Part shown: positions 1-64,000 of the stretch, piece after piece
How positions within the stretch are numbered: position 1 is the stretch's first letter
Layout: every line of letters begins with the position of its first letter
Source: Pseudoalteromonas holothuriae
GTDB taxonomy: Bacteria; Pseudomonadota; Gammaproteobacteria; Enterobacterales; Alteromonadaceae
Direction of reading: 5' to 3'
NCBI RefSeq assembly: GCF_945859825.1
Contig: NZ_CAMAPC010000007.1
Span: 62,001 to 126,000 of the forward strand
Length of the DNA: 64,000 nucleotides
Program-made: the position numbers and the translations under genes
The notes under the pieces: generated by a model
Database searches by the model: none
What the model was told of the DNA's origin: nothing
What the model saw: the letters and a program-made list of their open reading frames with translations, nothing else

Positions 1-279
1 GTGCGGGTCAATGTATATAAAAGTTGCCTTTTTTGCTAAAAATGACTCGTATAAACTCGGCCTAAAAGCAGTTTGACAACAGTGTTTCTCACCTTGATAA
101 GTAAATTCAATCAATATACTTGACTGTGCTAATACTTCGAGTGATCCAACTGTATGCTGCTTAACTCTTGTTATACCTTCAACTTGAACTTGTCGCCATG
201 CACGCTTTTTTATTTTATATCTTAAAAGTACATATGTACTTATTATTAACAGCAGGGCTAAAGTGCCATAAATAATCAC
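1..279 (-). CDS. Hypothetical single-pass membrane protein (partial, runs off left edge)
   Basis: An open frame of 93 codons runs from a GTG at 279 to the window edge. The GTG shares its first G with the TAG stop of the upstream ornithine cyclodeaminase-family gene, so the two are probably translationally coupled; an AGG lies about 11 bases upstream. The predicted protein begins with a hydrophobic segment (IIYGTLALLLIISTYVLL), then a basic stretch (RYKIKKRAWRQ), as in a single-pass inner-membrane protein with a soluble C-terminal part. I do not recognise the family. The 3' end lies outside the window. Confidence 0.55.
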   Translation of the reverse strand, partial: MIIYGTLALLLIISTYVLLRYKIKKRAWRQVQVEGITRVKQHTVGSLEVLAQSSILIEFTYQGEKHCCQTAFRPSLYESFLAKKATFIYIDPH

Positions 280-1208
280 TAACAGTTCAGCCTATATACA
301 AGCCCAGCCGATAGTAAATCACTAAGCGCCATGCCAACTGACTTAAATAAAGTAATTTGTTCTTTATCTCTTACGTAGTTTAATTGGTTCATTTCACTGA
401 GTTGCGCGACCACATTGCGCGCATCAAATTCACCCTCAGAAATTGGGATCAGTAACTCTCCTGCTTCGTTTAGCACATTCACTTTACTATCTACGAACAC
501 GGTTGAGCGCGTGATTGTGGCACTATCACACTCTCTGCCATCTTTATGGTGATTACCAATTAAATCGATATGTGTGCCCGGTGAAAGCCAAGCTCCGTCA
601 AACAAAGGCGTTGCTGAACCGGTTGCGCAACTCACAATATCTGCGCTTGCTAGTGTTTGTTCATCAGAGACACCCAAGAAAAATTCAACATCTTTGTATT
701 GTGTTGATAAACAGCTGCACAGTTGTTCTGCTTTTTTAGTATTTCTGGCAATAATTGTTACTTTTTCAATCGGCCTAACACTTATATGCGCTTTAATCAT
801 ATATTCTGCTAAATTGCCTGAACCAAAAAAAACCAAATGTCGCGCATCTGTTCGAGACAAATACTGGCTTGCAAGTGCCGATACAGCTGCGGTGCGCCAA
901 AGCGTTACACTCGAACCATCGATAAGTGCCAAAGGTTCACCAAAGTCGCGTTTAAATAGCATTAGCTTTGAATATAAACTTTGATAGCCTTGTTCAGCAT
1001 TATTAGGGAAATACGTAAATGCTTTCACTGCAATATATTGCTCGTTCCAAGCGGGCAATACAGCAAAAGCGTCATGAGTTTTAGAGTCAAGTTCATAAAC
1101 ATGCCGTGGGGGCGTGCCTGCTGGCATAGAAAAGCCAAGTTTGAGTGACTCAATAAGTGTTTTGAAGCTTAAGCATCGATGTACTTGCTCTTCGGTTATA
1201 ACTTGCAT
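279..1208 (-). CDS. Ornithine cyclodeaminase / mu-crystallin family protein, possible pyrroline-2-carboxylate reductase
   Basis: A 309-residue protein of the ornithine cyclodeaminase/mu-crystallin family, close to the usual family length. A Rossmann NAD(P)-binding motif is visible near residue 127 (FGSGNLAEYMIKAH), followed by the family signature ATGSATPLFDGAWLSPG around 195-210. Members are true ornithine cyclodeaminases, alanine dehydrogenases or delta1-pyrroline-2-carboxylate reductases that act on proline-type imines. A GntR regulator and a decayed M24 peptidase lie upstream on the same strand, and a hydroxyproline cluster sits at 55-61 kb. That context makes the cyclic imine reductase role attractive, but it is inference; substrate cannot be read from sequence. 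Confidence 0.8.
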   Translation of the reverse strand: MQVITEEQVHRCLSFKTLIESLKLGFSMPAGTPPRHVYELDSKTHDAFAVLPAWNEQYIAVKAFTYFPNNAEQGYQSLYSKLMLFKRDFGEPLALIDGSSVTLWRTAAVSALASQYLSRTDARHLVFFGSGNLAEYMIKAHISVRPIEKVTIIARNTKKAEQLCSCLSTQYKDVEFFLGVSDEQTLASADIVSCATGSATPLFDGAWLSPGTHIDLIGNHHKDGRECDSATITRSTVFVDSKVNVLNEAGELLIPISEGEFDARNVVAQLSEMNQLNYVRDKEQITLFKSVGMALSDLLSAGLVYRLNC

Positions 1209-1252
1209 TTATTTTCCTTATTACAATAAAAATATGTTGCTGTTTTTAGGTA

Positions 1253-1414
1253 ATACCAATTGAATTAAATAAATGACCAGATGTTGCGACAAATAAATGG
1301 CTTAGTGGCCAGACAAAAATTTTGGTATGTAATTATTCTACATAAGTAATTTTTAACGCAGTTTATAAGTCATTTAGCTCGCTAGAATGATTAATATTTT
1401 AATAAAATTGATAT
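1253..1414. repeat. Dispersed intergenic repeat, copy 1 of 3
   Basis: About 162 bases starting ATACCAATTGAATTAAAT and ending AATAAAATTGATAT, so the ends form an imperfect terminal inverted repeat. The interior carries the block GGTATGTAATTATTCTACAT followed by AAGTAATTTTTAAC. Related copies lie at 5498-5655 and 27035-27183. It has no coding capacity and occupies the 3' side of the 1209-1596 gap. It resembles a MITE-like or REP-like element. Confidence 0.8.
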
Positions 1415-1503
1415 AACTGCCCTTTTATGCTCTTACTGCATGTGGCGATTCAACAATACAAATAATGAATAACAATTATTCATGCTTAAACTCATAACTA
1501 ATT

Positions 1504-1830
1504 TCATGGCATATTTGCACCGTGACTTAGCCGCTTCATATCTTGTGGCTCCAATGCTGATAATTGGGTAATATACAGCCCTAAAGGTTGATTTTCTCAA
1601 ACTCTATACATAATTTTGCCTTGGTGCGACTCATAGGTTGCTTGTTCATTATATCGGTATTCAGTGGTTAAAAAGTTTCCTGAAACGGTCACTATTAGAT
1701 AAGCGGGATTACTATAAAAACCGCACAAGTAGCGGATATTATTAACACCTAGAATGATAATGTTTTGAAAGCCACGTTTATTAATGGCTAAATGAAAAGC
1801 CTTAAATTTAGAAAGGTAGATAGAGTCCAT
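1504..1830 (-). pseudogene. Remnant of an M24 (Xaa-Pro peptidase / creatinase-type) gene, N-terminal domain only
   Basis: The frame beginning at 1830 encodes 77 residues. Residues 28-65 (GVNNIRYLCGFYSNPAYL, then a strand and TEYRYNEQA) match the creatinase N-terminal domain pattern of aminopeptidase P/prolidase relatives (N-I-R-Y-L-x-G-F ... T-x-x-R-Y-x-E-Q-A). The frame stops with TGA at 1597 and reopens in frame to 1504 without recognisable peptidase sequence. The metal-binding pita-bread domain is absent, so it cannot be an active peptidase. It lies between gntR and the ornithine cyclodeaminase-family gene on their strand, suggesting a once-intact operon. A functional M24 gene exists at 59888. 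Confidence 0.6.
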
Positions 1831-1885
1831 AGATACGTTATGTTATTGCCTTTTGTATTAGAACAATAACATAACGCAAAACCAA

Positions 1886-1897
1886 ATTGCATACAAT
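1886..1897. promoter_or_regulatory. Candidate GntR-family operator ATTGCATACAAT
   Basis: The 12-mer ATTGCATACAAT is one base pair away from the perfect palindrome ATTGTATACAAT found at 58430-58441 in the hydroxyproline promoter. It lies between the gntR stop codon and the start of the M24 remnant, where it could control the downstream minus-strand genes. FadR/FCD-type GntR proteins commonly bind short AT-rich palindromes of this shape. The assignment to this regulator is inference. Confidence 0.4.
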
Positions 1898-1913
1898 ATT
1901 AAATATTCAAAAT

Positions 1914-2582
1914 CTATTTTTCACCCTGCTCAATTTTAATAAGCAATTGTTTAATATCATCCTTAGCACCCGTAATATGCTTTTTCAAAAACACACAAGC
2001 CTGTTCGACTTCTTTACGTTTGCATAGTTCTAGTAATGTCCGATGCTCTTCTGGTGCTGTTTTGATGCCGCCCGCCAATAAAATATGCATTCGAACATAA
2101 CGCTCTGAATTTTTACTATATACATCAACTAATTCAGCCGTTTGTGGCCGCTGTGCTTTACTGTAAAGCTTGGAATGAAATTGGGCATTAAGCTTGCCTG
2201 TTGCTGATTGTGTATCACCTGCTTCGGTTGCTTCTTCAAGGTCAAATAGAATCGCTTCGGCTTCAAGCAAGTCCCTTGGTGTTAAGTTATTAATTGAGTG
2301 ACTTAAAAGTTCAGCTTCTAACAAGGCTCGCAAATCAAATATTTCATCTATTTGCTCGGCACTCAATTGCGTTGCTGTCGCACCTTTGTGTGCCTCAAAA
2401 TTCACTAACCCTTCAGACTCTAATTGCAATAAAGCTTCTCTAACAGGGATACGACTCACATTAAGTTCGTCAGCAAGTGCTGCCTGACGCAAAGGCTCGC
2501 CTGCCTTTATTTCTCCAGATAGAATTTTTTCTCTTATCGCTTCCGCAACTAATTGCGTGCGCGTTTTATGCTCAATTGCCAT
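1914..2582 (-). CDS. GntR family transcriptional regulator (FadR/FCD type)
   Basis: 222 residues with the GntR winged helix first (residues about 7-70, including NVSRIPVREALLQLESEGLV, the canonical recognition-helix region) and a helical FCD ligand-binding domain behind it (EIFDLRALLEAEL from about 80, then conserved His positions in LNAQFHSKLY and TAPEEHRTLLEL, likely metal/ligand ligands). FCD regulators usually sense small carboxylates or amino-acid derivatives. The neighbouring imine-reductase-type gene and the operator-like palindromes at 1886 and 58429 suggest a role in proline/hydroxyproline metabolism. The start is the ATG at 2582, and no other start fits the domain better. Confidence 0.85.
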   Translation of the reverse strand: MAIEHKTRTQLVAEAIREKILSGEIKAGEPLRQAALADELNVSRIPVREALLQLESEGLVNFEAHKGATATQLSAEQIDEIFDLRALLEAELLSHSINNLTPRDLLEAEAILFDLEEATEAGDTQSATGKLNAQFHSKLYSKAQRPQTAELVDVYSKNSERYVRMHILLAGGIKTAPEEHRTLLELCKRKEVEQACVFLKKHITGAKDDIKQLLIKIEQGEK

Positions 2583-2645
2583 AGTGGTCTCTAAAATTGC
2601 ATTTGGAATACATTATACATACACAGCTGATTTTCGCCATGTTTA

Positions 2646-3611
2646 TCACGATATTGACACTATTACTTTACCCATATTCTCATTATTGTGTAGCATTGCA
2701 TGTGCTTGTTCAATTTCGCTGAATGCGAAAGACTTATGTATAGGAATACGCATGGTTTCAGTAAAAAGCTGTGTACCAAAACGCGAAATAAAATCAGCCA
2801 CGAGCTGTCGTTTGTATTCAAGTGCTCTATTTCGCAATGTTGAGCCATGTAAATGAACACGTTTTGAGAGTACTTTTGCCATATCCAGTTCACTGTAACG
2901 ACCACCGAGCATTGCCAGCACAATGCAATGGCAGTCCATGGCTGCAACTTTAATATTTTTATCAACATATTCGCCTGAAATTGGGTCGATGATTACATTT
3001 GCATACAAACCACAGGATTTCATCACTTGTGAAAAACAATGCTCATTGTAGTTAATCACTAAATCTGCACCAAGCTGCTTGGCATATTGACATTTTATTT
3101 CGCTACTTTGGGTAGCAATCACATATGCGCCTAATGCTTTGCCTAAACGAATAGCCGCACTACCAACTCCAGACGCTCCGCCATGCACCAAAAGAACGTC
3201 ATCGGCACACAGTTGACCGGTTCGCACAATGGCATCGAAAGCCGTTAGGTAAACTTCTGCAAAGCTTGCTGCTGCTTCAAAACTCACCTCATCAGGTATT
3301 AGCATAAGCTGTTGTGCATCAATACACACATATTCAGCATAAGCGCCGCCTTGCGTTAATCCAAACACCCTTTTATTGAACCACTGACTTTGTAATGGCG
3401 CAGCACATTCGACGACAATACCAGCAGCCTCTAAGCCAAGGATCAGGCTGTCATGTTCAGGTGGCGGATATTTACCTTGCTTTTGTAATAAGTCAGCTCG
3501 GTTTACACCTAAAGCTGCAACTTTAATAAGCACTTCATGGCTTTTGGGTTGTGGCATAGCTGCTTTTTCGATAGTCAACACGCCATTATCAGCATAATTG
3601 ATATAGTTCAT
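2646..3611 (-). CDS. NAD(P)H quinone oxidoreductase, PIG3-like zinc-independent MDR family
   Basis: Medium-chain dehydrogenase/reductase fold: an N-terminal GroES-like domain (VLIKVAALGVNRADLLQKQG, then YPPP) followed by the Rossmann motif VHGGASGVGSAAIRLGKALG. The LLQKQGKYPPP signature is typical of PIG3/TP53I3-type quinone oxidoreductases, which reduce quinones with NADPH and lack the catalytic zinc. The frame is open to an ATG at 3638, which would overlap the upstream gene by 22 bases. I prefer the ATG at 3611 because it aligns with the family's N terminus (M-N-Y-I-N-Y); neither start has a strong ribosome binding site. Likely cytosolic, about 321 residues. Confidence 0.8.
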   Translation of the reverse strand: MNYINYADNGVLTIEKAAMPQPKSHEVLIKVAALGVNRADLLQKQGKYPPPEHDSLILGLEAAGIVVECAAPLQSQWFNKRVFGLTQGGAYAEYVCIDAQQLMLIPDEVSFEAAASFAEVYLTAFDAIVRTGQLCADDVLLVHGGASGVGSAAIRLGKALGAYVIATQSSEIKCQYAKQLGADLVINYNEHCFSQVMKSCGLYANVIIDPISGEYVDKNIKVAAMDCHCIVLAMLGGRYSELDMAKVLSKRVHLHGSTLRNRALEYKRQLVADFISRFGTQLFTETMRIPIHKSFAFSEIEQAHAMLHNNENMGKVIVSIS

Positions 3612-3616
3612 CAATT

Positions 3617-4015
3617 TCAATTGCTTACTCTTTCCCATATTTCTGCTTCAACAAGCTTGCCATTTTCATGTAATGTATGATGCCATAATTGACCTTCTAT
3701 TTTATAGTTAAATGCCATTGTTTTACCCTGTAAAGAAGGAACATTTCCATACGCGAAGGTCTCGTAGAAATATTTATCATCAAGTTTGTAAGGCCCACCC
3801 CCAGCATATAAAAACGCACCGTCTTTTTGTGTTATGTAGCTAAAGTGCGTTGGCGAAATTACTTTCACTGAACTTAAACTTGGTGCTTTGGCACTTACAT
3901 AACCACTCTGGGTTGCATATTTCCCCTCCACAAACTGCCAAGTACCTAGTAATGGATTTGCCTCACTTTGTGTGCAATACAGTAGTATGACTAATAAAAT
4001 ACTTTCTTTTTTCAT
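3617..4015 (-). CDS. Small secreted protein, lipocalin-like (function unknown)
   Basis: The frame is open from 4063, but the third methionine cluster gives a conventional signal peptide (MKKESILLVILLY ... SEA, then NPLLGTWQF), so I place the start at 4015. The mature part begins with a G-T-W motif and alternating hydrophobic/aromatic strands (HFSYITQKDGAFLYAGGG, GKTMAFNYKIEGQLWHHT), as in small periplasmic beta-barrel/lipocalin-like proteins. No catalytic motif is visible. The gene slightly overlaps the open frame of the quinone oxidoreductase downstream. Function cannot be assigned. Confidence 0.6.
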   Translation of the reverse strand: MKKESILLVILLYCTQSEANPLLGTWQFVEGKYATQSGYVSAKAPSLSSVKVISPTHFSYITQKDGAFLYAGGGPYKLDDKYFYETFAYGNVPSLQGKTMAFNYKIEGQLWHHTLHENGKLVEAEIWERVSN

Positions 4016-4175
4016 TGTTTTTCTCATCATGTTTATGTACTTAATTAAAATTGAGTAAATCATAAATAGCCAAACAACTCACTTGAGTTAATTTCAACAA
4101 TTACAGTCACGTGTGTAATTGTTTTGATTTTTTACGGTCTACTATAAAACACGGCGAACAATGAAGTAGAAATAT

Positions 4176-5012
4176 ATGTACATGTACGGTTTACTTGTTT
4201 TGATTTTAAGCATAACAATCAAAACCTCTCTTGCATTTGAAGTAACATATGTAAACTTAGAAAAACTAAATACTCCTCAACAGAATAAAGTAAAAAACTG
4301 GGTTGCTCATGGCATAAACAGTACTTTTAAAACACTTGGGCCACTGACACAGCAAACTCTGCCAGTTATCTTAAAACCGCGTTATTTTGCTTTTGAGCCA
4401 GTGCCATGGGCAAGTGTAAAACGAGGTATTGATGATAATATTTATGATGCTATTGAATTACATTTTCACCGTTATGCCAGCGAAAAAGCATTAATATATG
4501 ACTGGAGTCTATATCATGAACTTTCGCACCTATACCATCCTTTATTTGCCTATAAAGACTTTTGGTTAAGTGAAGGCCTAGCAACTTACTTGCAAAATAT
4601 CGTTATGTTAGAAAACGGCATCATTAATCATAATGAATTTAAAGCCCGGCTTAAAGCTGGATTAAAACGAGGTCAGCAACAAACAAATAGAATAAAAGGC
4701 CCTTTGAATCAAGTAGCTAACAACATGTGGGCACTAGGGGCGCAACAGCGTGTATATTGGAGTGGTGTGGCTTTTTTTATCCATGCACAGTTAGAACTAA
4801 AAAAACACACAGGTAAATACAAAACAATTGCCGATGTAATACGACAATATCAGCAATGCTGTAAACGCAGCACTCATTCAGCAAAACAATTTCTCGCGCA
4901 ATTAGATAAGCTCTCTAAAAGTGCGGTATTCTCCACACTTTATCACCAGTATTCATATCGTATGGATTTTCCGAATATAAGTACTAAACAACTCAATCAA
5001 CTGCTATTTTAG
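4176..5012 (+). CDS. Secreted putative zinc metallopeptidase with HELSH motif
   Basis: 278 residues. An N-terminal hydrophobic leader (GLLVLILSITIKTSLA) is consistent with export. Residues 114-118 are HELSH, matching HExxH, followed by DFWLSEGLATYL with Glu133, the arrangement of gluzincin (peptidase MA clan) enzymes where the two His and the distal Glu bind zinc and the first Glu is catalytic. The rest is not recognisable, so the substrate is unknown. A TATAAA at about 4144-4149 could be its -10. It is convergent with the kinase remnant that follows. Confidence 0.6.
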   Translation: MYMYGLLVLILSITIKTSLAFEVTYVNLEKLNTPQQNKVKNWVAHGINSTFKTLGPLTQQTLPVILKPRYFAFEPVPWASVKRGIDDNIYDAIELHFHRYASEKALIYDWSLYHELSHLYHPLFAYKDFWLSEGLATYLQNIVMLENGIINHNEFKARLKAGLKRGQQQTNRIKGPLNQVANNMWALGAQQRVYWSGVAFFIHAQLELKKHTGKYKTIADVIRQYQQCCKRSTHSAKQFLAQLDKLSKSAVFSTLYHQYSYRMDFPNISTKQLNQLLF

Positions 5013-5058
5013 TGTGATGATAAACGCCACATTAGTGACCTTTTGTGGGTATAAAGTC

Positions 5059-5424
5059 TCAGTAAACATGTCGTCCAGAGCTTGTTTCTTTACTTGAATA
5101 GTACCAGCTACATTGTGATGTTAGACGCTGAGTCAGTTCAAGACCAAGTCCAAGTCCAAAGCCTAGTTCGTTTGATTCATATATAGGCGCGGCATCAACG
5201 TTAGTGATCGTTACCTCATAACCTGACTGATTTATGATGATAAGTCCGTGATTAGTATGTACGAATGCGTTTCTAATAATATTACTCAAAACTATACGGC
5301 ATACTGTTTCAGGTAATGGATAAATACACTTACCGGTATTAATACGAACTTCGACTTGCTTATCTTTGACCAGATAATCTAGTTCAGATGCAACCTCTTT
5401 AACACTTCCCCACTAACTGATGAG
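5059..5424 (-). pseudogene. C-terminal remnant of a sensor histidine kinase (HATPase domain)
   Basis: An open stretch between a TAG at about 5424 and the stop at 5059 encodes the ATPase part of a histidine kinase: the N-box NIIRNAFVHT, the D-box region TITNVDAAPI and the G-box GFGLGLGLELTQRL. Upstream residues (VKEVASELDYLVKDKQVEV) fit the start of the HATPase fold. The sensor, HAMP and HisKA phosphoacceptor regions are missing and no response regulator is adjacent, so this is a decayed fragment. The longest ATG-started piece is only 76 residues. Confidence 0.65.
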
Positions 5425-5497
5425 TAGAGTATAAATAGTCAGTAGTTAAAGGTAGGTTAAGACTTTCGTCTTGGATAATTTAAAGTTTTCATGATTT

Positions 5498-5655
5498 ATA
5501 CAATTGCATTAAATAAATGAACAGATATTAGATAGATCAACGGCTTAGTAACCAGAAAAAATTTCGGTATGTCGTTATTCTACATAAGTCATTTTTAACA
5601 CAGTGAATGAGTCTTTTAGCTCGCTAGATTGGGCAATGTTTAATAGAATTGGTAT
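5498..5655. repeat. Dispersed intergenic repeat, copy 2 of 3
   Basis: Same element as at 1253-1414: it begins ATACAATTGCATTAAATAAA, contains TTTCGGTATGTCGTTATTC and TACATAAGTCATTTTTAAC, and ends AATAGAATTGGTAT. In this copy the right end (AATTGGTAT) is the exact inverse of the ATACCAATT left end seen in the other copies. It fills most of the space between the kinase remnant and the pyrF terminator hairpin. Confidence 0.8.
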
Positions 5656-5656
5656 T

Positions 5657-5697
5657 ACAACAACAACTCTTTACCTTAAGGTAAGAATTGTTGTTGT
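5657..5697 (-). terminator. Hairpin downstream of pyrF
   Basis: A near-perfect inverted repeat (ACAACAACAACTCTTTACC against GGTAAGAATTGTTGTTGT, centred on CTTAAG) begins 9 bases after the pyrF stop. The stem is about 19 bp with one or two mismatches. It lacks a clear U-tract on the minus strand, so it may end or stabilise the message rather than act as a textbook intrinsic terminator. Confidence 0.5.
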
Positions 5698-5706
5698 CAA
5701 ATAGAG

Positions 5707-6411
5707 TTACGCCAAGGATGCGTTAATTTCTTGTAAGGTTTGAACTGGGTTACTTGCTTGTGTGATTGGGCGGCCGATGACTAAATAATCACTACCAGCA
5801 GCTACAGCTTTTTGTGGTGTCATAATGCGCTTTTGATCGCCAGCATCACTACCTGCAGGGCGAATCCCAGGAGTAACTAACTTAAATGAATCACCTAGTT
5901 GAGACTTTAATAACTGAGCTTCTTGTGCGGAACAAACAACACCATCAAGCCCTGCCTCTTTGGCTAGCTTAGCTAAGTAAACAACCTGATCTTGAGGTGT
6001 TTTTTCAATGCCTAAGCGCAATAACTGCCCTTGATCCATACTTGTTAGCACCGTAACTGCAATCAATAACGGTGCTTTGTCACCATAGTTATTCAATGCT
6101 TGTTTTGCCTTTTGCATCATCTCAAGACCACCGCTTGCATGCACGTTAACCATCCAAACACCAAGCTCAGCTGCAGCAGTAACCGCTTTAGCAACTGTAT
6201 TTGGTATATCATGAAACTTAAGATCCAAGAACACATCAAACCCAAGTTCGATTAACTCTTTTACAAACTCAGGGCCAAAATAAGTAAACATTTCTTTGCC
6301 GACTTTTAAACGACATTCTGAGGGTGAAAGCTGTTTTACAAAATTTATTGCTGCTTGCCTATCATCATAATCTAATGCGATAAGCACTTTTTTTGTATCA
6401 TTTTGAGACAT
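5707..6411 (-). CDS. pyrF: Orotidine 5'-phosphate decarboxylase
   Basis: 234 residues, normal length for bacterial PyrF. It decarboxylates OMP to UMP, the last step of de novo pyrimidine synthesis. The catalytic motif [10 protein letters not shown] is at residues 63-72 (Asp-Lys-Asp triad), and the phosphate-binding end VTPGIRP and YLVIGRPIT are present. It lies downstream of lapAB, as in many gammaproteobacteria. A TATAAT-type -10 on the minus strand (6468-6473) about 55 bases upstream of the start suggests its own promoter in addition to any read-through. Confidence 0.97.
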
Positions 6412-6516
6412 AGTATTCCTAAGTTTACCGGCAGTTCAGAAATATAGAAGCGCGAACATTTTGCAGTATTATAACGGAAACTTTCTGAATTGACCTGAGA
6501 ATTTACGTAATTCGCG

Positions 6517-7653
6517 TTAATAGCCATCTAGTCCTTTACTTGGGCCTATCGTCTCCCAATGTTTACATGATGGGCATAACCAGTACAAAGTATGACTACT
6601 GAAGCCACAATGCTGGCATTGATACTCTGGTTTAGTGGCAATATAAGATTTAACTAACTTATCGATTTCTGACAACACTGCTTGAATTTTATTATTATTA
6701 TTTCCCAATAACTGAAGTAAAAAGCTAAAGCCACGAATAGAAGGTTCCCGTTTTAAGCTATCAGTTAAAAAGTCAATTGCTTGATGTAACTGCCCTTGCT
6801 CTAACAATGATTGGCAGTGCTTTATACGTATCAGTACACCGCCCTGTGGAAGCAGTTCTTCAATTAGATCATCAAATTGATTTTTTAAATTTAGTTCAAT
6901 ATAACTTTGCTCTAATTCTTTAATATAAAGTGGTGCTGTATTAGTACAGTTAACAACCAACTTTCGCCAATAATAAATAGCCTTTACATGGTCATTTTTT
7001 ACAAAAGCATCTTTACCCAATTCATAATACGGTCGAATTATTTTATGCTCAAACGCACACGCCAATTCCATTAACTTGGGTGTGTCATCACTTATTGCCG
7101 CCTCACAATAAAAATTAGCGATTGCGGCAAAATGTTGAGGTTTAGTAAACAACTCCCGGTGCGATTCATACATATTTATACCCTTGCGCCATTCGCGCAT
7201 TTGTGAGTACAAATTGATAATAGGATCTAACGCTTTAACATTGTGATTTTTGACTAAAATAACGAGGTGTTCTTCAGCACTATCTAATAATCCTGCAAGT
7301 ACATAGTCTTTAGCAAGTTCCAAGCGACATGAAGCCATAACACTGGCACTTAAATTTGGTTGGTTTAGCAATAATTCATGAATTTTTATTGCTCTGTCTA
7401 ATTCGCCTCTTTTGCGAAACAAAGTAGCTAAGGTGAGATAATGTTCAACAGAGTCTGCAGATACTTCTAAAAGCTGAATAAGATGTTCTAAACCCTGATC
7501 TTCTTCGCGATCAAGTAGAAATTTAAGACCTTTGCTATATTGAGAGGTAATTTGACGATTGAGTTCAAGAGCTTGGTTTTTTGCGCTATTTTTTCCCATT
7601 ACGTAGCCATATGCAGCTGCAACAGGTAGCAATAAGAACAGCAACTCAGTCAT
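6517..7653 (-). CDS. lapB: Lipopolysaccharide assembly protein B (YciM)
   Basis: 378 residues. An N-terminal hydrophobic anchor (TELLFLLLPVAAAYGYVMG) is followed by TPR-like helical repeats across most of the protein and a C-terminal rubredoxin-type metal site, CQHC near residue 346 and CPSC near 360. This matches LapB/YciM, which in E. coli binds the inner membrane and tunes LpxC turnover and LPS supply. It starts two bases after the lapA stop, so the two genes are co-translated. Confidence 0.95.
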   Translation of the reverse strand: MTELLFLLLPVAAAYGYVMGKNSAKNQALELNRQITSQYSKGLKFLLDREEDQGLEHLIQLLEVSADSVEHYLTLATLFRKRGELDRAIKIHELLLNQPNLSASVMASCRLELAKDYVLAGLLDSAEEHLVILVKNHNVKALDPIINLYSQMREWRKGINMYESHRELFTKPQHFAAIANFYCEAAISDDTPKLMELACAFEHKIIRPYYELGKDAFVKNDHVKAIYYWRKLVVNCTNTAPLYIKELEQSYIELNLKNQFDDLIEELLPQGGVLIRIKHCQSLLEQGQLHQAIDFLTDSLKREPSIRGFSFLLQLLGNNNNKIQAVLSEIDKLVKSYIATKPEYQCQHCGFSSHTLYWLCPSCKHWETIGPSKGLDGY

Positions 7654-7655
7654 AG

Positions 7656-7919
7656 TCAGCGTTCGGTGTCAGTTATCATTCGACGATTGTTTTTCTTCAG
7701 CCGATAGTTCTGCCACTTCAACTTTGAAAATACCGTAACGCTAATTACACAGCCAACTAATACACCAACAACAAAACATACACTCATTAAGGTTGACAAG
7801 GGTAAAGTACTACTAGCAATAATATAATTAACATCAACTACTTCTGGATTTTGAGTTCCAATAACAAATGCTAACAAAACTATAGCTAATGCCAATCCTT
7901 TTTTAACTACCTTGATCAA
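7656..7919 (-). CDS. lapA: Lipopolysaccharide assembly protein A (YciS, DUF1049)
   Basis: 87 residues with two transmembrane segments (about residues 5-21 and 42-62) separated by the short loop IGTQNPEVVDVNY, which carries the N-x-x-x-V pattern typical of LapA/DUF1049. A basic cytoplasmic tail follows (KLKWQNYRLKKNNRR). It sits directly between ihfB and lapB, the standard order. In E. coli LapA works with LapB in controlling LPS synthesis. Confidence 0.92.
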   Translation of the reverse strand: MIKVVKKGLALAIVLLAFVIGTQNPEVVDVNYIIASSTLPLSTLMSVCFVVGVLVGCVISVTVFSKLKWQNYRLKKNNRRMITDTER

Positions 7920-7941
7920 GTGTTACTCCATATCTCAGGTT

Positions 7942-8229
7942 TTATTTAAGACTTTCATTTACGCGATCACGTAACTCTTTACCTGGCTTAAAGTGTGGTA
8001 CATATTTGCCATCTAGCTCTACTGTATCACCTGTTTTAGGATTACGCCCTGTACGAGGAGAACGATAATGTAAAGAGAAACTACCAAAACCGCGAATTTC
8101 AATACGATCAGAGCTTGATAATGAGCCTGCCATTTGTTCAAGAATTTCTTTAACTGAGTTCTCTACATCCTTTACTGGGATATGAGCATGTTGCTCTGCT
8201 AGTTGTTCTATCAATTCTGACTTTGTCAT
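7942..8229 (-). CDS. ihfB: Integration host factor subunit beta
   Basis: 95 residues of the HU/IHF family. The DNA-binding arm region [17 protein letters not shown] and the N-terminal helices ([11 protein letters not shown]) identify IHF-beta; the synteny rpsA-ihfB-lapA-lapB confirms it. IHF bends DNA and supports sigma-54 promoters, recombination and replication. A hairpin terminator separates it from rpsA, so it probably also has its own promoter. Confidence 0.95.
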
Positions 8230-8245
8230 AATGTTTCCTTAGATA

Positions 8246-8273
8246 TAAAAAGGAAGGGCTAAAGCGCCCTTCC
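8246..8273 (-). terminator. Rho-independent terminator after rpsA
   Basis: On the minus strand GGAAGGGC, a short loop and GCCCTTCC are followed directly by TTTTT. It lies between the rpsA stop and the ihfB start and would end or attenuate the rpsA transcript. Confidence 0.8.
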
Positions 8274-8289
8274 AGTTAAGACTTGTATA

Positions 8290-9957
8290 TTAGTCTTTTT
8301 GAGCGTTTTTGAAAGCTGCAGCCATTGCGTTTTCAAACGCAGGCTCTTCTTTCTTCAACTTCTCAAGAACTTCTTTCTCTTCAGCTTCGAACATAGCTTT
8401 AACTGAAAGGCTGATAGTACGGTTCTTACGATCAACACCTAAATATTTAGCTTCAATTTCGTCGCCTACAGAAACAACAGTCGTTGCATCTTCGATACGC
8501 TCTTGAGCGATGTCAGCTACACGAATGTAACCTTCAACACCTTCGATAAGCTCAATCGTTGCGCCTTTAGCGTCAACTTCAGTTACCTTACCTTTAACAA
8601 TAGCACCTTTTTTGTTTGCGTCTAGGTAGTTATTGAAAGGGTCAGCTTCGATTTGCTTAACACCAAGAGAGATACGCTCACGTTCAGGATCTACTTGCAA
8701 TACAATTGCAGTGATTTCGTCGCCTTTTTTGAACTCACGAACCGCTTCTTCGCCTGGAGTGTTCCAAGAGATGTCAGAAAGGTGAACAAGTCCATCAATA
8801 CCACCGTCAAGACCGATGAAGATACCGAAGTCAGTGATTGACTTGATCTTACCAGTAACTTGGTCGCCTTTGTTTTGAAGACGAGCAAACTCTTGCCAAG
8901 GGTTAGCAATACATTGCTTAAGACCTAGAGAGATACGACGACGTTCTTCGTCAATCTCAAGAACCATTACTTCAACAGTATCGCCAAGGCTAACTACTTT
9001 TGAAGGGTGGATGTTCTTATTAGTCCAATCCATTTCAGATACGTGTACTAGACCTTCAACACCTTCTTCGATTTCAACGAAGCAACCGTAGTCAGTTAGG
9101 TTAGTTACACGACCAGAAAGCTTAGCACCTTCTGGGTAACGGCCTGCAATTGCAGCCCATGGATCTTCGCCAAGTTGCTTAAGACCTAAAGAAACACGAG
9201 TCTTTTCTTTGTCAAACTTAAGTACTTTAACTGCGATTTCGTCGCCAACGTTCACGATTTCTGAAGGGTGCTTAACACGCTTCCACGCCATATCAGTGAT
9301 ATGTAGAAGGCCATCAACACCACCTAAATCAACGAACGCACCGTAGTCTGTAAGGTTCTTAACGATACCTTTAACTTCTTGACCTTCAACAAGGTTTGCA
9401 AGAAGTTCTTCACGCTCTTGTGAGTTTTCAGATTCGATAACTGCACGACGTGAAACAACAACGTTGTTACGCTTTTGATCAAGCTTGATTACTTTAAACT
9501 CAAGCTCTTTACCTTCAAGGTGTGCTGTGTCACGTACAGGACGAACATCAACAAGTGAACCAGGTAGGAACGCACGAATAGTGTCAACTTCAACGGTGAA
9601 ACCGCCTTTAACTTTACCGTTGATAACACCAATAACAGTCTCTTGCTCTTCGCACGCTTTTTCAAGACGGATCCAAGCTTCATGACGCTTCGCTTTCTCA
9701 CGAGAAAGAATAGTTTCACCGAAACCATCTTCGATTGCATCAAGTGCTACGTCTACTTCGTCGCCAACAGCAACTTCTAGTTCACCAGCAGCATTTTTGA
9801 ATTGCTCCGCAGGGATAGCACTTTCTGATTTCAAACCAGCATCAACAAGAACAATGTTGTTCTCGATTGAAATAACAGTACCTTTAACGATAGAGCCTTG
9901 CTCTGCTTCAAAACCCTTTAGGCTTTCTTCAAATAACTGCGCAAAATTTTCTGACAT
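8290..9957 (-). CDS. rpsA: 30S ribosomal protein S1
   Basis: 555 residues, the length of the six-domain gammaproteobacterial S1. Successive S1/OB repeats are visible (for example [60 protein letters not shown] and [20 protein letters not shown]). S1 recruits mRNA to the 30S subunit. The gene lies between cmk and ihfB as in E. coli. It has fewer rare codons than its neighbours, consistent with high expression. Confidence 0.98.
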
Positions 9958-10053
9958 ACTAAATACGTCTCATATATTAATATTCCAATTAGCAACCATG
10001 CTGCATGGGGTAGTTAAAAAAACACCAGCATCCTGCCAGCGCATAATAAATTT

Positions 10054-10767
10054 TTAGGCTAAACGTGATCTTTCGAGCTTTCCTGAAACCACTGCATCAT
10101 CAAGTATTGATACTATTTTAGAAAATACTTGCTGTGCATCCAGTTCAGTCGTGTCGATCACAATTGCATCATCTGCCGGTACAAGCGGCGCAACTTCTCG
10201 ATTCATATCTCGGTCATCGCGTGCTTTTATATCCTCGAGCAGACCACTTAGTGTAACATCTAGCCCTTTAGCATTCAACTCTAAGTAGCGCCTATTAGCA
10301 CGTTCTTGAGCACTTGCCGTCAAATACAGTTTGATTTCGGCTTCAGGGAAAATCACAGTTCCCATGTCCCTACCATCGGCGATTAGTCCTTGTTCGCTTC
10401 TAAATGCTCTCTGACGGCGTAGCAAGGCTTCTCTAACACGAGGTAAAGCCGCTACTTTTGACGCGGCAGCTCCCACCTTTTCATCTCGAATAGTGTTACT
10501 TACATCTTCCCCTTCTAAAATTACTTTACTTTTTTTAGAACTTGGATCGATGAGAAATTGTACATCTAAATTGGCTGCTAACGGCACCAAAGCGTCCTCA
10601 TTATCAAGAGCAATTTGGTGGTGTAACGCAGCTAAAGACAACACGCGATAGATTGCTCCGCTGTCCAAAACATCCCAATTTAGTTTTTCAGCTAACAAGC
10701 GACAAACTGTTCCTTTGCCTGAACCACTTGGGCCGTCTACGGTGATAACTGGCATAGATGCCGGCAT
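10054..10767 (-). CDS. cmk: Cytidylate kinase
   Basis: 237 residues. Phosphorylates CMP/dCMP. The P-loop GPSGSGKGT is at residues 12-20, with [12 protein letters not shown] and the lid region RYLELNAKG present. It is located between aroA and rpsA, the usual order. The final residues ([12 protein letters not shown]) extend a little past the conserved domain. Confidence 0.96.
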
Positions 10768-10869
10768 TTAAACCTCCTGAAATGCTCACCTGAAATAAAT
10801 CGCGAGCATTATACGCAAATTAAATGAATTTTACCTTATTATCATGTAACTTTTTGTTAGATAGGTACT

Positions 10870-10910
10870 AAAATGAAAAGTTTAGAGCTATTTTAGAAAC
10901 AACTCTAAAC
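10870..10910 (-). terminator. Rho-independent terminator after aroA
   Basis: On the minus strand GTTTAGAG, a 15-base loop and CTCTAAAC are followed by TTTTCATTTT. It sits 26 bases beyond the aroA stop codon and separates serC-aroA from cmk-rpsA. Confidence 0.7.
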
Positions 10911-10935
10911 CATTACAGCATGACTTCACTAGATG

Positions 10936-12216
10936 TCACTCAGTACTAATTGAGGTAAGCACATCAAAATATGTTGGGAAAGTTTTGGCTGTGCAGCCAG
11001 GGTCGTTAATCGTTACTGTATGACCCGCCACTGCAACCATAGAAAAACACATTGCTATACGATGATCATTGTAGGTATCAATATCAGTTAGATTTATATT
11101 TTTCGGCGGTGTTATCTCGATAAAGTCATTGCCTTCTACCACTTCTGCACCAACCTTCCTCAGTTCAGTGGCCATAGCAGCTAATCGATCTGTTTCCTTC
11201 ACTCGCCAATTGTAAATATTTCTAATCGCCGTAGGTCCTTTAGCAAACAATGCTACTGTCGCCAACGTCATCGCAGCATCAGGAATTGCATTGGCATCTA
11301 TATCAACGCCTTGAAGCTCTCCTTTACGGACAACTAACTTCTCATCGTACCAATCAATTTGTGCCCCAACTTGCTCCATTACATTAGCAAAGCCAATATC
11401 ACCTTGAACACTTTTTTTCCCAACACCGTTGATGACAACTTCACCTCCGGCAATTGCAGCTGCTGCAATAAAATAAGAAGCAGACGATGCATCTCCCTCA
11501 ACCATAATTCTTTTTGGAGAATGATAAACTTGCTCACCTTTAACACTGAAAGTTTGGTAGTTATCATTTACTACATCCACGCCAAATTGCGCCATAACAC
11601 CAATCGTGATATCAATATAAGGCTTTGATACCAAATCTCCTTTAATTCTAATCTTGGTATCACCAGCAAATAAAGGGGCAGCCATTAGTAATGCGGTTAA
11701 AAACTGGCTTGAAATACTACCATCAATTTCAACTTCACCGCCTTGTAAAGCCTTGCCTTTAATCAGCAATGGTGGGTAGTCTTTATTCTTTAAGTATTTA
11801 ATATCCGCACCTAAAGCTTGCATCGCATCTACTAAGTGCCCGACAGGCCGCTCTTCCATACGCGGCTCACCTATCAACTCAAACTCTCCAACTGTAGCAG
11901 CCAATACTGCTGTTAGTGGTCTATATGCAGTACCCGCATTACCCAAAAATAGTGCATCTTTTGGTGAGGTAAGTCGGCCTGCACAGCCATCAACAGTGGC
12001 AATCGTTTTATCATCATTGAGCGTAACACTTACGCCCATTTGCTCTAGTGCACCTAACATGTGACGAATATCATCGCTGTCTAACAAGTTATGCACTTCA
12101 GTGGTGCCCTGTGCTAATGCAGCAAGGAGCAAGATGCGATTAGATAAACTTTTTGAACCAGGTAAGGTGACAGAACCTGACACCTTAGAAATAGGCCTTA
12201 GTGTTAATTGCTCCAT
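10936..12216 (-). CDS. aroA: 3-phosphoshikimate 1-carboxyvinyltransferase (EPSP synthase)
   Basis: 426 residues, class I EPSP synthase length. Substrate motifs include PGSKSLSNR (residues 19-27), [11 protein letters not shown] (91-101) and the DHRIAM motif near the C terminus. The NAGTA glycine is the unchanged, glyphosate-sensitive form; the family's usual Met after it is Tyr here. It joins shikimate-3-phosphate and PEP in chorismate synthesis. Its ATG overlaps the serC TGA by one base, so the two are translationally coupled. Confidence 0.97.
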
Positions 12217-13298
12217 CAGCTGTGCTCCTTTGCAAATTTCTCCATAAACGATACTAACGCGTTAATACCTTCAATTGGCATTGCGTTATAAATGCTAGCG
12301 CGCATCCCGCCAACCAAACGGTGCCCTTCAAGGGCAACTAAATTATTTTGAGCGGCTTGCGCTAAAAACTCCGCATTTAAATTATCGTCTTTTAACCAAA
12401 ATGGGACATTCATTAATGAGCGACAATGTTTTGCTACTTTATTAGAATAAAAATCTGACCCATCAATGTAGTCATACAAAATAGCTGCTTTGTTTTTATT
12501 ATGTACTTCCATAGCTTGCACACCACCGTTCGCTTCTAAGTATTTGAATACTTCAGCTGCTAAGTACCAGGAAAATGTTGGTGGCGTGTTATACATGCTG
12601 CCTTGTTTAGCTTCAATTTTATAATCTAGTATTGATGGGCAAGGAAGGCCTTCGCGGGCTAACAGTGTTTTGCGAATTATCACAATACATAAGCCCGACG
12701 GACCTATATTCTTTTGTGCTCCAGCATAAATAACATCAAAATCATCCACATTTATCTCACGTGATAAAATCATTGATGACATATCTGCCACAATTGGAGC
12801 TGTTTTATGTTTAGGTACATCAAAAATTTCTATACCATCAATGGTTTCATTCGGGCAGTAATGAATAAATGAGGCGTTCTCTGGCAGTAGCCATTGATTG
12901 ACTGGTTTAATATCAAATTGACCGTTATCATCGTTACGAACATTGATGCCTTCTACTGTTGTAAATCTTGCTCCCTCTTGGGTAGCTCCAGTAGACCAAA
13001 TACCATTTTCGATATACACACCAGGTGCATTATCCAAGTGTAAATTTAGGGGAACCGCCGCAAACTGACCACGACCACCGCCGTGCATAAATAACACGTC
13101 AAATTCATCTGAGATTGCCATCAAACGACGTAAGCTTGCTTCACACTCTTTTACCATGGCCAAAAATGGCGCAGATCGATGGCTCATTTCCATCACTGAT
13201 ACACCTAAATTTTGCCAATTTAAAAATTCTTGCTGTGCTTTATTCATGACCTCAGGGGGCAACATTGCAGGACCTGCACAAAAATTATATACCGTCAT
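12216..13298 (-). CDS. serC: Phosphoserine aminotransferase
   Basis: 360 residues. PLP enzyme of serine and pyridoxine synthesis. The N-terminal [12 protein letters not shown], the phosphate-binding GGGRGQF region near residue 75 and the PLP lysine in [10 protein letters not shown] (about 197) are all present. The serC-aroA order with a one-base overlap is classical. It is separated from gyrA upstream by a strong hairpin. Confidence 0.97.
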
Positions 13299-13333
13299 TT
13301 TTCCTCATTCCTAAACAACTTAGTATTTATTAT

Positions 13334-13360
13334 AAAAAAAGCGGCCGGAGCCGCTTTTTT
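13334..13360 (-). terminator. Strong bidirectional-looking terminator after gyrA
   Basis: AAAAAAA then GCGGC, a short CGGA loop, GCCGC and TTTTTT: a GC-rich stem with an A-tract and a T-tract on either side. It lies just past the gyrA stop and before the serC start. Confidence 0.88.
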
Positions 13361-13363
13361 CAC

Positions 13364-16042
13364 TTATTCACTGGGTGAGTCATCAGTGCTCACTGGTGAG
13401 TCCTCCGGTGCAGGTAATTCACTACCTTCACCTTCGGGAAGTTCTTCAACTGCTATTTCCTCGATACGTTGTAAACCAACTACTTGCTCGTCGTCAATAG
13501 TTCTAATCAAAATAACCCCTTGGGTATTACGACCAACCGTTGAAACTTCACTAACACGTGTTCGCACAAGCGTACTGCGATTAGATATCAACATGATTTC
13601 GTTGTTATCTTCAACTTGTACAGCACCCACAACACTACCGTTACGTTCGCTAACTTTAATAGACACAACACCTTGAGTAGCTCGGCTCTTAGCCGGGTAA
13701 TCTTCTAGCAAAGTACGTTTACCGTAACCATTTTCAGTTACTGTTAATATAGCGCCATCGTTTTTAGGCACAATCAGCGAAACAACTTTTACATCATCAG
13801 GCATCTTAATACCGCGTACACCAGTTGCTGTACGACCCATAGGGCGAAGTGCTAGCTGCTCTTCACCTGTTTCAGGGTCAATTTTTACCTCACCAGTTTC
13901 AGAGTCACGTAATTTTTCATTGAAACGCACTACTTTACCATGATCAGTAAATAGCATGATATCGTTACTGCCATTTGTGATATCTGCACCTATCAAGCAA
14001 TCGCCTTCATTTAAATTAATAGCAATGATGCCGCTTGCGCGTTGACGGCTATATGCCGTAAGCGGTGTTTTCTTAACAGTGCCGTTAGCTGTTGCCATCA
14101 ATACATACTTGTCTTCTTCGTACTCTCGAACAGGTAAGATTGTGGTAATACGCTCATCAGCTTCAAGTGGTAACAAATTAACGATTGGTTTACCACGTGC
14201 TGCACGAGAAGCAAGCGGTAACTGATAGACCTTCAACCAGTACATGCGACCAGCGGTTGAGAAACATAAGATAGTATCATGGGTATTAGCAACTAATAGA
14301 CGCTCGATAAAGTCTTCATCTTTCATACGCGTAGCAGCTTTACCTTTACCACCACGGCGCTGCGCCTCATAATCAGTAAGAGGCTGGTACTTGACATAAC
14401 CTTCGTGCGATAAAGTAACTACAACGTCTTCTTCATTGATCAAGTCTTCTAAACTAATGTCATGCGCGGCTGCACTAATTTCAGTGCGACGCTCATCGCC
14501 ATAAGTCTCTTTAATGACCACAAGCTCATCGCGGATCACTTCCATCAAACGTTCAGGTGTGGAGAGTATGTATAATAATTCTGCGATTAGTTCTAATAAC
14601 TCTTGGTATTCAGCTAGAATCTTTTCGTGTTCAAGACCCGTTAATTTATGTAAGCGTAAATCTAAAATGGCTTGAGCTTGTTGTTCTGACAAATAATACT
14701 CACCGTCACGAATACCCAGTTCTGGCTCTAACCAATCTGGACGTGCAACATTATCTTCACCCGCTTTTTCAAGCATGCCTTTAACTGTACCCAGCGCCCA
14801 AGAACGTGCTACTAGTGCAGCTTTTGCCTCAGATGGGCTCGGTGATTTACGAATAAGCTCAATGATAGGGTCTATATTTGCCAGTGCAATCGCCAAACCT
14901 TCAAGGGTGTGTGCTCTATCACGTGCTTTACGTAAATCAAATACGGTACGACGCGTTACAACTTCACGGCGATGAATAATGAACGCTTCAAGCATTTCTT
15001 TTAAGTTAAAACATTTAGGCTGATTATTGTCTAACGCAACCATATTCATACCAAACACAGTTTGTAACTGAGTTTGTGCATATAGGTTGTTTAAAATCAC
15101 TTCGCCTACTTCACCACGTTTGACCTCAATTACGATACGCATACCGTCTTTGTCTGATTCGTCACGAAGCGCGCTGATCCCTTCAACTTTTTTCTCTTTA
15201 ACTAATTCAGCAATTTTTTCTATTAAGCGTGCTTTGTTAACTTGGTAGGGAATTTCATGGACGATAATAGTTTCTTTACTCGTTTTTTCGTCCACTTCAA
15301 TTTCAGCACGAGCACGGATGTAAACTTTACCACGGCCTGTTTTATAAGCCTGCTCAATGCCCTTTTTACCGTTAATAATTGCTGCTGTTGGAAAATCTGG
15401 GCCTGGAATATACTCTATCAAGTCTTCAATGGTTAGATCAGGATTTTGGATTAAAGCCAAACAACCATTGATCACCTCAGTTAAGTTATGAGGAGGTATG
15501 TTCGTTGCCATACCAACAGCAATACCTGAGGAGCCATTAACTAATAAAGCAGGTACTCTTGTCGGTAATACATCGGGAATTTGTTCAGTACCATCGTAGT
15601 TTGGTACAAAATCGACCGTTTCTTTTTCTAAGTCGGCTAACAATTCGTGAGAAATCTTAGCCATACGTACTTCGGTATAACGCATTGCAGCTGCTGAGTC
15701 ACCATCTACAGAACCAAAGTTACCTTGGCCATCAACCAGCATGTAGCGTAAAGAAAATGGTTGCGCCATACGTACTATTGTGTCGTACACTGCGCTGTCG
15801 CCGTGAGGGTGGTATTTACCAATTACATCACCGACAACACGCGCCGACTTCTTATAAGGCTTATTCCAGTCATTTTTCAATTCGTTCATGGCAAACAAAA
15901 CACGACGGTGTACTGGCTTTAAGCCATCACGTACGTCAGGTAATGCACGACCAACGATCACACTCATCGCGTAATCTAAGTACGAGTTTTTGAGTTCATC
16001 TTCAATATTGACTGGCAGGATTTCATTGGCGAGTTCAGTCAT
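13364..16042 (-). CDS. gyrA: DNA gyrase subunit A
   Basis: 892 residues. The breakage-reunion domain carries the catalytic tyrosine at 122 (AMRYTEVRM). The quinolone-determining region [10 protein letters not shown] has Ser83 and Asp87, the wild-type, sensitive residues by E. coli numbering. The C-terminal domain has the GyrA box (QRRGGKGK) and the repeating beta-pinwheel blades, and ends in an acidic, proline/serine-rich tail ([17 protein letters not shown]), normal for gyrases. It is divergent from ubiG. Confidence 0.98.
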
Positions 16043-16194
16043 TCGGTTCCACTTTCCTTCAGTGTCTAACCCTTTTATGTCACACTATCGCGTGACAAAG
16101 GGATTAAGTTATTATTAATTCTCAAACGCCATGCTAACACACTTTTAAACAGTTTACAGGCGCAAAATTTTAGTGATTTTAATCTGACCCCCTT

Positions 16195-16200
16195 TATAAT
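16195..16200 (+). promoter_or_regulatory. Candidate -10 box for ubiG
   Basis: TATAAT lies 27 bases upstream of the ubiG ATG, with an AGGAAG ribosome binding site in between. The -35 region is not clear. The 185-base gyrA-ubiG divergent gap must also hold the gyrA promoter, which I cannot pin down. Confidence 0.5.
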
Positions 16201-16227
16201 GCGCTCAGATTAACGAGGAAGTTTTTT

Positions 16228-16938
16228 ATGACCGAACATCAAAATGTAGACCCACAAGAAATTGCAAAGTTTGAACAAATCGCAGAACGGTGGTGGGATA
16301 CAGAAGGAGAATTTAAACCGCTGCACGATATCAACCCACTGCGCTTAGATTTTATAAATGATAAATGTCAGGGTTTATTTGCAAAAAAAGTACTAGATGT
16401 TGGCTGTGGCGGCGGTATTCTTACAGAGAGTATGGCTAGACTAGGCGCAAAGGCTCATGGCATTGATATGGGTCAAGAGCCATTAAATGTCGCTAAGTTA
16501 CATAGCTTAGAGTCTGGCGTAAAAGTTGATTATCAAAAAATACCTGCTGAGGACTTTGCCACCCAGCACCCTGAAGAATTTGATGTAATAACATGCATGG
16601 AAATGTTAGAACATGTTCCAGAGCCCGCTTCTATTATCTCAGCAGTGGCTCAACTTGCAAAACCTGGTGCCAGTGTCTTTTTCTCTACACTCAACAAAAC
16701 AACAAAAGCTTATTTAATGGCAATTGTTGGCGCAGAGAAAATCCTTAAAATTGTGCCTGAAGGTACACACCAACATGACAAGTTTATTCGCCCTTCAACA
16801 CTAATTAACTGGGCTGAACAAGTCGGTCTAAAAGTGCGCGCTAGTGCTGGTATTAGCTATAATCCGATTAGCAAAACATTCACACTAACTGATGATGTCA
16901 GTGTTAATTATCTTTTACATTTTGAGAAGCTAGCATGA
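16228..16938 (+). CDS. ubiG: Ubiquinone biosynthesis O-methyltransferase
   Basis: 236 residues. The class I SAM-binding motif [18 protein letters not shown] starts near residue 55, and the [19 protein letters not shown] signature near the N terminus is diagnostic of UbiG. It methylates two hydroxyl groups in ubiquinone synthesis. The gyrA/ubiG divergent arrangement is conserved in gammaproteobacteria. Its stop overlaps the next start (ATGA). Confidence 0.97.
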
Positions 16939-17582
16939 CCCAAGCTGTTATTTTTGACTTAGATGGGACCCTACTAGACACTTGTGATGATCTGGGTGCC
17001 GCGCTTAACTACACTTTACAGTTATATGGCCTACCTGAGGTATCAAAAGCAGATTATAGCCCCGCAATATCAAATGGCGTTAAAGCGTTATTACAAGTTG
17101 GCTTTAAAGATAAGCTAACTGATTATGACGAACCCATACTAAAACAAAGTGTGCTTGATTATTATGAAAAAAACATCGCGGTTCATAGCCATTGTTTTAA
17201 CGGGATCGCCCCTTTATTAGACATGCTTCGTAGTAACGGAATAAAAATTGGTATAATGACCAACAAACCGACCTTCCTAACTTTACCCTTGTTAAAGTTA
17301 ATAGATGAATTAAAAGATATCGAAGTCGTCGTTTGCGGGGATACGCTAGATGAAGCAAAGCCTTCACCAAAACCACTCTTGCATGTTGCTCAACAATTAG
17401 CAGTTAAACCTAGCGAATGTTTTTATGTAGGCGATGCAGAAAGAGACATCGCAGCCGCAAAAGCGGCCAATATGCGATCCGTTGCTGCGTTGTGGGGCTA
17501 TATCCCCAGCAAAGCAATTGCACTCAGCTGGCAAGCAGATCTAAATTTAACTAACCCTGAATCGTTATTTTCGCATATCTAG
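16935..17582 (+). CDS. HAD-superfamily phosphatase, phosphoglycolate phosphatase-like
   Basis: 215 residues. Motif [12 protein letters not shown] (residues 6-16), motif II MTNKP and motif [17 protein letters not shown] define a HAD hydrolase with a small helical cap, as in Gph. It overlaps ubiG by four bases and is probably co-translated. In many gammaproteobacteria a gene of this type follows ubiG; whether the substrate is 2-phosphoglycolate or another small phosphate (for example a MupP-like role) cannot be decided here. Confidence 0.85.
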
Positions 17583-17596
17583 TATTTTTGATTTCG

Positions 17597-17620
17597 ACAA
17601 GGCACTATATCTTGTGCCTT
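17597..17620 (+). terminator. Hairpin after the HAD phosphatase gene
   Basis: CAAGGCAC, loop TATATCTT, GTGCCTTG: a perfect 8-bp stem starting 14 bases after the stop codon. No T-tract follows, so it may act as a 3' stabiliser or need Rho. Confidence 0.45.
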
Positions 17621-17778
17621 GTAGCTAAAAGAAAGCCAGATTGCGTATAAAAAAATCAGTTAGAATTTTTTTTGAATTTGATAAAAAAACCAGACTTCTT
17701 GGTTGATTTTTTTTAGGCTTCTTTACCAGTGATTCCTCAAAGGTTAATGGATACTAACACTTGAAGATTATCCCTAAG

Positions 17779-17787
17779 TTATCCACA
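17779..17787 (+). promoter_or_regulatory. DnaA box upstream of nrdA
   Basis: TTATCCACA is a perfect consensus DnaA 9-mer. A weaker TTATCCCTA lies at 17768. E. coli nrdAB is also DnaA-regulated, so DnaA-linked control of ribonucleotide reductase is likely conserved here. It lies in the 361-base nrdA upstream region (17583-17943), which otherwise holds only the hairpin above and the NrdR-like boxes. Confidence 0.7.
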
Positions 17788-17826
17788 ATTGTAGCCAAGT
17801 TGTTCTATTGCAAATTATGCTAATCC

Positions 17827-17840
17827 ACACTATCTTGTGA
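17827..17840 (+). promoter_or_regulatory. NrdR-like box 1
   Basis: ACACTATCTTGTGA resembles the NrdR consensus (ACACWATATWGTGT-like inverted repeat). It is centred about 31 bases, three helical turns, before box 2, the paired spacing expected for NrdR repression of class Ia reductase genes. Confidence 0.65.
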
Positions 17841-17855
17841 TCCACGGTAAGCCTA

Positions 17856-17874
17856 TCACCATATATAGTGGTGA
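17856..17874 (+). promoter_or_regulatory. NrdR-like box 2
   Basis: TCACCATATATAGTGGTGA has 6-bp inverted arms (TCACCA/TGGTGA) around an AT core and fits the NrdR pattern. It is about 70 bases before the chosen nrdA ATG. Confidence 0.65.
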
Positions 17875-17943
17875 ATAGATAATCAAAGTGTGAACCGTGC
17901 GTTTACCACAAAAATACAATTCCGAAGGAATACAGGCGCAACT

Positions 17944-20229
17944 ATGAACCAACAGCTATCTGTCAGCAAACGAAATGGCCGTAAAGAGCCGCTTGATCTT
18001 GATAAGATCCATCGCGTGATCACTTGGGCCGCAGAAGGTCTAAATAATGTTTCTGTATCACAGGTCGAATTAAAGTCTCATATTCAGTTTTACGATGGTA
18101 TTCGTACTGAAGATATACATGAAACTATTATTAAAGCCGCTGCTGATTTAATAGATAAAGACTCTCCTGATTACCAATATTTAGCTGCGCGCCTTGCAGT
18201 GTTCCATTTACGTAAAAAAGCTTATGGCCAATTTGAGCCGCCGCATTTATATGACCATGTAACTAAAATGGTTGAAGACAAACGTTATGACCCTCACCTT
18301 CTTGTTGATTATACCGAGCAAGAACTTGATGAACTTAATGACTACGTTGATCACAGCCGTGATATGAATTTTAGTTATGCCGCTGTAAAACAGCTCGAAG
18401 GTAAATATTTAGTTCAAAACCGTGTGACGGGCGAAATCTATGAGAGTGCCCAATTTTTGTATATTTTGGTCGCTGCAAGCTTATTTTCGGATTACCAAAA
18501 AGATACACGCCTAGACTACGTCAAACGTTTTTATGATGCGATCTCACTTTTTAAAATATCACTACCTACCCCGATTATGGCGGGTGTACGCACACCAACT
18601 CGTCAATTTAGTTCCTGCGTATTGATTGAGTGCGGTGATAGTTTAGACTCTATCAATGCGACTTCATCTGCTATCGTAAAATATGTAAGTCAACGCGCTG
18701 GGATTGGAATAAACGCTGGCCGTATTCGTGCATTAGGTAGCCCTATTCGCAATGGTGAAGCTTATCACACTGGTTGCATTCCTTTTTACAAACACTTTCA
18801 GACTGCTGTTAAAAGCTGCTCGCAAGGTGGTGTTCGCGGTGGCGCTGCCACTTTGTTTTACCCGCTTTGGCATTTAGAAGTAGAAAACTTGCTTGTTCTA
18901 AAAAATAACCGAGGCGTTGAAGAAAACCGTGTCCGCCACTTAGATTATGGTGTGCAATTTAATAAAACTATGTACACACGTTTGATCAAAGATGGTTACA
19001 TCACATTATTTAGCCCATCGGATGTACCAGGGCTGTATGATGCTTTTTTTGAAGACCAAGAAAAGTTTGAAACTCTGTACGTGCAATACGAACAAGATGA
19101 ATCAATTCGTAAAAAGCGTATTAAAGCCATTGAGCTATTTTCTATGTTTGCACAAGAACGTGCAAGTACCGGTCGAATTTACCTGCAAAATGTTGACCAC
19201 TGTAATACACATAGCCCATTTGACTCAAAGGTTGCCCCAATTCGACAGTCAAACTTGTGCCTTGAAATTGCGCTACCAACTAAGCCTTTAAACAATGTGA
19301 GCGACCCTGATGGTGAGATTGCACTATGTACCTTATCAGCATTCAACTTAGGTGCGCTCGAATCATTAGACGAGCTAGAGGAATTAGCTGAACTTGCCGT
19401 AAGGGCACTTGATAACCTATTAGATTTTCAAGACTACCCCGTACCTGCTGCACAAAATGCAACTATGGGACGTCGTACTCTCGGTATTGGCGTTATTAAC
19501 TATGCTTATTACCTCGCCAAAAATGGCGTTAAGTATTCTGATGGCAGCGCGAATGGTTTAACACACCGTACTTTTGAAGCAATTCAGTTTTACTTAATGA
19601 AAGCATCAAATGAGCTAGCTAAAGAGCGTGGTGCTTGTCCATTGTTTAATGAGACTACGTACTCCCAAGGCATTATGCCAATTGATACATACAAGCGTGA
19701 TTTAGATAAAATTTGTGATGAACCCCTCCATTTAGATTGGAACGGTCTTCGCGAGCGTATACAAGAACATGGTATGCGCAACTCAACGCTATCAGCATTA
19801 ATGCCATCAGAGACATCATCACAAATATCAAATGCCACAAATGGTATTGAACCACCTCGTGGTCATATCAGCGTAAAAGCCAGTAAAGATGGTATATTAA
19901 AACAAGTTGTTCCTGAGTATGAGCGTTTAAAAGACAGCTATGAATTACTGTGGGATATCCCTTCAAATGATGGTTACTTAAGCTTGGTTGGAATTATGCA
20001 GAAGTTTGTCGATCAAACTATCTCTGCAAATACAAACTACGACCCAAATAAGTTTGAAGGTGGCAAAGTTCCAATGCAGCTGCTGCTTAAAGATTTATTA
20101 ACTGCATATAAGTTAGGTGTAAAAACACTTTATTATCACAACACCCGAGATGGCGCTTCTGACTCACATGATGAGCTTAAAGTACAAGCGGAAGATGATG
20201 ATTGTGCAGGCGGCGCTTGTAAAATATAA
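17944..20229 (+). CDS. nrdA: Ribonucleoside-diphosphate reductase class Ia, alpha subunit
   Basis: With the ATG at 17944 the protein is 761 residues, exactly the E. coli NrdA length; the frame is open to a GTG at 17890, but those extra 18 residues are not family-like. The N terminus is an ATP-cone (VSKRNGRKEPLDLDKIHRV). The catalytic cysteine region FSSCVLIECGDS, the N-x-C-x-E core in SNLCLEIALP and the C-terminal redox cysteines (DDDCAGGACKI) are present. It makes dNDPs with NrdB. Confidence 0.96.
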   Translation: MNQQLSVSKRNGRKEPLDLDKIHRVITWAAEGLNNVSVSQVELKSHIQFYDGIRTEDIHETIIKAAADLIDKDSPDYQYLAARLAVFHLRKKAYGQFEPPHLYDHVTKMVEDKRYDPHLLVDYTEQELDELNDYVDHSRDMNFSYAAVKQLEGKYLVQNRVTGEIYESAQFLYILVAASLFSDYQKDTRLDYVKRFYDAISLFKISLPTPIMAGVRTPTRQFSSCVLIECGDSLDSINATSSAIVKYVSQRAGIGINAGRIRALGSPIRNGEAYHTGCIPFYKHFQTAVKSCSQGGVRGGAATLFYPLWHLEVENLLVLKNNRGVEENRVRHLDYGVQFNKTMYTRLIKDGYITLFSPSDVPGLYDAFFEDQEKFETLYVQYEQDESIRKKRIKAIELFSMFAQERASTGRIYLQNVDHCNTHSPFDSKVAPIRQSNLCLEIALPTKPLNNVSDPDGEIALCTLSAFNLGALESLDELEELAELAVRALDNLLDFQDYPVPAAQNATMGRRTLGIGVINYAYYLAKNGVKYSDGSANGLTHRTFEAIQFYLMKASNELAKERGACPLFNETTYSQGIMPIDTYKRDLDKICDEPLHLDWNGLRERIQEHGMRNSTLSALMPSETSSQISNATNGIEPPRGHISVKASKDGILKQVVPEYERLKDSYELLWDIPSNDGYLSLVGIMQKFVDQTISANTNYDPNKFEGGKVPMQLLLKDLLTAYKLGVKTLYYHNTRDGASDSHDELKVQAEDDDCAGGACKI

Positions 20230-20234
20230 GTATT

Positions 20235-20260
20235 AGCGGGTCATAAGATCCGCTGTTTTT
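20235..20260 (+). terminator. Terminator-like hairpin between nrdA and nrdB
   Basis: AGCGGGTC, loop ATAA, GATCCGCT and then GTTTTT. The stem is 8 bp with one G-T pair. It sits in the 50-base nrdA-nrdB gap and may attenuate transcription or protect the nrdA 3' end. Confidence 0.55.
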
Positions 20261-20279
20261 GGTATCGAGTATATAAAAT

Positions 20280-21410
20280 ATGTCTTATTCTACTTTTAGC
20301 AGAACTCATAATGATCAGTTAAAAGAGCCAATGTTTTTTGGCCAAACCGTCAACGTTTCTCGTTTTGACCAACAAAAATACCCTATTTTTGAAAAGTTAA
20401 TTGAAAAGCAGCTATCTTTCTTCTGGCGCCCTGAAGAGGTAGACGTAAGTAAAGATAGATTAGATTTTCAAGGCTTACCTGAGCATGAAAAGCACATTTT
20501 CTTAAGTAATTTAAAGTATCAAACACTATTAGACAGCGTACAAGGCCGCTCTCCTAACGTCGCGTTGCTCCCTATCGTATCTTTACCTGAACTTGAAACA
20601 TGGATCGAAACTTGGGCATTTAGTGAAACTATTCACAGTCGCTCATACACACACATAATTCGTAATGTGACGCAATCACCAGAGTTAATTTTTGATGACA
20701 TTGTAACTAATGATCGTATTAATCAACGTGCTGATGCTGTAACTCGTTATTATGATGAACTTATCGAGAAGGTTTCTCTTTATAACCTATATGGTGAAGG
20801 TAAGCATGAAATAAATGGCAAAACGGTAGTAATAAATCAGTTTGAATTGAAGAAACTGCTGTACCTTTGCATCATGTCAGTAAACATTTTAGAAGCTATT
20901 CGCTTTTATGTGAGCTTTGCCTGTTCATTTGCATTTGCAGAACGTGAGCTAATGGAAGGTAACGCAAAAATCATCAAGCTGATTGCGCGTGATGAAGCAT
21001 TACATCTATCTGGCACACAGCATATGCTAAACATCATGCAAGATGGCAAAGATGACCCAGAAATGGCAATTGTTGCTGCTCAATGCCAAGAGCAAGCTAT
21101 TGCAATGTTTGTTGAAGCAGCAGAACAAGAAAAAGACTGGGCTGAATACTTATTTAAAGATGGCTCAATGATTGGCTTAAATAAAGATATTTTATGCCAA
21201 TATGTTGAATATATTACAAATGTTCGCATGACAGCTGTCGGTCTACCTACACAGTTTGAGAACAAGAGTAATCCTATTCCATGGATAAATGCTTGGTTAG
21301 TGTCTGATAACGTTCAAGTTGCCCCACAAGAAGCAGAGATAAGTTCATACCTTGTTGGTCAAATTGACTCTGAGGTTGATGCTGCAGAATTTGGTGATTT
21401 CGACTTGTAA
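20280..21410 (+). CDS. nrdB: Ribonucleoside-diphosphate reductase class Ia, beta subunit
   Basis: 376 residues. Diiron ligands and the radical tyrosine lie in [18 protein letters not shown] (near residues 115-132), and the second ligand pair in [15 protein letters not shown]. It generates the tyrosyl radical used by NrdA. The TAA stop overlaps the ATG of the ferredoxin gene by one base, so maintenance ferredoxin production is coupled to NrdB. Confidence 0.97.
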
Positions 21411-21682
21411 TGAGCGATAAGCACTGCCATAAGGTTACTCTTAATAGCCAATCTGAGCCGCTAGATTTTGCGGCTCAATCACCTTCTCTTCTTGATACTC
21501 TAGAGCAAGCTAATATTGAAGTCGCTTATCAATGCCGTGAAGGGTTTTGCGGTGCATGTCGTGCCAAACTAGTGCAAGGAGAGGTTTGTTATAACCAAGA
21601 ACCTTTAGCATTTGTCCGTGATGGTGAAATACTTCTATGCTGTACCAAACCTTTAACTAATATAAAGCTCACCCTACTGTGA
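21410..21682 (+). CDS. yfaE: [2Fe-2S] ferredoxin, YfaE-like NrdB maintenance protein
   Basis: 90 residues. Plant-type 2Fe-2S ligands are seen as CREGFCGACRAK plus the distal cysteine in LLCCTKP. YfaE-type ferredoxins reduce the diferric centre of NrdB so the tyrosyl radical can be rebuilt. The position immediately after nrdB, with a TAATG overlap, supports that role. Confidence 0.93.
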   Translation: MSDKHCHKVTLNSQSEPLDFAAQSPSLLDTLEQANIEVAYQCREGFCGACRAKLVQGEVCYNQEPLAFVRDGEILLCCTKPLTNIKLTLL

Positions 21683-21881
21683 ACATACTTTGCATTTTTA
21701 TAATACACTCTATTTAATTAACCACAGCTCTGGATAGGCAAATTAGTTCAATAATCTATTTTTTGATTCAGGGCGTTGGTTTCACTCACAATAACCAAAA
21801 TATCATCATTCGTTTGCAAGTATTGAGAGTTTACAAAGTATTATCCCTTCAACCCCCTTATAAAACATCAGGAAAAGGATT

Positions 21882-22406
21882 CTAAAGTAGCTTTAATACA
21901 TTGGTTTCGTAATATTCAGTTTTATCGCTCACACTAATTTGGTTTTGCTCTATAACAATATCCCAATGCAAACTCCGGCTCAATGCTTCACTTAAGGAAT
22001 CTAAAAAATCCTCTTCCAACGCAAAAATACTGATATTTTCTACGTAGCTTAATCGCTCTTTAACAGAGTCAAACCACTCGCTATCTTCTTTGATAAGTAA
22101 CACAAGTTTTTTATACTGCTTAGCTATGCGAATAATATCGCCTAACTCCATAACGCCCGCAAACAATGCAACGGTTATATGACCTTGTTTATCTTCTAGC
22201 CAGACGTCTGGTTTTTGCTTTTCAGATAAATTATTGAGACAAGCAGCTTGTTCATAAGATAACGCACAATACCCTAACATTTTTAATACGAAGTGCTCTA
22301 ATGTCTCTGCTTTTTGCAATGCAGTGGTAAACACTTCTTGGTGGTTGGCATGATGAAATAGGTCTGCCACATTCAATCGTGCCTTGAAAACAAAAGGTTT
22401 ACTCAT
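21882..22406 (-). CDS. yaeQ: YaeQ family protein
   Basis: About 174 residues from the ATG at 22406 (MSKPFVFKARLNVADL), which aligns with the YaeQ N terminus; the frame is open to 22502, but that extension covers the intergenic operator region. YaeQ proteins have a nuclease-like (PD-(D/E)XK) fold of unsettled function: E. coli YaeQ was once linked to RfaH suppression, later disputed. The fold's acidic motif region is visible as KPDVWLEDKQGHITVALFAG. It is divergent from the zinc receptor, so it could share its promoter region. Confidence 0.8.
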   Translation of the reverse strand: MSKPFVFKARLNVADLFHHANHQEVFTTALQKAETLEHFVLKMLGYCALSYEQAACLNNLSEKQKPDVWLEDKQGHITVALFAGVMELGDIIRIAKQYKKLVLLIKEDSEWFDSVKERLSYVENISIFALEEDFLDSLSEALSRSLHWDIVIEQNQISVSDKTEYYETNVLKLL

Positions 22407-22476
22407 AAGAATTACCCAAAATATAACATTCTCTGTAACTATAGGAGTTATGATCACATTATCAACAAAATTAAGA

Positions 22477-22489
22477 GTTACAATATAAC
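22477..22489 (+). promoter_or_regulatory. Zur-like box (upstream copy)
   Basis: GTTACAATATAAC matches the gammaproteobacterial Zur core GTTATAATATAAC with a single mismatch. It lies in the yaeQ/TonB receptor divergent region, 25 bases before the perfect box. Confidence 0.6.
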
Positions 22490-22513
22490 ATTGTTGAATC
22501 ATTAAAAATGCGG

Positions 22514-22528
22514 TGTTATATTATAACA
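22514..22528 (+). promoter_or_regulatory. Zur box (perfect palindrome)
   Basis: TGTTATATTATAACA is a perfect 15-base palindrome and the classic Zur operator core. It ends 36 bases before the receptor ATG at 22564, where zinc-loaded Zur would block transcription. Together with the histidine-rich receptor it makes zinc uptake the likely role. Confidence 0.85.
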
Positions 22529-22563
22529 ACACTAACACACATACTCTGAACAAGTTAAAAATT

Positions 22564-25065
22564 ATGATCAAGCAGTCCTTAATTAGCAGTGCCATTGTTT
22601 CCGCTTTATTTTCATCTTATGCATTTGCAGGTGATGTGAAAGGTAAAGTAGTTGATCACAATAACCAACCTGTAAGTGGTGCTAAACTTCATTTGCATGG
22701 TAAGTCACAATCTGTCAGCACTGACAAAAATGGCCTTTTTACTATTTCGGTTGATGCAGACTCGCAACTTCATGTGTCAAAAAACAACTACATTGATGAA
22801 CGAATTAATGTAACTGAAAACAATGGTTTCGTAACAGTAAAACTCAACCCAAGTGCAGTTGAAAGCATTGTTGTGTTTGCATCGGCTCTGCATAAAAACA
22901 ATGTTGAAATGGCAGCACCGGTATCAGTGTTAGGCGGTGATGAGCTAAAAAATGCAGCGAAACCTACTCTCGGTGAAACATTAAAAGGCATCCCTGGTAT
23001 CAATTCGAGTTATTTTGGCCCAGTTTCTTCAAGCCCTATAATCCGAGGTTTAGATGGTCCGCGCGTAAAAATCATGCAAAATGGTTTAGATAGCAGTGAT
23101 GCATCTCGGGTTGGACCTGACCATGCTAATACAAATGACAGTTTATCAGCACAGCAAATTGAAGTGTTACGTGGCCCTGCAACCTTGCTGTATGGCTCAG
23201 GTGCCATTGGTGGTGTCGTGAATGTGGTTGATAACCGCATTCCTAGAGATGTAATAGAAACCTTAAGTGGTGCTGCTGAATATAGCCATGACAGCGTATC
23301 TAATACCAACACTTATGCTGCCCTGCTAGAAACAGGTAACGACGGGTTCAACTTTCACTTTGATGGTGTAAGTCGTAAAGGTGGCAACTATGAAACCCCG
23401 ACTTTCAAATTACCTGAAGATGAGCACCATGATGAGCATGACGCTCACGACGACCATCATGAAGAAGAGCACCACGATGAAGAACACATGGATGAGCATG
23501 AAGAACATGCTGAATTTGCCAATCAGGTAGATAATACTTTTATTGACTCTCAGCAATTCAATATTGGCTCAAGCTATGTCAATGAGCATATGACCATTGG
23601 CTTATCTTTTGGTCGGATTGATACTGACTACGGAATTCCCGCACATAGCCACGCGCACCATGAACATGACGAACACGACGAACATGACGAACATGACGAA
23701 CATGACGAACATGACGAACATGACGAACATGACGAACATGACGAACATGACGAACATGATGACAATGTATTCGCCCGTGTAAAACAAGACCGTTGGCAAG
23801 CATTATTTAATTATGCATTGCATAATCAATGGATTGAATCGGTAAGTGTACGCGCAGGCTATACCGATTATAAACACAGTGAGATTGAAGGCGAGCAGAT
23901 TGGCACAACTTTCACTAACAAGTCATCTGAATTACGTGCCAGTTTAGAGCACAAGTTAGGTAACTGGCACGGCATCCTTGGCTACCATTTCAGTGATAGT
24001 GATTATGCTGCACAAGGTGAAGAAGCGTTTACACCAGCCACACAAACTAAAATTCACTCTCTTTACTTACTCGAAGAGCGCAACTTTGGTGACTTTACTT
24101 TAGAGCTGGGTGCTCGAGTCGAAGATTACCAACTTAGCAGTAGAATTAGTACTCACGAAGAGCATGAACATGAACATGAACATGAACATGAACATGAAGA
24201 ACATACTGAAGGCGATGTCGATTATCAACTTGATATGACCAATATCAGTGCGTCTATCGGGGGGGTTTACGAGTTTATCGACGGCCACAACGTTGCACTT
24301 AACCTCTCTCGCTCTGAGCGTGCCCCCTTAACAGCAGAGCTATTATCAAATGGTTCACACATCGCGACTAACACTTATGAATTAGGTTTAGGATATCACC
24401 TTGAAGACGGCGAAGCCCACTTTGAACCAGAAGATATAAAACAAGAAACCGCAACCAATATTGATTTGAGTGTTCGTCGCTTCATTGGTGATTTTGGTTA
24501 TACCATTAACGTGTTTTATAACGATATCAACAACTTTTACTATCAAAAGAATACCGGCTTGATGTATAGCCACGCACACGGTATTGAAGAGGCAGATCAT
24601 TTTCATGAAGGGTCTCAGCCTGTTTTTCAATTTACCAGTCAAGATGCTGAACTTTACGGAATAGAATTGGACGCGCATTATCGTATTAATGATAAGAACC
24701 GTTTCAAGGTGTTTGCTGATTCGCTGAGCGCCAAACTTAAAAATGGTAATGCGTTACCGCGTATTCCTAGCAACAAGTTAGGCGTGAAGTACGAATATGC
24801 TTATGAGGGTTTTCAAGCCAACATGACCGTGACACGCTACGCTAAGCAAGATGATATTACCACCTATGAAACCAACACAATGGGCTACACCCTTGTTGAT
24901 GCAAGTGTTCAATATGACTTTAGTCAAAGCGGTATTGATTTTGTTGCATATATGAATTTAGACAACCTCACTGACGAACTAGGCTTTGTACATAGCTCAT
25001 TCATCAAAGAGCAAGCCCCGCTTCCTGGGCGCAACATTAAGCTTGGTGTTCGCGCCTACTTCTAA
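22564..25065 (+). CDS. znuD: TonB-dependent zinc receptor, ZnuD-like, histidine-rich
   Basis: 833 residues from the ATG at 22564; the frame is open to a GTG at 22513 inside the Zur box, which is not a plausible start. The order is signal peptide (MIKQSLISSAIVSALFSS), carboxypeptidase-like beta domain (VKGKVVDHNNQPVSGAKLHL), plug (GIPGINSSYFGP, SSPIIRGLDGPRVKI, VLRGPATLLYGSGAIGGVV) and a 22-strand-type barrel ending in an aromatic residue (GVRAYF). Three His/Asp/Glu-rich stretches occur: near residues 288-315, ten HDE units at 368-397, and six HE units at 534-545. These probably capture zinc at the surface. Zur boxes upstream support this. Confidence 0.9.
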   Translation: MIKQSLISSAIVSALFSSYAFAGDVKGKVVDHNNQPVSGAKLHLHGKSQSVSTDKNGLFTISVDADSQLHVSKNNYIDERINVTENNGFVTVKLNPSAVESIVVFASALHKNNVEMAAPVSVLGGDELKNAAKPTLGETLKGIPGINSSYFGPVSSSPIIRGLDGPRVKIMQNGLDSSDASRVGPDHANTNDSLSAQQIEVLRGPATLLYGSGAIGGVVNVVDNRIPRDVIETLSGAAEYSHDSVSNTNTYAALLETGNDGFNFHFDGVSRKGGNYETPTFKLPEDEHHDEHDAHDDHHEEEHHDEEHMDEHEEHAEFANQVDNTFIDSQQFNIGSSYVNEHMTIGLSFGRIDTDYGIPAHSHAHHEHDEHDEHDEHDEHDEHDEHDEHDEHDEHDEHDDNVFARVKQDRWQALFNYALHNQWIESVSVRAGYTDYKHSEIEGEQIGTTFTNKSSELRASLEHKLGNWHGILGYHFSDSDYAAQGEEAFTPATQTKIHSLYLLEERNFGDFTLELGARVEDYQLSSRISTHEEHEHEHEHEHEHEEHTEGDVDYQLDMTNISASIGGVYEFIDGHNVALNLSRSERAPLTAELLSNGSHIATNTYELGLGYHLEDGEAHFEPEDIKQETATNIDLSVRRFIGDFGYTINVFYNDINNFYYQKNTGLMYSHAHGIEEADHFHEGSQPVFQFTSQDAELYGIELDAHYRINDKNRFKVFADSLSAKLKNGNALPRIPSNKLGVKYEYAYEGFQANMTVTRYAKQDDITTYETNTMGYTLVDASVQYDFSQSGIDFVAYMNLDNLTDELGFVHSSFIKEQAPLPGRNIKLGVRAYF
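23665..23754 (+). repeat. Tandem 9-base repeat (CATGACGAA) x10 in znuD
   Basis: Ten consecutive 9-base units encode His-Asp-Glu; only the second unit differs (CACGACGAA). The near-identity at DNA level, not only protein level, points to recent slipped-strand expansion. Unit length is a multiple of three, so copy-number change alters the loop length without breaking the frame. Confidence 0.95.
24163..24198 (+). repeat. Tandem 6-base repeat (CATGAA) x6 in znuD
   Basis: Six identical CATGAA units encode (His-Glu)6 in a second extracellular-loop-like segment. Like the 9-base repeat upstream, it is frame-neutral and should vary in copy number. Confidence 0.92.
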
Positions 25066-25071
25066 CGCTCC

Positions 25072-25114
25072 AATGCAATGTTAGCGCTCAGCAAATGCTG
25101 CCTAACATTGCATT
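25072..25114 (+). terminator. Terminator after the zinc receptor
   Basis: AATGCAATGTTAG and CTAACATTGCATT form a perfect 13-bp stem, with a smaller CAGCA/TGCTG stem in the loop, followed by TTCTCTT. It begins 7 bases past the stop, so the receptor is probably a single-gene transcript. Confidence 0.8.
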
Positions 25115-25197
25115 TTCTCTTAACTTGTAATGCCTTGTAATAGCAAACACAACAATAAGTAACTATTATTTTACATTTACTGTTGCAAGGAATATCA

Positions 25198-27024
25198 ATG
25201 AGCAAGTTATATTTAGCCACCACACTCGGTATTATTGGCCTTTTTGCCATCGTAGGCTGTAGTACAAATCGTCATACTGCCCCTTCAGAACCAATTTCAA
25301 TTACACCTGAAAAAGGAAAAGTACCAAAACGTACATGGCTTGACCAAGGTTGGAGTAAAGAAATAAGCGAAAATTTTTGGTTTACAAACCAAGGCTCACA
25401 AATAATACCTTACAACTGGTTCGTTTGGCTTGAGCAAGCTGATAGCACCCAACTGTTCCGTCATACCGAGCATATGGAGTCTTTACGTTATTTACCAAGC
25501 GAAGCCAGCAAAAAAAACCCGGGCGGGTTACCAATTGGCTTTGCTCTGCACAGCAACCAAACAACGGGTGAAAATTGGGTTGGTATGACCTGTGCTGCTT
25601 GTCATACTAACCAAGTAGACTACCAAGGTACAAAAATACTCGTTGATGGCGCGCCCACTTTAGGTAACTTTGTACTCTTTTTTGACCGACTGGTTACTGC
25701 ACTTAACACCACACTTAATGATAATGCTAAATTCGATCGTTTTGCGCGTAATGTTCTTGCTTCAAAATACAGCTCAAGTAATAAAAACAACCTTAAAAAG
25801 CGCTTGCAAAGTATTGCATTACAAACAGCAGATCGCCAACAGGTAAATGCATTACCCGAAGACTTTCCAAAAGACTTTACCAGTTATGCGCGACTAGATG
25901 CTTTTGGCAACATACAAAATGCAGGTACCGCTTTTGCACTTAATGATTTAACAAACAAAAATGCGCCTACAGGCCCAGTTTCATACCCCTTTTTATGGGG
26001 AACACATCAATCTGACGTGGTTCAATGGAATGCATCGGCGCCAAATACACCTATTGTTGGTCCACTCGTACGCAATATTGGCGAAGTGGTGGGAGTATTT
26101 GGTGAGCTTGCAATCAAAGAAGCACCGTTTTGGCAACGCCTTTGGGGCAAACATGTTCGCTATAGTTCAACCGTTGATATGATAGGCCTTGGCAACTTAG
26201 AGTCTTGGGTAAAAACATTAAAATCACCCCAATGGCCTTTAGAGCACTTCCCTGCTGTTGATACAGAAAAAGCTGCCAAAGGTGAGCTGTTATATAAACA
26301 ACAATGCGCGAGTTGCCATAAAATTGTTCCCCGCGGCAAAGAACATGAAGATTATACCGCCAATCAAACTTTAATTAGTGAATTGGGTACTGATCCTGTT
26401 ACCGCTAATAATGCATCTTGCCATATGGCTAACACACTGATATTAGAAGGCACCAAAGAGCACATTTTAATTGGCTCTAAGTTTCAGGCTGAAGACAATG
26501 CCATCGATATACCCGTCAATGGGGTAGTTGGTTTAGTGCTAAAAGACCTACCTCTGGCACTTAAAGCTGGTAATATTCCTGAGCGCACAGGCGTTGACGG
26601 TGAGAGAATTAGCGCCATAAAAGAGCTTGAAAACTTAGTTGTTCATCATCTGAAAAAACGTGGTAAAAGGGCCGATGAAGTTGAAGCTGATTGTGCCGAT
26701 GGCGTTTACGATGGTGGTGTTTATAAAGGCAGGCCACTTAATGGTATTTGGGCAACGGCTCCTTACCTACACAATGGGTCAGTACCTAACCTATATGAAT
26801 TAATGCAAAAACCAGAGCAACGCGTAACACAGTTTTGGGTAGGTAATCGAGAGTTTGACCCAGTGAACGTTGGCTATGTTACAACCGCGGGCTTAAATAT
26901 GTTTAAGGTTAACAAACCCAATGGCGAAATCATGCCAGGAAACTCAAATAGAGGTCACAGCTACGGCACCGATCTAAATGATGAGCAAAAATGGCAAATT
27001 ATTGAATATATGAAAACACTTTAA
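25198..27024 (+). CDS. Di-heme c-type cytochrome lipoprotein (RoxA/MauG-like di-heme peroxidase family)
   Basis: 608 residues from the ATG at 25198, which has AAGGA nine bases before it; the upstream TTG at 25183 is less likely. The N terminus is a lipoprotein signal (LGIIGLFAIVGC). Two haem c motifs are present: CAACH at 132-136 and CASCH at 370-374, the latter in the context SPQWPLEHFP followed by KGELLYKQQC. This layout recalls large di-heme peroxidase-like proteins such as RoxA rubber oxygenase and MauG relatives, which act in the periplasm or outside the cell. The substrate is unknown. Confidence 0.75.
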   Translation: MSKLYLATTLGIIGLFAIVGCSTNRHTAPSEPISITPEKGKVPKRTWLDQGWSKEISENFWFTNQGSQIIPYNWFVWLEQADSTQLFRHTEHMESLRYLPSEASKKNPGGLPIGFALHSNQTTGENWVGMTCAACHTNQVDYQGTKILVDGAPTLGNFVLFFDRLVTALNTTLNDNAKFDRFARNVLASKYSSSNKNNLKKRLQSIALQTADRQQVNALPEDFPKDFTSYARLDAFGNIQNAGTAFALNDLTNKNAPTGPVSYPFLWGTHQSDVVQWNASAPNTPIVGPLVRNIGEVVGVFGELAIKEAPFWQRLWGKHVRYSSTVDMIGLGNLESWVKTLKSPQWPLEHFPAVDTEKAAKGELLYKQQCASCHKIVPRGKEHEDYTANQTLISELGTDPVTANNASCHMANTLILEGTKEHILIGSKFQAEDNAIDIPVNGVVGLVLKDLPLALKAGNIPERTGVDGERISAIKELENLVVHHLKKRGKRADEVEADCADGVYDGGVYKGRPLNGIWATAPYLHNGSVPNLYELMQKPEQRVTQFWVGNREFDPVNVGYVTTAGLNMFKVNKPNGEIMPGNSNRGHSYGTDLNDEQKWQIIEYMKTL

Positions 27025-27034
27025 CTACTTAGTT

Positions 27035-27183
27035 ATACCAATTGCATTAAATAGATGACCAGATAAATGGCTTAGTAATAAGGTGAAATTTCGGTATGTA
27101 GTTATTCTACATGAGTGATTTTTAACTCAGGTACTAGGTCATTTAGCACACTTGAGCGATCAATATTTTAATAAAATTGATGT
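27035..27183. repeat. Dispersed intergenic repeat, copy 3 of 3
   Basis: Begins ATACCAATTGCATTAAATAG, contains TTTCGGTATGTAGTTATTC and TACATGAGTGATTTTTAAC, and ends AATAAAATTGATGT. It follows the cytochrome stop by 10 bases and lies before that gene's likely terminator. Nothing else is recognisable in the 27211-27331 remainder of this gap. Confidence 0.8.
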
Positions 27184-27189
27184 TGTTAT

Positions 27190-27210
27190 AGGGCCTCGCA
27201 GGGCCCTTTT
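27190..27210 (+). terminator. Hairpin terminator after the di-heme cytochrome gene
   Basis: AGGGCC, loop TCGCAG, GGCCCT and then TTT. The repeat element lies between the gene and this hairpin, so the element would be transcribed as part of the 3' UTR. Confidence 0.55.
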
Positions 27211-27331
27211 CATATTACTCTGATATATAAACTCTCCTAAAGCGCCGCTGTTTAAAAGCCAATAATACAAACGTTCACCTAATTTACTAAGTACGTAAAA
27301 AATACTATTCAAACACACGTATTACCTGTGC

Positions 27332-28093
27332 CTAACCTGAACGTAATGCGAGTATTTTAGATATATCATCAGTTTCACTGAACAAAGAAAGAGCTTTGTT
27401 CTGCGTTTCTATAGCCACAATAGACATTCTGTCTGCCAATTCATTACCTTCAATGCCCACATGTCCATTTACATGATATATGTGAATTTTTTCAGCAACT
27501 TCTTGGTAAAGCATATAAGCAGACTTAATTATATCGAGATTTTTGATTTCGCCACCAGCTTTAGTCCAGCCTTTTTTCTCCCAACCGGCGGCCCATTTTG
27601 TAACACAATCAATGGAATACCTTGAATCACAGAAGATCACCACAGAAAAATTAGAAGCAAGGTACTCTTTTGCAAGTAACAAAGCTTGAGCTAAACCACG
27701 AAGTTCGGCTGTATTATTAGTGCCAATAGCTTGATACAAACCATACCAAAGTTCACTTAATTCATTTTGTTTATAAACAGCTAACCCTGTACCAGCCTTT
27801 CCCGGATTAGGGTCACATGCACCGTCTGTATATATTTTTATGTCAAATGGCATAGCATCAATTTCTTTTTGGCATAGCGACGTTATATTTGATTTATTGG
27901 TTTTTGCTCTTTGCTTTGCTTTTAAGGGTGTTAAACTTAATTTACCGCTAAATGCTGACTGAGCTTCTTCTAGTGAGGAGTATGATTTATATTTAGCTCC
28001 AGCAAAACCATCAACTAATGATTTACACTTATCCCACGTCGTAAAAATACCCGTTTCACGGCCTGTCCAGATTACGTAATACTTTTTAGCCAC
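27332..28093 (-). CDS. Ribonuclease HI with N-terminal hybrid-binding (viroplasmin-like) domain
   Basis: 253 residues in two parts. The N-terminal 45 residues (KKYYVIWTGRETGIFTTWDK, then a second strand and YKSYSSLEEAQSAF) form the RNA-DNA hybrid-binding domain. Residues from about 85 form RNase H, with the catalytic acids in IYTDGACDPNPGKAG, NNTAELRGLAQA, IFCDSRYSI and NELADRMS, plus the histidine-containing loop VNGHVGIEGNE. It degrades RNA in RNA-DNA hybrids. This architecture is common in eukaryotes and some bacteria and differs from the short E. coli RnhA; it may be a second RNase H of the cell. Confidence 0.9.
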   Translation of the reverse strand: MAKKYYVIWTGRETGIFTTWDKCKSLVDGFAGAKYKSYSSLEEAQSAFSGKLSLTPLKAKQRAKTNKSNITSLCQKEIDAMPFDIKIYTDGACDPNPGKAGTGLAVYKQNELSELWYGLYQAIGTNNTAELRGLAQALLLAKEYLASNFSVVIFCDSRYSIDCVTKWAAGWEKKGWTKAGGEIKNLDIIKSAYMLYQEVAEKIHIYHVNGHVGIEGNELADRMSIVAIETQNKALSLFSETDDISKILALRSG

Positions 28094-28369
28094 ACGGCCT
28101 CCAAGTTAAAATTAACAATTTATATCGTATTATACTCTTATTAAAAGCCTACTATCATCGCTATTATCACTGCAAGGAAACAGAGTTATCTGCCTAATAC
28201 AAATATAGATAACACTAAGTTGTAATGTGTGATGCTTTTGGTGGATAATCAGAATCCCCCTCAAGCTTGCTTGGGTCGATACTATAATTTGTAATGACGA
28301 TACATTTCATAAACCTTCTCTACTTGGTGTATTTAAAAGGTATTTCTACTTTATATATTTTGTCGGTAA

Positions 28370-29014
28370 CTATGCAGCACACACCTGTTGTTGAATGTGT
28401 CTTAATTGCTTACGTAATTCATTCAATGATAATGCTCCTGATATAACCCACTCCTCATTTATCACTAAAGATGGTGTTGACTGGATCTCAAATTTTCGAG
28501 CCAACTTTCTATCTCGTTGAATTTCCTGCACACGATCTGAAGATGCATAATCTTTCAAAAAGCGTTGTTTATCTAATCCAACTTCAACGGCAATATCTGC
28601 AAGTGTCTCTAAATCAGCGATGTTGCGGTTTTCACTCATATGTGCGTGTGTAACTGCGTCAAAATAATCCCAATACTCTTCTTTTCCACCTTGTTTTTGT
28701 GCTACTTTGCAAGCAATTAATCCAGTAGTAGATGTAGGATATTCAAATGACTTTTTTCGCATCCCTTCAACGTTGACACGGTTTTGGTCGTCGGCCAGAG
28801 CGCAGTGTTCCCAATGGCCTAATATGATTTTCTTTGCTTGTTTCATTGAACCAAACTTTCTTATCATCTCGCTCTTATCTGCTGACAATGCAAAGGCATG
28901 GTGATGCACCTCTAAGTTCATTTCTTTTGCAAGATGACGTAGTCGTGGTGATAGTACATAACACCAACCACATATAACATCGTGGAAAAAATCAACTCTA
29001 AGTTTCTGCTTCAT
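28370..29014 (-). CDS. DsbA family oxidoreductase (FrnE-like)
   Basis: 214 residues, with the thioredoxin-fold active site CGWC at residues 15-18 and the cis-proline in IQSTPSLVI. There is no signal peptide, so it is likely cytosolic, like the FrnE/2-hydroxychromene-isomerase branch rather than periplasmic DsbA. It is the last of four minus-strand genes (31030 to 28370) with redox functions, consistent with a thiol or disulfide repair role. The 276-base gap to the RNase H gene shows no gene. Confidence 0.8.
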   Translation of the reverse strand: MKQKLRVDFFHDVICGWCYVLSPRLRHLAKEMNLEVHHHAFALSADKSEMIRKFGSMKQAKKIILGHWEHCALADDQNRVNVEGMRKKSFEYPTSTTGLIACKVAQKQGGKEEYWDYFDAVTHAHMSENRNIADLETLADIAVEVGLDKQRFLKDYASSDRVQEIQRDRKLARKFEIQSTPSLVINEEWVISGALSLNELRKQLRHIQQQVCAA

Positions 29015-29059
29015 AATGACTCTCTAAAATTTTGTTTGAATATTTATTTGTACTCAGGT

Positions 29060-29941
29060 TTACCAAGATATTTCAGGACCTACAGGGATAATACGGTATG
29101 GATTAATATGCTTGTGAGAAAAGTAGTAATGCTCTTTCATATACTCTAAATCAATTGTCTCTCTTACCTTGGGGATCGCAATTAAATCCAGCATGTATCG
29201 ATATAGATGCTTAAACGATTTGAGTTGTTTCTTATTTGCCTTAAAGTGGACTTCATAGACAGCTTCAAAACGTACTAAAGAGGGTAGTAAAAACAAGTCA
29301 GATAAAGTCAGTTCATCACCGTGTAAATAGTGAGAATTACCTAATCTGTCATTTAATTGCTCAAGTGCATCAAATAGCACTTCGCTAGCCGCATCGTAAA
29401 GTGCTTGCCCTGTTGCAAATCCCACATGATATACTTTTCGATTCACATTGATGTGTAACCAATCATTTAGTAACGCTATTTTTTCTTTTAGATTTTCAGG
29501 AACAAGTTCAATGGGGTTTTTTGCCAAAGGTAACCAGGTTGTCGCGAATTCCATAGCCATTGAAGATGAGTCACCCCCTACGATATTGTTTTGATGTTTA
29601 TCCCAAAGAACGGGCACTGTAACTCTTCCAGAGTAATTTGGGTTTGCTCGTTGGTATAACTCAACCAAACTGTCAGTATTATTCACTACATCTGGGTTTT
29701 CACTATCAAATAACCAACCGTCATCATAACGTTTTGCAGCAACAGAAGATGTGCTAATAACATGATCTAACCCCAGCAAATTAATGACCAAATAAGGACG
29801 ATGGGCAAAAGGACATGCGTAAGACATGTATAAATGATATCTACCAGCTTCCGCAATTTCAGGCAGATGAAAACTATCTTCTTTTGCTAATGCAGAAACA
29901 TCTTTGTTTGGAAACCATTTTCCATTTTCTAATACTGCCAT
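29060..29941 (-). CDS. Glutathionyl-hydroquinone reductase (xi-class glutathione transferase)
   Basis: 293 residues. The N-terminal thioredoxin-like half has the active cysteine at 43 in SYACPFAHRPYL, and the C-terminal helical half is GST-like (GDELTLSDLFLLPSLVRFE). Length and the C-P-F/W-A-H-R motif match YqjG/PcpF, which strip glutathione from glutathionyl-hydroquinones. It lies next to dps and an FMN reductase, so a quinone or electrophile defence role fits. Confidence 0.88.
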   Translation of the reverse strand: MAVLENGKWFPNKDVSALAKEDSFHLPEIAEAGRYHLYMSYACPFAHRPYLVINLLGLDHVISTSSVAAKRYDDGWLFDSENPDVVNNTDSLVELYQRANPNYSGRVTVPVLWDKHQNNIVGGDSSSMAMEFATTWLPLAKNPIELVPENLKEKIALLNDWLHINVNRKVYHVGFATGQALYDAASEVLFDALEQLNDRLGNSHYLHGDELTLSDLFLLPSLVRFEAVYEVHFKANKKQLKSFKHLYRYMLDLIAIPKVRETIDLEYMKEHYYFSHKHINPYRIIPVGPEISW

Positions 29942-30015
29942 AGGTAGCTCCTATTGAAATTATTAGGTCCAGAAATAAAAGCGCTAACCCTTAAATATAT
30001 CAGCGCATTCCATAG

Positions 30016-30480
30016 TTAACGCATTGAACGTAGCATCCAAGCAGTCTTTTCATGTATTCGCATACGGTCTGACACTAAAGATACTGAAGATTCATCATCA
30101 CCATCCTGTGCTAACGCTAGGACTTCGCGGCATGTTTTTATTACTTGTTCATGGCTACGCGTTAATATTGAGACCATCTCATTTGCTGCTGGCACTCCAT
30201 CAATTTCATCAATTGAACTTAGTGACGAAAATGCCTTATAGGTGCCAGGAGCTGCCTCACCGAGTGTTATGATACGCTCGGCAATATCATCTACTGCAAA
30301 GGCCAGTTCATCGTATTGCTCTTCAAACATTAAATGTAGCTCTCTAAATTGAAGGCCTGTTACATTCCAGTGAAAGTTATGAGTTTGTAGATAAAGCGTA
30401 TATGAATCAGCCAATAAACGCTTTAACGCTTCGCTAATATTCACTCTGTCTTGCTCTTTAATACCAATATCAATAGTCAT
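30016..30480 (-). CDS. dps: Dps family DNA-protection ferritin
   Basis: 154 residues from the ATG at 30480, which has GGAGAAAT upstream; the open frame extends to 30513, overlapping the previous gene. Ferroxidase residues typical of Dps are visible: [15 protein letters not shown] and the inter-subunit [11 protein letters not shown]. Dps binds DNA, oxidises iron with peroxide and stores it as ferric core. It follows the FMN reductase gene with only 10 bases between, so co-transcription is likely. Confidence 0.93.
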
Positions 30481-30490
30481 TTTATTTCTC

Positions 30491-31030
30491 CTATAATGTT
30501 GCTTCAAATGCACTGACCGTAGCTGTTAATTCTTTATCTGTTTCTGGGGTAAACTTTCCATTGAGAAATTTTTCATGATAACTACCTAGGCTATAAGTTC
30601 CTTTAACATCGCCTCCCCACCAAGGCATTAACTCCTTCATTGCCTTAATGTTGGTGGCACCACCTGCTTCACCTGGCGATGTACTTACTAGTAATACTGG
30701 TTTCTTAGTCTCCCCAAAAAAGGGTTGACCTGGCTCAGTAGCGCGACTTAGCCAGTCAATAATATTTTTCAAAAATGCAGGCATGGAACCATTGTGCTCA
30801 GGTGATGCAATGATTAACGCGTCATGCTCTATCAGAACTTGTCTTAATTTTTTTACTTCTTCAGGGAGTCCTTGTACTTCAATATCAATGCTGTAAATAG
30901 GCAGAGGGAAATTATTCAAGTCAATAACGGTTACCTCATGTTTAGTTACTTTGCTAGCAGTAATATCTATCAAGTTTTGGTGAATCGATTGGCTATGGTT
31001 GCTGCCAGAAAATGCGAGTATCTTTTTCAT
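30491..31030 (-). CDS. NADPH-dependent FMN reductase (chromate/quinone reductase-like)
   Basis: 179 residues, flavodoxin-like fold. The phosphate loop [12 protein letters not shown] (residues 6-17) and the flavin motif [19 protein letters not shown] are those of the NADPH-dependent FMN reductase family (ChrR, YieF, azoreductases). It is the first gene of the minus-strand redox set and divergent from a LysR regulator, the standard arrangement for a regulator and its target. Confidence 0.88.
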
Positions 31031-31142
31031 GAGTATTCCTTAATATTTTGAGGCGCCATATTCTGTAGAGCCTCGTCATGTTGATGACAGTAAAGGTAGC
31101 TCACAACATTCTGTAGATAAACATTACTTTGGTGGTATCATA

Positions 31143-31159
31143 GTTCACCTATAGTGAAC
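31143..31159. promoter_or_regulatory. LysR operator candidate GTTCAC-N5-GTGAAC
   Basis: GTTCACCTATAGTGAAC is a perfect 6-bp inverted repeat with 5-base spacing and contains the T-N11-A LysR signature. It lies 23 bases before the LysR ATG in the divergent promoter with the FMN reductase operon. A near copy is at 37067-37083. Confidence 0.7.
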
Positions 31160-31181
31160 AATTATAGGATGATGCAAGAGG

Positions 31182-32072
31182 ATGGATAAGTTAAGAGCTA
31201 TTACAGTATTTAGACGTGTTATTGAATTAGGTAGCTTCAAGGCTGCAGCTGAAGATATGGCATTGTCAAAGGCAGCTATTAGTAAAAACATCAATGAACT
31301 TGAAGATTACCTTGAAACGCCGCTAATTAATCGTACAACCAGAAAAATGCATATAACGGAAAGCGGTCAGCTTTATTATGAGCATATTCGTACAATTTTG
31401 GATGATCTGTCAAACGCTGACTTATCTATAATAGAGTCTTCAAACCACCTTAGAGGAACAATAAAAGTAAGTATTCCTATGACCTTCGGTGTATTGCAAA
31501 TCAACCCTGCAATTTGTGAGTTTATGCGGTTAAACCCCGAAATATCAATCGAAATTATAATGGTTGATGAGTATCTCGATTTAGTTAAAAACGGTTTAGA
31601 TGTTGCCTTACGTGGTGGTGGTAACTTAAAGAACTCAACTATTAAATCTCGAAAATTATTAGATTTACCACGTATATTATGTGCATCGCCCGATTATCTT
31701 GAACATGCAGGGAAACTAGATAGCCCAAGTGATCTGCATGATCATAATTGCCTTGTTTACAGCCTATCTTCATCACCTAGGCATTGGGTGTTTCGCAAAG
31801 ACGGTAAAGTTCAAGTAGTCGACTTATCACCAGGCACTTATGTGGTTAATAACGGATTAGCTTTAAAGCAAGCAGCACTCGCAGGCTTAGGGGTAATGCT
31901 AACACCTGAATTATTTGTTCGACGTGAAATTAAAGTGGGGGAGCTTATCAACCTATCACCAGATTGGCAAGCGGAGAGCCATTCACTGTACGCAGTTTAC
32001 CCGTATCATAAGGAGCAATCGCAGAAGGTTCGTATTTTTATTGATTTTCTTGTGGAATATTTTAAAAAATAG
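31182..32072 (+). CDS. LysR family transcriptional regulator
   Basis: 296 residues. The N-terminal winged helix-turn-helix (FRRVIELGSFKAAAEDMALS, then KAAISKNINELEDYL) is followed by a periplasmic-binding-protein-like effector domain (SPSDLHDHNCLVYS, DGLALKQAAL-type region near 225). It most resembles the large CrgA/QseD-like group. It is divergent from the FMN reductase-dps-GHR-dsbA set, with the operator above between them, so it likely controls that set and itself. Effector unknown. Confidence 0.88.
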   Translation: MDKLRAITVFRRVIELGSFKAAAEDMALSKAAISKNINELEDYLETPLINRTTRKMHITESGQLYYEHIRTILDDLSNADLSIIESSNHLRGTIKVSIPMTFGVLQINPAICEFMRLNPEISIEIIMVDEYLDLVKNGLDVALRGGGNLKNSTIKSRKLLDLPRILCASPDYLEHAGKLDSPSDLHDHNCLVYSLSSSPRHWVFRKDGKVQVVDLSPGTYVVNNGLALKQAALAGLGVMLTPELFVRREIKVGELINLSPDWQAESHSLYAVYPYHKEQSQKVRIFIDFLVEYFKK

Positions 32073-32120
32073 AAAGTCTATACAGCCTGAATGTAATTAG
32101 CTGTAAGCTAAATGCCAGAA

Positions 32121-32303
32121 TTAATATTCATCATGGTAAACAATAATACGTGCAAATATTTCAAATTGTTTGTTTCCGATTTCCTCATTAACCAAGAGAT
32201 GAAGCCGTTTAGCTCCTTCGATATTGATCCCACCACTTGGGTAAACAATTGAAATATTGCCATTCCATATAAGTCCTATATCACCATGTGCATTAAACTT
32301 CAT
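32121..32303 (-). CDS. Short hypothetical protein, possibly truncated
   Basis: About 60 residues from the ATG at 32303 (MKFNAHGDIGLIWNGNISIV); the frame is open to 32354. The start looks like that of small soluble proteins of about 130 residues with an N-terminal beta meander, but this one ends early at a TAA just before the LysR gene, so it may be a fragment. No ribosome binding site or motif is convincing. It is between convergent LysR and the Kef gene. Confidence 0.3.
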   Translation of the reverse strand: MKFNAHGDIGLIWNGNISIVYPSGGINIEGAKRLHLLVNEEIGNKQFEIFARIIVYHDEY

Positions 32304-32393
32304 AAAATACCATCGGCAATAGGTACGTTGAGTGACGCACTTACATAATAACATTGATTCTCAATCATCATGAAAGATTGCGCCACTTAATGA

Positions 32394-34232
32394 TCAATTT
32401 TCATTTAGTGATTGCTTTTGGCATGTATTTAAGTTTTTTTGTCCTATTTGATCACGTTGTAAAACTTGCTTTAAATCTTCACTACGTTGCTTAACAGCAA
32501 CACCATAACTTTTATCATCACCCCACTTATCAGCAAGCAGTGTCATCGACTCCATATCATGGTCAGTAAACAGTTTGCCTGCTCGTATCGCATGCTCTTT
32601 TTCGTTACCAAGTAACTTTAGCGCTTCAACGCCTAAATTAATGGCTGAGTCAAAGGTTTCTCGCTTAAAGCTTGTTACACCAAGTTTCATTAGCTCGTAA
32701 GCATGGCGTCGGTCTATTGCTCGTGCAAGAATTTTTAGGTTTGGATAATGCTTATGAGCTAGCTCAATAATATCTAGTGTTTTATCGCGTTCATCAACAG
32801 CAACAACAAGCAATTGTGCTTCTTTAGCTCCTGCGGCTTCAAGTAGGCTTTGCCTAGCTGCATCACCATAAAAAACGGTATGACCGTAGCGCCTGAGCAA
32901 GTCAACTTGGCTGGGGCTATGATCAAGAATTGATAAATGATAGCCCTGTGCAGTCAATAGCCGTCCGATTATTTGACCAAAGCGTCCGTAACCAGCAACA
33001 ATAACATTTTTAGTTGGTTCTAGATCTTTAACTGAATCAAATTCTGGTGGTGCAGCCGTTAGTCTAGTTAATGATTTTTCATACATCATTAAGAGCAACG
33101 GCGCGCACAGCATGGAAATGGCGACAATTAAGGTAATTAATTTGGTCTGTTCAGGCGAGGTAATTACTAAGCTACCTGTCAGTGAAAGCAAGACAAAGGC
33201 GAATTCACCACCTTGGGCCAAAGCCAAAGTAAATAATAATTTTTGACCGCCTTTCATCTTAAACAAATGTGCTAACACGAAAAGCACTAATGCTTTGATA
33301 GCAATAAGCCCTATAACAGACGTGGTAACAATGGTAATTTTATCAAAGAGTAATGGGAAATCTATTGAAGCTCCGACCGTGATAAAGAACAGTCCAAGCA
33401 GTAAACCTTTGAATGGCTCAATATCCACTTCAAGCTCATGCCTAAATTCACTTTCAGCTAAAACAACACCAGCTAAAAATGTACCTAGCGCAGGTGATAG
33501 CCCTATCTTTTCCATAATCAGAGCAATGGCAATGACCAATAATAAAGCGGTAATGGTAAATATTTCTCGTAGTCGTGTTTCTGCAATGTAACGAAATAAT
33601 GGCGATGATATATATTTGCCCGCAAGTATAATGACTGCAATTACAGCGAGAGAAATGAGTACCTGACCATAGACAGGAAAATGCGCGATAAGATTATGAC
33701 TTGAAGCTTTTGTTGAGGTTAATCCTTGAAATGCAAGTAGTGGTAGCACAGCAAGAATAGGGATAACGGCAATATCTTGAAAAAGCAGAACAGAGAAAGC
33801 ATTTTGCCCCGCATCTTGCTTGATCCAGCCCTTTTCAGTTAACGTCTGTAAAACAATAGCCGTTGAAGATAGTGCTAGCATTAGCCCAACCGCCAAAGCT
33901 GTTTGCCAAGGCAAATCGAATAAGAAAAAACAAACCGCAAAAATAATAGCGCTTGTCGCTAAAACTTGTAAACCACCCAAACCAAGAATTGAGTGTCTTA
34001 ACTTCCATAATCTCGCGGGTTGTAATTCCAAACCAACAAGAAACAGCATCATAACAACACCAAATTCAGCAAAATGCATGACACTTGTTTGATCGCCAAC
34101 TAACCCTAATAAATTAGGACTAATCAATATCCCCGCCAACAAATAACCTAAAACAGAGCCTAAGCCCAACCTTTTTGCTACAGGTACAGCAACAATGGCT
34201 GCAACTAAGTAAATAACCGCTGTTTCTAACAT
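32394..34232 (-). CDS. Kef-type potassium/proton antiporter (CPA2 family)
   Basis: 612 residues. About 12 hydrophobic segments form the Na+/H+ exchanger domain (residues 1-385), then an RCK/TrkA-N nucleotide-binding domain (VIVAGYGRFGQIIGRLLTAQ near 405) and a short C-terminal tail. The layout matches KefB/KefC, glutathione-gated K+ efflux systems that acidify the cell during electrophile attack. No KefF/KefG ancillary gene is adjacent. It sits next to katA and near the quinone-defence genes, which suits that role. Confidence 0.88.
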   Translation of the reverse strand: MLETAVIYLVAAIVAVPVAKRLGLGSVLGYLLAGILISPNLLGLVGDQTSVMHFAEFGVVMMLFLVGLELQPARLWKLRHSILGLGGLQVLATSAIIFAVCFFLFDLPWQTALAVGLMLALSSTAIVLQTLTEKGWIKQDAGQNAFSVLLFQDIAVIPILAVLPLLAFQGLTSTKASSHNLIAHFPVYGQVLISLAVIAVIILAGKYISSPLFRYIAETRLREIFTITALLLVIAIALIMEKIGLSPALGTFLAGVVLAESEFRHELEVDIEPFKGLLLGLFFITVGASIDFPLLFDKITIVTTSVIGLIAIKALVLFVLAHLFKMKGGQKLLFTLALAQGGEFAFVLLSLTGSLVITSPEQTKLITLIVAISMLCAPLLLMMYEKSLTRLTAAPPEFDSVKDLEPTKNVIVAGYGRFGQIIGRLLTAQGYHLSILDHSPSQVDLLRRYGHTVFYGDAARQSLLEAAGAKEAQLLVVAVDERDKTLDIIELAHKHYPNLKILARAIDRRHAYELMKLGVTSFKRETFDSAINLGVEALKLLGNEKEHAIRAGKLFTDHDMESMTLLADKWGDDKSYGVAVKQRSEDLKQVLQRDQIGQKNLNTCQKQSLNEN

Positions 34233-34316
34233 GATGATAAAACTCTCCCTTTGGATAATTGGTCACTACACATTTAACGCGTGGCCAATTTCGATTCTCG
34301 TAAATTTTGGCTCTGT

Positions 34317-35766
34317 TTAACTTCCTAATAGCTCGACATCTAATCCAATAGCAGCAGCAATACCTTTACCATAAGCCTTATCCGCTTGATAACAATGTCT
34401 TGCATGACGTAATTGAATTTCCTGCGGTACACCATGGATAGATCTGGCCGTATTGCTAAATAAGGCTTGCTGCTGCTCTTCACTCATCAACCTAAACAGA
34501 TCACTAGGTTGTGTGAAGTGATCATTGTCTGGATGTTGATGCTTATCCGCATAACCTTCCAGCTTCAACGGAGGCTCTGCAAAGTCAGGTTGCTCTGTCC
34601 ATTTATTTTGGTCACTTGGGCTATACCCTAGGGTCGCACCATGATTTCCATCAGTTCTAATCATGCCATCACGGTGAAAGCTATTTACTGGACATCTTGG
34701 GGCATTCACAGGGATTGCATTGTGATTTACACCTAAACGGTAACGTTGCGCATCACCGTATGAAAACAGACGGCCTTGCAGCATTTTGTCAGGTGAAAAG
34801 CTTATACCCGGTACTACATTGGCGGGATTAAATGCTGACTGCTCGACCTCTGCAAAAAAATTTTCAGGATTTTTATTGAGTTCCATAACACCTACTTCAA
34901 TTAATGGATAATCTTTGTGAGGCCATACTTTTGTTAAATCAAAAGGATCGTAAGACACTTTTGCAGCACCTGATTCAGGCATTATTTGAACTTTCAATGT
35001 CCATTTAGGAAAACCACCGCTTTCAATGCTTGCAAATAAATCTCGTTGATGGCTCTCTCTGCCTTTACCTACAACTTGTTGAGCTTCGTTGTCGGTGAGA
35101 TTTTTAATGCCTTGCTGTGATTTGCAATGAAATTTAACCCAAAACCGCTCATTTTTGGCGTTAATAAAACTGAAAGTATGGCTGCCAAATCCGTGCATAT
35201 GCCTATACGTAGCAGGCAAACCTCTATCACTCATCACAATAGTAATTTGATGTAGTGCCTCTGGTAGTGACGTCCAAAAATCCCAATTATTTTTAGCTCT
35301 GCGCATGTTGGTTTTTGGATCACGCTTAACCGCATGATTCAAATCTGGAAACTTGATAGGGTCTCTTAGAAAAAAAACTGGGGTATTGTTACCAACTAAA
35401 TCCCAGTTCCCTTGTTCTGTATAGAACTTTAACGCAAAACCTCTAATATCTCTCTGCATCGGCGGCTCCGCGCTCTCCTGCAACGGTGGTAAAACGCGCA
35501 AACAGCTCTGTTGTTTTACCAACTTCTGAGAATAGTTTTGCTTTGGTATATTCAGTAATATCATGAGTGACGGTGAAGGTTCCGTATGCACCGGGGCCTT
35601 TCGCGTGCATTCTGCATTCAGGTATTACCTCCCTGTCAAAATGGGCTAATTTCTCCAAATACCAAACATCTTGTAATAATTGAGGCCCATTTTGTCCTGC
35701 CGTCATTACGTTTTCATTATTTGATACTGGACAGCCTGACGCCGTTGTTAGTTTCTTCTTATCCAT
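34317..35766 (-). pseudogene. katA: Catalase (clade 3 type) interrupted by a frameshift
   Basis: Two overlapping frames give one catalase. The first (start 35766) carries the N terminus with the distal histidine ([12 protein letters not shown]) and ends [11 protein letters not shown]-stop; the second continues as [14 protein letters not shown] through the asparagine region [15 protein letters not shown]-like FGSHTFSF and the proximal haem tyrosine [13 protein letters not shown] to the end. The junction is at TCTCTCT (35449-35455 on the plus strand); a fourth AG dinucleotide would restore ADAERDIRG. Total length would be about 480 residues, normal for the family. It may be a true mutation, slippage-switchable, or a sequencing error. 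Confidence 0.85.
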
Positions 35767-35877
35767 CTGATTTTCCTAATATTAACGTATTTAGTATGCT
35801 TCTAGTCAAATTCTCTTAAGCGATACCTTATCCAATAGCATAAGTTACAATTTTCGGTTGCATGACGCTCTCCAAAC

Positions 35878-36795
35878 TTAATCTGTAGCAGCCATCATAT
35901 GGTTTTTAATCGCATTGCTTTGGGCTTGAAATTGCAATACGATTGTTGCTGTCAACGACAACAACATGCCAGGAACTACAATATAAGGTATGCTTTTCCC
36001 TTCTATAAAAAACATTAGAAAAGCAACAAATACAGGGCTTAAATAGATATAAGCCATGACCTTTTTAGGGCCTAGTATTACCGTTGTTTTTTGAATGATT
36101 AACGTTGATGCTAGCGTTGCAAACAATGCTAAATATCCCATATGTAACCATAGATTTGATTGCAATAAATGCCACTGAAGAGGCTGATTAAAAATAAGTA
36201 GTGCGAGTAACATCCACAGAGCGCCACCTACTAATGTACAAAAGACAATAACAAACATTTGATCTCCTCTATAAAGCAGTTTCATAGAAATTGAGAAGCA
36301 CACCATAGCAATACAGCCTGCTAAAAATAGCGCATCACCACTATTGAGAGAAAAGGCTAACAACGCCTTGATATCTCCACCAAAGATAACCCAGCAGGTT
36401 CCTGCGGAACCGATGAGGTAAACAAGCAGCATTTTTTTAGTGATTCTTTCTTTGAAAACAAAAATGCTAAATAGGGCTGTGAGAAATGGTACTAGGGTGT
36501 ATAAAGTTCCCGTATTTAATGGCGTCGTTGTTTTTAACGCTTCAAACATACAGATGAAGAAAATAGCAAAGAATAAACTCATTATTAAACTTCTGGGTAG
36601 CGCTTTAATAATTTCTTTTCTGTACTGAACTTTAATCAATACAAAAGGTAATAATGCCGCAGCTGCTATAACAAACCTTAGTAACGTTAGTGAAAATGGA
36701 TTAATAACACCAGATAACTTTTCTGACGAAATAAACGAACCTGCGACGAATAGCGTAACCAACACCGCTAATAAATGGTACTTTAAATAGTTCAT
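35878..36795 (-). CDS. EamA/DMT family transporter
   Basis: 305 residues with ten hydrophobic segments in two five-helix EamA halves; the first half includes SEKLSGVINPFSLTLLRF and the second SGDALFLAGCIAMVCFSISM. These are inner-membrane drug/metabolite exporters, often for amino acids or toxic metabolites; substrate is not predictable. It stands alone, divergent from the secreted protein gene at 37189 across a 393-base region. Confidence 0.85.
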   Translation of the reverse strand: MNYLKYHLLAVLVTLFVAGSFISSEKLSGVINPFSLTLLRFVIAAAALLPFVLIKVQYRKEIIKALPRSLIMSLFFAIFFICMFEALKTTTPLNTGTLYTLVPFLTALFSIFVFKERITKKMLLVYLIGSAGTCWVIFGGDIKALLAFSLNSGDALFLAGCIAMVCFSISMKLLYRGDQMFVIVFCTLVGGALWMLLALLIFNQPLQWHLLQSNLWLHMGYLALFATLASTLIIQKTTVILGPKKVMAYIYLSPVFVAFLMFFIEGKSIPYIVVPGMLLSLTATIVLQFQAQSNAIKNHMMAATD

Positions 36796-37188
36796 ATAAA
36801 CCTGCTTTATAAGTAGTAAACGTGCTCACACAAGCGGCTTTGAATTCATATATTGCTAGAGACGTATAATGAAATAATCATTAGCGTAGTTGTGTTTAAA
36901 AAATTGATAAACACCATATTGGTGAATTGATAATTTACTTTCAGTAAACTTTGTAGTTAGTAAATAGTCATAAACACATGAGTATGAATAAACAGCTTTC
37001 ACTGGATTTACATCCAAACATCTTTACTATTGCAAATAATACAAAGCTTTCTCTTCATTATTAATTGTTTACTCACGGTGAACTGTAATTCCACTAGCTC
37101 ATTGTTTTTCTACTAAGCTGCATGACATAAACTTAATTTCGAAATTAAAGCTCATTGTTTTGACAGTCACAACTAGGAGACAAATGTC
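36796..37188. other. 393-base divergent regulatory region without a gene
   Basis: No credible reading frame. It holds several palindromes: CACCATATTGGTG at 36912-36924 flanked on both sides by ATTGATAA; ATTTACTTTCAGTAAAC at 36933-36949; and GTTTACTCACGGTGAAC at 37067-37083, which shares its arms with the LysR operator at 31143. The last lies about 105 bases before the plus-strand gene at 37189. Confidence 0.6.
37067..37083. promoter_or_regulatory. Second LysR-type operator candidate
   Basis: GTTTACTCACGGTGAAC has the same GTTYAC-N5-GTGAAC arms and spacing as the operator next to the LysR gene at 31182, with one arm mismatch. It suggests that this regulator, or a paralogue, controls the secreted protein gene or the DMT exporter. 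Confidence 0.5.
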
Positions 37189-37986
37189 ATGAGAAATTTA
37201 GCAAGTTTGGCACTTTCCGCAGTGCTCATAATCCTACCTTCAGCGCAAAGTTTTGCGAATACACCGGCAACTAAAGGGCTGCTTACGTTATCATATAGTG
37301 ACGGTAGACCTGATTCTAACGGGTTAAAAGATGTAAATGCCGCTTTGATGACAGTGGGTGTAAGAGTAAGTACCCTACCTTTACCAAAAGCCGCCACACC
37401 AATTCTTGAAGCGTCGAAAACAAGAGCCATAACAAAAGAAGAAAGTACAAAGCTAATTTCTCTTTTCTCTTTACACAGAGGGCAATTATTAGAGCAGATA
37501 GAAAAAGCTGGCCGTAAACCGGAAGCACACAGAGGTGGATTTTTATCTACTTCTGAAGTAGGCGTTGCTCCTTACCCAAAAGTTTACGACATGAAAGCGA
37601 TGACACCTGAAGTCGTTACTTACCTTCAAGAAAAATTTGGGAAATTACATGTCAACAGCGCTGAGAATGGTATGGGGATTGATGAAGTCATGACCATTGT
37701 ATCTGGTGGTCACTGGACTTGGTTTTTCGTATTACCTAACAATGTGATTGGAAAATTAACGTTAGGCCATGTAGATATTGGTGGTCAGGCATGGCGTATC
37801 AGTTATCCAGGCTTAGTGCCTCATGGCGGCTTCCTTGATTCAGATTATGGCTTAGTTGTGGCATACGCTCACGGCCCGAAGAACTTTGTGATGCGCTATG
37901 AAGAGCCTAGTGTAAAAGGTGCTGAAACACTTGGAACAAACTCTTGGATAGACCTTTCAGGTGAAAAACCAAAACTACTGAAGTAA
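37189..37986 (+). CDS. Secreted protein of unknown function
   Basis: 265 residues. A clear signal peptide (MRNLASLALSAVLIILPSAQ, then SFANTPA) and a good ribosome binding site (AGGAGACAAATGTC before the ATG). The mature part has a region rich in charged helices (residues 75-105) and a C-terminal beta-like part with HWTWFFVLPNN and YPGLVPHGGFLDSDYG. No cysteines, metal motif or known domain stand out. The operator-like palindrome upstream hints at LysR control with the stress genes. Function cannot be given. Confidence 0.7.
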   Translation: MRNLASLALSAVLIILPSAQSFANTPATKGLLTLSYSDGRPDSNGLKDVNAALMTVGVRVSTLPLPKAATPILEASKTRAITKEESTKLISLFSLHRGQLLEQIEKAGRKPEAHRGGFLSTSEVGVAPYPKVYDMKAMTPEVVTYLQEKFGKLHVNSAENGMGIDEVMTIVSGGHWTWFFVLPNNVIGKLTLGHVDIGGQAWRISYPGLVPHGGFLDSDYGLVVAYAHGPKNFVMRYEEPSVKGAETLGTNSWIDLSGEKPKLLK

Positions 37987-38108
37987 TTTAGAATCTTATC
38001 TAGGCGCTGCCATTACAGTGCCTCATATCATATTCATAACTAAATTTATCACTTTACAAAGCTTACTCACTGGAAATACGCAAGATAGCTTCTTAATGGT
38101 TTTAAACG

Positions 38109-38410
38109 TTACTTGGTTTCCTTGAGCAGGAGGGCACTGGCCTTTTTTAAGATCTCTTTTTCCATCCTGAGTTCTTTACTCTCCTTGCGTAGCCTTAACA
38201 ACTCAACTCGCTCATCCGCATTCAAGCAGACTCCAGACTCCAGACTCCAGACTGCTCAGTTTCAAACTTAGCTTGCCAGTTGTAAAGTAACTTATCTGTA
38301 ATGCCTAAAGACGCGGCTGCTGTGGGTACGCTGTAACCTTACTCGGTTACTAATGCCACAGCTTCTTGCTTAAACTCTGCTGTGTAATTTCTGGTTGGTC
38401 GTTTTGTCAT
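38109..38410 (-). pseudogene. Remnant of IS3-family transposase orfA
   Basis: The minus-strand frame from ATG at 38410 reads MTKRPTRNYTAEFKQEAVAL, then VTE, a TAA where the family has Gln, then GYSVPTAAASLGITDKLLYN and WQAKF. After a 7-base tandem expansion and a frameshift it continues as NADERVELLRLRKESKELR and ends ASALLLKETK-stop. This is a typical IS3-type OrfA (helix-turn-helix plus leucine zipper) with a nonsense codon, an insertion and a frameshift. No orfB or terminal inverted repeats were found; the rest of the 37987-38535 gap shows nothing else. Confidence 0.85.
38227..38254. repeat. 7-base tandem repeat (CAGACTC) x4 inside the IS remnant
   Basis: Three exact CAGACTC units and a fourth ending in G. 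The expansion interrupts the orfA frame and is probably a replication-slippage product in a gene no longer under selection. Confidence 0.9.
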
Positions 38411-38535
38411 TTAACACCTCAACAATTGGATTATATTCCATTATTAAAGTGTCCGGTTTAATTAAAGAAGTTCGCAACTCTTTGATAAAAATTACAAAAA
38501 ACAAGCCATTGTAGGTTTCTGTCTAAAAGTAAAAT

Positions 38536-41232
38536 TTAGTTTGCTGCAATTTTATCATGCTCAGCCGTCAATATAGCTTGCTCCATTGCATGTATCAACT
38601 CATCAATATGAGTCTGAATATCATTCTCGCGACCGTGCTCTTTAAGTAATCCATCTAAGCAAGTTGCTATGCTTTGTATTTCATTACATTCAAACATTCC
38701 CGCGGTCCCTTTAATAGCGTGAATTGACTTACCTAAGCCTTCCATATCATGGTATTTCATTTGATTTTGGATTTGAACTTTTTGCTCATATAAACCAGAT
38801 ATATATTGACTCTTGAGTTGTTCAAATTCGTCATTAGGAATATCAATATCATCCTCTACTAAGATATGTAGGTAATGACTAATCTTTTTACTAAATTCAT
38901 TTCTATCAATTGGTTTTGCTAAATGATCGGTAAAGCCAAGCTTTAAGTATCTATCAACTTCATGTTGCATAGTATTTGCGGTCAAAGCCAAAATGGGAGC
39001 TGTACACCCCGTTGCTTGAATAAAGTTAAGCGCTTGCTCTCCATCCATAACAGGCATCTGTATATCCATTAGAATCAAATCAAATTCATCTTCAAGCACC
39101 GCTTGAACAGCTAACTGCCCGTTCTCAACGGCAGTAACATTGAGCCCCATTCTCTCCAAAATACGCTGAATTAATTTACTATTATCACTATGGTCTTCAG
39201 CAAGTAATACGTCACCTTTAAGCTGTTCACTCGTATTCTGGGCAATAGTATCATCTGTACTTTTGCTCACTGATACATCATCAAAACTGTTAATCCACCT
39301 CGTTTTATCCGTTGTAAACAGCCCTAAAGTTAAAGTAAATATAGTGCCTGAACCAACCTCACTTGCGACAGATATGTCACCATTTAGTTTGTTTGCCAAA
39401 TTTTTTGATATATTTAACCCAAGACCAGTTCCCCCATATTTACGTGATGTGGAAGAATCGGCCTGATAAAATGCATTAAATAACTCTTTTTGCTCCGTTG
39501 ATGTCATGCCTATACCCGTATCAGTAACAGAGATTTTTAGCACATCTTCTGAACAAGATACAGCAATAGATATTTTACCAACTGAAGTAAATTTCAATGC
39601 ATTTGAAGTCAAGTTTAAGAGAATTTGCCTCAATCGAGTTGGATCAATAATAATGTAATCTGGCAATGGGAAATGATAATTTAGATCAAATTCAAGCCCC
39701 TTATCTCTAATTTGTTTCCCTAGTAAAGATTCAACATGTGCAATAGATTTAAACAAATCGGATTCCATCAATTCAATTTCAAGTCTATTTGCTTCTATTT
39801 TCGACATATCTAAAATATCATTTATCAGACCTAAAACATGTCTTGAGTTTTGTAAAATAACACTGATTGCATGATTTCTTTCTTGAGGTTTAATATCACC
39901 CAAAATTATGCCATCTGCATAACCAATAATAGAAGTCATTGGGGTTCTTATCTCATGACTCATATTCGCTAAAAATCGACTTTTCGATTCACTTGCATCC
40001 CTTAGTTGTGATGCTAATTGTTCAAGCTCATAAGTGCGTTTTAACACTTTTGTTTCAAGGTTTTTATTAAGCTCAATATTTTCTTCACTGGTTAAGCGAA
40101 ATTTATCAGCCACAGCGAATGCCAATAGCATTGCATCTAATGCAGTACCGACAAGACCAAGTAGATAGAGGTTTAAAGTTGATGGAGGTAAGATACCTAA
40201 ATTAGTCAAATTACCAATCATGTTAGGTACCATCATTGCGATATATGCCAACACAAAATATCTTGCAGGTTTAAAACCTTCTAGCATTCTCAAAAAGCCA
40301 ACATACATACCTAAGCACAATGCACTACCAGTCATAACCGTAGCCCAAAGAAAGCCGAATCCAGGAAATAAAATGCAAAATGGTAAACCCAAAGCAGAAA
40401 TAATACCAAGCCAAATAGAGGTAACTGAAAGGCCTGGATGTTCTTCTTTGAGTTTGAGTAAACTGTTATAAAAAAGAATGTTAGTTATTGGCGCTAAAGA
40501 AAATCCCAGCCAATGAAGGTGCGCAGAATAAAACCCAAATAATTGATCCGATATGTGGAAAAAATGACTCCAGCTAAATACCCATACTGCAGCAAATAGT
40601 GCAAAGTATAAATGTGTAGCATCTTTTGAACCAATATAAATCAATAAGTTATATAAGCCTAGTATAATGCCGACACTAAAACAAAGCGTCATTAATAAGT
40701 TTTCTTTAATAACTAGTTGGTTAAAGTCTTTAACTGGTTTGATCACCAACTTGGTAGGTGTATAAAAGAATTCACTCTCAAAAGCGGTAACCAAATAGTA
40801 TGTTTGATTGGGTTTAAGCTCGACGATATTCCCATAATGAAAAGCAAACTCATTAGGGTTTTTTCCTCCAGAGAAATAACGTTGCACTGCGCCATTCTCA
40901 CTGTAAATTCTAGTTTCAATACTATCTAGAACAGTGTTATACGGGTACAAAACCAGCTCTTCAAGACTAGATTTATTGGTTATTTGAGTTACGAGCCAAT
41001 AACGACCAGAAAATAGTGCCCTTGCGGACAATGGTTTCATATTATCGGCCCAACTACTGACTGACTGAAAATTATCAGGAAATCTTTCGTTTTCGGTCGA
41101 AATTAATAACCGAGCATGATCGTGTAAATTAACACCTTGTTTGTCCAGTGAATACTCAAAAACATCAGCAAAGCTGTAGTTTGAAAACACAAACACAGAA
41201 AGTATGATAATTTGTCGTATCATTGAACACAT
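38536..41232 (-). CDS. 7TMR-DISM hybrid sensor histidine kinase with REC and Hpt domains
   Basis: 898 residues. Order: signal/anchor, periplasmic 7TMR-DISMED2-type beta domain (about 40-160), seven transmembrane helices (about 180-385), coiled linker, HisKA with FLANMSHEIRTPMTSI (phospho-His near 426), HATPase (DTGIGMT, GGTGLGLNIS), receiver with phospho-Asp in LILMDIQMP (near 720) and C-terminal Hpt with IHAIKGTAG (near 837). The sensor half resembles proteins proposed to bind carbohydrates or other small ligands. It lacks a DNA-binding output and would pass phosphate to a regulator elsewhere. It follows the TonB receptor by 69 bases on the same strand. Confidence 0.92.
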   Translation of the reverse strand: MCSMIRQIIILSVFVFSNYSFADVFEYSLDKQGVNLHDHARLLISTENERFPDNFQSVSSWADNMKPLSARALFSGRYWLVTQITNKSSLEELVLYPYNTVLDSIETRIYSENGAVQRYFSGGKNPNEFAFHYGNIVELKPNQTYYLVTAFESEFFYTPTKLVIKPVKDFNQLVIKENLLMTLCFSVGIILGLYNLLIYIGSKDATHLYFALFAAVWVFSWSHFFHISDQLFGFYSAHLHWLGFSLAPITNILFYNSLLKLKEEHPGLSVTSIWLGIISALGLPFCILFPGFGFLWATVMTGSALCLGMYVGFLRMLEGFKPARYFVLAYIAMMVPNMIGNLTNLGILPPSTLNLYLLGLVGTALDAMLLAFAVADKFRLTSEENIELNKNLETKVLKRTYELEQLASQLRDASESKSRFLANMSHEIRTPMTSIIGYADGIILGDIKPQERNHAISVILQNSRHVLGLINDILDMSKIEANRLEIELMESDLFKSIAHVESLLGKQIRDKGLEFDLNYHFPLPDYIIIDPTRLRQILLNLTSNALKFTSVGKISIAVSCSEDVLKISVTDTGIGMTSTEQKELFNAFYQADSSTSRKYGGTGLGLNISKNLANKLNGDISVASEVGSGTIFTLTLGLFTTDKTRWINSFDDVSVSKSTDDTIAQNTSEQLKGDVLLAEDHSDNSKLIQRILERMGLNVTAVENGQLAVQAVLEDEFDLILMDIQMPVMDGEQALNFIQATGCTAPILALTANTMQHEVDRYLKLGFTDHLAKPIDRNEFSKKISHYLHILVEDDIDIPNDEFEQLKSQYISGLYEQKVQIQNQMKYHDMEGLGKSIHAIKGTAGMFECNEIQSIATCLDGLLKEHGRENDIQTHIDELIHAMEQAILTAEHDKIAAN

Positions 41233-41301
41233 ATAATACCTTGATTTTAATATGCTTAAATTAAAAGCACAGCTACACTTTTATCCGTTTCTCTTTTATC
41301 A

Positions 41302-43539
41302 TTAGAATCGATAACGAATATCGAGACCAACTCTTCGGCCTTCTCCTTTGAAGTCTTGCAGCATACCTAAAAAATTTCTTAAATCGAACTTCAAGTTACT
41401 ATATTCTTTATCAAATAAATTTTTTGCCCAAATATTGGCTTGCCATTGCCCCATATCAAGCAGTGAATTAAAACGCCACAATGCATAACCGTCTTGCTTC
41501 GCATAATCATTTTGCAACTGATCAAAGTAATACTCTGATTGATAATCTACACCTAACGTTGTAGTAAGCGTTCCAAATTCGATGTACTGAGCGAAAGAAA
41601 CCTGAGCATTAACGTTAAATTTTGACGTAAATGGTAAGCGGTTATCAGTCAGCGACACGCCAACTGGGTCTACAAACTCTTCAAATTCAGCGTGAGGAAT
41701 ATAGCCAAGGCCAACCTGTACGTCGATGTGTTTGTTGATATCATAATATAAGTCTGATTCAGCACCATATATTTTAGATGCACCAACATTCTCCAATAAC
41801 TGTAAAGGCACGACTCCAGGAGTTTCTGATGGCTGGTTCATAAAGACCTGCTGATCCTGATAATCATAATAAAATAACGCAGAGTTTAACCTTACCCTAC
41901 TATCTGAGAAGGTTAGTTTTGCGCCAATTTCATGGGCGTTTAAACTTTCGGTTCCATAATCTGCTTGTTTAGCCTGCTCGGCGCTCGATAATAGACCACC
42001 ATTGTAGCCGCCACTTTTAGTACCATTAGCAAAACTATAATAAAGTAATTTATTTTTATCTAATTGATGATTAAGCGCAAAACGACCTGACCAACCACTA
42101 TCATCATTATCACCATCTAGGTCATAAAAAGGTAACATAGCACCATTCAAGTCACTAGGGTCTACGACGGCATTAATACGAGCAACAGAGTCATAATCTA
42201 CTGACTCATCACTATATCTTAAACCAAATGTGACGGTTGTATCAGTGCGCCATTGCCATTCATATTGTGCAAATATGGCCAGTACTTTGTTTCGTATTAT
42301 ATTGTCATAAAAAAAAGTCACCGAATTTGCACCGTTGACCGTACCTCGAAGATCCCTAAGAATATCATTATAATTATCCTGATAGAGTCGTTCTTCTAAC
42401 TGAAATATGCCAGATGTTAAGTAACCATTTGCGTATTCACTTTGATAACGAACTTCGTTATTTAACAGCTCAGCTTTAAGGCCTAAGTTTCCCTCACATG
42501 TATTAACCGGAGAGCCATCGCAATTAAATGCATGTTCTCTGTCCAATCGACTAAAGGCGTTTATCCACACAAGCTGTGCCTTGTCATTAAGTTGATACTC
42601 TACCTCTGCCGTCCAGCCTTTGCCAATACTATGATGGGGTGAATCATTATTAACATTTACAGCCCAAAAATCGTCACTGCCATCATTAAAACCAAAGTTA
42701 TCTACACAGCGACCAGTCATAGCTTCGTTTGGGGTACATACAGCCCCCGTATTTGGGTTTTTAACACCAATATTACCAACAGGTTGAACAATACCACTCC
42801 AGTGGCTGTAATTTGCTTTTAAGTAAACACTTAGCTCATCCCACTGCGCAAAATAACTTAATCTAAGGTCTGATTGCTCCATATGCGCTTCGGGAGCTGT
42901 AGGGTGCAGATTATATGAAGTGTAATCGTATTTCACATGATTAACTGCAAACCGTAAAGCCGATTCATTATTAATACTGGCATTATAAAAACCTTGCACT
43001 TTTTGCCTATCATCACTACCAATCCCAACTTTTACTTCGCCATATGTACCTGCATCAGGACGTTTACTTCTTATTAACACCGCACCACCGGTGCTATTTC
43101 GACCAAATAGCGTACCTTGAGGGCCCTTTAGTATTTCTACTTGCTCAATATCGAAAAAATTCACTAATTGATTATTGGCCGAACCAACGGAAGCACCATC
43201 AACATACATTGCCACCGGTGAAGTATTGGCAGTGTTGTAATCAAGTAACCCAACGCCTCGGATATTTATTGCAGGTGGAGTACCTTCTGCCGCATTTTGG
43301 CTTATCTTCATATTAGTGACAAAGGCACCCAACTCAGTGGTATCTTTAACAGCAGAGCGGCTTATATTCGCCCCACTAATTGGTGTGACTGCAATGCTTA
43401 CTTCATCAAGTGACTGGGCTCTTTTTTGCGCATAGACTTCTATTATTTCAATGGCTTGATCATCTGATGCAATAACAGGCTGAGACAAAGCCCCGAATAC
43501 TGCAATATATACAAGGGTTAGTGAGAGGGTCTGTTTCAT
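41302..43539 (-). CDS. TonB-dependent receptor
   Basis: 745 residues: signal peptide (LVYIAVFGALSQPVIA), then EVYAQKRAQSLDEVSIAVTP, the start typical of the large class of receptors for diverse carbon sources, plug (GTPPAINIRGVGLLDYNT, VEILKGPQGTLFGRNSTGGAV) and an outer-membrane barrel ending VGLDIRYRF with a terminal Phe. No substrate signature is present and no Fur or Zur box was seen. It sits between a kinase and three enzyme genes in one direction, so its ligand is probably the substrate or product of those enzymes. Confidence 0.9.
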   Translation of the reverse strand: MKQTLSLTLVYIAVFGALSQPVIASDDQAIEIIEVYAQKRAQSLDEVSIAVTPISGANISRSAVKDTTELGAFVTNMKISQNAAEGTPPAINIRGVGLLDYNTANTSPVAMYVDGASVGSANNQLVNFFDIEQVEILKGPQGTLFGRNSTGGAVLIRSKRPDAGTYGEVKVGIGSDDRQKVQGFYNASINNESALRFAVNHVKYDYTSYNLHPTAPEAHMEQSDLRLSYFAQWDELSVYLKANYSHWSGIVQPVGNIGVKNPNTGAVCTPNEAMTGRCVDNFGFNDGSDDFWAVNVNNDSPHHSIGKGWTAEVEYQLNDKAQLVWINAFSRLDREHAFNCDGSPVNTCEGNLGLKAELLNNEVRYQSEYANGYLTSGIFQLEERLYQDNYNDILRDLRGTVNGANSVTFFYDNIIRNKVLAIFAQYEWQWRTDTTVTFGLRYSDESVDYDSVARINAVVDPSDLNGAMLPFYDLDGDNDDSGWSGRFALNHQLDKNKLLYYSFANGTKSGGYNGGLLSSAEQAKQADYGTESLNAHEIGAKLTFSDSRVRLNSALFYYDYQDQQVFMNQPSETPGVVPLQLLENVGASKIYGAESDLYYDINKHIDVQVGLGYIPHAEFEEFVDPVGVSLTDNRLPFTSKFNVNAQVSFAQYIEFGTLTTTLGVDYQSEYYFDQLQNDYAKQDGYALWRFNSLLDMGQWQANIWAKNLFDKEYSNLKFDLRNFLGMLQDFKGEGRRVGLDIRYRF

Positions 43540-43637
43540 ATCCTTACTCTTTTATTACATTTCATTAAGTTAGTGAAAAAAGTATAGCTCATTAGCAGAT
43601 CCTCCACCAAAATTCTAAGGGGTACAAACTTAATTCT

Positions 43638-45881
43638 CTATGCACCATCTGGCTCAAAACCATCTTCACCACTGATACTTGCAGGAATACCACATATTGC
43701 ACGAGAAGTTTGCATTCCAGCCATAACTGCCGCTTCAACACACCCTGCGTTAACACCTGTTTGAATCCAGTCACCGGTCAAATATAAATTGGTAAATATA
43801 CTGCCACCCGTTGATAATCTATACTGACTACTACCAGTAACAGACAGTACATAACGCTCACTCGGGTCTACGTTTACACGCCAATATTGACTATCAAAAC
43901 GCTGTTCATCCATATTATTTCCTGGTGCAAATAACACTGACCAATCAAACTGTTGTTGATCATAAGCACTTGGCCATAACGATTGCATTTCGGTCTGCAG
44001 TTTATTTAGAGCATTAGCTTTAACTTGCGCTTTTTGCTCAATCGGAAAGTTATGATCAGTACGAGGGGGATAATCAGCGCAACCAAATGCACTGCAAAAA
44101 TAAGCAATGTTTTTTGGTCCATTACTCGGCCAATCTTCAACATGAATCAAATTTGACATCGCTGCCCAAGTATCAAACGGCTGTGAGAACCCACTTAAAA
44201 TAGGTCGCTCTTCACTTGGCGGAGAATAGTTAAACCCAAGCTGCTCGTCAGTTTTATTTAACCATACCTGAAACGCTTGAGTTGCTACGGTTTTTACTTT
44301 TTTAGCTTGATCGTTGAGTTTATTATCAAGCTGCAAGAGTTCAGGGCATAGATGAACTAATGAGGCCACAGAAATACCAAATATTACCTTGTCAAAGTCA
44401 ACGCCTCTTTGTAATGACTTTGTAGGTAAAGGCTGACCGAAGGTATTTTGATACACGCTTGGCCAATCAGACCAAAATGACTCTAGATTAATATTATGCT
44501 GCTTAATTTCATTCGCTTGCTCAGGTACGACTTGATCTAATAATGGACTACTTGGCCAACATGGTAACCCTTTAACAAATACAAATGGTTGGTACGATCC
44601 ATCTTTTAACGTTACCTGCTGAGTAATGTTGATTTGTTCCACAACATGCTTACCATTTTGGTCAACACTAGGGAGCAAAGAATCAACTTCGCTAAAAAAC
44701 TCAAATTTAACTCCCCTGCTTTTTAACAACTCATATATAGGTGCAAAAATCACATCTCCCATGCCAGCTTGCATTTTCCACATGACGCCGCCACGATAGC
44801 AAAGCATTAAACGAAGCATCGCGAGTGTTGCAACTCCAGCCTCTACATCACCTTCTTCAAAATTACCGTCGACGAAGCCAAAAACTAGATCATAAAAACC
44901 TCTAACAGGGGCTGACTCAACAGTGTACTCTTTATTAGCACCATTTTTTTTAAGCCATGCTTTAAAGTCTATGTTATTAATTGAACCAAAACCTTTAGCA
45001 AATACTCTGTCTTTTATCAGACCTATCAATACAGCTATACCAAGATCTGCACAGATATATGCACGGCGAATATTGGGATTATCATCTAATAACTCGACAG
45101 CTTCGCTATTTAGCCAGCGCTTCAATTTACGCACTAAATACCATACAACTAAACGGTCTTTTGCATTACTTAAATCTTTATCGGCTGATCTTAAGTTAAC
45201 GAGCCTTTGTAACTGTTGGCTAAGTATTGAAGGCGTAGACCAAATCTCCCTCAGCTCATCATGTGTGCTTTGAAAAAAATCTTCCACTTCATCTTCAACA
45301 TCATCAAAAGCTTGACTTACCTGTGATGCTAAATGTTGAAGTAAACTTCTATCTCTTCGTTTTGTTGTCTGAAGCTTGGTTATTTTATTATGTTTAGAAA
45401 CTTCTTCTTCTAAAGTTCCAATAAACTTTCTAAGCCAAGCAACAGCCATTTCAATTAGCTGCCAAAAGTGTAAATCTAACGTTGCATCGGCTGGGTTTCC
45501 ATCAAGCACAGGGAAATCTATTGGCCAAGTTTCCCATGCATTATCTATATATTCTTGAAGCACCACAAAGCTGTGAGGTTTAAACGCATCTTCCCATGAA
45601 CTAAGTGGCATATTACTTGGCCGATTTAAATTATTATACACATTTTCAATGGCACGAAATGAGTTTACATAAGAACCAAACCAAACATGTAGCCCATGCT
45701 CTTCAATTCGCTCACCTATTTGTGAATTTCTACCGCTGGCTCCTTTACCACCCAATCGCCAGCCTAATTGATAAATAGTAATATCGTATTTTTGCTGCCA
45801 ATTCTGTTGATCTGTTAAATAAACAGCAGCAGTCATTGCAGATACACCACCACCAAGTATCGCTATTTTTTCTTGACTCAT
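43638..45881 (-). CDS. Large FAD/NAD(P)-binding oxidoreductase (amine oxidase / phytoene desaturase-like)
   Basis: About 747 residues from the ATG at 45881, which has AAGGA nine bases before it; the frame is open to a GTG at 45908. An N-terminal dinucleotide-binding motif (KIAILGGGVSAMTAAVYL) and the conserved QLGWRLGGKGASGRN patch match flavin amine-oxidase/phytoene-desaturase folds. The FAD C-terminal motif is NLYLTGDWIQTGVNAGCVEA. It is much longer than phytoene desaturase or HpnE (about 420-500), with an inserted helical region near residues 150-300. The substrate is unknown. Confidence 0.75.
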   Translation of the reverse strand: MSQEKIAILGGGVSAMTAAVYLTDQQNWQQKYDITIYQLGWRLGGKGASGRNSQIGERIEEHGLHVWFGSYVNSFRAIENVYNNLNRPSNMPLSSWEDAFKPHSFVVLQEYIDNAWETWPIDFPVLDGNPADATLDLHFWQLIEMAVAWLRKFIGTLEEEVSKHNKITKLQTTKRRDRSLLQHLASQVSQAFDDVEDEVEDFFQSTHDELREIWSTPSILSQQLQRLVNLRSADKDLSNAKDRLVVWYLVRKLKRWLNSEAVELLDDNPNIRRAYICADLGIAVLIGLIKDRVFAKGFGSINNIDFKAWLKKNGANKEYTVESAPVRGFYDLVFGFVDGNFEEGDVEAGVATLAMLRLMLCYRGGVMWKMQAGMGDVIFAPIYELLKSRGVKFEFFSEVDSLLPSVDQNGKHVVEQINITQQVTLKDGSYQPFVFVKGLPCWPSSPLLDQVVPEQANEIKQHNINLESFWSDWPSVYQNTFGQPLPTKSLQRGVDFDKVIFGISVASLVHLCPELLQLDNKLNDQAKKVKTVATQAFQVWLNKTDEQLGFNYSPPSEERPILSGFSQPFDTWAAMSNLIHVEDWPSNGPKNIAYFCSAFGCADYPPRTDHNFPIEQKAQVKANALNKLQTEMQSLWPSAYDQQQFDWSVLFAPGNNMDEQRFDSQYWRVNVDPSERYVLSVTGSSQYRLSTGGSIFTNLYLTGDWIQTGVNAGCVEAAVMAGMQTSRAICGIPASISGEDGFEPDGA

Positions 45882-45904
45882 AACCCAATTCCTTGTAGTT
45901 AAGC

Positions 45905-46861
45905 TCACGCACCACTTACAATTTCGTAGGCACCGTCTTGATCAAAGTTCATGCAAACATAGTAAGGGAGTTTTGCTATATGCTCACCAATATCAATCCC
46001 AAACATATCATTAAGCGGAAAAGCGTCTAAACGATTTATAATCACCTTAAATTCATCCTTCATAAAGCCCATTTTATGTATCTGCTTTATTTCTGATGGT
46101 GAATGAACAACCGCTTTGTAAACCGCATTTTCAGCAAAACCATCTGGAAATTGTTTAAACAAAATTTGATCCATTTGAGGGTGGGTAAAGCCAGATAAAA
46201 ATTGTTTTAATAACTCAGCACTAATATTAATTTCATCACAACTAGAGTGAAGAAGATCAGCAACTTCATGTCCTATTTCAAACAGTTCTTCAAACCAGTT
46301 ATCACCATCTGAAAACCTATCTATTGTTAACAGATCATGCCACGCCATTTTTGTATCTGGGGAAAATGGATTAAAAGTCTCTAAGCTCACCGAAAAATGA
46401 TCAGCTTGCTTGTATGAACTAGGCATTTCATAGCGGCACTGGTACTTGTTGTAACCCCATGTCTCTCGGCCATTTACGAGCGCGTTAATATTATTTACTG
46501 TAATAAAAGCTGGATACCAATAAAGGTGCGTCATTTTCAGTGTTGTATTATCAATTTGAGCAATCGGTAACCAAATAATAATATCCGTTTCTTGCATCCA
46601 GCCATAACTTCTAAAAGGCTCAACCTTCGATGCTATATTTTCGATATCTGTAAAAGTAAGTAAGCAATACGATGACAGAGCTTTAAAACTAAACTCACTA
46701 TTTGAAACACTATTGAGTGTCTGATCAACATAACTTTGAATACAAACATATGTGCCTTTGATAAAAAATCCATACATCATTGCGTTAATCATTCTACAAG
46801 GGGGTTTTGCTATTGGGTTACCAAAAAAGTGTTGGTACTTCCCATATTGCTCTTCGCTCAT
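45905..46861 (-). CDS. Acetoacetate decarboxylase-family protein
   Basis: 318 residues, with AAGGAAG upstream of the ATG. The acetoacetate decarboxylase core is visible as YPAFITVNNINALVNGRETW then GYNKYQCRYEMP. In true acetoacetate decarboxylase the equivalent is GRELSAYPKKLG, where the first lysine forms the Schiff base and the second tunes its pKa; here the second is Tyr. The reaction may therefore differ, as in the aldolase/dehydratase relatives of this fold. It lies between the small hydrolase and the FAD oxidoreductase with 23-base gaps. Confidence 0.75.
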   Translation of the reverse strand: MSEEQYGKYQHFFGNPIAKPPCRMINAMMYGFFIKGTYVCIQSYVDQTLNSVSNSEFSFKALSSYCLLTFTDIENIASKVEPFRSYGWMQETDIIIWLPIAQIDNTTLKMTHLYWYPAFITVNNINALVNGRETWGYNKYQCRYEMPSSYKQADHFSVSLETFNPFSPDTKMAWHDLLTIDRFSDGDNWFEELFEIGHEVADLLHSSCDEINISAELLKQFLSGFTHPQMDQILFKQFPDGFAENAVYKAVVHSPSEIKQIHKMGFMKDEFKVIINRLDAFPLNDMFGIDIGEHIAKLPYYVCMNFDQDGAYEIVSGA

Positions 46862-46884
46862 CGTATCTTCCTTAGTGTTTACAG

Positions 46885-47478
46885 TTAATCCACTTCAATC
46901 TGCTCCTGATCAAGCGTCTGTTGAAGTGTCACAATTTGTTGCTCACAAAAATGAGTATAGTGAAGGTATGCATATTTGTTGAACTGATTCGACAAAGCAT
47001 TCATAAACCCATGGTTATATCTAGTACGGGTACAATTAACCCAGGACATTTTCTTGAGTGTATTAATAACGGGTGTTAATTCAAAATGTGATTCTTGATG
47101 AGGAAATAACAAATCAACGAAGCATTTGGGTTGTACATGAAGGTAGTTTCTTATTTGACCGGGGTAAAAACCAATTAGCTTGTTAGGTAACGTATGCGGC
47201 ATGTTTGCAATAGCGCGCCATGCAGCGACAGCGCCGGCACTAAAAGCAATGATCAAATCTGGTTGGTGGGTGCCAATCGCTTTTTCAACTTTAGCCATGT
47301 AGCCATCATGGCCGATTGTATTTTTAAATTGCTCATAAATCTCACCTTCAGTTTTTTGCCTAACTGATTGCTTAACTCGATAAGGAGAGCAAATCACAAC
47401 CTCATCACTGAGTTCATTCGCAAAGGCGTCTAAATTGGCCGTATGTCCAAAAATATCACTGATAATTAGCGTTACCAT
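46885..47478 (-). CDS. Small alpha/beta hydrolase (dienelactone hydrolase-like)
   Basis: 197 residues from the ATG at 47478, which has AGGA nine bases upstream; the ATG at 47487 lies inside that ribosome binding site. The nucleophile elbow is IIAFSAGAVAAW (serine, not the cysteine of classical dienelactone hydrolases), preceded by an oxyanion-type ISDIFGH and followed by the likely catalytic histidine in TRYNHGFMN. It is compact and lacks a signal, so likely cytosolic. First gene of a five-gene co-directional set. Confidence 0.65.
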   Translation of the reverse strand: MVTLIISDIFGHTANLDAFANELSDEVVICSPYRVKQSVRQKTEGEIYEQFKNTIGHDGYMAKVEKAIGTHQPDLIIAFSAGAVAAWRAIANMPHTLPNKLIGFYPGQIRNYLHVQPKCFVDLLFPHQESHFELTPVINTLKKMSWVNCTRTRYNHGFMNALSNQFNKYAYLHYTHFCEQQIVTLQQTLDQEQIEVD

Positions 47479-47534
47479 AATTTCCATCCTTTTTATAAGT
47501 GGTAGTGCTCATACTATGTAGGCCAACCCTTTAT

Positions 47535-47572
47535 TATATCAATTGGTTACTATGCAGTATATCAACTGTTAC
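47535..47572. promoter_or_regulatory. Direct repeat in the divergent promoter of the five-gene cluster
   Basis: TATATCAATTGGTTAC at 47535 and TATATCAACTGTTAC at 47558 are two near-identical boxes 23 bases apart, close to two helical turns. They lie between the small hydrolase gene and the binding-protein gene and may bind a regulator. No assignment. Confidence 0.4.
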
Positions 47573-47762
47573 ATACCTAACCGTAGTGCATTTCCATTGG
47601 CAATGAGGTTTGTAGGCTGAACCTGCTTATGGGGTTGACTGTTTAAATCTAGCAGGCGGACTTAATTTGTAAAATATAAAAGAGTGATTATTTACATTCT
47701 AACAAGCTCTAATTTTTATGAGTTTGCTACACTTAGACCTAAGTGAACAGTCAGGTAAACTA

Positions 47763-48617
47763 ATGCTGCGAATTTGTATTCCCTTTATTCTCCTATGGTC
47801 CAGTGGTATCAGCGCAAAAACTATCACGTGGATTTATATCGACTTTGCACCGTATTATATATTAGAAGGTGCAAAAAAAGGTTTAGGTAGAGATGAGCGC
47901 GTAATTAGCCTACTAAAAAGAGTCATGCCTACCTACAAGTTTGAGTTTGTAACCTTGCCAGCAAGCAGAGCGATTCATGAGCTTTCAAGCCCTAACAATG
48001 CTTACTGTATGGTATCGCTATTTAAGACGGCAAAAAGAGCAAAACACATTAGCTACACTCTTGAAAGCTCGACTATTGGATTATCACCTTCAATTGCAGT
48101 GAGGCGCCACACGTTAAAAAGGCTAGGTTTGGAACCGGGGCAACAGGTCTCAATTCGTGACTTAATGAGTCGCCACCAACTTATGCTTGGCGTATCTGCC
48201 AACCGCTCTTTTGGAACTACACTTGATAATATTATCAATTCAGTCTCTTCAGACCTACTCGTCTCTCGCCCGGGCAAAGATCCACTCATTGGGTTAACGG
48301 GTATGTTATTAAAAAATCGCGTTGATTTAGTCTTGGGTTACCCTAGCGAGCATTATCACTTGAAGCAGTTGTTAGACGATAACTATCGCTTAACCCAATT
48401 AACCATCAAAGAAACACAGGGTATTTCAAGGGGGTATGTTGGTTGTACCAAAACCCCCAAAACAAAGCTGGCAATTGCAGATTTGAACATCGCTTTAAAA
48501 GCCATAAAATCTCAACGCCGATTTAGCGATACCATGTTATATTGGCTACCCACTGAATTGCAGCCTACATTAACAAGCAAACTCACGCATATTGATTTAA
48601 CAGCCCCTGAGGGATAA
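47763..48617 (+). CDS. Periplasmic solute-binding-like protein (SBP_bac_3-type)
   Basis: 284 residues from the ATG at 47763, which gives a proper signal peptide (MLRICIPFILLWSSGISA) and has CAGG seven bases upstream; the frame is open to 47718. The mature part (ITWIYIDFAPYYI, CMVSLFKTAKRAKHISYT) looks like the small extracellular solute-binding-protein-3 relatives found singly in Alteromonadales, often of unknown role. No permease or ATPase is adjacent. It is convergent with ccoG, one base apart. Confidence 0.7.
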   Translation: MLRICIPFILLWSSGISAKTITWIYIDFAPYYILEGAKKGLGRDERVISLLKRVMPTYKFEFVTLPASRAIHELSSPNNAYCMVSLFKTAKRAKHISYTLESSTIGLSPSIAVRRHTLKRLGLEPGQQVSIRDLMSRHQLMLGVSANRSFGTTLDNIINSVSSDLLVSRPGKDPLIGLTGMLLKNRVDLVLGYPSEHYHLKQLLDDNYRLTQLTIKETQGISRGYVGCTKTPKTKLAIADLNIALKAIKSQRRFSDTMLYWLPTELQPTLTSKLTHIDLTAPEG

Positions 48618-48618
48618 A

Positions 48619-50001
48619 CTAATTACTATAAAAGTAACTTTGCTTCTCTAGAGAAATACCTGCATCCTCAAGAGCGCTAACTACAAATGTCACCTGCTGC
48701 ACTTTCTTAGCAAGTTTTGCACTTTCTATTGTCACTGTTATTGGGATCAATAACATTTCACCACCATCAATTTTAATGTCTGTGGGCGTAGTAACGACAG
48801 CACCATCAAGTCCTTTAAAACTAATGGCATAATGCAGTTGCTGCTGTGTTTTGTTGATTACACTTAATGTATACGGGTTTTCCACGACGCCTTCATAATT
48901 GACACGATATAGTGCGTTTCTATCTCTTATTACCGATACCTCAAGCGGCATTCGGTTCATCAACCAAGTCGCCATAATAGCCAAAATCAAAGCAGTTAAA
49001 GTCGCGTAACCTACTAACTTAATTCTAATCTTCTTTGCTTGTTCTCCAGCTTGCTGCCGCTCACTTTGATAACTTATTAAACCACGTTCATATCCAAATT
49101 TATCCATTGTGTCATTACAAGCGTCTATACATAAACCACAATTTATACACTCATATTGCAAACCATTGCGTATATCAATACCAGCCGGACACACATCTAC
49201 ACACAAATTACAGTCAACACAATCCCCTAACCCAAGCTCGCGAGGACTATCTTTACGCTTCCTACGCCCTCGCTGTTCACCACGCTCTGCATCGTAGCTC
49301 ACAAGCAAGGTATCTTTATCAAACATCACCGACTGAAAACGAGAATATGGACAAGCAACTGTGCACATTTTCTCTCTCAAAAATCCAGCATTACCATAAG
49401 TACATAAAGCAAATAGAAATACCCAAAAGCTCACCAGGCCAGACCATTGAAAACTGAGCATTTGCGTATATAACGTATGAACTGGTACAAAATAAGCCAT
49501 AAAAGAAGTTGCCGTAAATAACGACATGAATAGCCAAATGGTATGCTTGGTTATCTTTTTTTGAATTTTAGTAAAGTCCCAAGGCGCTTTGTCCTGTTTA
49601 ATTCGTTGATTACGAGTGCCTTCTATTCGATGTTCAACCCATGTAAACATCAGCATCCATATGGTTTGCGGACACATAAAACCACACCAAACACGACCCA
49701 ACCAGTTAGTAACAAAAAACAGTGCAAACGCACCTGCCATGAAAACACCAGCTAAAACCATAAAATCTTGTGGTAAAAATGTGATTCCGAATATTCGAAA
49801 TTGCTGGCGCGCCACATCAAATAATATTGCTTGGCTACCTTGATAACTTACCCAAGGTAATCCAATAAACATCGTCATTAGCAGCCAACTCAAATAACGT
49901 CTGATCTGTTGAAAATACCCTTTTTGTTCTCGAATATAAATTGGCCCGTCTTGCTTAAAGGGCTTAATAATTAAATCTTCTTCTTTAAAGTCAAACTTCA
50001 T
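48619..50001 (-). CDS. ccoG: Cytochrome c oxidase accessory protein CcoG (RdxA/FixG family)
   Basis: Start set at 50001 (MKFDFKEEDLIIKPF) because the open frame's earlier TTG at 50049 lies inside a sigma-54 promoter. About 460 residues. Four to five transmembrane helices come first, with WCGFMCPQTIWMLMFTWVEH and VACPYSRFQSVMF; then two ferredoxin-type clusters (CVDCNLCVDVCPAGIDIR and CINCGLCIDACND) and an Ig-like C-terminal domain. CcoG reduces copper for cbb3 oxidase assembly, but no ccoNOPQ genes are present here. Confidence 0.92.
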   Translation of the reverse strand: MKFDFKEEDLIIKPFKQDGPIYIREQKGYFQQIRRYLSWLLMTMFIGLPWVSYQGSQAILFDVARQQFRIFGITFLPQDFMVLAGVFMAGAFALFFVTNWLGRVWCGFMCPQTIWMLMFTWVEHRIEGTRNQRIKQDKAPWDFTKIQKKITKHTIWLFMSLFTATSFMAYFVPVHTLYTQMLSFQWSGLVSFWVFLFALCTYGNAGFLREKMCTVACPYSRFQSVMFDKDTLLVSYDAERGEQRGRRKRKDSPRELGLGDCVDCNLCVDVCPAGIDIRNGLQYECINCGLCIDACNDTMDKFGYERGLISYQSERQQAGEQAKKIRIKLVGYATLTALILAIMATWLMNRMPLEVSVIRDRNALYRVNYEGVVENPYTLSVINKTQQQLHYAISFKGLDGAVVTTPTDIKIDGGEMLLIPITVTIESAKLAKKVQQVTFVVSALEDAGISLEKQSYFYSN

Positions 50002-50044
50002 AATGTGTCTACTTGCATTTTCGTCAATAAGATGCAAGTAAGTT

Positions 50045-50060
50045 TGCAACTTTCAGACCA
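50045..50060 (-). promoter_or_regulatory. Sigma-54 promoter for ccoG
   Basis: On the minus strand TGGTCTGAAAGTTGCA matches TGGCAC-N5-TTGCA: GG and GC 10 bases apart in the -24/-12 arrangement. Transcription would begin near 50035, upstream of the ATG at 50001. Two palindromic sites lie 80-105 bases upstream, the usual place for an enhancer-binding protein. Confidence 0.7.
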
Positions 50061-50122
50061 TTCTGAAAGTTAATTTAACTCTATGATATTTAATGATTTT
50101 TAAAAAATACAACTAACAAGGT

Positions 50123-50136
50123 CGTGATATTTCGCG
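50123..50136. promoter_or_regulatory. Enhancer site 1 for the sigma-54 regulator (CGTGATATTTCGCG)
   Basis: One base from the palindrome CGTGATATTTCACG. It is centred about 20 bases from site 2, two helical turns, and lies upstream of the ccoG sigma-54 promoter. Confidence 0.6.
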
Positions 50137-50142
50137 CATCAA

Positions 50143-50156
50143 CGTTAAATATCACG
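50143..50156. promoter_or_regulatory. Enhancer site 2 for the sigma-54 regulator (CGTTAAATATCACG)
   Basis: One base from the same palindrome in the opposite orientation. It overlaps the stop codon of the regulator gene (50152-50154). With site 1 its outer arms form a 10-base inverted repeat (CGTGATATTT/AAATATCACG). Confidence 0.6.
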
Positions 50157-51588
50157 AATCTTTTTTAATTCCTAATTTTTTCATCTTTGAGCGCAGGGTG
50201 CTTTCGTTCAAACCAAGTTTAGTGGCAGCCCCTCCCTCTCCTGCAATCTGCCAATGACATTGTGATAGCACTAACAAAATGTGTTTTCGCAATGCGTTAT
50301 CTAACGTTAAATCTTGCTCATCAATAACTTGACTGCTCACCTCAATAGCAGATAAAGGAGCTGAAAGCTGCAATAAACGTGCATTACTTAAAATAGCCTC
50401 TCGCTCAAGTATGTTTTGCAATTCTCGAATATTTCCAGGCCAATCATACCTCTTAAATTGCGCTAACGCCGTATTGGAAACTCCTTCAAACTGTTTACCT
50501 AAACGCTTGTTAAGTTGTTTAATTATATTTGCACTGAGCAAGGGGATATCTTCTTTGCGCTCTTTCAGAGCTGGTACTCTAATAGGAAATACGTTCAGTC
50601 TATAATACAGGTCCATACGAAAACCACCTTGCTTAACCATCTGCCAAAGCTCTCTATTAGTGGCAGCAATAATACGAATATCGACTGAAATAGTTTGGCT
50701 TCCACCTACTCGCTCAAATTCTTGTTCTTGCAGCACTCTCAGTAACTTACTTTGTGCCTCTAATGGTAACTCACCTATTTCATCTAAAAACAAAGTACCT
50801 TTGTTTGCCAATTCAAAGCGACCTTTGCGCCGCTCATTCGCCCCCGTAAAAGCGCCCTTCTCGTGACCAAAAAGTTCAGACTCTAATAAACTGGCTGTAA
50901 ATGCAGCGCAATTTACTTTTACAAAGGGTTGTTTGTTCCTACCACTCAGTCGGTGTAAATTCCTTGCTACTAGCTCTTTTCCCGTGCCATTTTCCCCCAA
51001 AATTAAGACGGTACTGATGGTTTGACTAACGAGTTCAAGTTGCGACAACATGGTCTTAAATATATGACTACTTCCCACCAGCCCTGAATCTTGCCAGTCT
51101 TCATTAAGCTCCGACAGAAGATAAGCATTTTCATCTTGTAACTGCTCACTCAATGATTGCACTTTATCCAAAGCTAGTCGTAATGCTTTTTCTGTCTCTT
51201 GCTGTTTGGAGATATCTCTAAACACCGCAACTGCACCAATTAGTAAACCATCTCGATAAACTGGTGTAGAGGTATATTCAACAGCAAAACTACTACCATC
51301 TTTACGCCAAAACACCTCGTTCTTTACATGGCGCTGTTTACCATCAAACATGGTACAGTAAATTTGGCATTGATCAGCGGGGTAAGGAGTGCCATCAGCA
51401 TGACTATGGTGGTGGTACTGATGAATTTTTTTACCAAGTAACTCATCTGCATGCCACCCTGTCATCCGTTCAGCCGCAGGGTTCACAAACACCGCATTCC
51501 CTGATAAATCAAACCCGTATATTCCTTCACCTACAGCATTAAGTAACAGCTCAGTATCACCTAAAAAATGATTAACTCTATTTGCCAT
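50152..51588 (-). CDS. Sigma-54-dependent transcriptional regulator (PAS-AAA+-Fis)
   Basis: 478 residues. The N-terminal PAS domain (about 10-130, with [19 protein letters not shown]) is followed by a short coiled linker, an AAA+ module (Walker A GENGTGKE near 198, sigma-54-contact loop GAFTGA near 244, Walker [11 protein letters not shown]) and a C-terminal Fis-type HTH ([20 protein letters not shown]). PAS regulators of this type often sense redox state or small ligands. Palindromes flank the gene on both sides; one overlaps its own ribosome binding site region. ccoG is the obvious target. Confidence 0.9.
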
Positions 51589-51595
51589 TGTGCAC

Positions 51596-51613
51596 CTCGT
51601 GAAATATCACGAG
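51596..51613. promoter_or_regulatory. Palindrome at the sigma-54 regulator start (CTCGTGA-N4-TCACGAG)
   Basis: CTCGTGAAATATCACGAG has 7-bp perfect arms and shares the CGTGA..TCACG core with sites at 50123 and 50143. On the minus strand its edge overlaps the GAGGTG ribosome binding site 8 bases before the ATG, so binding here would repress the regulator's own gene. Confidence 0.65.
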
Positions 51614-51648
51614 CACTATAGCACAAAAGTTTCCCATATAAATAAGCC

Positions 51649-52611
51649 CTAACTAAAGTGCTGGCGATACGCAATAATTGTTTTGCCATATTGCGCTTTG
51701 AATACTCGCTTAAACGATCCAACATCTTGATAACCGACCTGCCAAGCAACTTCATTAACGCTCATTCTAGTAGTGCGTAGTAAGCGTTTTGCATATTCAA
51801 GTCGAGCTAATCTTACATATTGTGTTGGTGATAAGCCCACTTGCTTTTGAAATCGCCTTATCAAAGTACGCTCACTGAGATTAATCTGCTGAGCGAGCGT
51901 GTCTAAAGTCAATGCATCTGACAAGTTCTTTTTGATGTAATTTTGTAGTGATAGCAATCTTTCATCTCGGTGCATTTCAAATGCACCTATTTGCATATAT
52001 GACTGTTGAGACGTCAATAATTGTGGAATGGCTAACCACGAAGATAACTCGTCGGCAAGTGCTGCCCCACATGTTTGTTCAACAAAGTACACCATCATCG
52101 AAAAGTAACATTGTGCAGCGCCAGAAGTTAATACTTTACCATCTCGTAAGAATATCTTTTCTTGGCTAACGTTTAATTGGGCAAAGTAACGTTGATAAAA
52201 TGACTTAAGCCACCAGCTGCTAGTCACTTTATAGTCATCTAAAAATCCACTGGTAGCCAAATAACTCACAGCAGTGCAAGTTGCAATTACATGCTCACTT
52301 TGCTCACTAAGTTGTACTATGTGTGCTTTAAAAGGTTTATAAGCCTGACATGATTGCCACAGGCTCTGTGGCCCTTGAAACTGGCTACCTACCCACAACA
52401 TAACATCGACCCTATCAAGTTCAGCTAATATTTTATCACATGGAAGAACTAACCCCTGGCTGGTGAATACTTTACGCTCCTCTATACCAACTAGTTGCCA
52501 ACTAAATATCTGTTTCCCTGCCAAGGTATTTGCAACATTCAGTATATCGATAACACCTGTAATGCCGGTCGCAAGTGCGTTATTAGGACAAATTATCGCC
52601 ACGTCATACAT
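51649..52611 (-). CDS. AraC family regulator with DJ-1/PfpI-type N-terminal domain (GlxA/FtrA-like)
   Basis: 320 residues. The N-terminal half is a class I amidotransferase-like/DJ-1 fold (YDVAIICPNNALATGITGVI, then VIATCTAVSYLATSG at the nucleophile elbow, with Cys as central residue). The C-terminal 100 residues are two AraC helix-turn-helix motifs (DTLAQQINLSERTLIRRFQK, then VNEVAWQVGYQDVGSFKRVF). These act as transcription activators rather than enzymes. It is divergent from the MAPEG gene at 52714, which it may control. Confidence 0.88.
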   Translation of the reverse strand: MYDVAIICPNNALATGITGVIDILNVANTLAGKQIFSWQLVGIEERKVFTSQGLVLPCDKILAELDRVDVMLWVGSQFQGPQSLWQSCQAYKPFKAHIVQLSEQSEHVIATCTAVSYLATSGFLDDYKVTSSWWLKSFYQRYFAQLNVSQEKIFLRDGKVLTSGAAQCYFSMMVYFVEQTCGAALADELSSWLAIPQLLTSQQSYMQIGAFEMHRDERLLSLQNYIKKNLSDALTLDTLAQQINLSERTLIRRFQKQVGLSPTQYVRLARLEYAKRLLRTTRMSVNEVAWQVGYQDVGSFKRVFKAQYGKTIIAYRQHFS

Positions 52612-52713
52612 ATGTCAGTTTTACCTTTAATAATGTCATTTATGACACGTTAATGTTTACCAGATCTAAGGTAAAGTAATTTTAAATACTAACTTAAATA
52701 GAGGTACTGCATT

Positions 52714-53139
52714 ATGTGGATTCACTATCCAATCATCTTTTTAATTACACAGATGTGTTTATTATGGCTATTAACCATGGGACTAAGAATTGCTGCATTT
52801 AAACAAAAAAAAGTATCTGTTAGTGATATTCAATTTATTGAAAAATCTCACTTTCCTAAGACGGCGATGCTGGTAGGTAACAGCTACGACAATCAATTCC
52901 AGCAGTCAACTTTATTCATAGTGCTGCTTTGTTTGCTAAGCCAGCAAAATATTGAAGGCCACTTTTGGTATGTCATTAGCACTTTTTTTGTGCTCGCAAG
53001 ATATTGGCATTGCATTGAGCATATCTTGTGCAAAAACCTACTTCTTAGAACTCTTTCATTTGCACTTGCGTCTGCCTGCTTTTTTATTGCTTGGTTTGGT
53101 TATTTGTACACATGTTTAAATGACATATTGCTCTTTTAA
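52714..53139 (+). CDS. MAPEG-like membrane protein
   Basis: 141 residues with four hydrophobic segments. The pattern NQFQQSTLFIVLL, with charged/aromatic FVLARYWHCIEH in the third helix, matches the MAPEG family (membrane-associated eicosanoid/glutathione metabolism), including its conserved N-x-x-E/Q-x-x and R-x-x-H positions. Bacterial members are often glutathione S-transferase-like but few are characterised. The divergent AraC regulator suggests inducible expression. Confidence 0.7.
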   Translation: MWIHYPIIFLITQMCLLWLLTMGLRIAAFKQKKVSVSDIQFIEKSHFPKTAMLVGNSYDNQFQQSTLFIVLLCLLSQQNIEGHFWYVISTFFVLARYWHCIEHILCKNLLLRTLSFALASACFFIAWFGYLYTCLNDILLF

Positions 53140-53249
53140 AGATAAATACTTGAACAAGATGGCGATAACTACTTTTAAAAGGGCTTTTAGACCAACATTA
53201 AACAATGATAAAATTAAAGTCTTGCTCCGTATTATGTCTAGGCCCCCTT

Positions 53250-54689
53250 TTGAACACAGCAACATATATCCCAGAGTCATTTTTAGATGATGTAAAAAGC
53301 TATATTCCCAGTCACTTATCGATTAATGACTTTGTTGATGCGTGTCAGCGTCCTCTTCGTCGTTCAATAAGGGTTAACACCCTAAAAATGTCAGTTGATG
53401 ACTTTATACAATATTGTAGTAAGAACAATTGGCATATTGAGCCGATACCATGGTGCAGCAATGGTTTTTGGCTTACCCGCTCACAAGACGAAGAACAAAA
53501 CCTACCAATCGGTAATACAGATCTTCATTTAAGCGGCTGTATTTATGTACAAGAAGCCAGCTCAATGTTACCACCGCAAGCGTTAATCAATGCACTTACT
53601 ACGAGTGATTGCGTACTCGATATGGCTGCCGCTCCGGGGTCAAAAACATCGCAACTGGCTGCATTAATGAATAATCAAGGACTACTAATAGCCAATGAGT
53701 TATCGTCGTCACGAGTTAAAATACTCGCCGCTAATATGAAGCGAATGGGTGTTGCAAACTGTGCCCTTTCGCATTTTAATGGCACCATCTTTGGCGACTA
53801 CATGTTTGAATGCTTTGACAGTATTTTGCTTGATGCCCCTTGCTCTGGGGAAGGCACAGTTAGAAAAGATGAAAATGCCTTAAAAAACTGGTCGATTGAA
53901 TCTAATATTGAGATTGCTCAGGTACAAAAGAACCTGATCCGAAGTGCGTTTTTAGCTTTAAAACCTGGCGGAACATTAGTTTACTCAACTTGCACCCTCA
54001 CACCACTAGAAAATCAAGAGGTGTGTTATGCTTTATTAGAAGAGTTTGTAAACAACATTGAAATTGAACCACTCGATCGCTTATTTCCCGGCGCTGAAAA
54101 GGCGACTACGGAGCAAGGTTTCCTACACGTATGGCCACAAATTTATGATAGCGAAGGTTTTTTTATCGCTCGATTTAAAAAGTTAAGTTCAGTAGAGCAC
54201 TCAGCACAAAAAGTTAAAAAAGGCGAGTTTCCTTTTTCACCAACACCGAGCAAACTTCAAGACAACTTTAATGCACATATTAAAAAGCAATTTGGCATTC
54301 AAGCACTGCAAGGTAAGCTTATGAGCCGAGATAAAGAGTTGTGGCTATTCCCTGATGCGATAGAAAAGGTTCAAAATAAAATAAAGTATTCAAGACTTGG
54401 CATACAACTAGGGACAACACATAAAAATGGCGTGCGCATTGAGCATGAATTTGCAACCGCACTTGGCAAGCTTGCTACAAAAAATACCTTTTCAATGAAC
54501 CAACAACAAGCTCAAGATTACTTTCACGGCAAAGATATTCGCCTTGCGCAACCTACAACAAACACGCATGAAGTTATTTTAACGCTATGTGGTGCACCAG
54601 TAGGTTTAGGGAAGTGGCAAAAAAATAAAATTAAAAACAACTTGTCACGAGATTTAGTGAGTAATGCTCAGTTGATAACTTGGGTATAA
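53250..54689 (+). CDS. rsmF: 16S rRNA m5C1407 methyltransferase RsmF (YebU)
   Basis: The open frame begins with ATG at 53205, but the family N terminus ([13 protein letters not shown]) starts about residue 17, and the TTG at 53250 has AGG eight bases upstream; I favour the TTG, though the ATG cannot be excluded. The protein has the SAM motif [20 protein letters not shown], the two methylation cysteines ([21 protein letters not shown] and [16 protein letters not shown]) and the RsmF-specific C-terminal PUA-like region ([14 protein letters not shown]-type stretch). It methylates C1407 in 16S rRNA. Confidence 0.9.
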
Positions 54690-54809
54690 CTTGAAGATAT
54701 CCTTTGTGTATTTTTAGACCAAATAAGCATATGCAATACAACCCTTTGTTTTATATTAGTTTTAAATATACTGCATATGTTTGTAGTTTTTATGAATAAT
54801 TAGCTACAC

Positions 54810-54922
54810 TTAAATTACTTTCTACTTCTCCCTAATGTATGAAGGTGTTTTTTAAGTAACGCATTGGCTCCTCAGAGCCATACCCTAAGCCCAGAGTACT
54901 CCTTTGCTCTGGGCCTTTTTTT
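54810..54922 (+). ncRNA. Candidate small RNA or extended 3' UTR
   Basis: The 252-base gap after rsmF has no gene. A weak promoter (TTGTAG near 54780, TACACT about 18 bases on) precedes two hairpins: GGCTC/GAGCC at 54866-54879, and GCCCAGAG/CTCTGGGC at 54889-54914 followed by seven T. The structured tail looks like a small RNA or the rsmF 3' UTR; I cannot tell which. Confidence 0.3.
54889..54922 (+). terminator. Rho-independent terminator downstream of rsmF
   Basis: A perfect 8-bp GC-rich stem (GCCCAGAG/CTCTGGGC, loop TACTCCTTTG) followed by TTTTTTT on the plus strand. It ends 20 bases before the stop of the convergent aldehyde dehydrogenase gene. Confidence 0.88.
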
Positions 54923-54941
54923 GCTTAATTTTTAGCAACAA

Positions 54942-56444
54942 TTAGCCAGCGCGCTGTCGGCATATTGGTCTTAAGAATCGCAACATTGCATTTAAACCAA
55001 CCGACGTACTTTTGACATCTGTACTAGAGGGAAAGGGGCCCCCATGATTCATAGAAGCACACACTTCAACTCCTGTAGGCATTTGATTTTCAATGAGTCG
55101 TCCAACTTTATACTGCAATGCCTCAATAACCACGTTTTGACTTATAAAATCAGACTCTGTACCGTGAATTGACGCGGTTAGCTGCCCATCCAAATTATCT
55201 ACAATTTGTGCCAGCTCAGTATCATTTTCATACGTTACTATCAATGCAGCAGGGCCAAACACTTCTTCATGCAATGAGGTGTTAGCTAAATAGGTTGTAG
55301 CATCAGTACTGAAAAGATGGGCATTCGCATGAAACTCGGCTTGTAATTGCCCATGAGCAATCAAACTGACGCCATACGTTGCTTTTAACCTTTCAATACT
55401 ACACTTAAAACTGTTAACAATATTAGGACTTAGCAAAGTATCTGATTGACTCGCGTTCAACTGCTCTTTTGCAGTCTTGATAAATGCATGATTATTCGAA
55501 GGGATCAACCAAAGGCCTGGACTCGTACAAAACTGGCCATTGCCCATCAGCAACGATTGGCATAATTGCTGAGCAAGTTCACTGCCATGCAGCTCAGCAT
55601 GTCTGGCAAAAATAACCTGCGGATTTATGCTACCCAGTTCGCCATAAAATGGGATTTGTTCACTACGCTTTGAAATTGTTTCCATCAATTTTTGAGCAAC
55701 GGTGAAAGAACCAGTGAAACCAACGGCTTTGATTTGTGAAGCTGCTACTAACTGATGTGAAATATCATAATTTTTAGCTTGTATCATCGAAAATACGCCT
55801 TTGGGCATCTTCGTTTCTTGAATTGCTTTATCGATTGCCTTTGTCATCATCTCACTCGTTGCTGGATGTGCAGTGTGGCTTTTCATAATTACTGGACAAC
55901 CAGCTGCAAGCGCTGAGGCAGTATCACCTCCCAAAGTAGAGAAAGCGTAAGGAAAATTGGATGCTCCAAACACCGCGACTACTCCAACAGGCAAATGGCT
56001 TAGCTGAGTACTCGGTTTCGCCAGTGGTATTCTTTGGGGATCTGCTTGATCATGAACATTTAGATTCAATAAACCATTGTGACTTTGTTCCAATGCTTGC
56101 GCAAATGCACGCAACTGATTAATTGTACGCCCTCGCTCCCCTTGTAATCGTGCGATTGGCAAATTAGTTTCTTCATGAGTGATATCAAGCAAGGCATCAC
56201 CTAGTGCTTCAATCTCCTGTGCAATTGCAAATAAGAATGTTGCCCGCTGTGCAAAGCTTGTTTGTCGATATTCAATAAACGCTTGTGCTGAACTGCTAAG
56301 CGCATCTTCCAGCATCTGTGAAGTTGCCTCATAAATAGGCGTAGTTAAAGACTGATTTTGTCTTGGCGAAAAGCCAAAAAAGACCTGCGTACTATCGCTT
56401 TGTTGCCACTGTCCTGCAATATAACTTGCACCACTAATTTCCAT
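54942..56444 (-). CDS. 2-oxoglutarate semialdehyde dehydrogenase (NADP+)
   Basis: 500 residues, aldehyde dehydrogenase superfamily. The catalytic cysteine is 306 (GNGQFCTSPG), the general base is Glu269 (FYGELGS) and the cofactor motif is VGFTGS near 241-246. The N-terminal ISGASYIAGQW start and the ELGSINPQVIF block are typical of ketoglutarate semialdehyde dehydrogenases of the hydroxyproline/sugar acid branch. It performs the last step, 2-oxoglutarate semialdehyde to 2-oxoglutarate. It is the third gene of the minus-strand hydroxyproline set. Confidence 0.88.
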   Translation of the reverse strand: MEISGASYIAGQWQQSDSTQVFFGFSPRQNQSLTTPIYEATSQMLEDALSSSAQAFIEYRQTSFAQRATFLFAIAQEIEALGDALLDITHEETNLPIARLQGERGRTINQLRAFAQALEQSHNGLLNLNVHDQADPQRIPLAKPSTQLSHLPVGVVAVFGASNFPYAFSTLGGDTASALAAGCPVIMKSHTAHPATSEMMTKAIDKAIQETKMPKGVFSMIQAKNYDISHQLVAASQIKAVGFTGSFTVAQKLMETISKRSEQIPFYGELGSINPQVIFARHAELHGSELAQQLCQSLLMGNGQFCTSPGLWLIPSNNHAFIKTAKEQLNASQSDTLLSPNIVNSFKCSIERLKATYGVSLIAHGQLQAEFHANAHLFSTDATTYLANTSLHEEVFGPAALIVTYENDTELAQIVDNLDGQLTASIHGTESDFISQNVVIEALQYKVGRLIENQMPTGVEVCASMNHGGPFPSSTDVKSTSVGLNAMLRFLRPICRQRAG

Positions 56445-56467
56445 GGTTCGCTCCTATAAATTTCTGT

Positions 56468-57469
56468 TCAAATCACTTGAAAGCCAAATGCATATGGATC
56501 ACTGTCATCCACACAAATATTGCTTGTGCCCGTCACTTTTGACCACCCCCTAATACTGGGTAAAATCGCCGTTTTACCCGCTACTTCCGTTACTGCTTCA
56601 ATACAACCAACGAACTGGCTACCGATATAGCTTTCATGTACAAATTGTTGCCCGACTGCAAGTAAACCTTTGGCATATAACTGTGCCATTCGAGCACTAG
56701 TACCTGTGCCACATGGAGAACGGTCTATCGCTTTATCACCATAAAATACGGCATTTGCTGCACTAGAACTGCTATGTTTTGGTTGGCCTGTCCAAAGCAC
56801 ATGGGATGCACCTTTAACCGTTGCATCTAAAGGGTGAACACACTCTAGAGTTTGATTTACAACCTTGCGAATCTGTGGGCTAAATTTTAAAATGTCACAT
56901 GCACTCCACTTATCGATGCCAGGGAAATTCGTCTGTGGTTCAACAATAATGTAAAAATTACCACCATATGATATATCTACATTCAACAGACCAAGTTCTG
57001 GCACATCAATGATTATATTTTCATAGGCTAAATAAGCGGCTACATTGAATAACTTTACCCATTGGACTTTGTCATCTTGCAGTAAATATTCAACATCGAC
57101 TCGACCTGCAGGTGTATCTAACTTGAGTTTGTGATTATGAGTGGGTTGAATTAGTCCATTTTCAAGGGCAAAAGTAACAGTCCCTATTGTGCCATGGCCA
57201 CACATAGGCAAACTACCTGAAGTCTCAACAAATAGAATACTCGCGTCCCCATCAGCCGTCGTTGGTGGATAAATGAAAGAACCGGACATCATGTCATGTC
57301 CTCTAGGCTCAAACATAAGAGCTTGACGGATCCAGTCATATTCAGACATGAAATGCTGGCGCTTTTCACTCATAGTGTCACCCCGCAAATTGGGGTGACC
57401 ACTGGTGATCAAGCGCACAGGGTTGCCACAAGTATGGCCGTCAATACATGCAAATGTCCCCTTGCGCAT
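56468..57469 (-). CDS. 4-hydroxyproline 2-epimerase
   Basis: 333 residues, proline racemase superfamily. Both catalytic cysteines are present: C90 in PMCGHGTIG and C253 in DRSPCGTGTSA. Two cysteines mean a racemase/epimerase; trans-3-hydroxyproline dehydratases have Thr at the second site. With its neighbours the role is trans-4-hydroxy-L-proline to cis-4-hydroxy-D-proline. It lies between the deaminase and the dehydrogenase, four bases from the former. Confidence 0.92.
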   Translation of the reverse strand: MRKGTFACIDGHTCGNPVRLITSGHPNLRGDTMSEKRQHFMSEYDWIRQALMFEPRGHDMMSGSFIYPPTTADGDASILFVETSGSLPMCGHGTIGTVTFALENGLIQPTHNHKLKLDTPAGRVDVEYLLQDDKVQWVKLFNVAAYLAYENIIIDVPELGLLNVDISYGGNFYIIVEPQTNFPGIDKWSACDILKFSPQIRKVVNQTLECVHPLDATVKGASHVLWTGQPKHSSSSAANAVFYGDKAIDRSPCGTGTSARMAQLYAKGLLAVGQQFVHESYIGSQFVGCIEAVTEVAGKTAILPSIRGWSKVTGTSNICVDDSDPYAFGFQVI

Positions 57470-57473
57470 ATGC

Positions 57474-58385
57474 TTAATCCAAATTAAATTTGCTTAAGTC
57501 GATACGGTTAGACACCGCCTCATCATACAAGCGACTGACCATCTCTTTATCATTGTGCTCCAAACTTAAACGCGGCGCACGAGTTACTTCAGAGCCTCGA
57601 CCTGCTAGTTGTTCTGCATATTTAATACACTGCACTAACGTTGGAATAGTATCTAAGCGCAATAACGGCAAGAACCAACGCCATATTTCTTTTGCTTCTT
57701 CATAGCGACCTTGACGCGCAAGCTCGTAAATCGCGACAGACTCTTTTGGAAATACATTAGTAAGCCCAGAAATCCAGCCTGTAGCACCCAACATCAAGCT
57801 CTCTAGCGCAATATCATCGACACCACCGAAAATAGTGAATCGTTCACCAAAGGCGCTTTGTAACTCTGTGATACGGCGTGTATCTTCTGTTGCTTCTTTT
57901 ACAGCAACAATGTTGTCCTCATTCGCCAGTACTTTCATACCCTCAAGTGATACATCAACGCCATAGGTAATGGGATTGTTGTATATCATCACTGGTAATG
58001 ACATGCTGCGCGCAACTTGTTGATAGTGGTAAATGGCTTCACGTTCAGTTGAACGATAAACCATACCCGGAAGTACCATTAAACCATCAATACCGATTTG
58101 TTCTGCATCTTGGCAAAATTCAACAGCAAATTGAGTTGTTGTTTCAGCCACGCCACTTAACAAAGGGACACGACCTGCGACGACATCTTTAGCCGCTTTT
58201 AACACTTCACGTTTTTCCTCAATACGAAGTGAGCAATTTTCACCCACAGTACCTAACACGATAATGCCATGGACACCCTCGTTAATAAGTGCATCAATCA
58301 TCCCTTTTGTTGTCTCAAAATTGATGCTGCCGTCATTATTAAACTGAGTGGTTACTGCTGGGTAAACCCCTTGCCAATCGATCAT
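57474..58385 (-). CDS. Delta1-pyrroline-4-hydroxy-2-carboxylate deaminase (DHDPS-like)
   Basis: 303 residues of the dihydrodipicolinate synthase/N-acetylneuraminate lyase superfamily. The Schiff-base lysine is K163 (VAVKEATED) and the catalytic tyrosine Y135 (VMIYNNPITYG). In hydroxyproline clusters this family deaminates pyrroline-4-hydroxy-2-carboxylate to 2-oxoglutarate semialdehyde. First gene of the minus-strand set, directly after the palindromic operator at 58429. Confidence 0.9.
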   Translation of the reverse strand: MIDWQGVYPAVTTQFNNDGSINFETTKGMIDALINEGVHGIIVLGTVGENCSLRIEEKREVLKAAKDVVAGRVPLLSGVAETTTQFAVEFCQDAEQIGIDGLMVLPGMVYRSTEREAIYHYQQVARSMSLPVMIYNNPITYGVDVSLEGMKVLANEDNIVAVKEATEDTRRITELQSAFGERFTIFGGVDDIALESLMLGATGWISGLTNVFPKESVAIYELARQGRYEEAKEIWRWFLPLLRLDTIPTLVQCIKYAEQLAGRGSEVTRAPRLSLEHNDKEMVSRLYDEAVSNRIDLSKFNLD

Positions 58386-58428
58386 ATTATTACTTCCTTA
58401 CTGGTTTTTGTGTTTACCATTCTAGGTA

Positions 58429-58442
58429 TATTGTATACAATA
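58429..58442. promoter_or_regulatory. Perfect palindromic operator TATTGTATACAATA
   Basis: A 14-base perfect palindrome in the divergent promoter between the deaminase and dehydrogenase genes, 44 bases before the deaminase ATG. The form is typical of FadR/FCD GntR operators. A one-mismatch relative (ATTGCATACAAT) lies at 1886 next to the only GntR regulator in this window. Confidence 0.65.
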
Positions 58443-58637
58443 ATCAATATGCAAATAAAATAATTATTTTTGTTCATGCTTAAACACTCAACAAAAAACA
58501 TTCAATATATTGTTTTATAAGTGATATATCATTTTTGATATCGCTTAAATAAATACTTTAAACACTGAAAAGTACACATGCAATTTGAACATTTATTGAG
58601 TTAAATATCCCAAAATTTGATGGCGCAGGAAAAGTGC

Positions 58638-59879
58638 ATGATAAAAAACAAACAGAAAATTGCCGTGATCGGCGCAGGTATTATCGGGCTTTGCAATGCA
58701 AAAAAGCTGCAAGATTTAGGCTACCATGTCACCCTATTTGATGATAAAGGCATAGCTGAATGTTGCTCTAAAGGTAATGCCGGCCACTTTGCTACTGAGC
58801 AGGTTTTTCCACTGGCAAATAAAAACTTGTTACCCAAACTACCAAGTATGTTGTTAAACCCTAATAGTGCACTGGCTATCCATTGGCGATACCTGTTTAA
58901 AATACTGCCTTGGTTTGGGCGCTTTGTATTCAACATGCGTAGTAAATCGTTTGATGCACACACCCAAGCAATTAGAGCGCTCAATGAAAATGCCTTATCA
59001 GCGTATGAAGATCTGCTCACTGATAGTGACTATCAATCATTGATCATTAAAAAAGGCTCTTTACTAACTTTCGAGAGAACCAAAAAGGCAGAAATAGAAA
59101 AGATCTATACTCGCTACCAAGAACAGAATATTGCGGTTCGTTGGCTTAGCAAAAAAGAACTGCATAAACTCGAACCAAACCTCAATGAACTGATCACTGA
59201 TGCACTCTACTTTACTGATGTGGGTCACAGCGTGGAACCTCATAAATTATGTCTACATATTTTTGACTTGTTCAAAGCCGGTGGTGGTGAATTTTTACAA
59301 ACAGCTATTAAAACCTTGTCACCTCAAACCGTCATACACGCAACAACTGATGCAGACGAAACGTATCAATTTGATAAAGTAGTTATTTGTACAGGAGCTT
59401 GGAGTAAACCCCTTGCCAAGCAGCTTGGATTTAAAGTACCGTTAGATACTGAACGGGGTTACCATGCAATGCTTAATAAGCACCATATTTTATCTCGCCC
59501 AATTGCATCCGCTGAAAGGCAATTTATTATCACCCCTATGCAGCAAGGTTTGCGTTTGGCAGGAACGGTTGAATTTGCAGGATTACATGCCCCTGAGCAC
59601 ACTCAGCGCGCAACTATGCTACTAGAACACGCAAAAAAGTTACTTCCTGATGTTGAAAAGTGTCAGGTGCAACATACTTGGATGGGTTGCAGGCCATCTT
59701 TACCTGATTCACTGCCTGTGATCAGTTCGCACCCAAATTGTGAAAATATATTTTTCGCGTTTGGCCACCAGCATCTAGGCCTAACTCAAGCAGCTATTAC
59801 AGCAAAATTAATCGCTCAGCTATGTCAAGGCGAGTCACCCTGCCTCGATTTAACCCCATATAGAATTGATAGATTTTAG
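58638..59879 (+). CDS. FAD-dependent D-hydroxyproline dehydrogenase (DadA-like)
   Basis: 413 residues from the ATG at 58638, chosen because AGGA lies eight bases upstream; the frame is open to a TTG at 58617. The N-terminal FAD motif is KIAVIGAGIIGLCNAKKL; the glycine-oxidase-type C-terminal part includes SLPDSLPVISSHPNCEN then FGHQHLGLTQAA. It belongs to the DadA/glycine oxidase family and, in this cluster, should oxidise cis-4-hydroxy-D-proline to the pyrroline acid, passing electrons to the membrane quinone pool or oxygen. The divergent start shares the operator region with the deaminase. Confidence 0.88.
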   Translation: MIKNKQKIAVIGAGIIGLCNAKKLQDLGYHVTLFDDKGIAECCSKGNAGHFATEQVFPLANKNLLPKLPSMLLNPNSALAIHWRYLFKILPWFGRFVFNMRSKSFDAHTQAIRALNENALSAYEDLLTDSDYQSLIIKKGSLLTFERTKKAEIEKIYTRYQEQNIAVRWLSKKELHKLEPNLNELITDALYFTDVGHSVEPHKLCLHIFDLFKAGGGEFLQTAIKTLSPQTVIHATTDADETYQFDKVVICTGAWSKPLAKQLGFKVPLDTERGYHAMLNKHHILSRPIASAERQFIITPMQQGLRLAGTVEFAGLHAPEHTQRATMLLEHAKKLLPDVEKCQVQHTWMGCRPSLPDSLPVISSHPNCENIFFAFGHQHLGLTQAAITAKLIAQLCQGESPCLDLTPYRIDRF

Positions 59880-59887
59880 GAGTCAAC

Positions 59888-61111
59888 ATGACAACACATG
59901 GCATTGGTACACAAACACAACAACAAGCTCTCGATACACTTGGAAATATGAGCGAAAATGTGCAACCTATTAATTATAATGAATATTTACAACGTATTGC
60001 AAACGCACAATGCTATATGCAACAAAATGGTATTGCTGCAATTTACTTAAATGCCGGCACTAATCTAAAGTACTTTACCGGCATGCAATGGTATGCAAGT
60101 GAACGTATGGTTGGCGCTATTTTACCTGCTGTAGGTAACATTGAGTTCATTGCTCCGACATTTGAAATTGGTTCATTGTTAGATTATCAAATCGTTGCAG
60201 GTCCAATAAATGATTGGCAGGAACATCAAAGTCCTTACACACTTTTTGCGCATGTTTTAAAAAAAATGGGGATCGCCGATAATGCAACCATTGGAGTCGA
60301 TGAAAGCACCGCCTTTTTTGTTGTCGATGGTATTCGACAAGCAGCGCCAGCATTGGGGCTTATCAACGCTCAACCTGTAACCGCACATTGTCGAATGCAC
60401 AAGTCAGACAATGAAATCGCCTTAATTCAACGAGCGATGGATATGACTCTAGCGGTACACAAAGCGACAGCAAGCATGCTTTGTGAAGGTATAACCACAA
60501 CAGAAGTTGAAACGTTTATTAATCAGGCTCACCAAAAAGTAGGTGCAACTGGCAACTACTTTTGCATTGTTTTATTTGGTCATGCAAGTTCATTCCCACA
60601 TGGTGTCAAAGAGCCACAAGTACTAAAGCAAGGTGACATAGTGCTGGTTGATACCGGTTGTAAGGTAGAAGGTTATCTGTCTGATATTACCAGAACGTAT
60701 GTGTTTGGCGAAGCCAATGAGCGCCAGCGCACTATTTGGCAGCATGAAAAAAATGCGCAATTGGCCGCTTTTTCAGCCGCTAAAGTAGGTAAAACATGTG
60801 GTGATGTAGATGATGCCGCACGCAGCTATTTAGCATCGCAAGGGCTTGGCCCTGACTATGACTTACCTGGCTGCCCGCACAGAACCGGTCACGGTATTGG
60901 ATTAGATATTCATGAGTGGCCTTATTTAGTCAAAGATAATCCGCAAATACTCTCACCAGGTATGTGTTTTAGCAATGAACCGATGCTAGTAGTACCAAAT
61001 GAGTTTGGGGTTCGCCTTGAAGATCACTTTTACATCACTGAGCAAGGGCCAAAGTGGTTTACTCAGCCAAGTCATAGCCTTGAAGACCCATTTGGGTTAA
61101 ATCAACTTTAA
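59888..61111 (+). CDS. Xaa-Pro peptidase, M24B family
   Basis: 407 residues. A creatinase N-terminal domain (about 45-170, with NAGTNLKYFTGMQW) is followed by a pita-bread domain with the two-metal ligands: Asp in VDTGCKVEGYLSDITRTY, His in PHRTGHGIGLDIHEWP, Glu in CFSNEPMLVV and EDHFYIT. It cleaves X-Pro or X-Hyp bonds, so it can release hydroxyproline from peptides. It follows the dehydrogenase by eight bases (AGGAGTCAAC at its start) and is surely co-transcribed. Confidence 0.93.
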   Translation: MTTHGIGTQTQQQALDTLGNMSENVQPINYNEYLQRIANAQCYMQQNGIAAIYLNAGTNLKYFTGMQWYASERMVGAILPAVGNIEFIAPTFEIGSLLDYQIVAGPINDWQEHQSPYTLFAHVLKKMGIADNATIGVDESTAFFVVDGIRQAAPALGLINAQPVTAHCRMHKSDNEIALIQRAMDMTLAVHKATASMLCEGITTTEVETFINQAHQKVGATGNYFCIVLFGHASSFPHGVKEPQVLKQGDIVLVDTGCKVEGYLSDITRTYVFGEANERQRTIWQHEKNAQLAAFSAAKVGKTCGDVDDAARSYLASQGLGPDYDLPGCPHRTGHGIGLDIHEWPYLVKDNPQILSPGMCFSNEPMLVVPNEFGVRLEDHFYITEQGPKWFTQPSHSLEDPFGLNQL

Positions 61112-61146
61112 TTTCTTTACATGTACACTGCCCAAAATATACAATT

Positions 61147-61166
61147 CATATATAAAACATATATAA
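61147..61166 (+). promoter_or_regulatory. Direct repeat CATATATAA x2 before the ParD-like gene
   Basis: Two exact 9-base units, 11 bases apart, end just before the ribosome binding site AAGGGG. Ribbon-helix-helix proteins such as ParD often bind short spaced repeats in their own promoters, so this could be an autoregulatory operator. Inference only. Confidence 0.4.
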
Positions 61167-61176
61167 GGGGTATACT

Positions 61177-61389
61177 TTGGGTATCGTGAAAATTTCTGAT
61201 GAGTTACACGAAGAATTACGTGCAACATGTCAGGTGATGTCTCGCTCCATAAACTCTCAAGCTGAGTTTTGGATAAAAATGGGCCGTTTAGCTGAACTAA
61301 ACCCTGATAAAACTTTTACTCAGTTAATTCAGGCACAGTTAGCAAAAAAGGCCAAACAACACCCTTCACAAGAGTCCTCGCATGAATGA
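61177..61389 (+). CDS. ParD-like antitoxin-family protein
   Basis: 70 residues. Start is TTG at 61177, preceded by AAGGGG at the right distance; no ATG fits. The N terminus GIVKISDELHEELRATCQVM, followed by RSINSQAEFWIKMG, is a ribbon-helix-helix fold of the ParD-like family (DUF3423), normally paired with a ParE toxin. No ParE gene follows; instead the next gene is methionine aminopeptidase, overlapping by eight bases. Confidence 0.75.
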   Translation: MGIVKISDELHEELRATCQVMSRSINSQAEFWIKMGRLAELNPDKTFTQLIQAQLAKKAKQHPSQESSHE

Positions 61390-62173
61390 CGTTATAATTA
61401 AAACCCCTGAGCAAATCGAATTAATGCAAGAGTCTGGAAGGTTGCTAGCCCAAGTGTTTTTGATGTTAGATGACATTATTAAGCCCGGCATTACAACAAT
61501 GACAGTGAACAACCTAGTTGAGCAATATATTGTTAATGAGCTTAATGCTCGACCCGCGTCTAAAGGGCAATATGGCTACCCGTTTGTGCTTAATAGCTCA
61601 ATAAATGAAGTGGTGTGCCATGGTATGCCTAGTGACTCTGACGTATTAACCGACACAGATATTATTAACTTTGATATCACGTTAGAGAAAAATGGTTTTA
61701 TCGCCGATTCAAGTAAAATGTATATAATGCCAAATGCCAGCAAAGAAGCGAAAAAACTTGTAACAGTAACCCAGCAAGCTATGTGGCAAGCTATAAAACT
61801 TGTTAAACCTGGTGCTCGCCTTGGTGATATAGGTCATATTATTGCCCAGATTGCTCATCAAAATGGTTATAGTATAGTTCGCGAGTATTGCGGACACGGC
61901 ATAGGTGAACAAATGCACGAAGCACCAAACGTGCTGCACTATGGTAAACCCAACACAGGATTAAAATTGCAAGCTGGTATGACATTCACCATTGAGCCCA
62001 TGCTCAATCAAGGTAGTGCAAAGGTCAAAACTAACAAAGATGGTTGGACTGTGGTTACCAAAGATAAGCAATTATCAGCGCAAACTGAACACACTATTTT
62101 AGTTACTAACACGGGTTATGAAGTATTAACGTTGCGAGCAGAAGAAGCAGCTCAATTATCGGCACTATTATAG
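61382..62173 (+). CDS. map: Methionine aminopeptidase, type I
   Basis: 263 residues. Complete metal and catalytic set: His80 (EVVCHGMP), Asp98 and Asp109 (INFDITLEKNGFIADSSKM), His172 (GHGIGEQMHEAP), Glu205 (FTIEPML) and Glu236 (AQTEHTIL). It removes initiator methionine. It overlaps the ParD-like gene by eight bases and is not next to rpsB-tsf, where the housekeeping map usually lies, so it is probably a second, accessory copy. Confidence 0.92.
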   Translation: MNDVIIKTPEQIELMQESGRLLAQVFLMLDDIIKPGITTMTVNNLVEQYIVNELNARPASKGQYGYPFVLNSSINEVVCHGMPSDSDVLTDTDIINFDITLEKNGFIADSSKMYIMPNASKEAKKLVTVTQQAMWQAIKLVKPGARLGDIGHIIAQIAHQNGYSIVREYCGHGIGEQMHEAPNVLHYGKPNTGLKLQAGMTFTIEPMLNQGSAKVKTNKDGWTVVTKDKQLSAQTEHTILVTNTGYEVLTLRAEEAAQLSALL

Positions 62174-62203
62174 CAAGCACTTCAAATTTAAAATTGATTC
62201 ATA

Positions 62204-62240
62204 ATAAAAAGCCCAGTAAATAATAAACTGAGCTTTTTAT
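62204..62240. terminator. Bidirectional terminator between map and the TonB receptor
   Basis: ATAAAAAGC, CAGT/ACTG inner stem and GCTTTTTAT form a hairpin flanked by an A-tract and a T-tract, between two convergent genes. Confidence 0.75.
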
Positions 62241-62259
62241 CATCTATTTTTAATTAAAA

Positions 62260-63999
62260 TTAGAACTTATAGTCAAACTTTAAATAAGCTTGACGACCAA
62301 GTGATGTATGGGTTTTAGCATCTATTCCCATTGAATCTGAAGGCATTTGTGGTGCTTCTTCATTAAACAAGTTTGCAGCCCCTACCGTCAACGTTAAATC
62401 TTTAAAGCCTATGTAACTGACAGTTGCATCGTACGTTGTCCAAGAGTCAACCTCGAACTTATTGCCAGCACTATCTGCTAAGTCATTATACGAATCAATA
62501 AAGTTAATATTTAAAGTGGCTAACCAATCATTATTTGCCCAATCAACACCCGCAGTCCAACGATATTGAGGGTGCTCGTGCTCACCGTTTAAATCTTCAC
62601 GCACTGTAGTTGTATTACCGTTTTCATCACTTTCAAACGACTGTTCTTCAAAGTTTAATGCATAAGTTAAATTGTAGTGAAACTTAAACTCACCCATATC
62701 TTGAGTGTTAAGCGCATAGGCTAAGTTAACATCAAAACCATCTGTCTCACGTCCACCGATATTAACGAATGTGTCATTAATTCTTAAAATACGCCCAATT
62801 GTGCTGCCTTGATTAGGTGCCCGTACAACAAAGTTAGGATCGGTACCACAGCAGTCAACGAGCTTTTGCGCGCCGATTTTTTTGATCAAATCTTCTTGGT
62901 CATAATTCCAATAGTCTACACCAATGCTAAAATCATCCGTTGCTTGCCAAACAACACCTAAGTTATAGTTTTCAGACTCTTCCGGCTGTAGTTTTTTGTT
63001 ACCCGCAACAACTGCTGTATACTCTGTCGGTTCACAATCGGCTTCTGCACCTGTTTGACGACAGCGTTCTTTATCAATAACTGACGGTGACTCATCCGTA
63101 CGACCTAAATGAAGCTGCACTAAAGAAGGTGCTCTAAATGCAGTCCCCCATGAACCACGAAGTACTAGCGAGTCGATGGGTGCCCAACGAAATGCTACTT
63201 TAGGGTCGGTAGTTGTTCCAAAGTCACTATAATCTTCGTGACGTATCGCCAGTTGCAGCTCTAAAGTATCAAGGACAGGAACACTAAACTCAGCAAATAC
63301 CGCAGTGTTATCTCTGTCACCATTGGCTTGAGTTGCCTCTGTACCAAAAATTTCGCCTCTTAAGTATTGCGCATCAGGGTTATCTTCAATTTTCTCGCGA
63401 CGTGATTCAAAACCAAATGCTGCAGACACATAGCCTGCACCCAGTTCAAATAGTTCACCAGAGACCGTGCCATCTAAAGACTGCATGGTTGATGAACCGT
63501 AACGTGTTGTGGTGGTCTCAAAGTACGCTAAACCTTGAGCTGTATTTGTACTTGGTTCAAACGGGTTCCATAAGCCCATATCAATGGCTTCTTGCGCTAA
63601 ACGCTTATTCGGGAACCCATCAAAGCCTTTCTCAACCGCACTTGAGCGAATTGTTGAAAAAGCAACTTCCCAGTCCCAATCTTTATAGTTACCACGTGCG
63701 CCAAGCACTGCTCGGTAATATTCTGAATCTACATCTTTTTTACGATTGCCAATATCAACTGTACGACGGCGCATGGAAATATCGACACCATGTAAAAAGT
63801 GATTAGGATCTGATGCTAACGGATGGTTTGGGTTGTCACCAAGCATTGTGAGTTCAGTAAAACTTGGACTACCTGCACCTTGAATAAATGTTGATGCATG
63901 CTGCGCCGAAAATTCAGCAAATCCTTCTACATCATCAGAGATTTCCTGAACCCCATTGTAGCTAAAGCTAAATCGCTCTGTTGAAGGTATTAAAGACAT
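62260..63999 (-). CDS. TonB-dependent receptor, C-terminal part (5' end beyond the window)
   Basis: The frame is open to the right edge; what is seen is 579 residues, most of the barrel of a large TonB-dependent receptor, ending TSLGRQAYLKFDYKF with a C-terminal Phe. The region with LGARGNYKDWDWEVAFSTIR and the RWAPIDSLVLRGSWGTAFRA motif is typical of big receptors in Alteromonadales that import oligomers such as peptides or saccharides. The plug and signal are missing. Its position next to hydroxyproline genes suggests collagen peptides as a possible ligand, which is speculation. Confidence 0.85.
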   Translation of the reverse strand: MSLIPSTERFSFSYNGVQEISDDVEGFAEFSAQHASTFIQGAGSPSFTELTMLGDNPNHPLASDPNHFLHGVDISMRRRTVDIGNRKKDVDSEYYRAVLGARGNYKDWDWEVAFSTIRSSAVEKGFDGFPNKRLAQEAIDMGLWNPFEPSTNTAQGLAYFETTTTRYGSSTMQSLDGTVSGELFELGAGYVSAAFGFESRREKIEDNPDAQYLRGEIFGTEATQANGDRDNTAVFAEFSVPVLDTLELQLAIRHEDYSDFGTTTDPKVAFRWAPIDSLVLRGSWGTAFRAPSLVQLHLGRTDESPSVIDKERCRQTGAEADCEPTEYTAVVAGNKKLQPEESENYNLGVVWQATDDFSIGVDYWNYDQEDLIKKIGAQKLVDCCGTDPNFVVRAPNQGSTIGRILRINDTFVNIGGRETDGFDVNLAYALNTQDMGEFKFHYNLTYALNFEEQSFESDENGNTTTVREDLNGEHEHPQYRWTAGVDWANNDWLATLNINFIDSYNDLADSAGNKFEVDSWTTYDATVSYIGFKDLTLTVGAANLFNEEAPQMPSDSMGIDAKTHTSLGRQAYLKFDYKF

Positions 64000-64000
64000 A

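Follow-up and report, generated by a model that had tools for sequence, protein, structure and literature searches.

Why does a gene of an antitoxin family stand directly before a gene for methionine aminopeptidase (MetAP)? Protein maturation almost universally includes removal of the first methionine, and the enzyme responsible is a drug target; to our knowledge, bacterial MetAP is mostly treated as unregulated housekeeping. The question arises near the end of a 64,000-nucleotide stretch of the Pseudoalteromonas holothuriae genome (contig NZ_CAMAPC010000007.1 of RefSeq assembly GCF_945859825.1), which we call the window. Our answer, which we consider likely, is that the pair constitutes an autorepressed operon encoding a spare MetAP, combining repression, derepression, coupled synthesis and a supplement to the housekeeping enzyme.

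The first gene (positions 61177–61389, plus strand) encodes a 70-residue protein with a Met-Gly N-terminus. Its assignment as ParD-like, made in a preliminary description of the locus, was borne out: it matches PF11903 (ParD_like) with 71.7 bits against a curated cut-off of 23, and it is the single PF11903 match in the genome (G000, 5.18 Mb). The TTG start and the ribosome binding site AAGGGG (61165–61170, plus strand, 6 nt 5′ of the TTG) are also as described, and homology backs the start: in 149 of 150 linked relatives the corresponding codon is ATG, GTG or TTG. The second gene (61382–62173, plus strand) encodes a type I methionine aminopeptidase (MAP) of 263 residues, which matches TIGR00500 with 295 bits against a cut-off of 171 and has a Peptidase_M24 match in Pfam as well. 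The eight bases that the genes were said to share are 61382–61389, and this overlap suggests that translation of MAP is coupled to that of the ParD-like gene. Two MAPs exceed the TIGR00500 cut-off in this genome, the other one lying on contig C17, and we refer to the MAP in the window as accessory. No ParE gene follows the pair: the ParD-like gene has a TIGR00500 MetAP as its neighbour where a known toxin family might be looked for, and the next long frame (62260–63999, minus strand) resembles a TonB-dependent receptor, scores under the curated cut-offs and continues past the end of the window.

How often the two genes keep company, a point left for checking in the preliminary description, can now be counted, and the pair occurs in many marine and host-associated bacteria. 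Among 142 distinct close ParD-like relatives, all found from the ParD-like side with MAP unused, MAP lies directly downstream in 135 and divergently upstream in five, and is interrupted or a remnant in two. A larger count, 145 plus five of 152, takes in loci fetched through MAP; the linkage figure is 135 plus five of 142. The ParD-like and MAP genes overlap in 110 of the 135 tandem loci, as judged by extrapolated match coordinates, and in 133 the MAP matches at least 230 of 263 residues in one frame. The MAP frames of the other two (L117 and L118, from a Methylophaga MAG and an Alteromonadaceae MAG) are split, and are pseudogenes or assembly errors. The interrupted MAP belongs to a genome of the same genus (L043 or L264, in G324); the interruption is apparently an insert, and the ParD-like gene and the candidate operator described below are intact. 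The remnant (L003 or L243, in G052) spans 48 residues just downstream of a ParD-like gene that is likewise kept with its operator; it matches the collected MAPs by tblastn with an E-value of 1.5e-14 and stops, by eye, at an inverted repeat resembling a small mobile element.

An alignment of 11 relatives, used to scan species genomes, returned at least 566 encoded ParD-like relatives. For the best 80 of these, MAP follows directly on the same strand in 76 and lies on the opposite strand in four, all Rhodobacterales. The holders among the best 80 include the gammaproteobacteria Pseudoalteromonas, Marinomonas, Vibrio, Shewanella, Photorhabdus, Providencia, Morganella and Marinobacter and the alphaproteobacteria Sphingomonas, Pseudovibrio, Phyllobacterium and Roseobacter. 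Among the matches listed, the top-ranking named ones are Pseudoalteromonas; scans of the own genus and of named genomes lean towards near relatives. Sixty genomes of the genus, including the one studied here, contain the ParD-like gene and the second MAP together in 37 cases and neither in 23. In these 37 the two genes invariably share contig and strand; one of the MAPs is the interrupted one of G324. A housekeeping-type MAP, 49–54% identical to the accessory one, is present in all 60 (as a partial match only in G296).

Wider samples were approached from the MAP side. A MAP match at an E-value of 1e-90 was found in 36 of 398 phylum-wide genomes; one of these (G458, 54% identical) looks canonical, and a ParD-like gene adjoins MAP in 34 of the other 35. 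Among 198 genomes of one family, an accessory-type MAP is present in 17, 15 of which have the ParD-like partner. Across the two samples, MAP is without a cognate ParD-like partner in 2 of 50 genomes (G598 and G815), each having an open MAP frame with, by eye, Q62, N70 and M177. G598 has no PF11903 match at all and still carries an operator-like site upstream (one mismatch); the only PF11903 match in G815 is of another type and is followed by a frame with an NFY motif.

Is the accessory MAP a working enzyme? All 132 tandem MAPs have the metal ligands D97, D108 and E235, together with H79, and 131 of them have H171, as do 131 for E204; the ligands are also kept in all five divergent MAPs. Family score and the five ligands D97, D108, H171, E204 and E235 together place the protein among the type I MetAPs. 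In a quick tree of 180 sequences (SH-aLRT support only; the interrupted MAP of L043, which is outside the residue counts too, and frames shorter than 200 residues were excluded), the linked MAPs fall in three places: clade I, with 117 tandem sequences including that of the window (support 100), clade II, with 15 tandem sequences (support 98), and clade III, with the five divergent sequences (support 100). The 43 unlinked MAPs, mostly of housekeeping type, fall among and beside clades II and III.

The methionine pocket sets clade I apart. According to Table 2 of PMC10724148, the P1 subsite consists of Tyr62, Cys70 and Phe177, and P1′ includes Met206 and Gln233. Clade I resembles the E. coli and other housekeeping type I MetAPs in its TIGR00500 match, in all metal ligands and at P1′ (Met206 in 116 of 117, Gln233 in 117 of 117) but differs at P1, where Tyr, Cys and Phe give way to Gln, Asn and Met. 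Position 62 is Q in 117 of 117 clade I sequences and Y in 43 of 43 unlinked MAPs; position 70 is N in 117 of 117 and C in 43 of 43; position 177 is M in 116 of 117 (the remaining one is X) and F in 42 of 43. Clades II and III have Tyr62 in 20 of 20 sequences and Cys70 in 17 of 20. The canonical S1 pocket is not a criterion of TIGR00500, yet its absence from clade I is a real difference. Mutation of the active-site cysteine reduces activity according to work cited in PMC12028322, where that cysteine is proposed as an inhibitor target. With their ligands intact, the clade I MAPs are probably active enzymes with an altered methionine pocket; the change may serve resistance to oxidation or inhibitors, or the removal of a different first residue such as oxidised methionine. 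Should the pair be the operon that we propose, the enzyme that it supplies might differ in its inhibitor profile, cysteine 70, the target considered in PMC12028322, being absent from clade I.

What, then, does the ParD-like protein do? In an AlphaFold2 model of the monomer, with a pLDDT of 77.7, three helices follow an N-terminus that is extended and forms no strand. The nearest solved structures are PutA, AtaR, KacA, AmrZ, Arc and CopG, most of the top ones being ribbon-helix-helix (RHH) proteins. The best match is the PutA domain 2rbf, with a Z-score of 5.3 (under 8) and an rmsd of 0.9 over 42 residues; residues 1–42 of the model align with PutA 5–46, and Lys5 falls on PutA Lys9, a DNA-contacting residue. 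Foldseek E-values are 3.6 or worse and all are matches of small domains. Together with the PF11903 match, the model and its structural neighbours make the protein probably one of RHH type. Its predicted fold is common to Arc, CopG, AmrZ and the DNA-binding domain of PutA, from which the present case differs in that a MetAP would be controlled and in that no structural match is significant by E-value. Among the partners of clade I MAPs, identity is 75% in residues 1–43 and 29% in residues 44–62; judged by these figures, the putative DNA-binding part is what selection keeps.

The family to which the protein belongs also has members of another kind. A profile of the MAP-linked sequences splits close from distant PF11903 proteins, with an E-value gap from 3e-24 to 2e-14. 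None of 47 distant proteins has an adjacent MAP. Instead, 40 of the 47 genes precede a frame with the NFY motif of ParE-like toxins, and all eight downstream proteins that were put to Pfam are PF15781 ParE-like toxins; the remaining seven of the 47 lack an NFY motif in the available downstream stretch, which for at least one of them (L298) ends with the contig. These PF11903/PF15781 pairs are type II toxin–antitoxin modules that share with our pair the antitoxin family, the adjacent and often overlapping genes and the ParD-like gene in first place. They differ in the partner, which is a ParE-like toxin there and an aminopeptidase here. The Met-Gly-Ile-Val N-terminus of the MAP-linked protein is, moreover, one or two residues shorter than that of most distant members.

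The reading that we weighed first is that of a toxin–antitoxin module: unrestrained MetAP would be harmful, and the ParD-like protein would neutralize it by binding and would autoregulate the module. The preliminary description had offered such a module, with MetAP as effector, as one of two possibilities. PF11903 is named as an antitoxin family, most distant members do precede ParE-like toxins, and gene order, overlap and operator resemble a type II module. The pair also has many different neighbourhoods (154 frames flanking 80 loci fall into 100 clusters), and ParD-like relatives occur on 171 plasmid records, 98 of them from Pantoea; the one Pantoea plasmid that we examined (L223) has a tandem pair with a clade II MAP. 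Against it stands, first, the type II rule that the toxin is never found without its antitoxin: a MAP of clade I type stands alone in G598 and G815. Second, the C-terminal tail, the part by which type II antitoxins neutralize the toxin, is the weakly conserved part of the protein, although antitoxin tails may diverge too. Third, the five Rhodobacterales pairs are divergent and not co-transcribed. Finally, overproduction of MetAP is tolerated in E. coli. Standalone MAPs, divergent pairs and the poorly kept tail together make a toxin–antitoxin module very unlikely.

The DNA before the ParD-like gene carries a candidate operator (61138–61163) of three TATA-centred boxes 11 bp apart, TATACAATTCATATATAAAACATATA, and a further TATA lies beyond these boxes at 61171–61174. 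The preliminary description had recognized a smaller part of this array, a 9-base direct repeat ending just before the ribosome binding site. The repeat, CATATATAA, is indeed present twice (61147–61155 and 61158–61166, plus strand, copies 11 bases apart), but it runs into that site, the final two bases of the second copy being the AA of AAGGGG. A candidate −10 hexamer, TACAAT (61140–61145, plus strand), falls within the first operator box, and a candidate −35 hexamer, TTTACA, lies at 61116–61121 on the same strand. Both are matches to the promoter consensus, in a region with two promoter-like sites against a mean of 4.3 in shuffles. Among the relatives, −35-like hexamers with at most two mismatches are found at this distance in 64 of 142, and in 25 of 142 shuffled flanks.

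The consensus 5′ of the ParD-like starts of the close relatives is TATACGATTCATATACGTTTCATATA, with TATA-centred boxes every 11 bp; a spacing of one DNA turn suits the operators of RHH proteins. Two boxes with at most one mismatch occur within 100 bp upstream of 142 of 152 close relatives (a set that takes in loci fetched through MAP), in 1 of 152 shuffled sequences and before 0 of 46 distant PF11903 genes, which sets the latter apart from the MAP-linked genes. This two-box pattern was derived from the same sequences in which it was counted, whereas the distant-gene control and the following count of spacings were not: pairs of TATA words at a distance of 11 number 259 among the 152 close relatives, against one among the 46 distant ones and an average of 1.8 in shuffles of the 152. 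Moreover, the five divergent Rhodobacterales loci have the operator inside the 168–178 bp that separate the two starts (0 mismatches in four loci, two in the fifth), as would be expected for a regulator and its target gene. A DNA site conserved in this manner suggests that the ParD-like protein switches the MAP gene on and off.

We also considered a regulon beyond the operon. In the 5.18-Mb genome the operator pattern without mismatch occurs only here, and with one mismatch it is absent elsewhere; allowing up to three mismatches gives 42 sites against 45 for the reversed pattern, which is no excess. We set this candidate aside.

The mechanism that we favour, an autorepressed operon for an accessory MetAP, would run as follows. 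A dimer of the ParD-like protein, predicted to be of RHH type, would bind the TATA boxes that recur every 11 bp across the −10 region and silence its own promoter; that it is a repressor rather than an activator is suggested by analogy. Once repression is lifted, the accessory MetAP would be made through translational coupling and would supplement or replace the housekeeping MetAP. Since the protein is a bare RHH-type domain with no sensor domain, induction would most likely come from proteolytic loss of the repressor or from some change to its N-terminus. A regulated accessory aminopeptidase was the other possibility raised in the preliminary description, and on sequence grounds it is well supported by the conserved pair, the operator in the promoter, the intact catalytic residues and the MAP elsewhere in the genome. 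If it holds, many bacteria control their MetAP capacity through a dedicated repressor–MetAP operon, and an antitoxin family has apparently been reused to regulate a metabolic enzyme. 'ParD-like' genes beside map should accordingly not be scored as toxin–antitoxin loci without a test.

Could the ParD-like gene simply be a relic antitoxin gene that sits beside MAP by chance or hitch-hiking and has no role there? The family name speaks for this and nothing further. A relic should see its gene and operator decay while MAP stays; the opposite is seen, with MAP alone in 2 of 50 genomes, and pair, start codon, Gly2 and operator are conserved across Gamma- and Alphaproteobacteria. We give this explanation next to no credence.

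Could the conserved second residue point to a more specific form of control? Gly occupies position 2 in 141 of 142 MAP-linked ParD-like proteins, with all four Gly codons in use, and Gly follows the start codon in 149 of 150 linked relatives when loci fetched through MAP are included. One MAP-linked protein (L070, from Shewanella surugensis) begins Met-Glu; another (L129) has no start codon in frame where one would be expected, probably because of an indel, and was counted as is. MetAP should find an ideal substrate in the sequence Met-Gly-Ile-Val-Lys, which is also the stretch likely to form the DNA-binding strand, so the repressor could itself be the sensor of MetAP activity. While MetAP works, Met1 would be removed and the processed repressor would occupy the operator. 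If MetAP were inhibited, oxidised or unable to keep pace, newly made repressor would retain Met1 at the DNA-facing end of the strand and bind poorly; the operon would then come on and provide a reserve MetAP, which in the main clade has a pocket without Cys70. Such a repressor would be matched to MetAP activity and not to one particular MAP protein, which would agree with the divergent pairs of the Alphaproteobacteria, whose MAP is of a different type with a canonical pocket. The near-invariant Gly2 favours the idea, as do the short N-terminus, which would open the DNA-binding strand, and the partnership with MAPs whose pockets differ in type. The Met-Glu exception does not, and a start of Met and a small residue is shared by 46 of 47 distant PF11903 proteins (starts were chosen by script and are wrong by one or two residues in a few). 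A cleavable start is thus no signature of MAP linkage, for which we had considered Met-Gly, and a repressor that reports MetAP activity through its own N-terminus strikes us as unlikely.

A second variant has the two proteins touch without toxicity. MAP would act as a co-repressor or anti-repressor, and operon output would depend on the ratio of the two proteins, much as in conditional cooperativity. Tight coupling and gene overlap are consistent with direct contact, as is the presence of 117 of 132 tandem MAPs in one well-supported clade with a fixed change of pocket. Three observations weigh on the other side, none of them decisive: the tail is poorly conserved, divergent pairs exist, and clade III, which starred branches of the quick tree group with alphaproteobacterial MAPs, has partners that share 75% identity with the clade I partners in the repressor core. 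The quick tree had hinted at repeated exchange of several independent MAP lineages, and AU tests do not bear this out. A constraint that holds clades I and II together improves on the free tree (p 0.97), and a single group of all linked MAPs is not rejected against the free quick tree (p 0.27). That a single origin of the linked MAPs is not rejected speaks for contact, and the doubt over lineage exchange speaks against the repressor as a sensor of activity. The AU results consequently raise direct contact and the toxin–antitoxin module slightly, and lower slightly both the autorepressed operon and the sensing of MetAP activity. Contact between the proteins is, on balance, rather unlikely.

One of the closest known parallels to an autorepressed accessory MetAP is Bacillus subtilis YflG, a second, non-essential type I MetAP besides the housekeeping one, whose promoter is weaker than the map promoter by a factor of 50 to 100 and for which YvoA is a possible weak repressor (PMC1266368). 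The passages on YflG in that paper describe no RHH partner, whereas here a dedicated neighbour is the putative regulator, and a changed S1 pocket distinguishes the enzyme of clade I. The open-access literature that we searched, a scope outside which most subscription papers fall, gave us no description of a ParD-like/MAP pair, and the view that the pair is undescribed holds to that extent; looking there for the pocket and for feedback brought up no recognizable paper on how a bacterial MetAP is regulated. In the portions concerned, PMC3948609 has a MetAP and an RHH-RelE pair far apart on one fosmid, and PMC13129497, PMC12654330 and PMC6504116 mention ParD-like proteins without any aminopeptidase. 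Public plasmid annotation already lists 'ParD-like family protein' and 'map' side by side. The genes are thus annotated and, as far as we have seen, the pair itself is not discussed.

Two further associations were considered for the pair. A role in anti-phage defence was dropped: neither the ParD-like protein nor MAP has a PADLOC match at an E-value of 1, and the ParD-like protein has no match in 50,697 phage records at an E-value of 0.01. Each of the two proteins has one match in PHROG, with function unassigned there. The other association concerns the genes upstream in the window (54942–61111), which encode an aldehyde dehydrogenase, a 4-hydroxyproline epimerase (NF010578, 559 bits against a cut-off of 376), a DapA-family lyase scoring slightly below the dapA cut-off, an FAD enzyme resembling D-amino-acid dehydrogenase and an M24 protein resembling Xaa-Pro peptidases. 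This cluster probably serves the use of hydroxyproline. Relatives of the pair sit in many other neighbourhoods, and we rejected a functional link: the cluster is probably an incidental neighbour.
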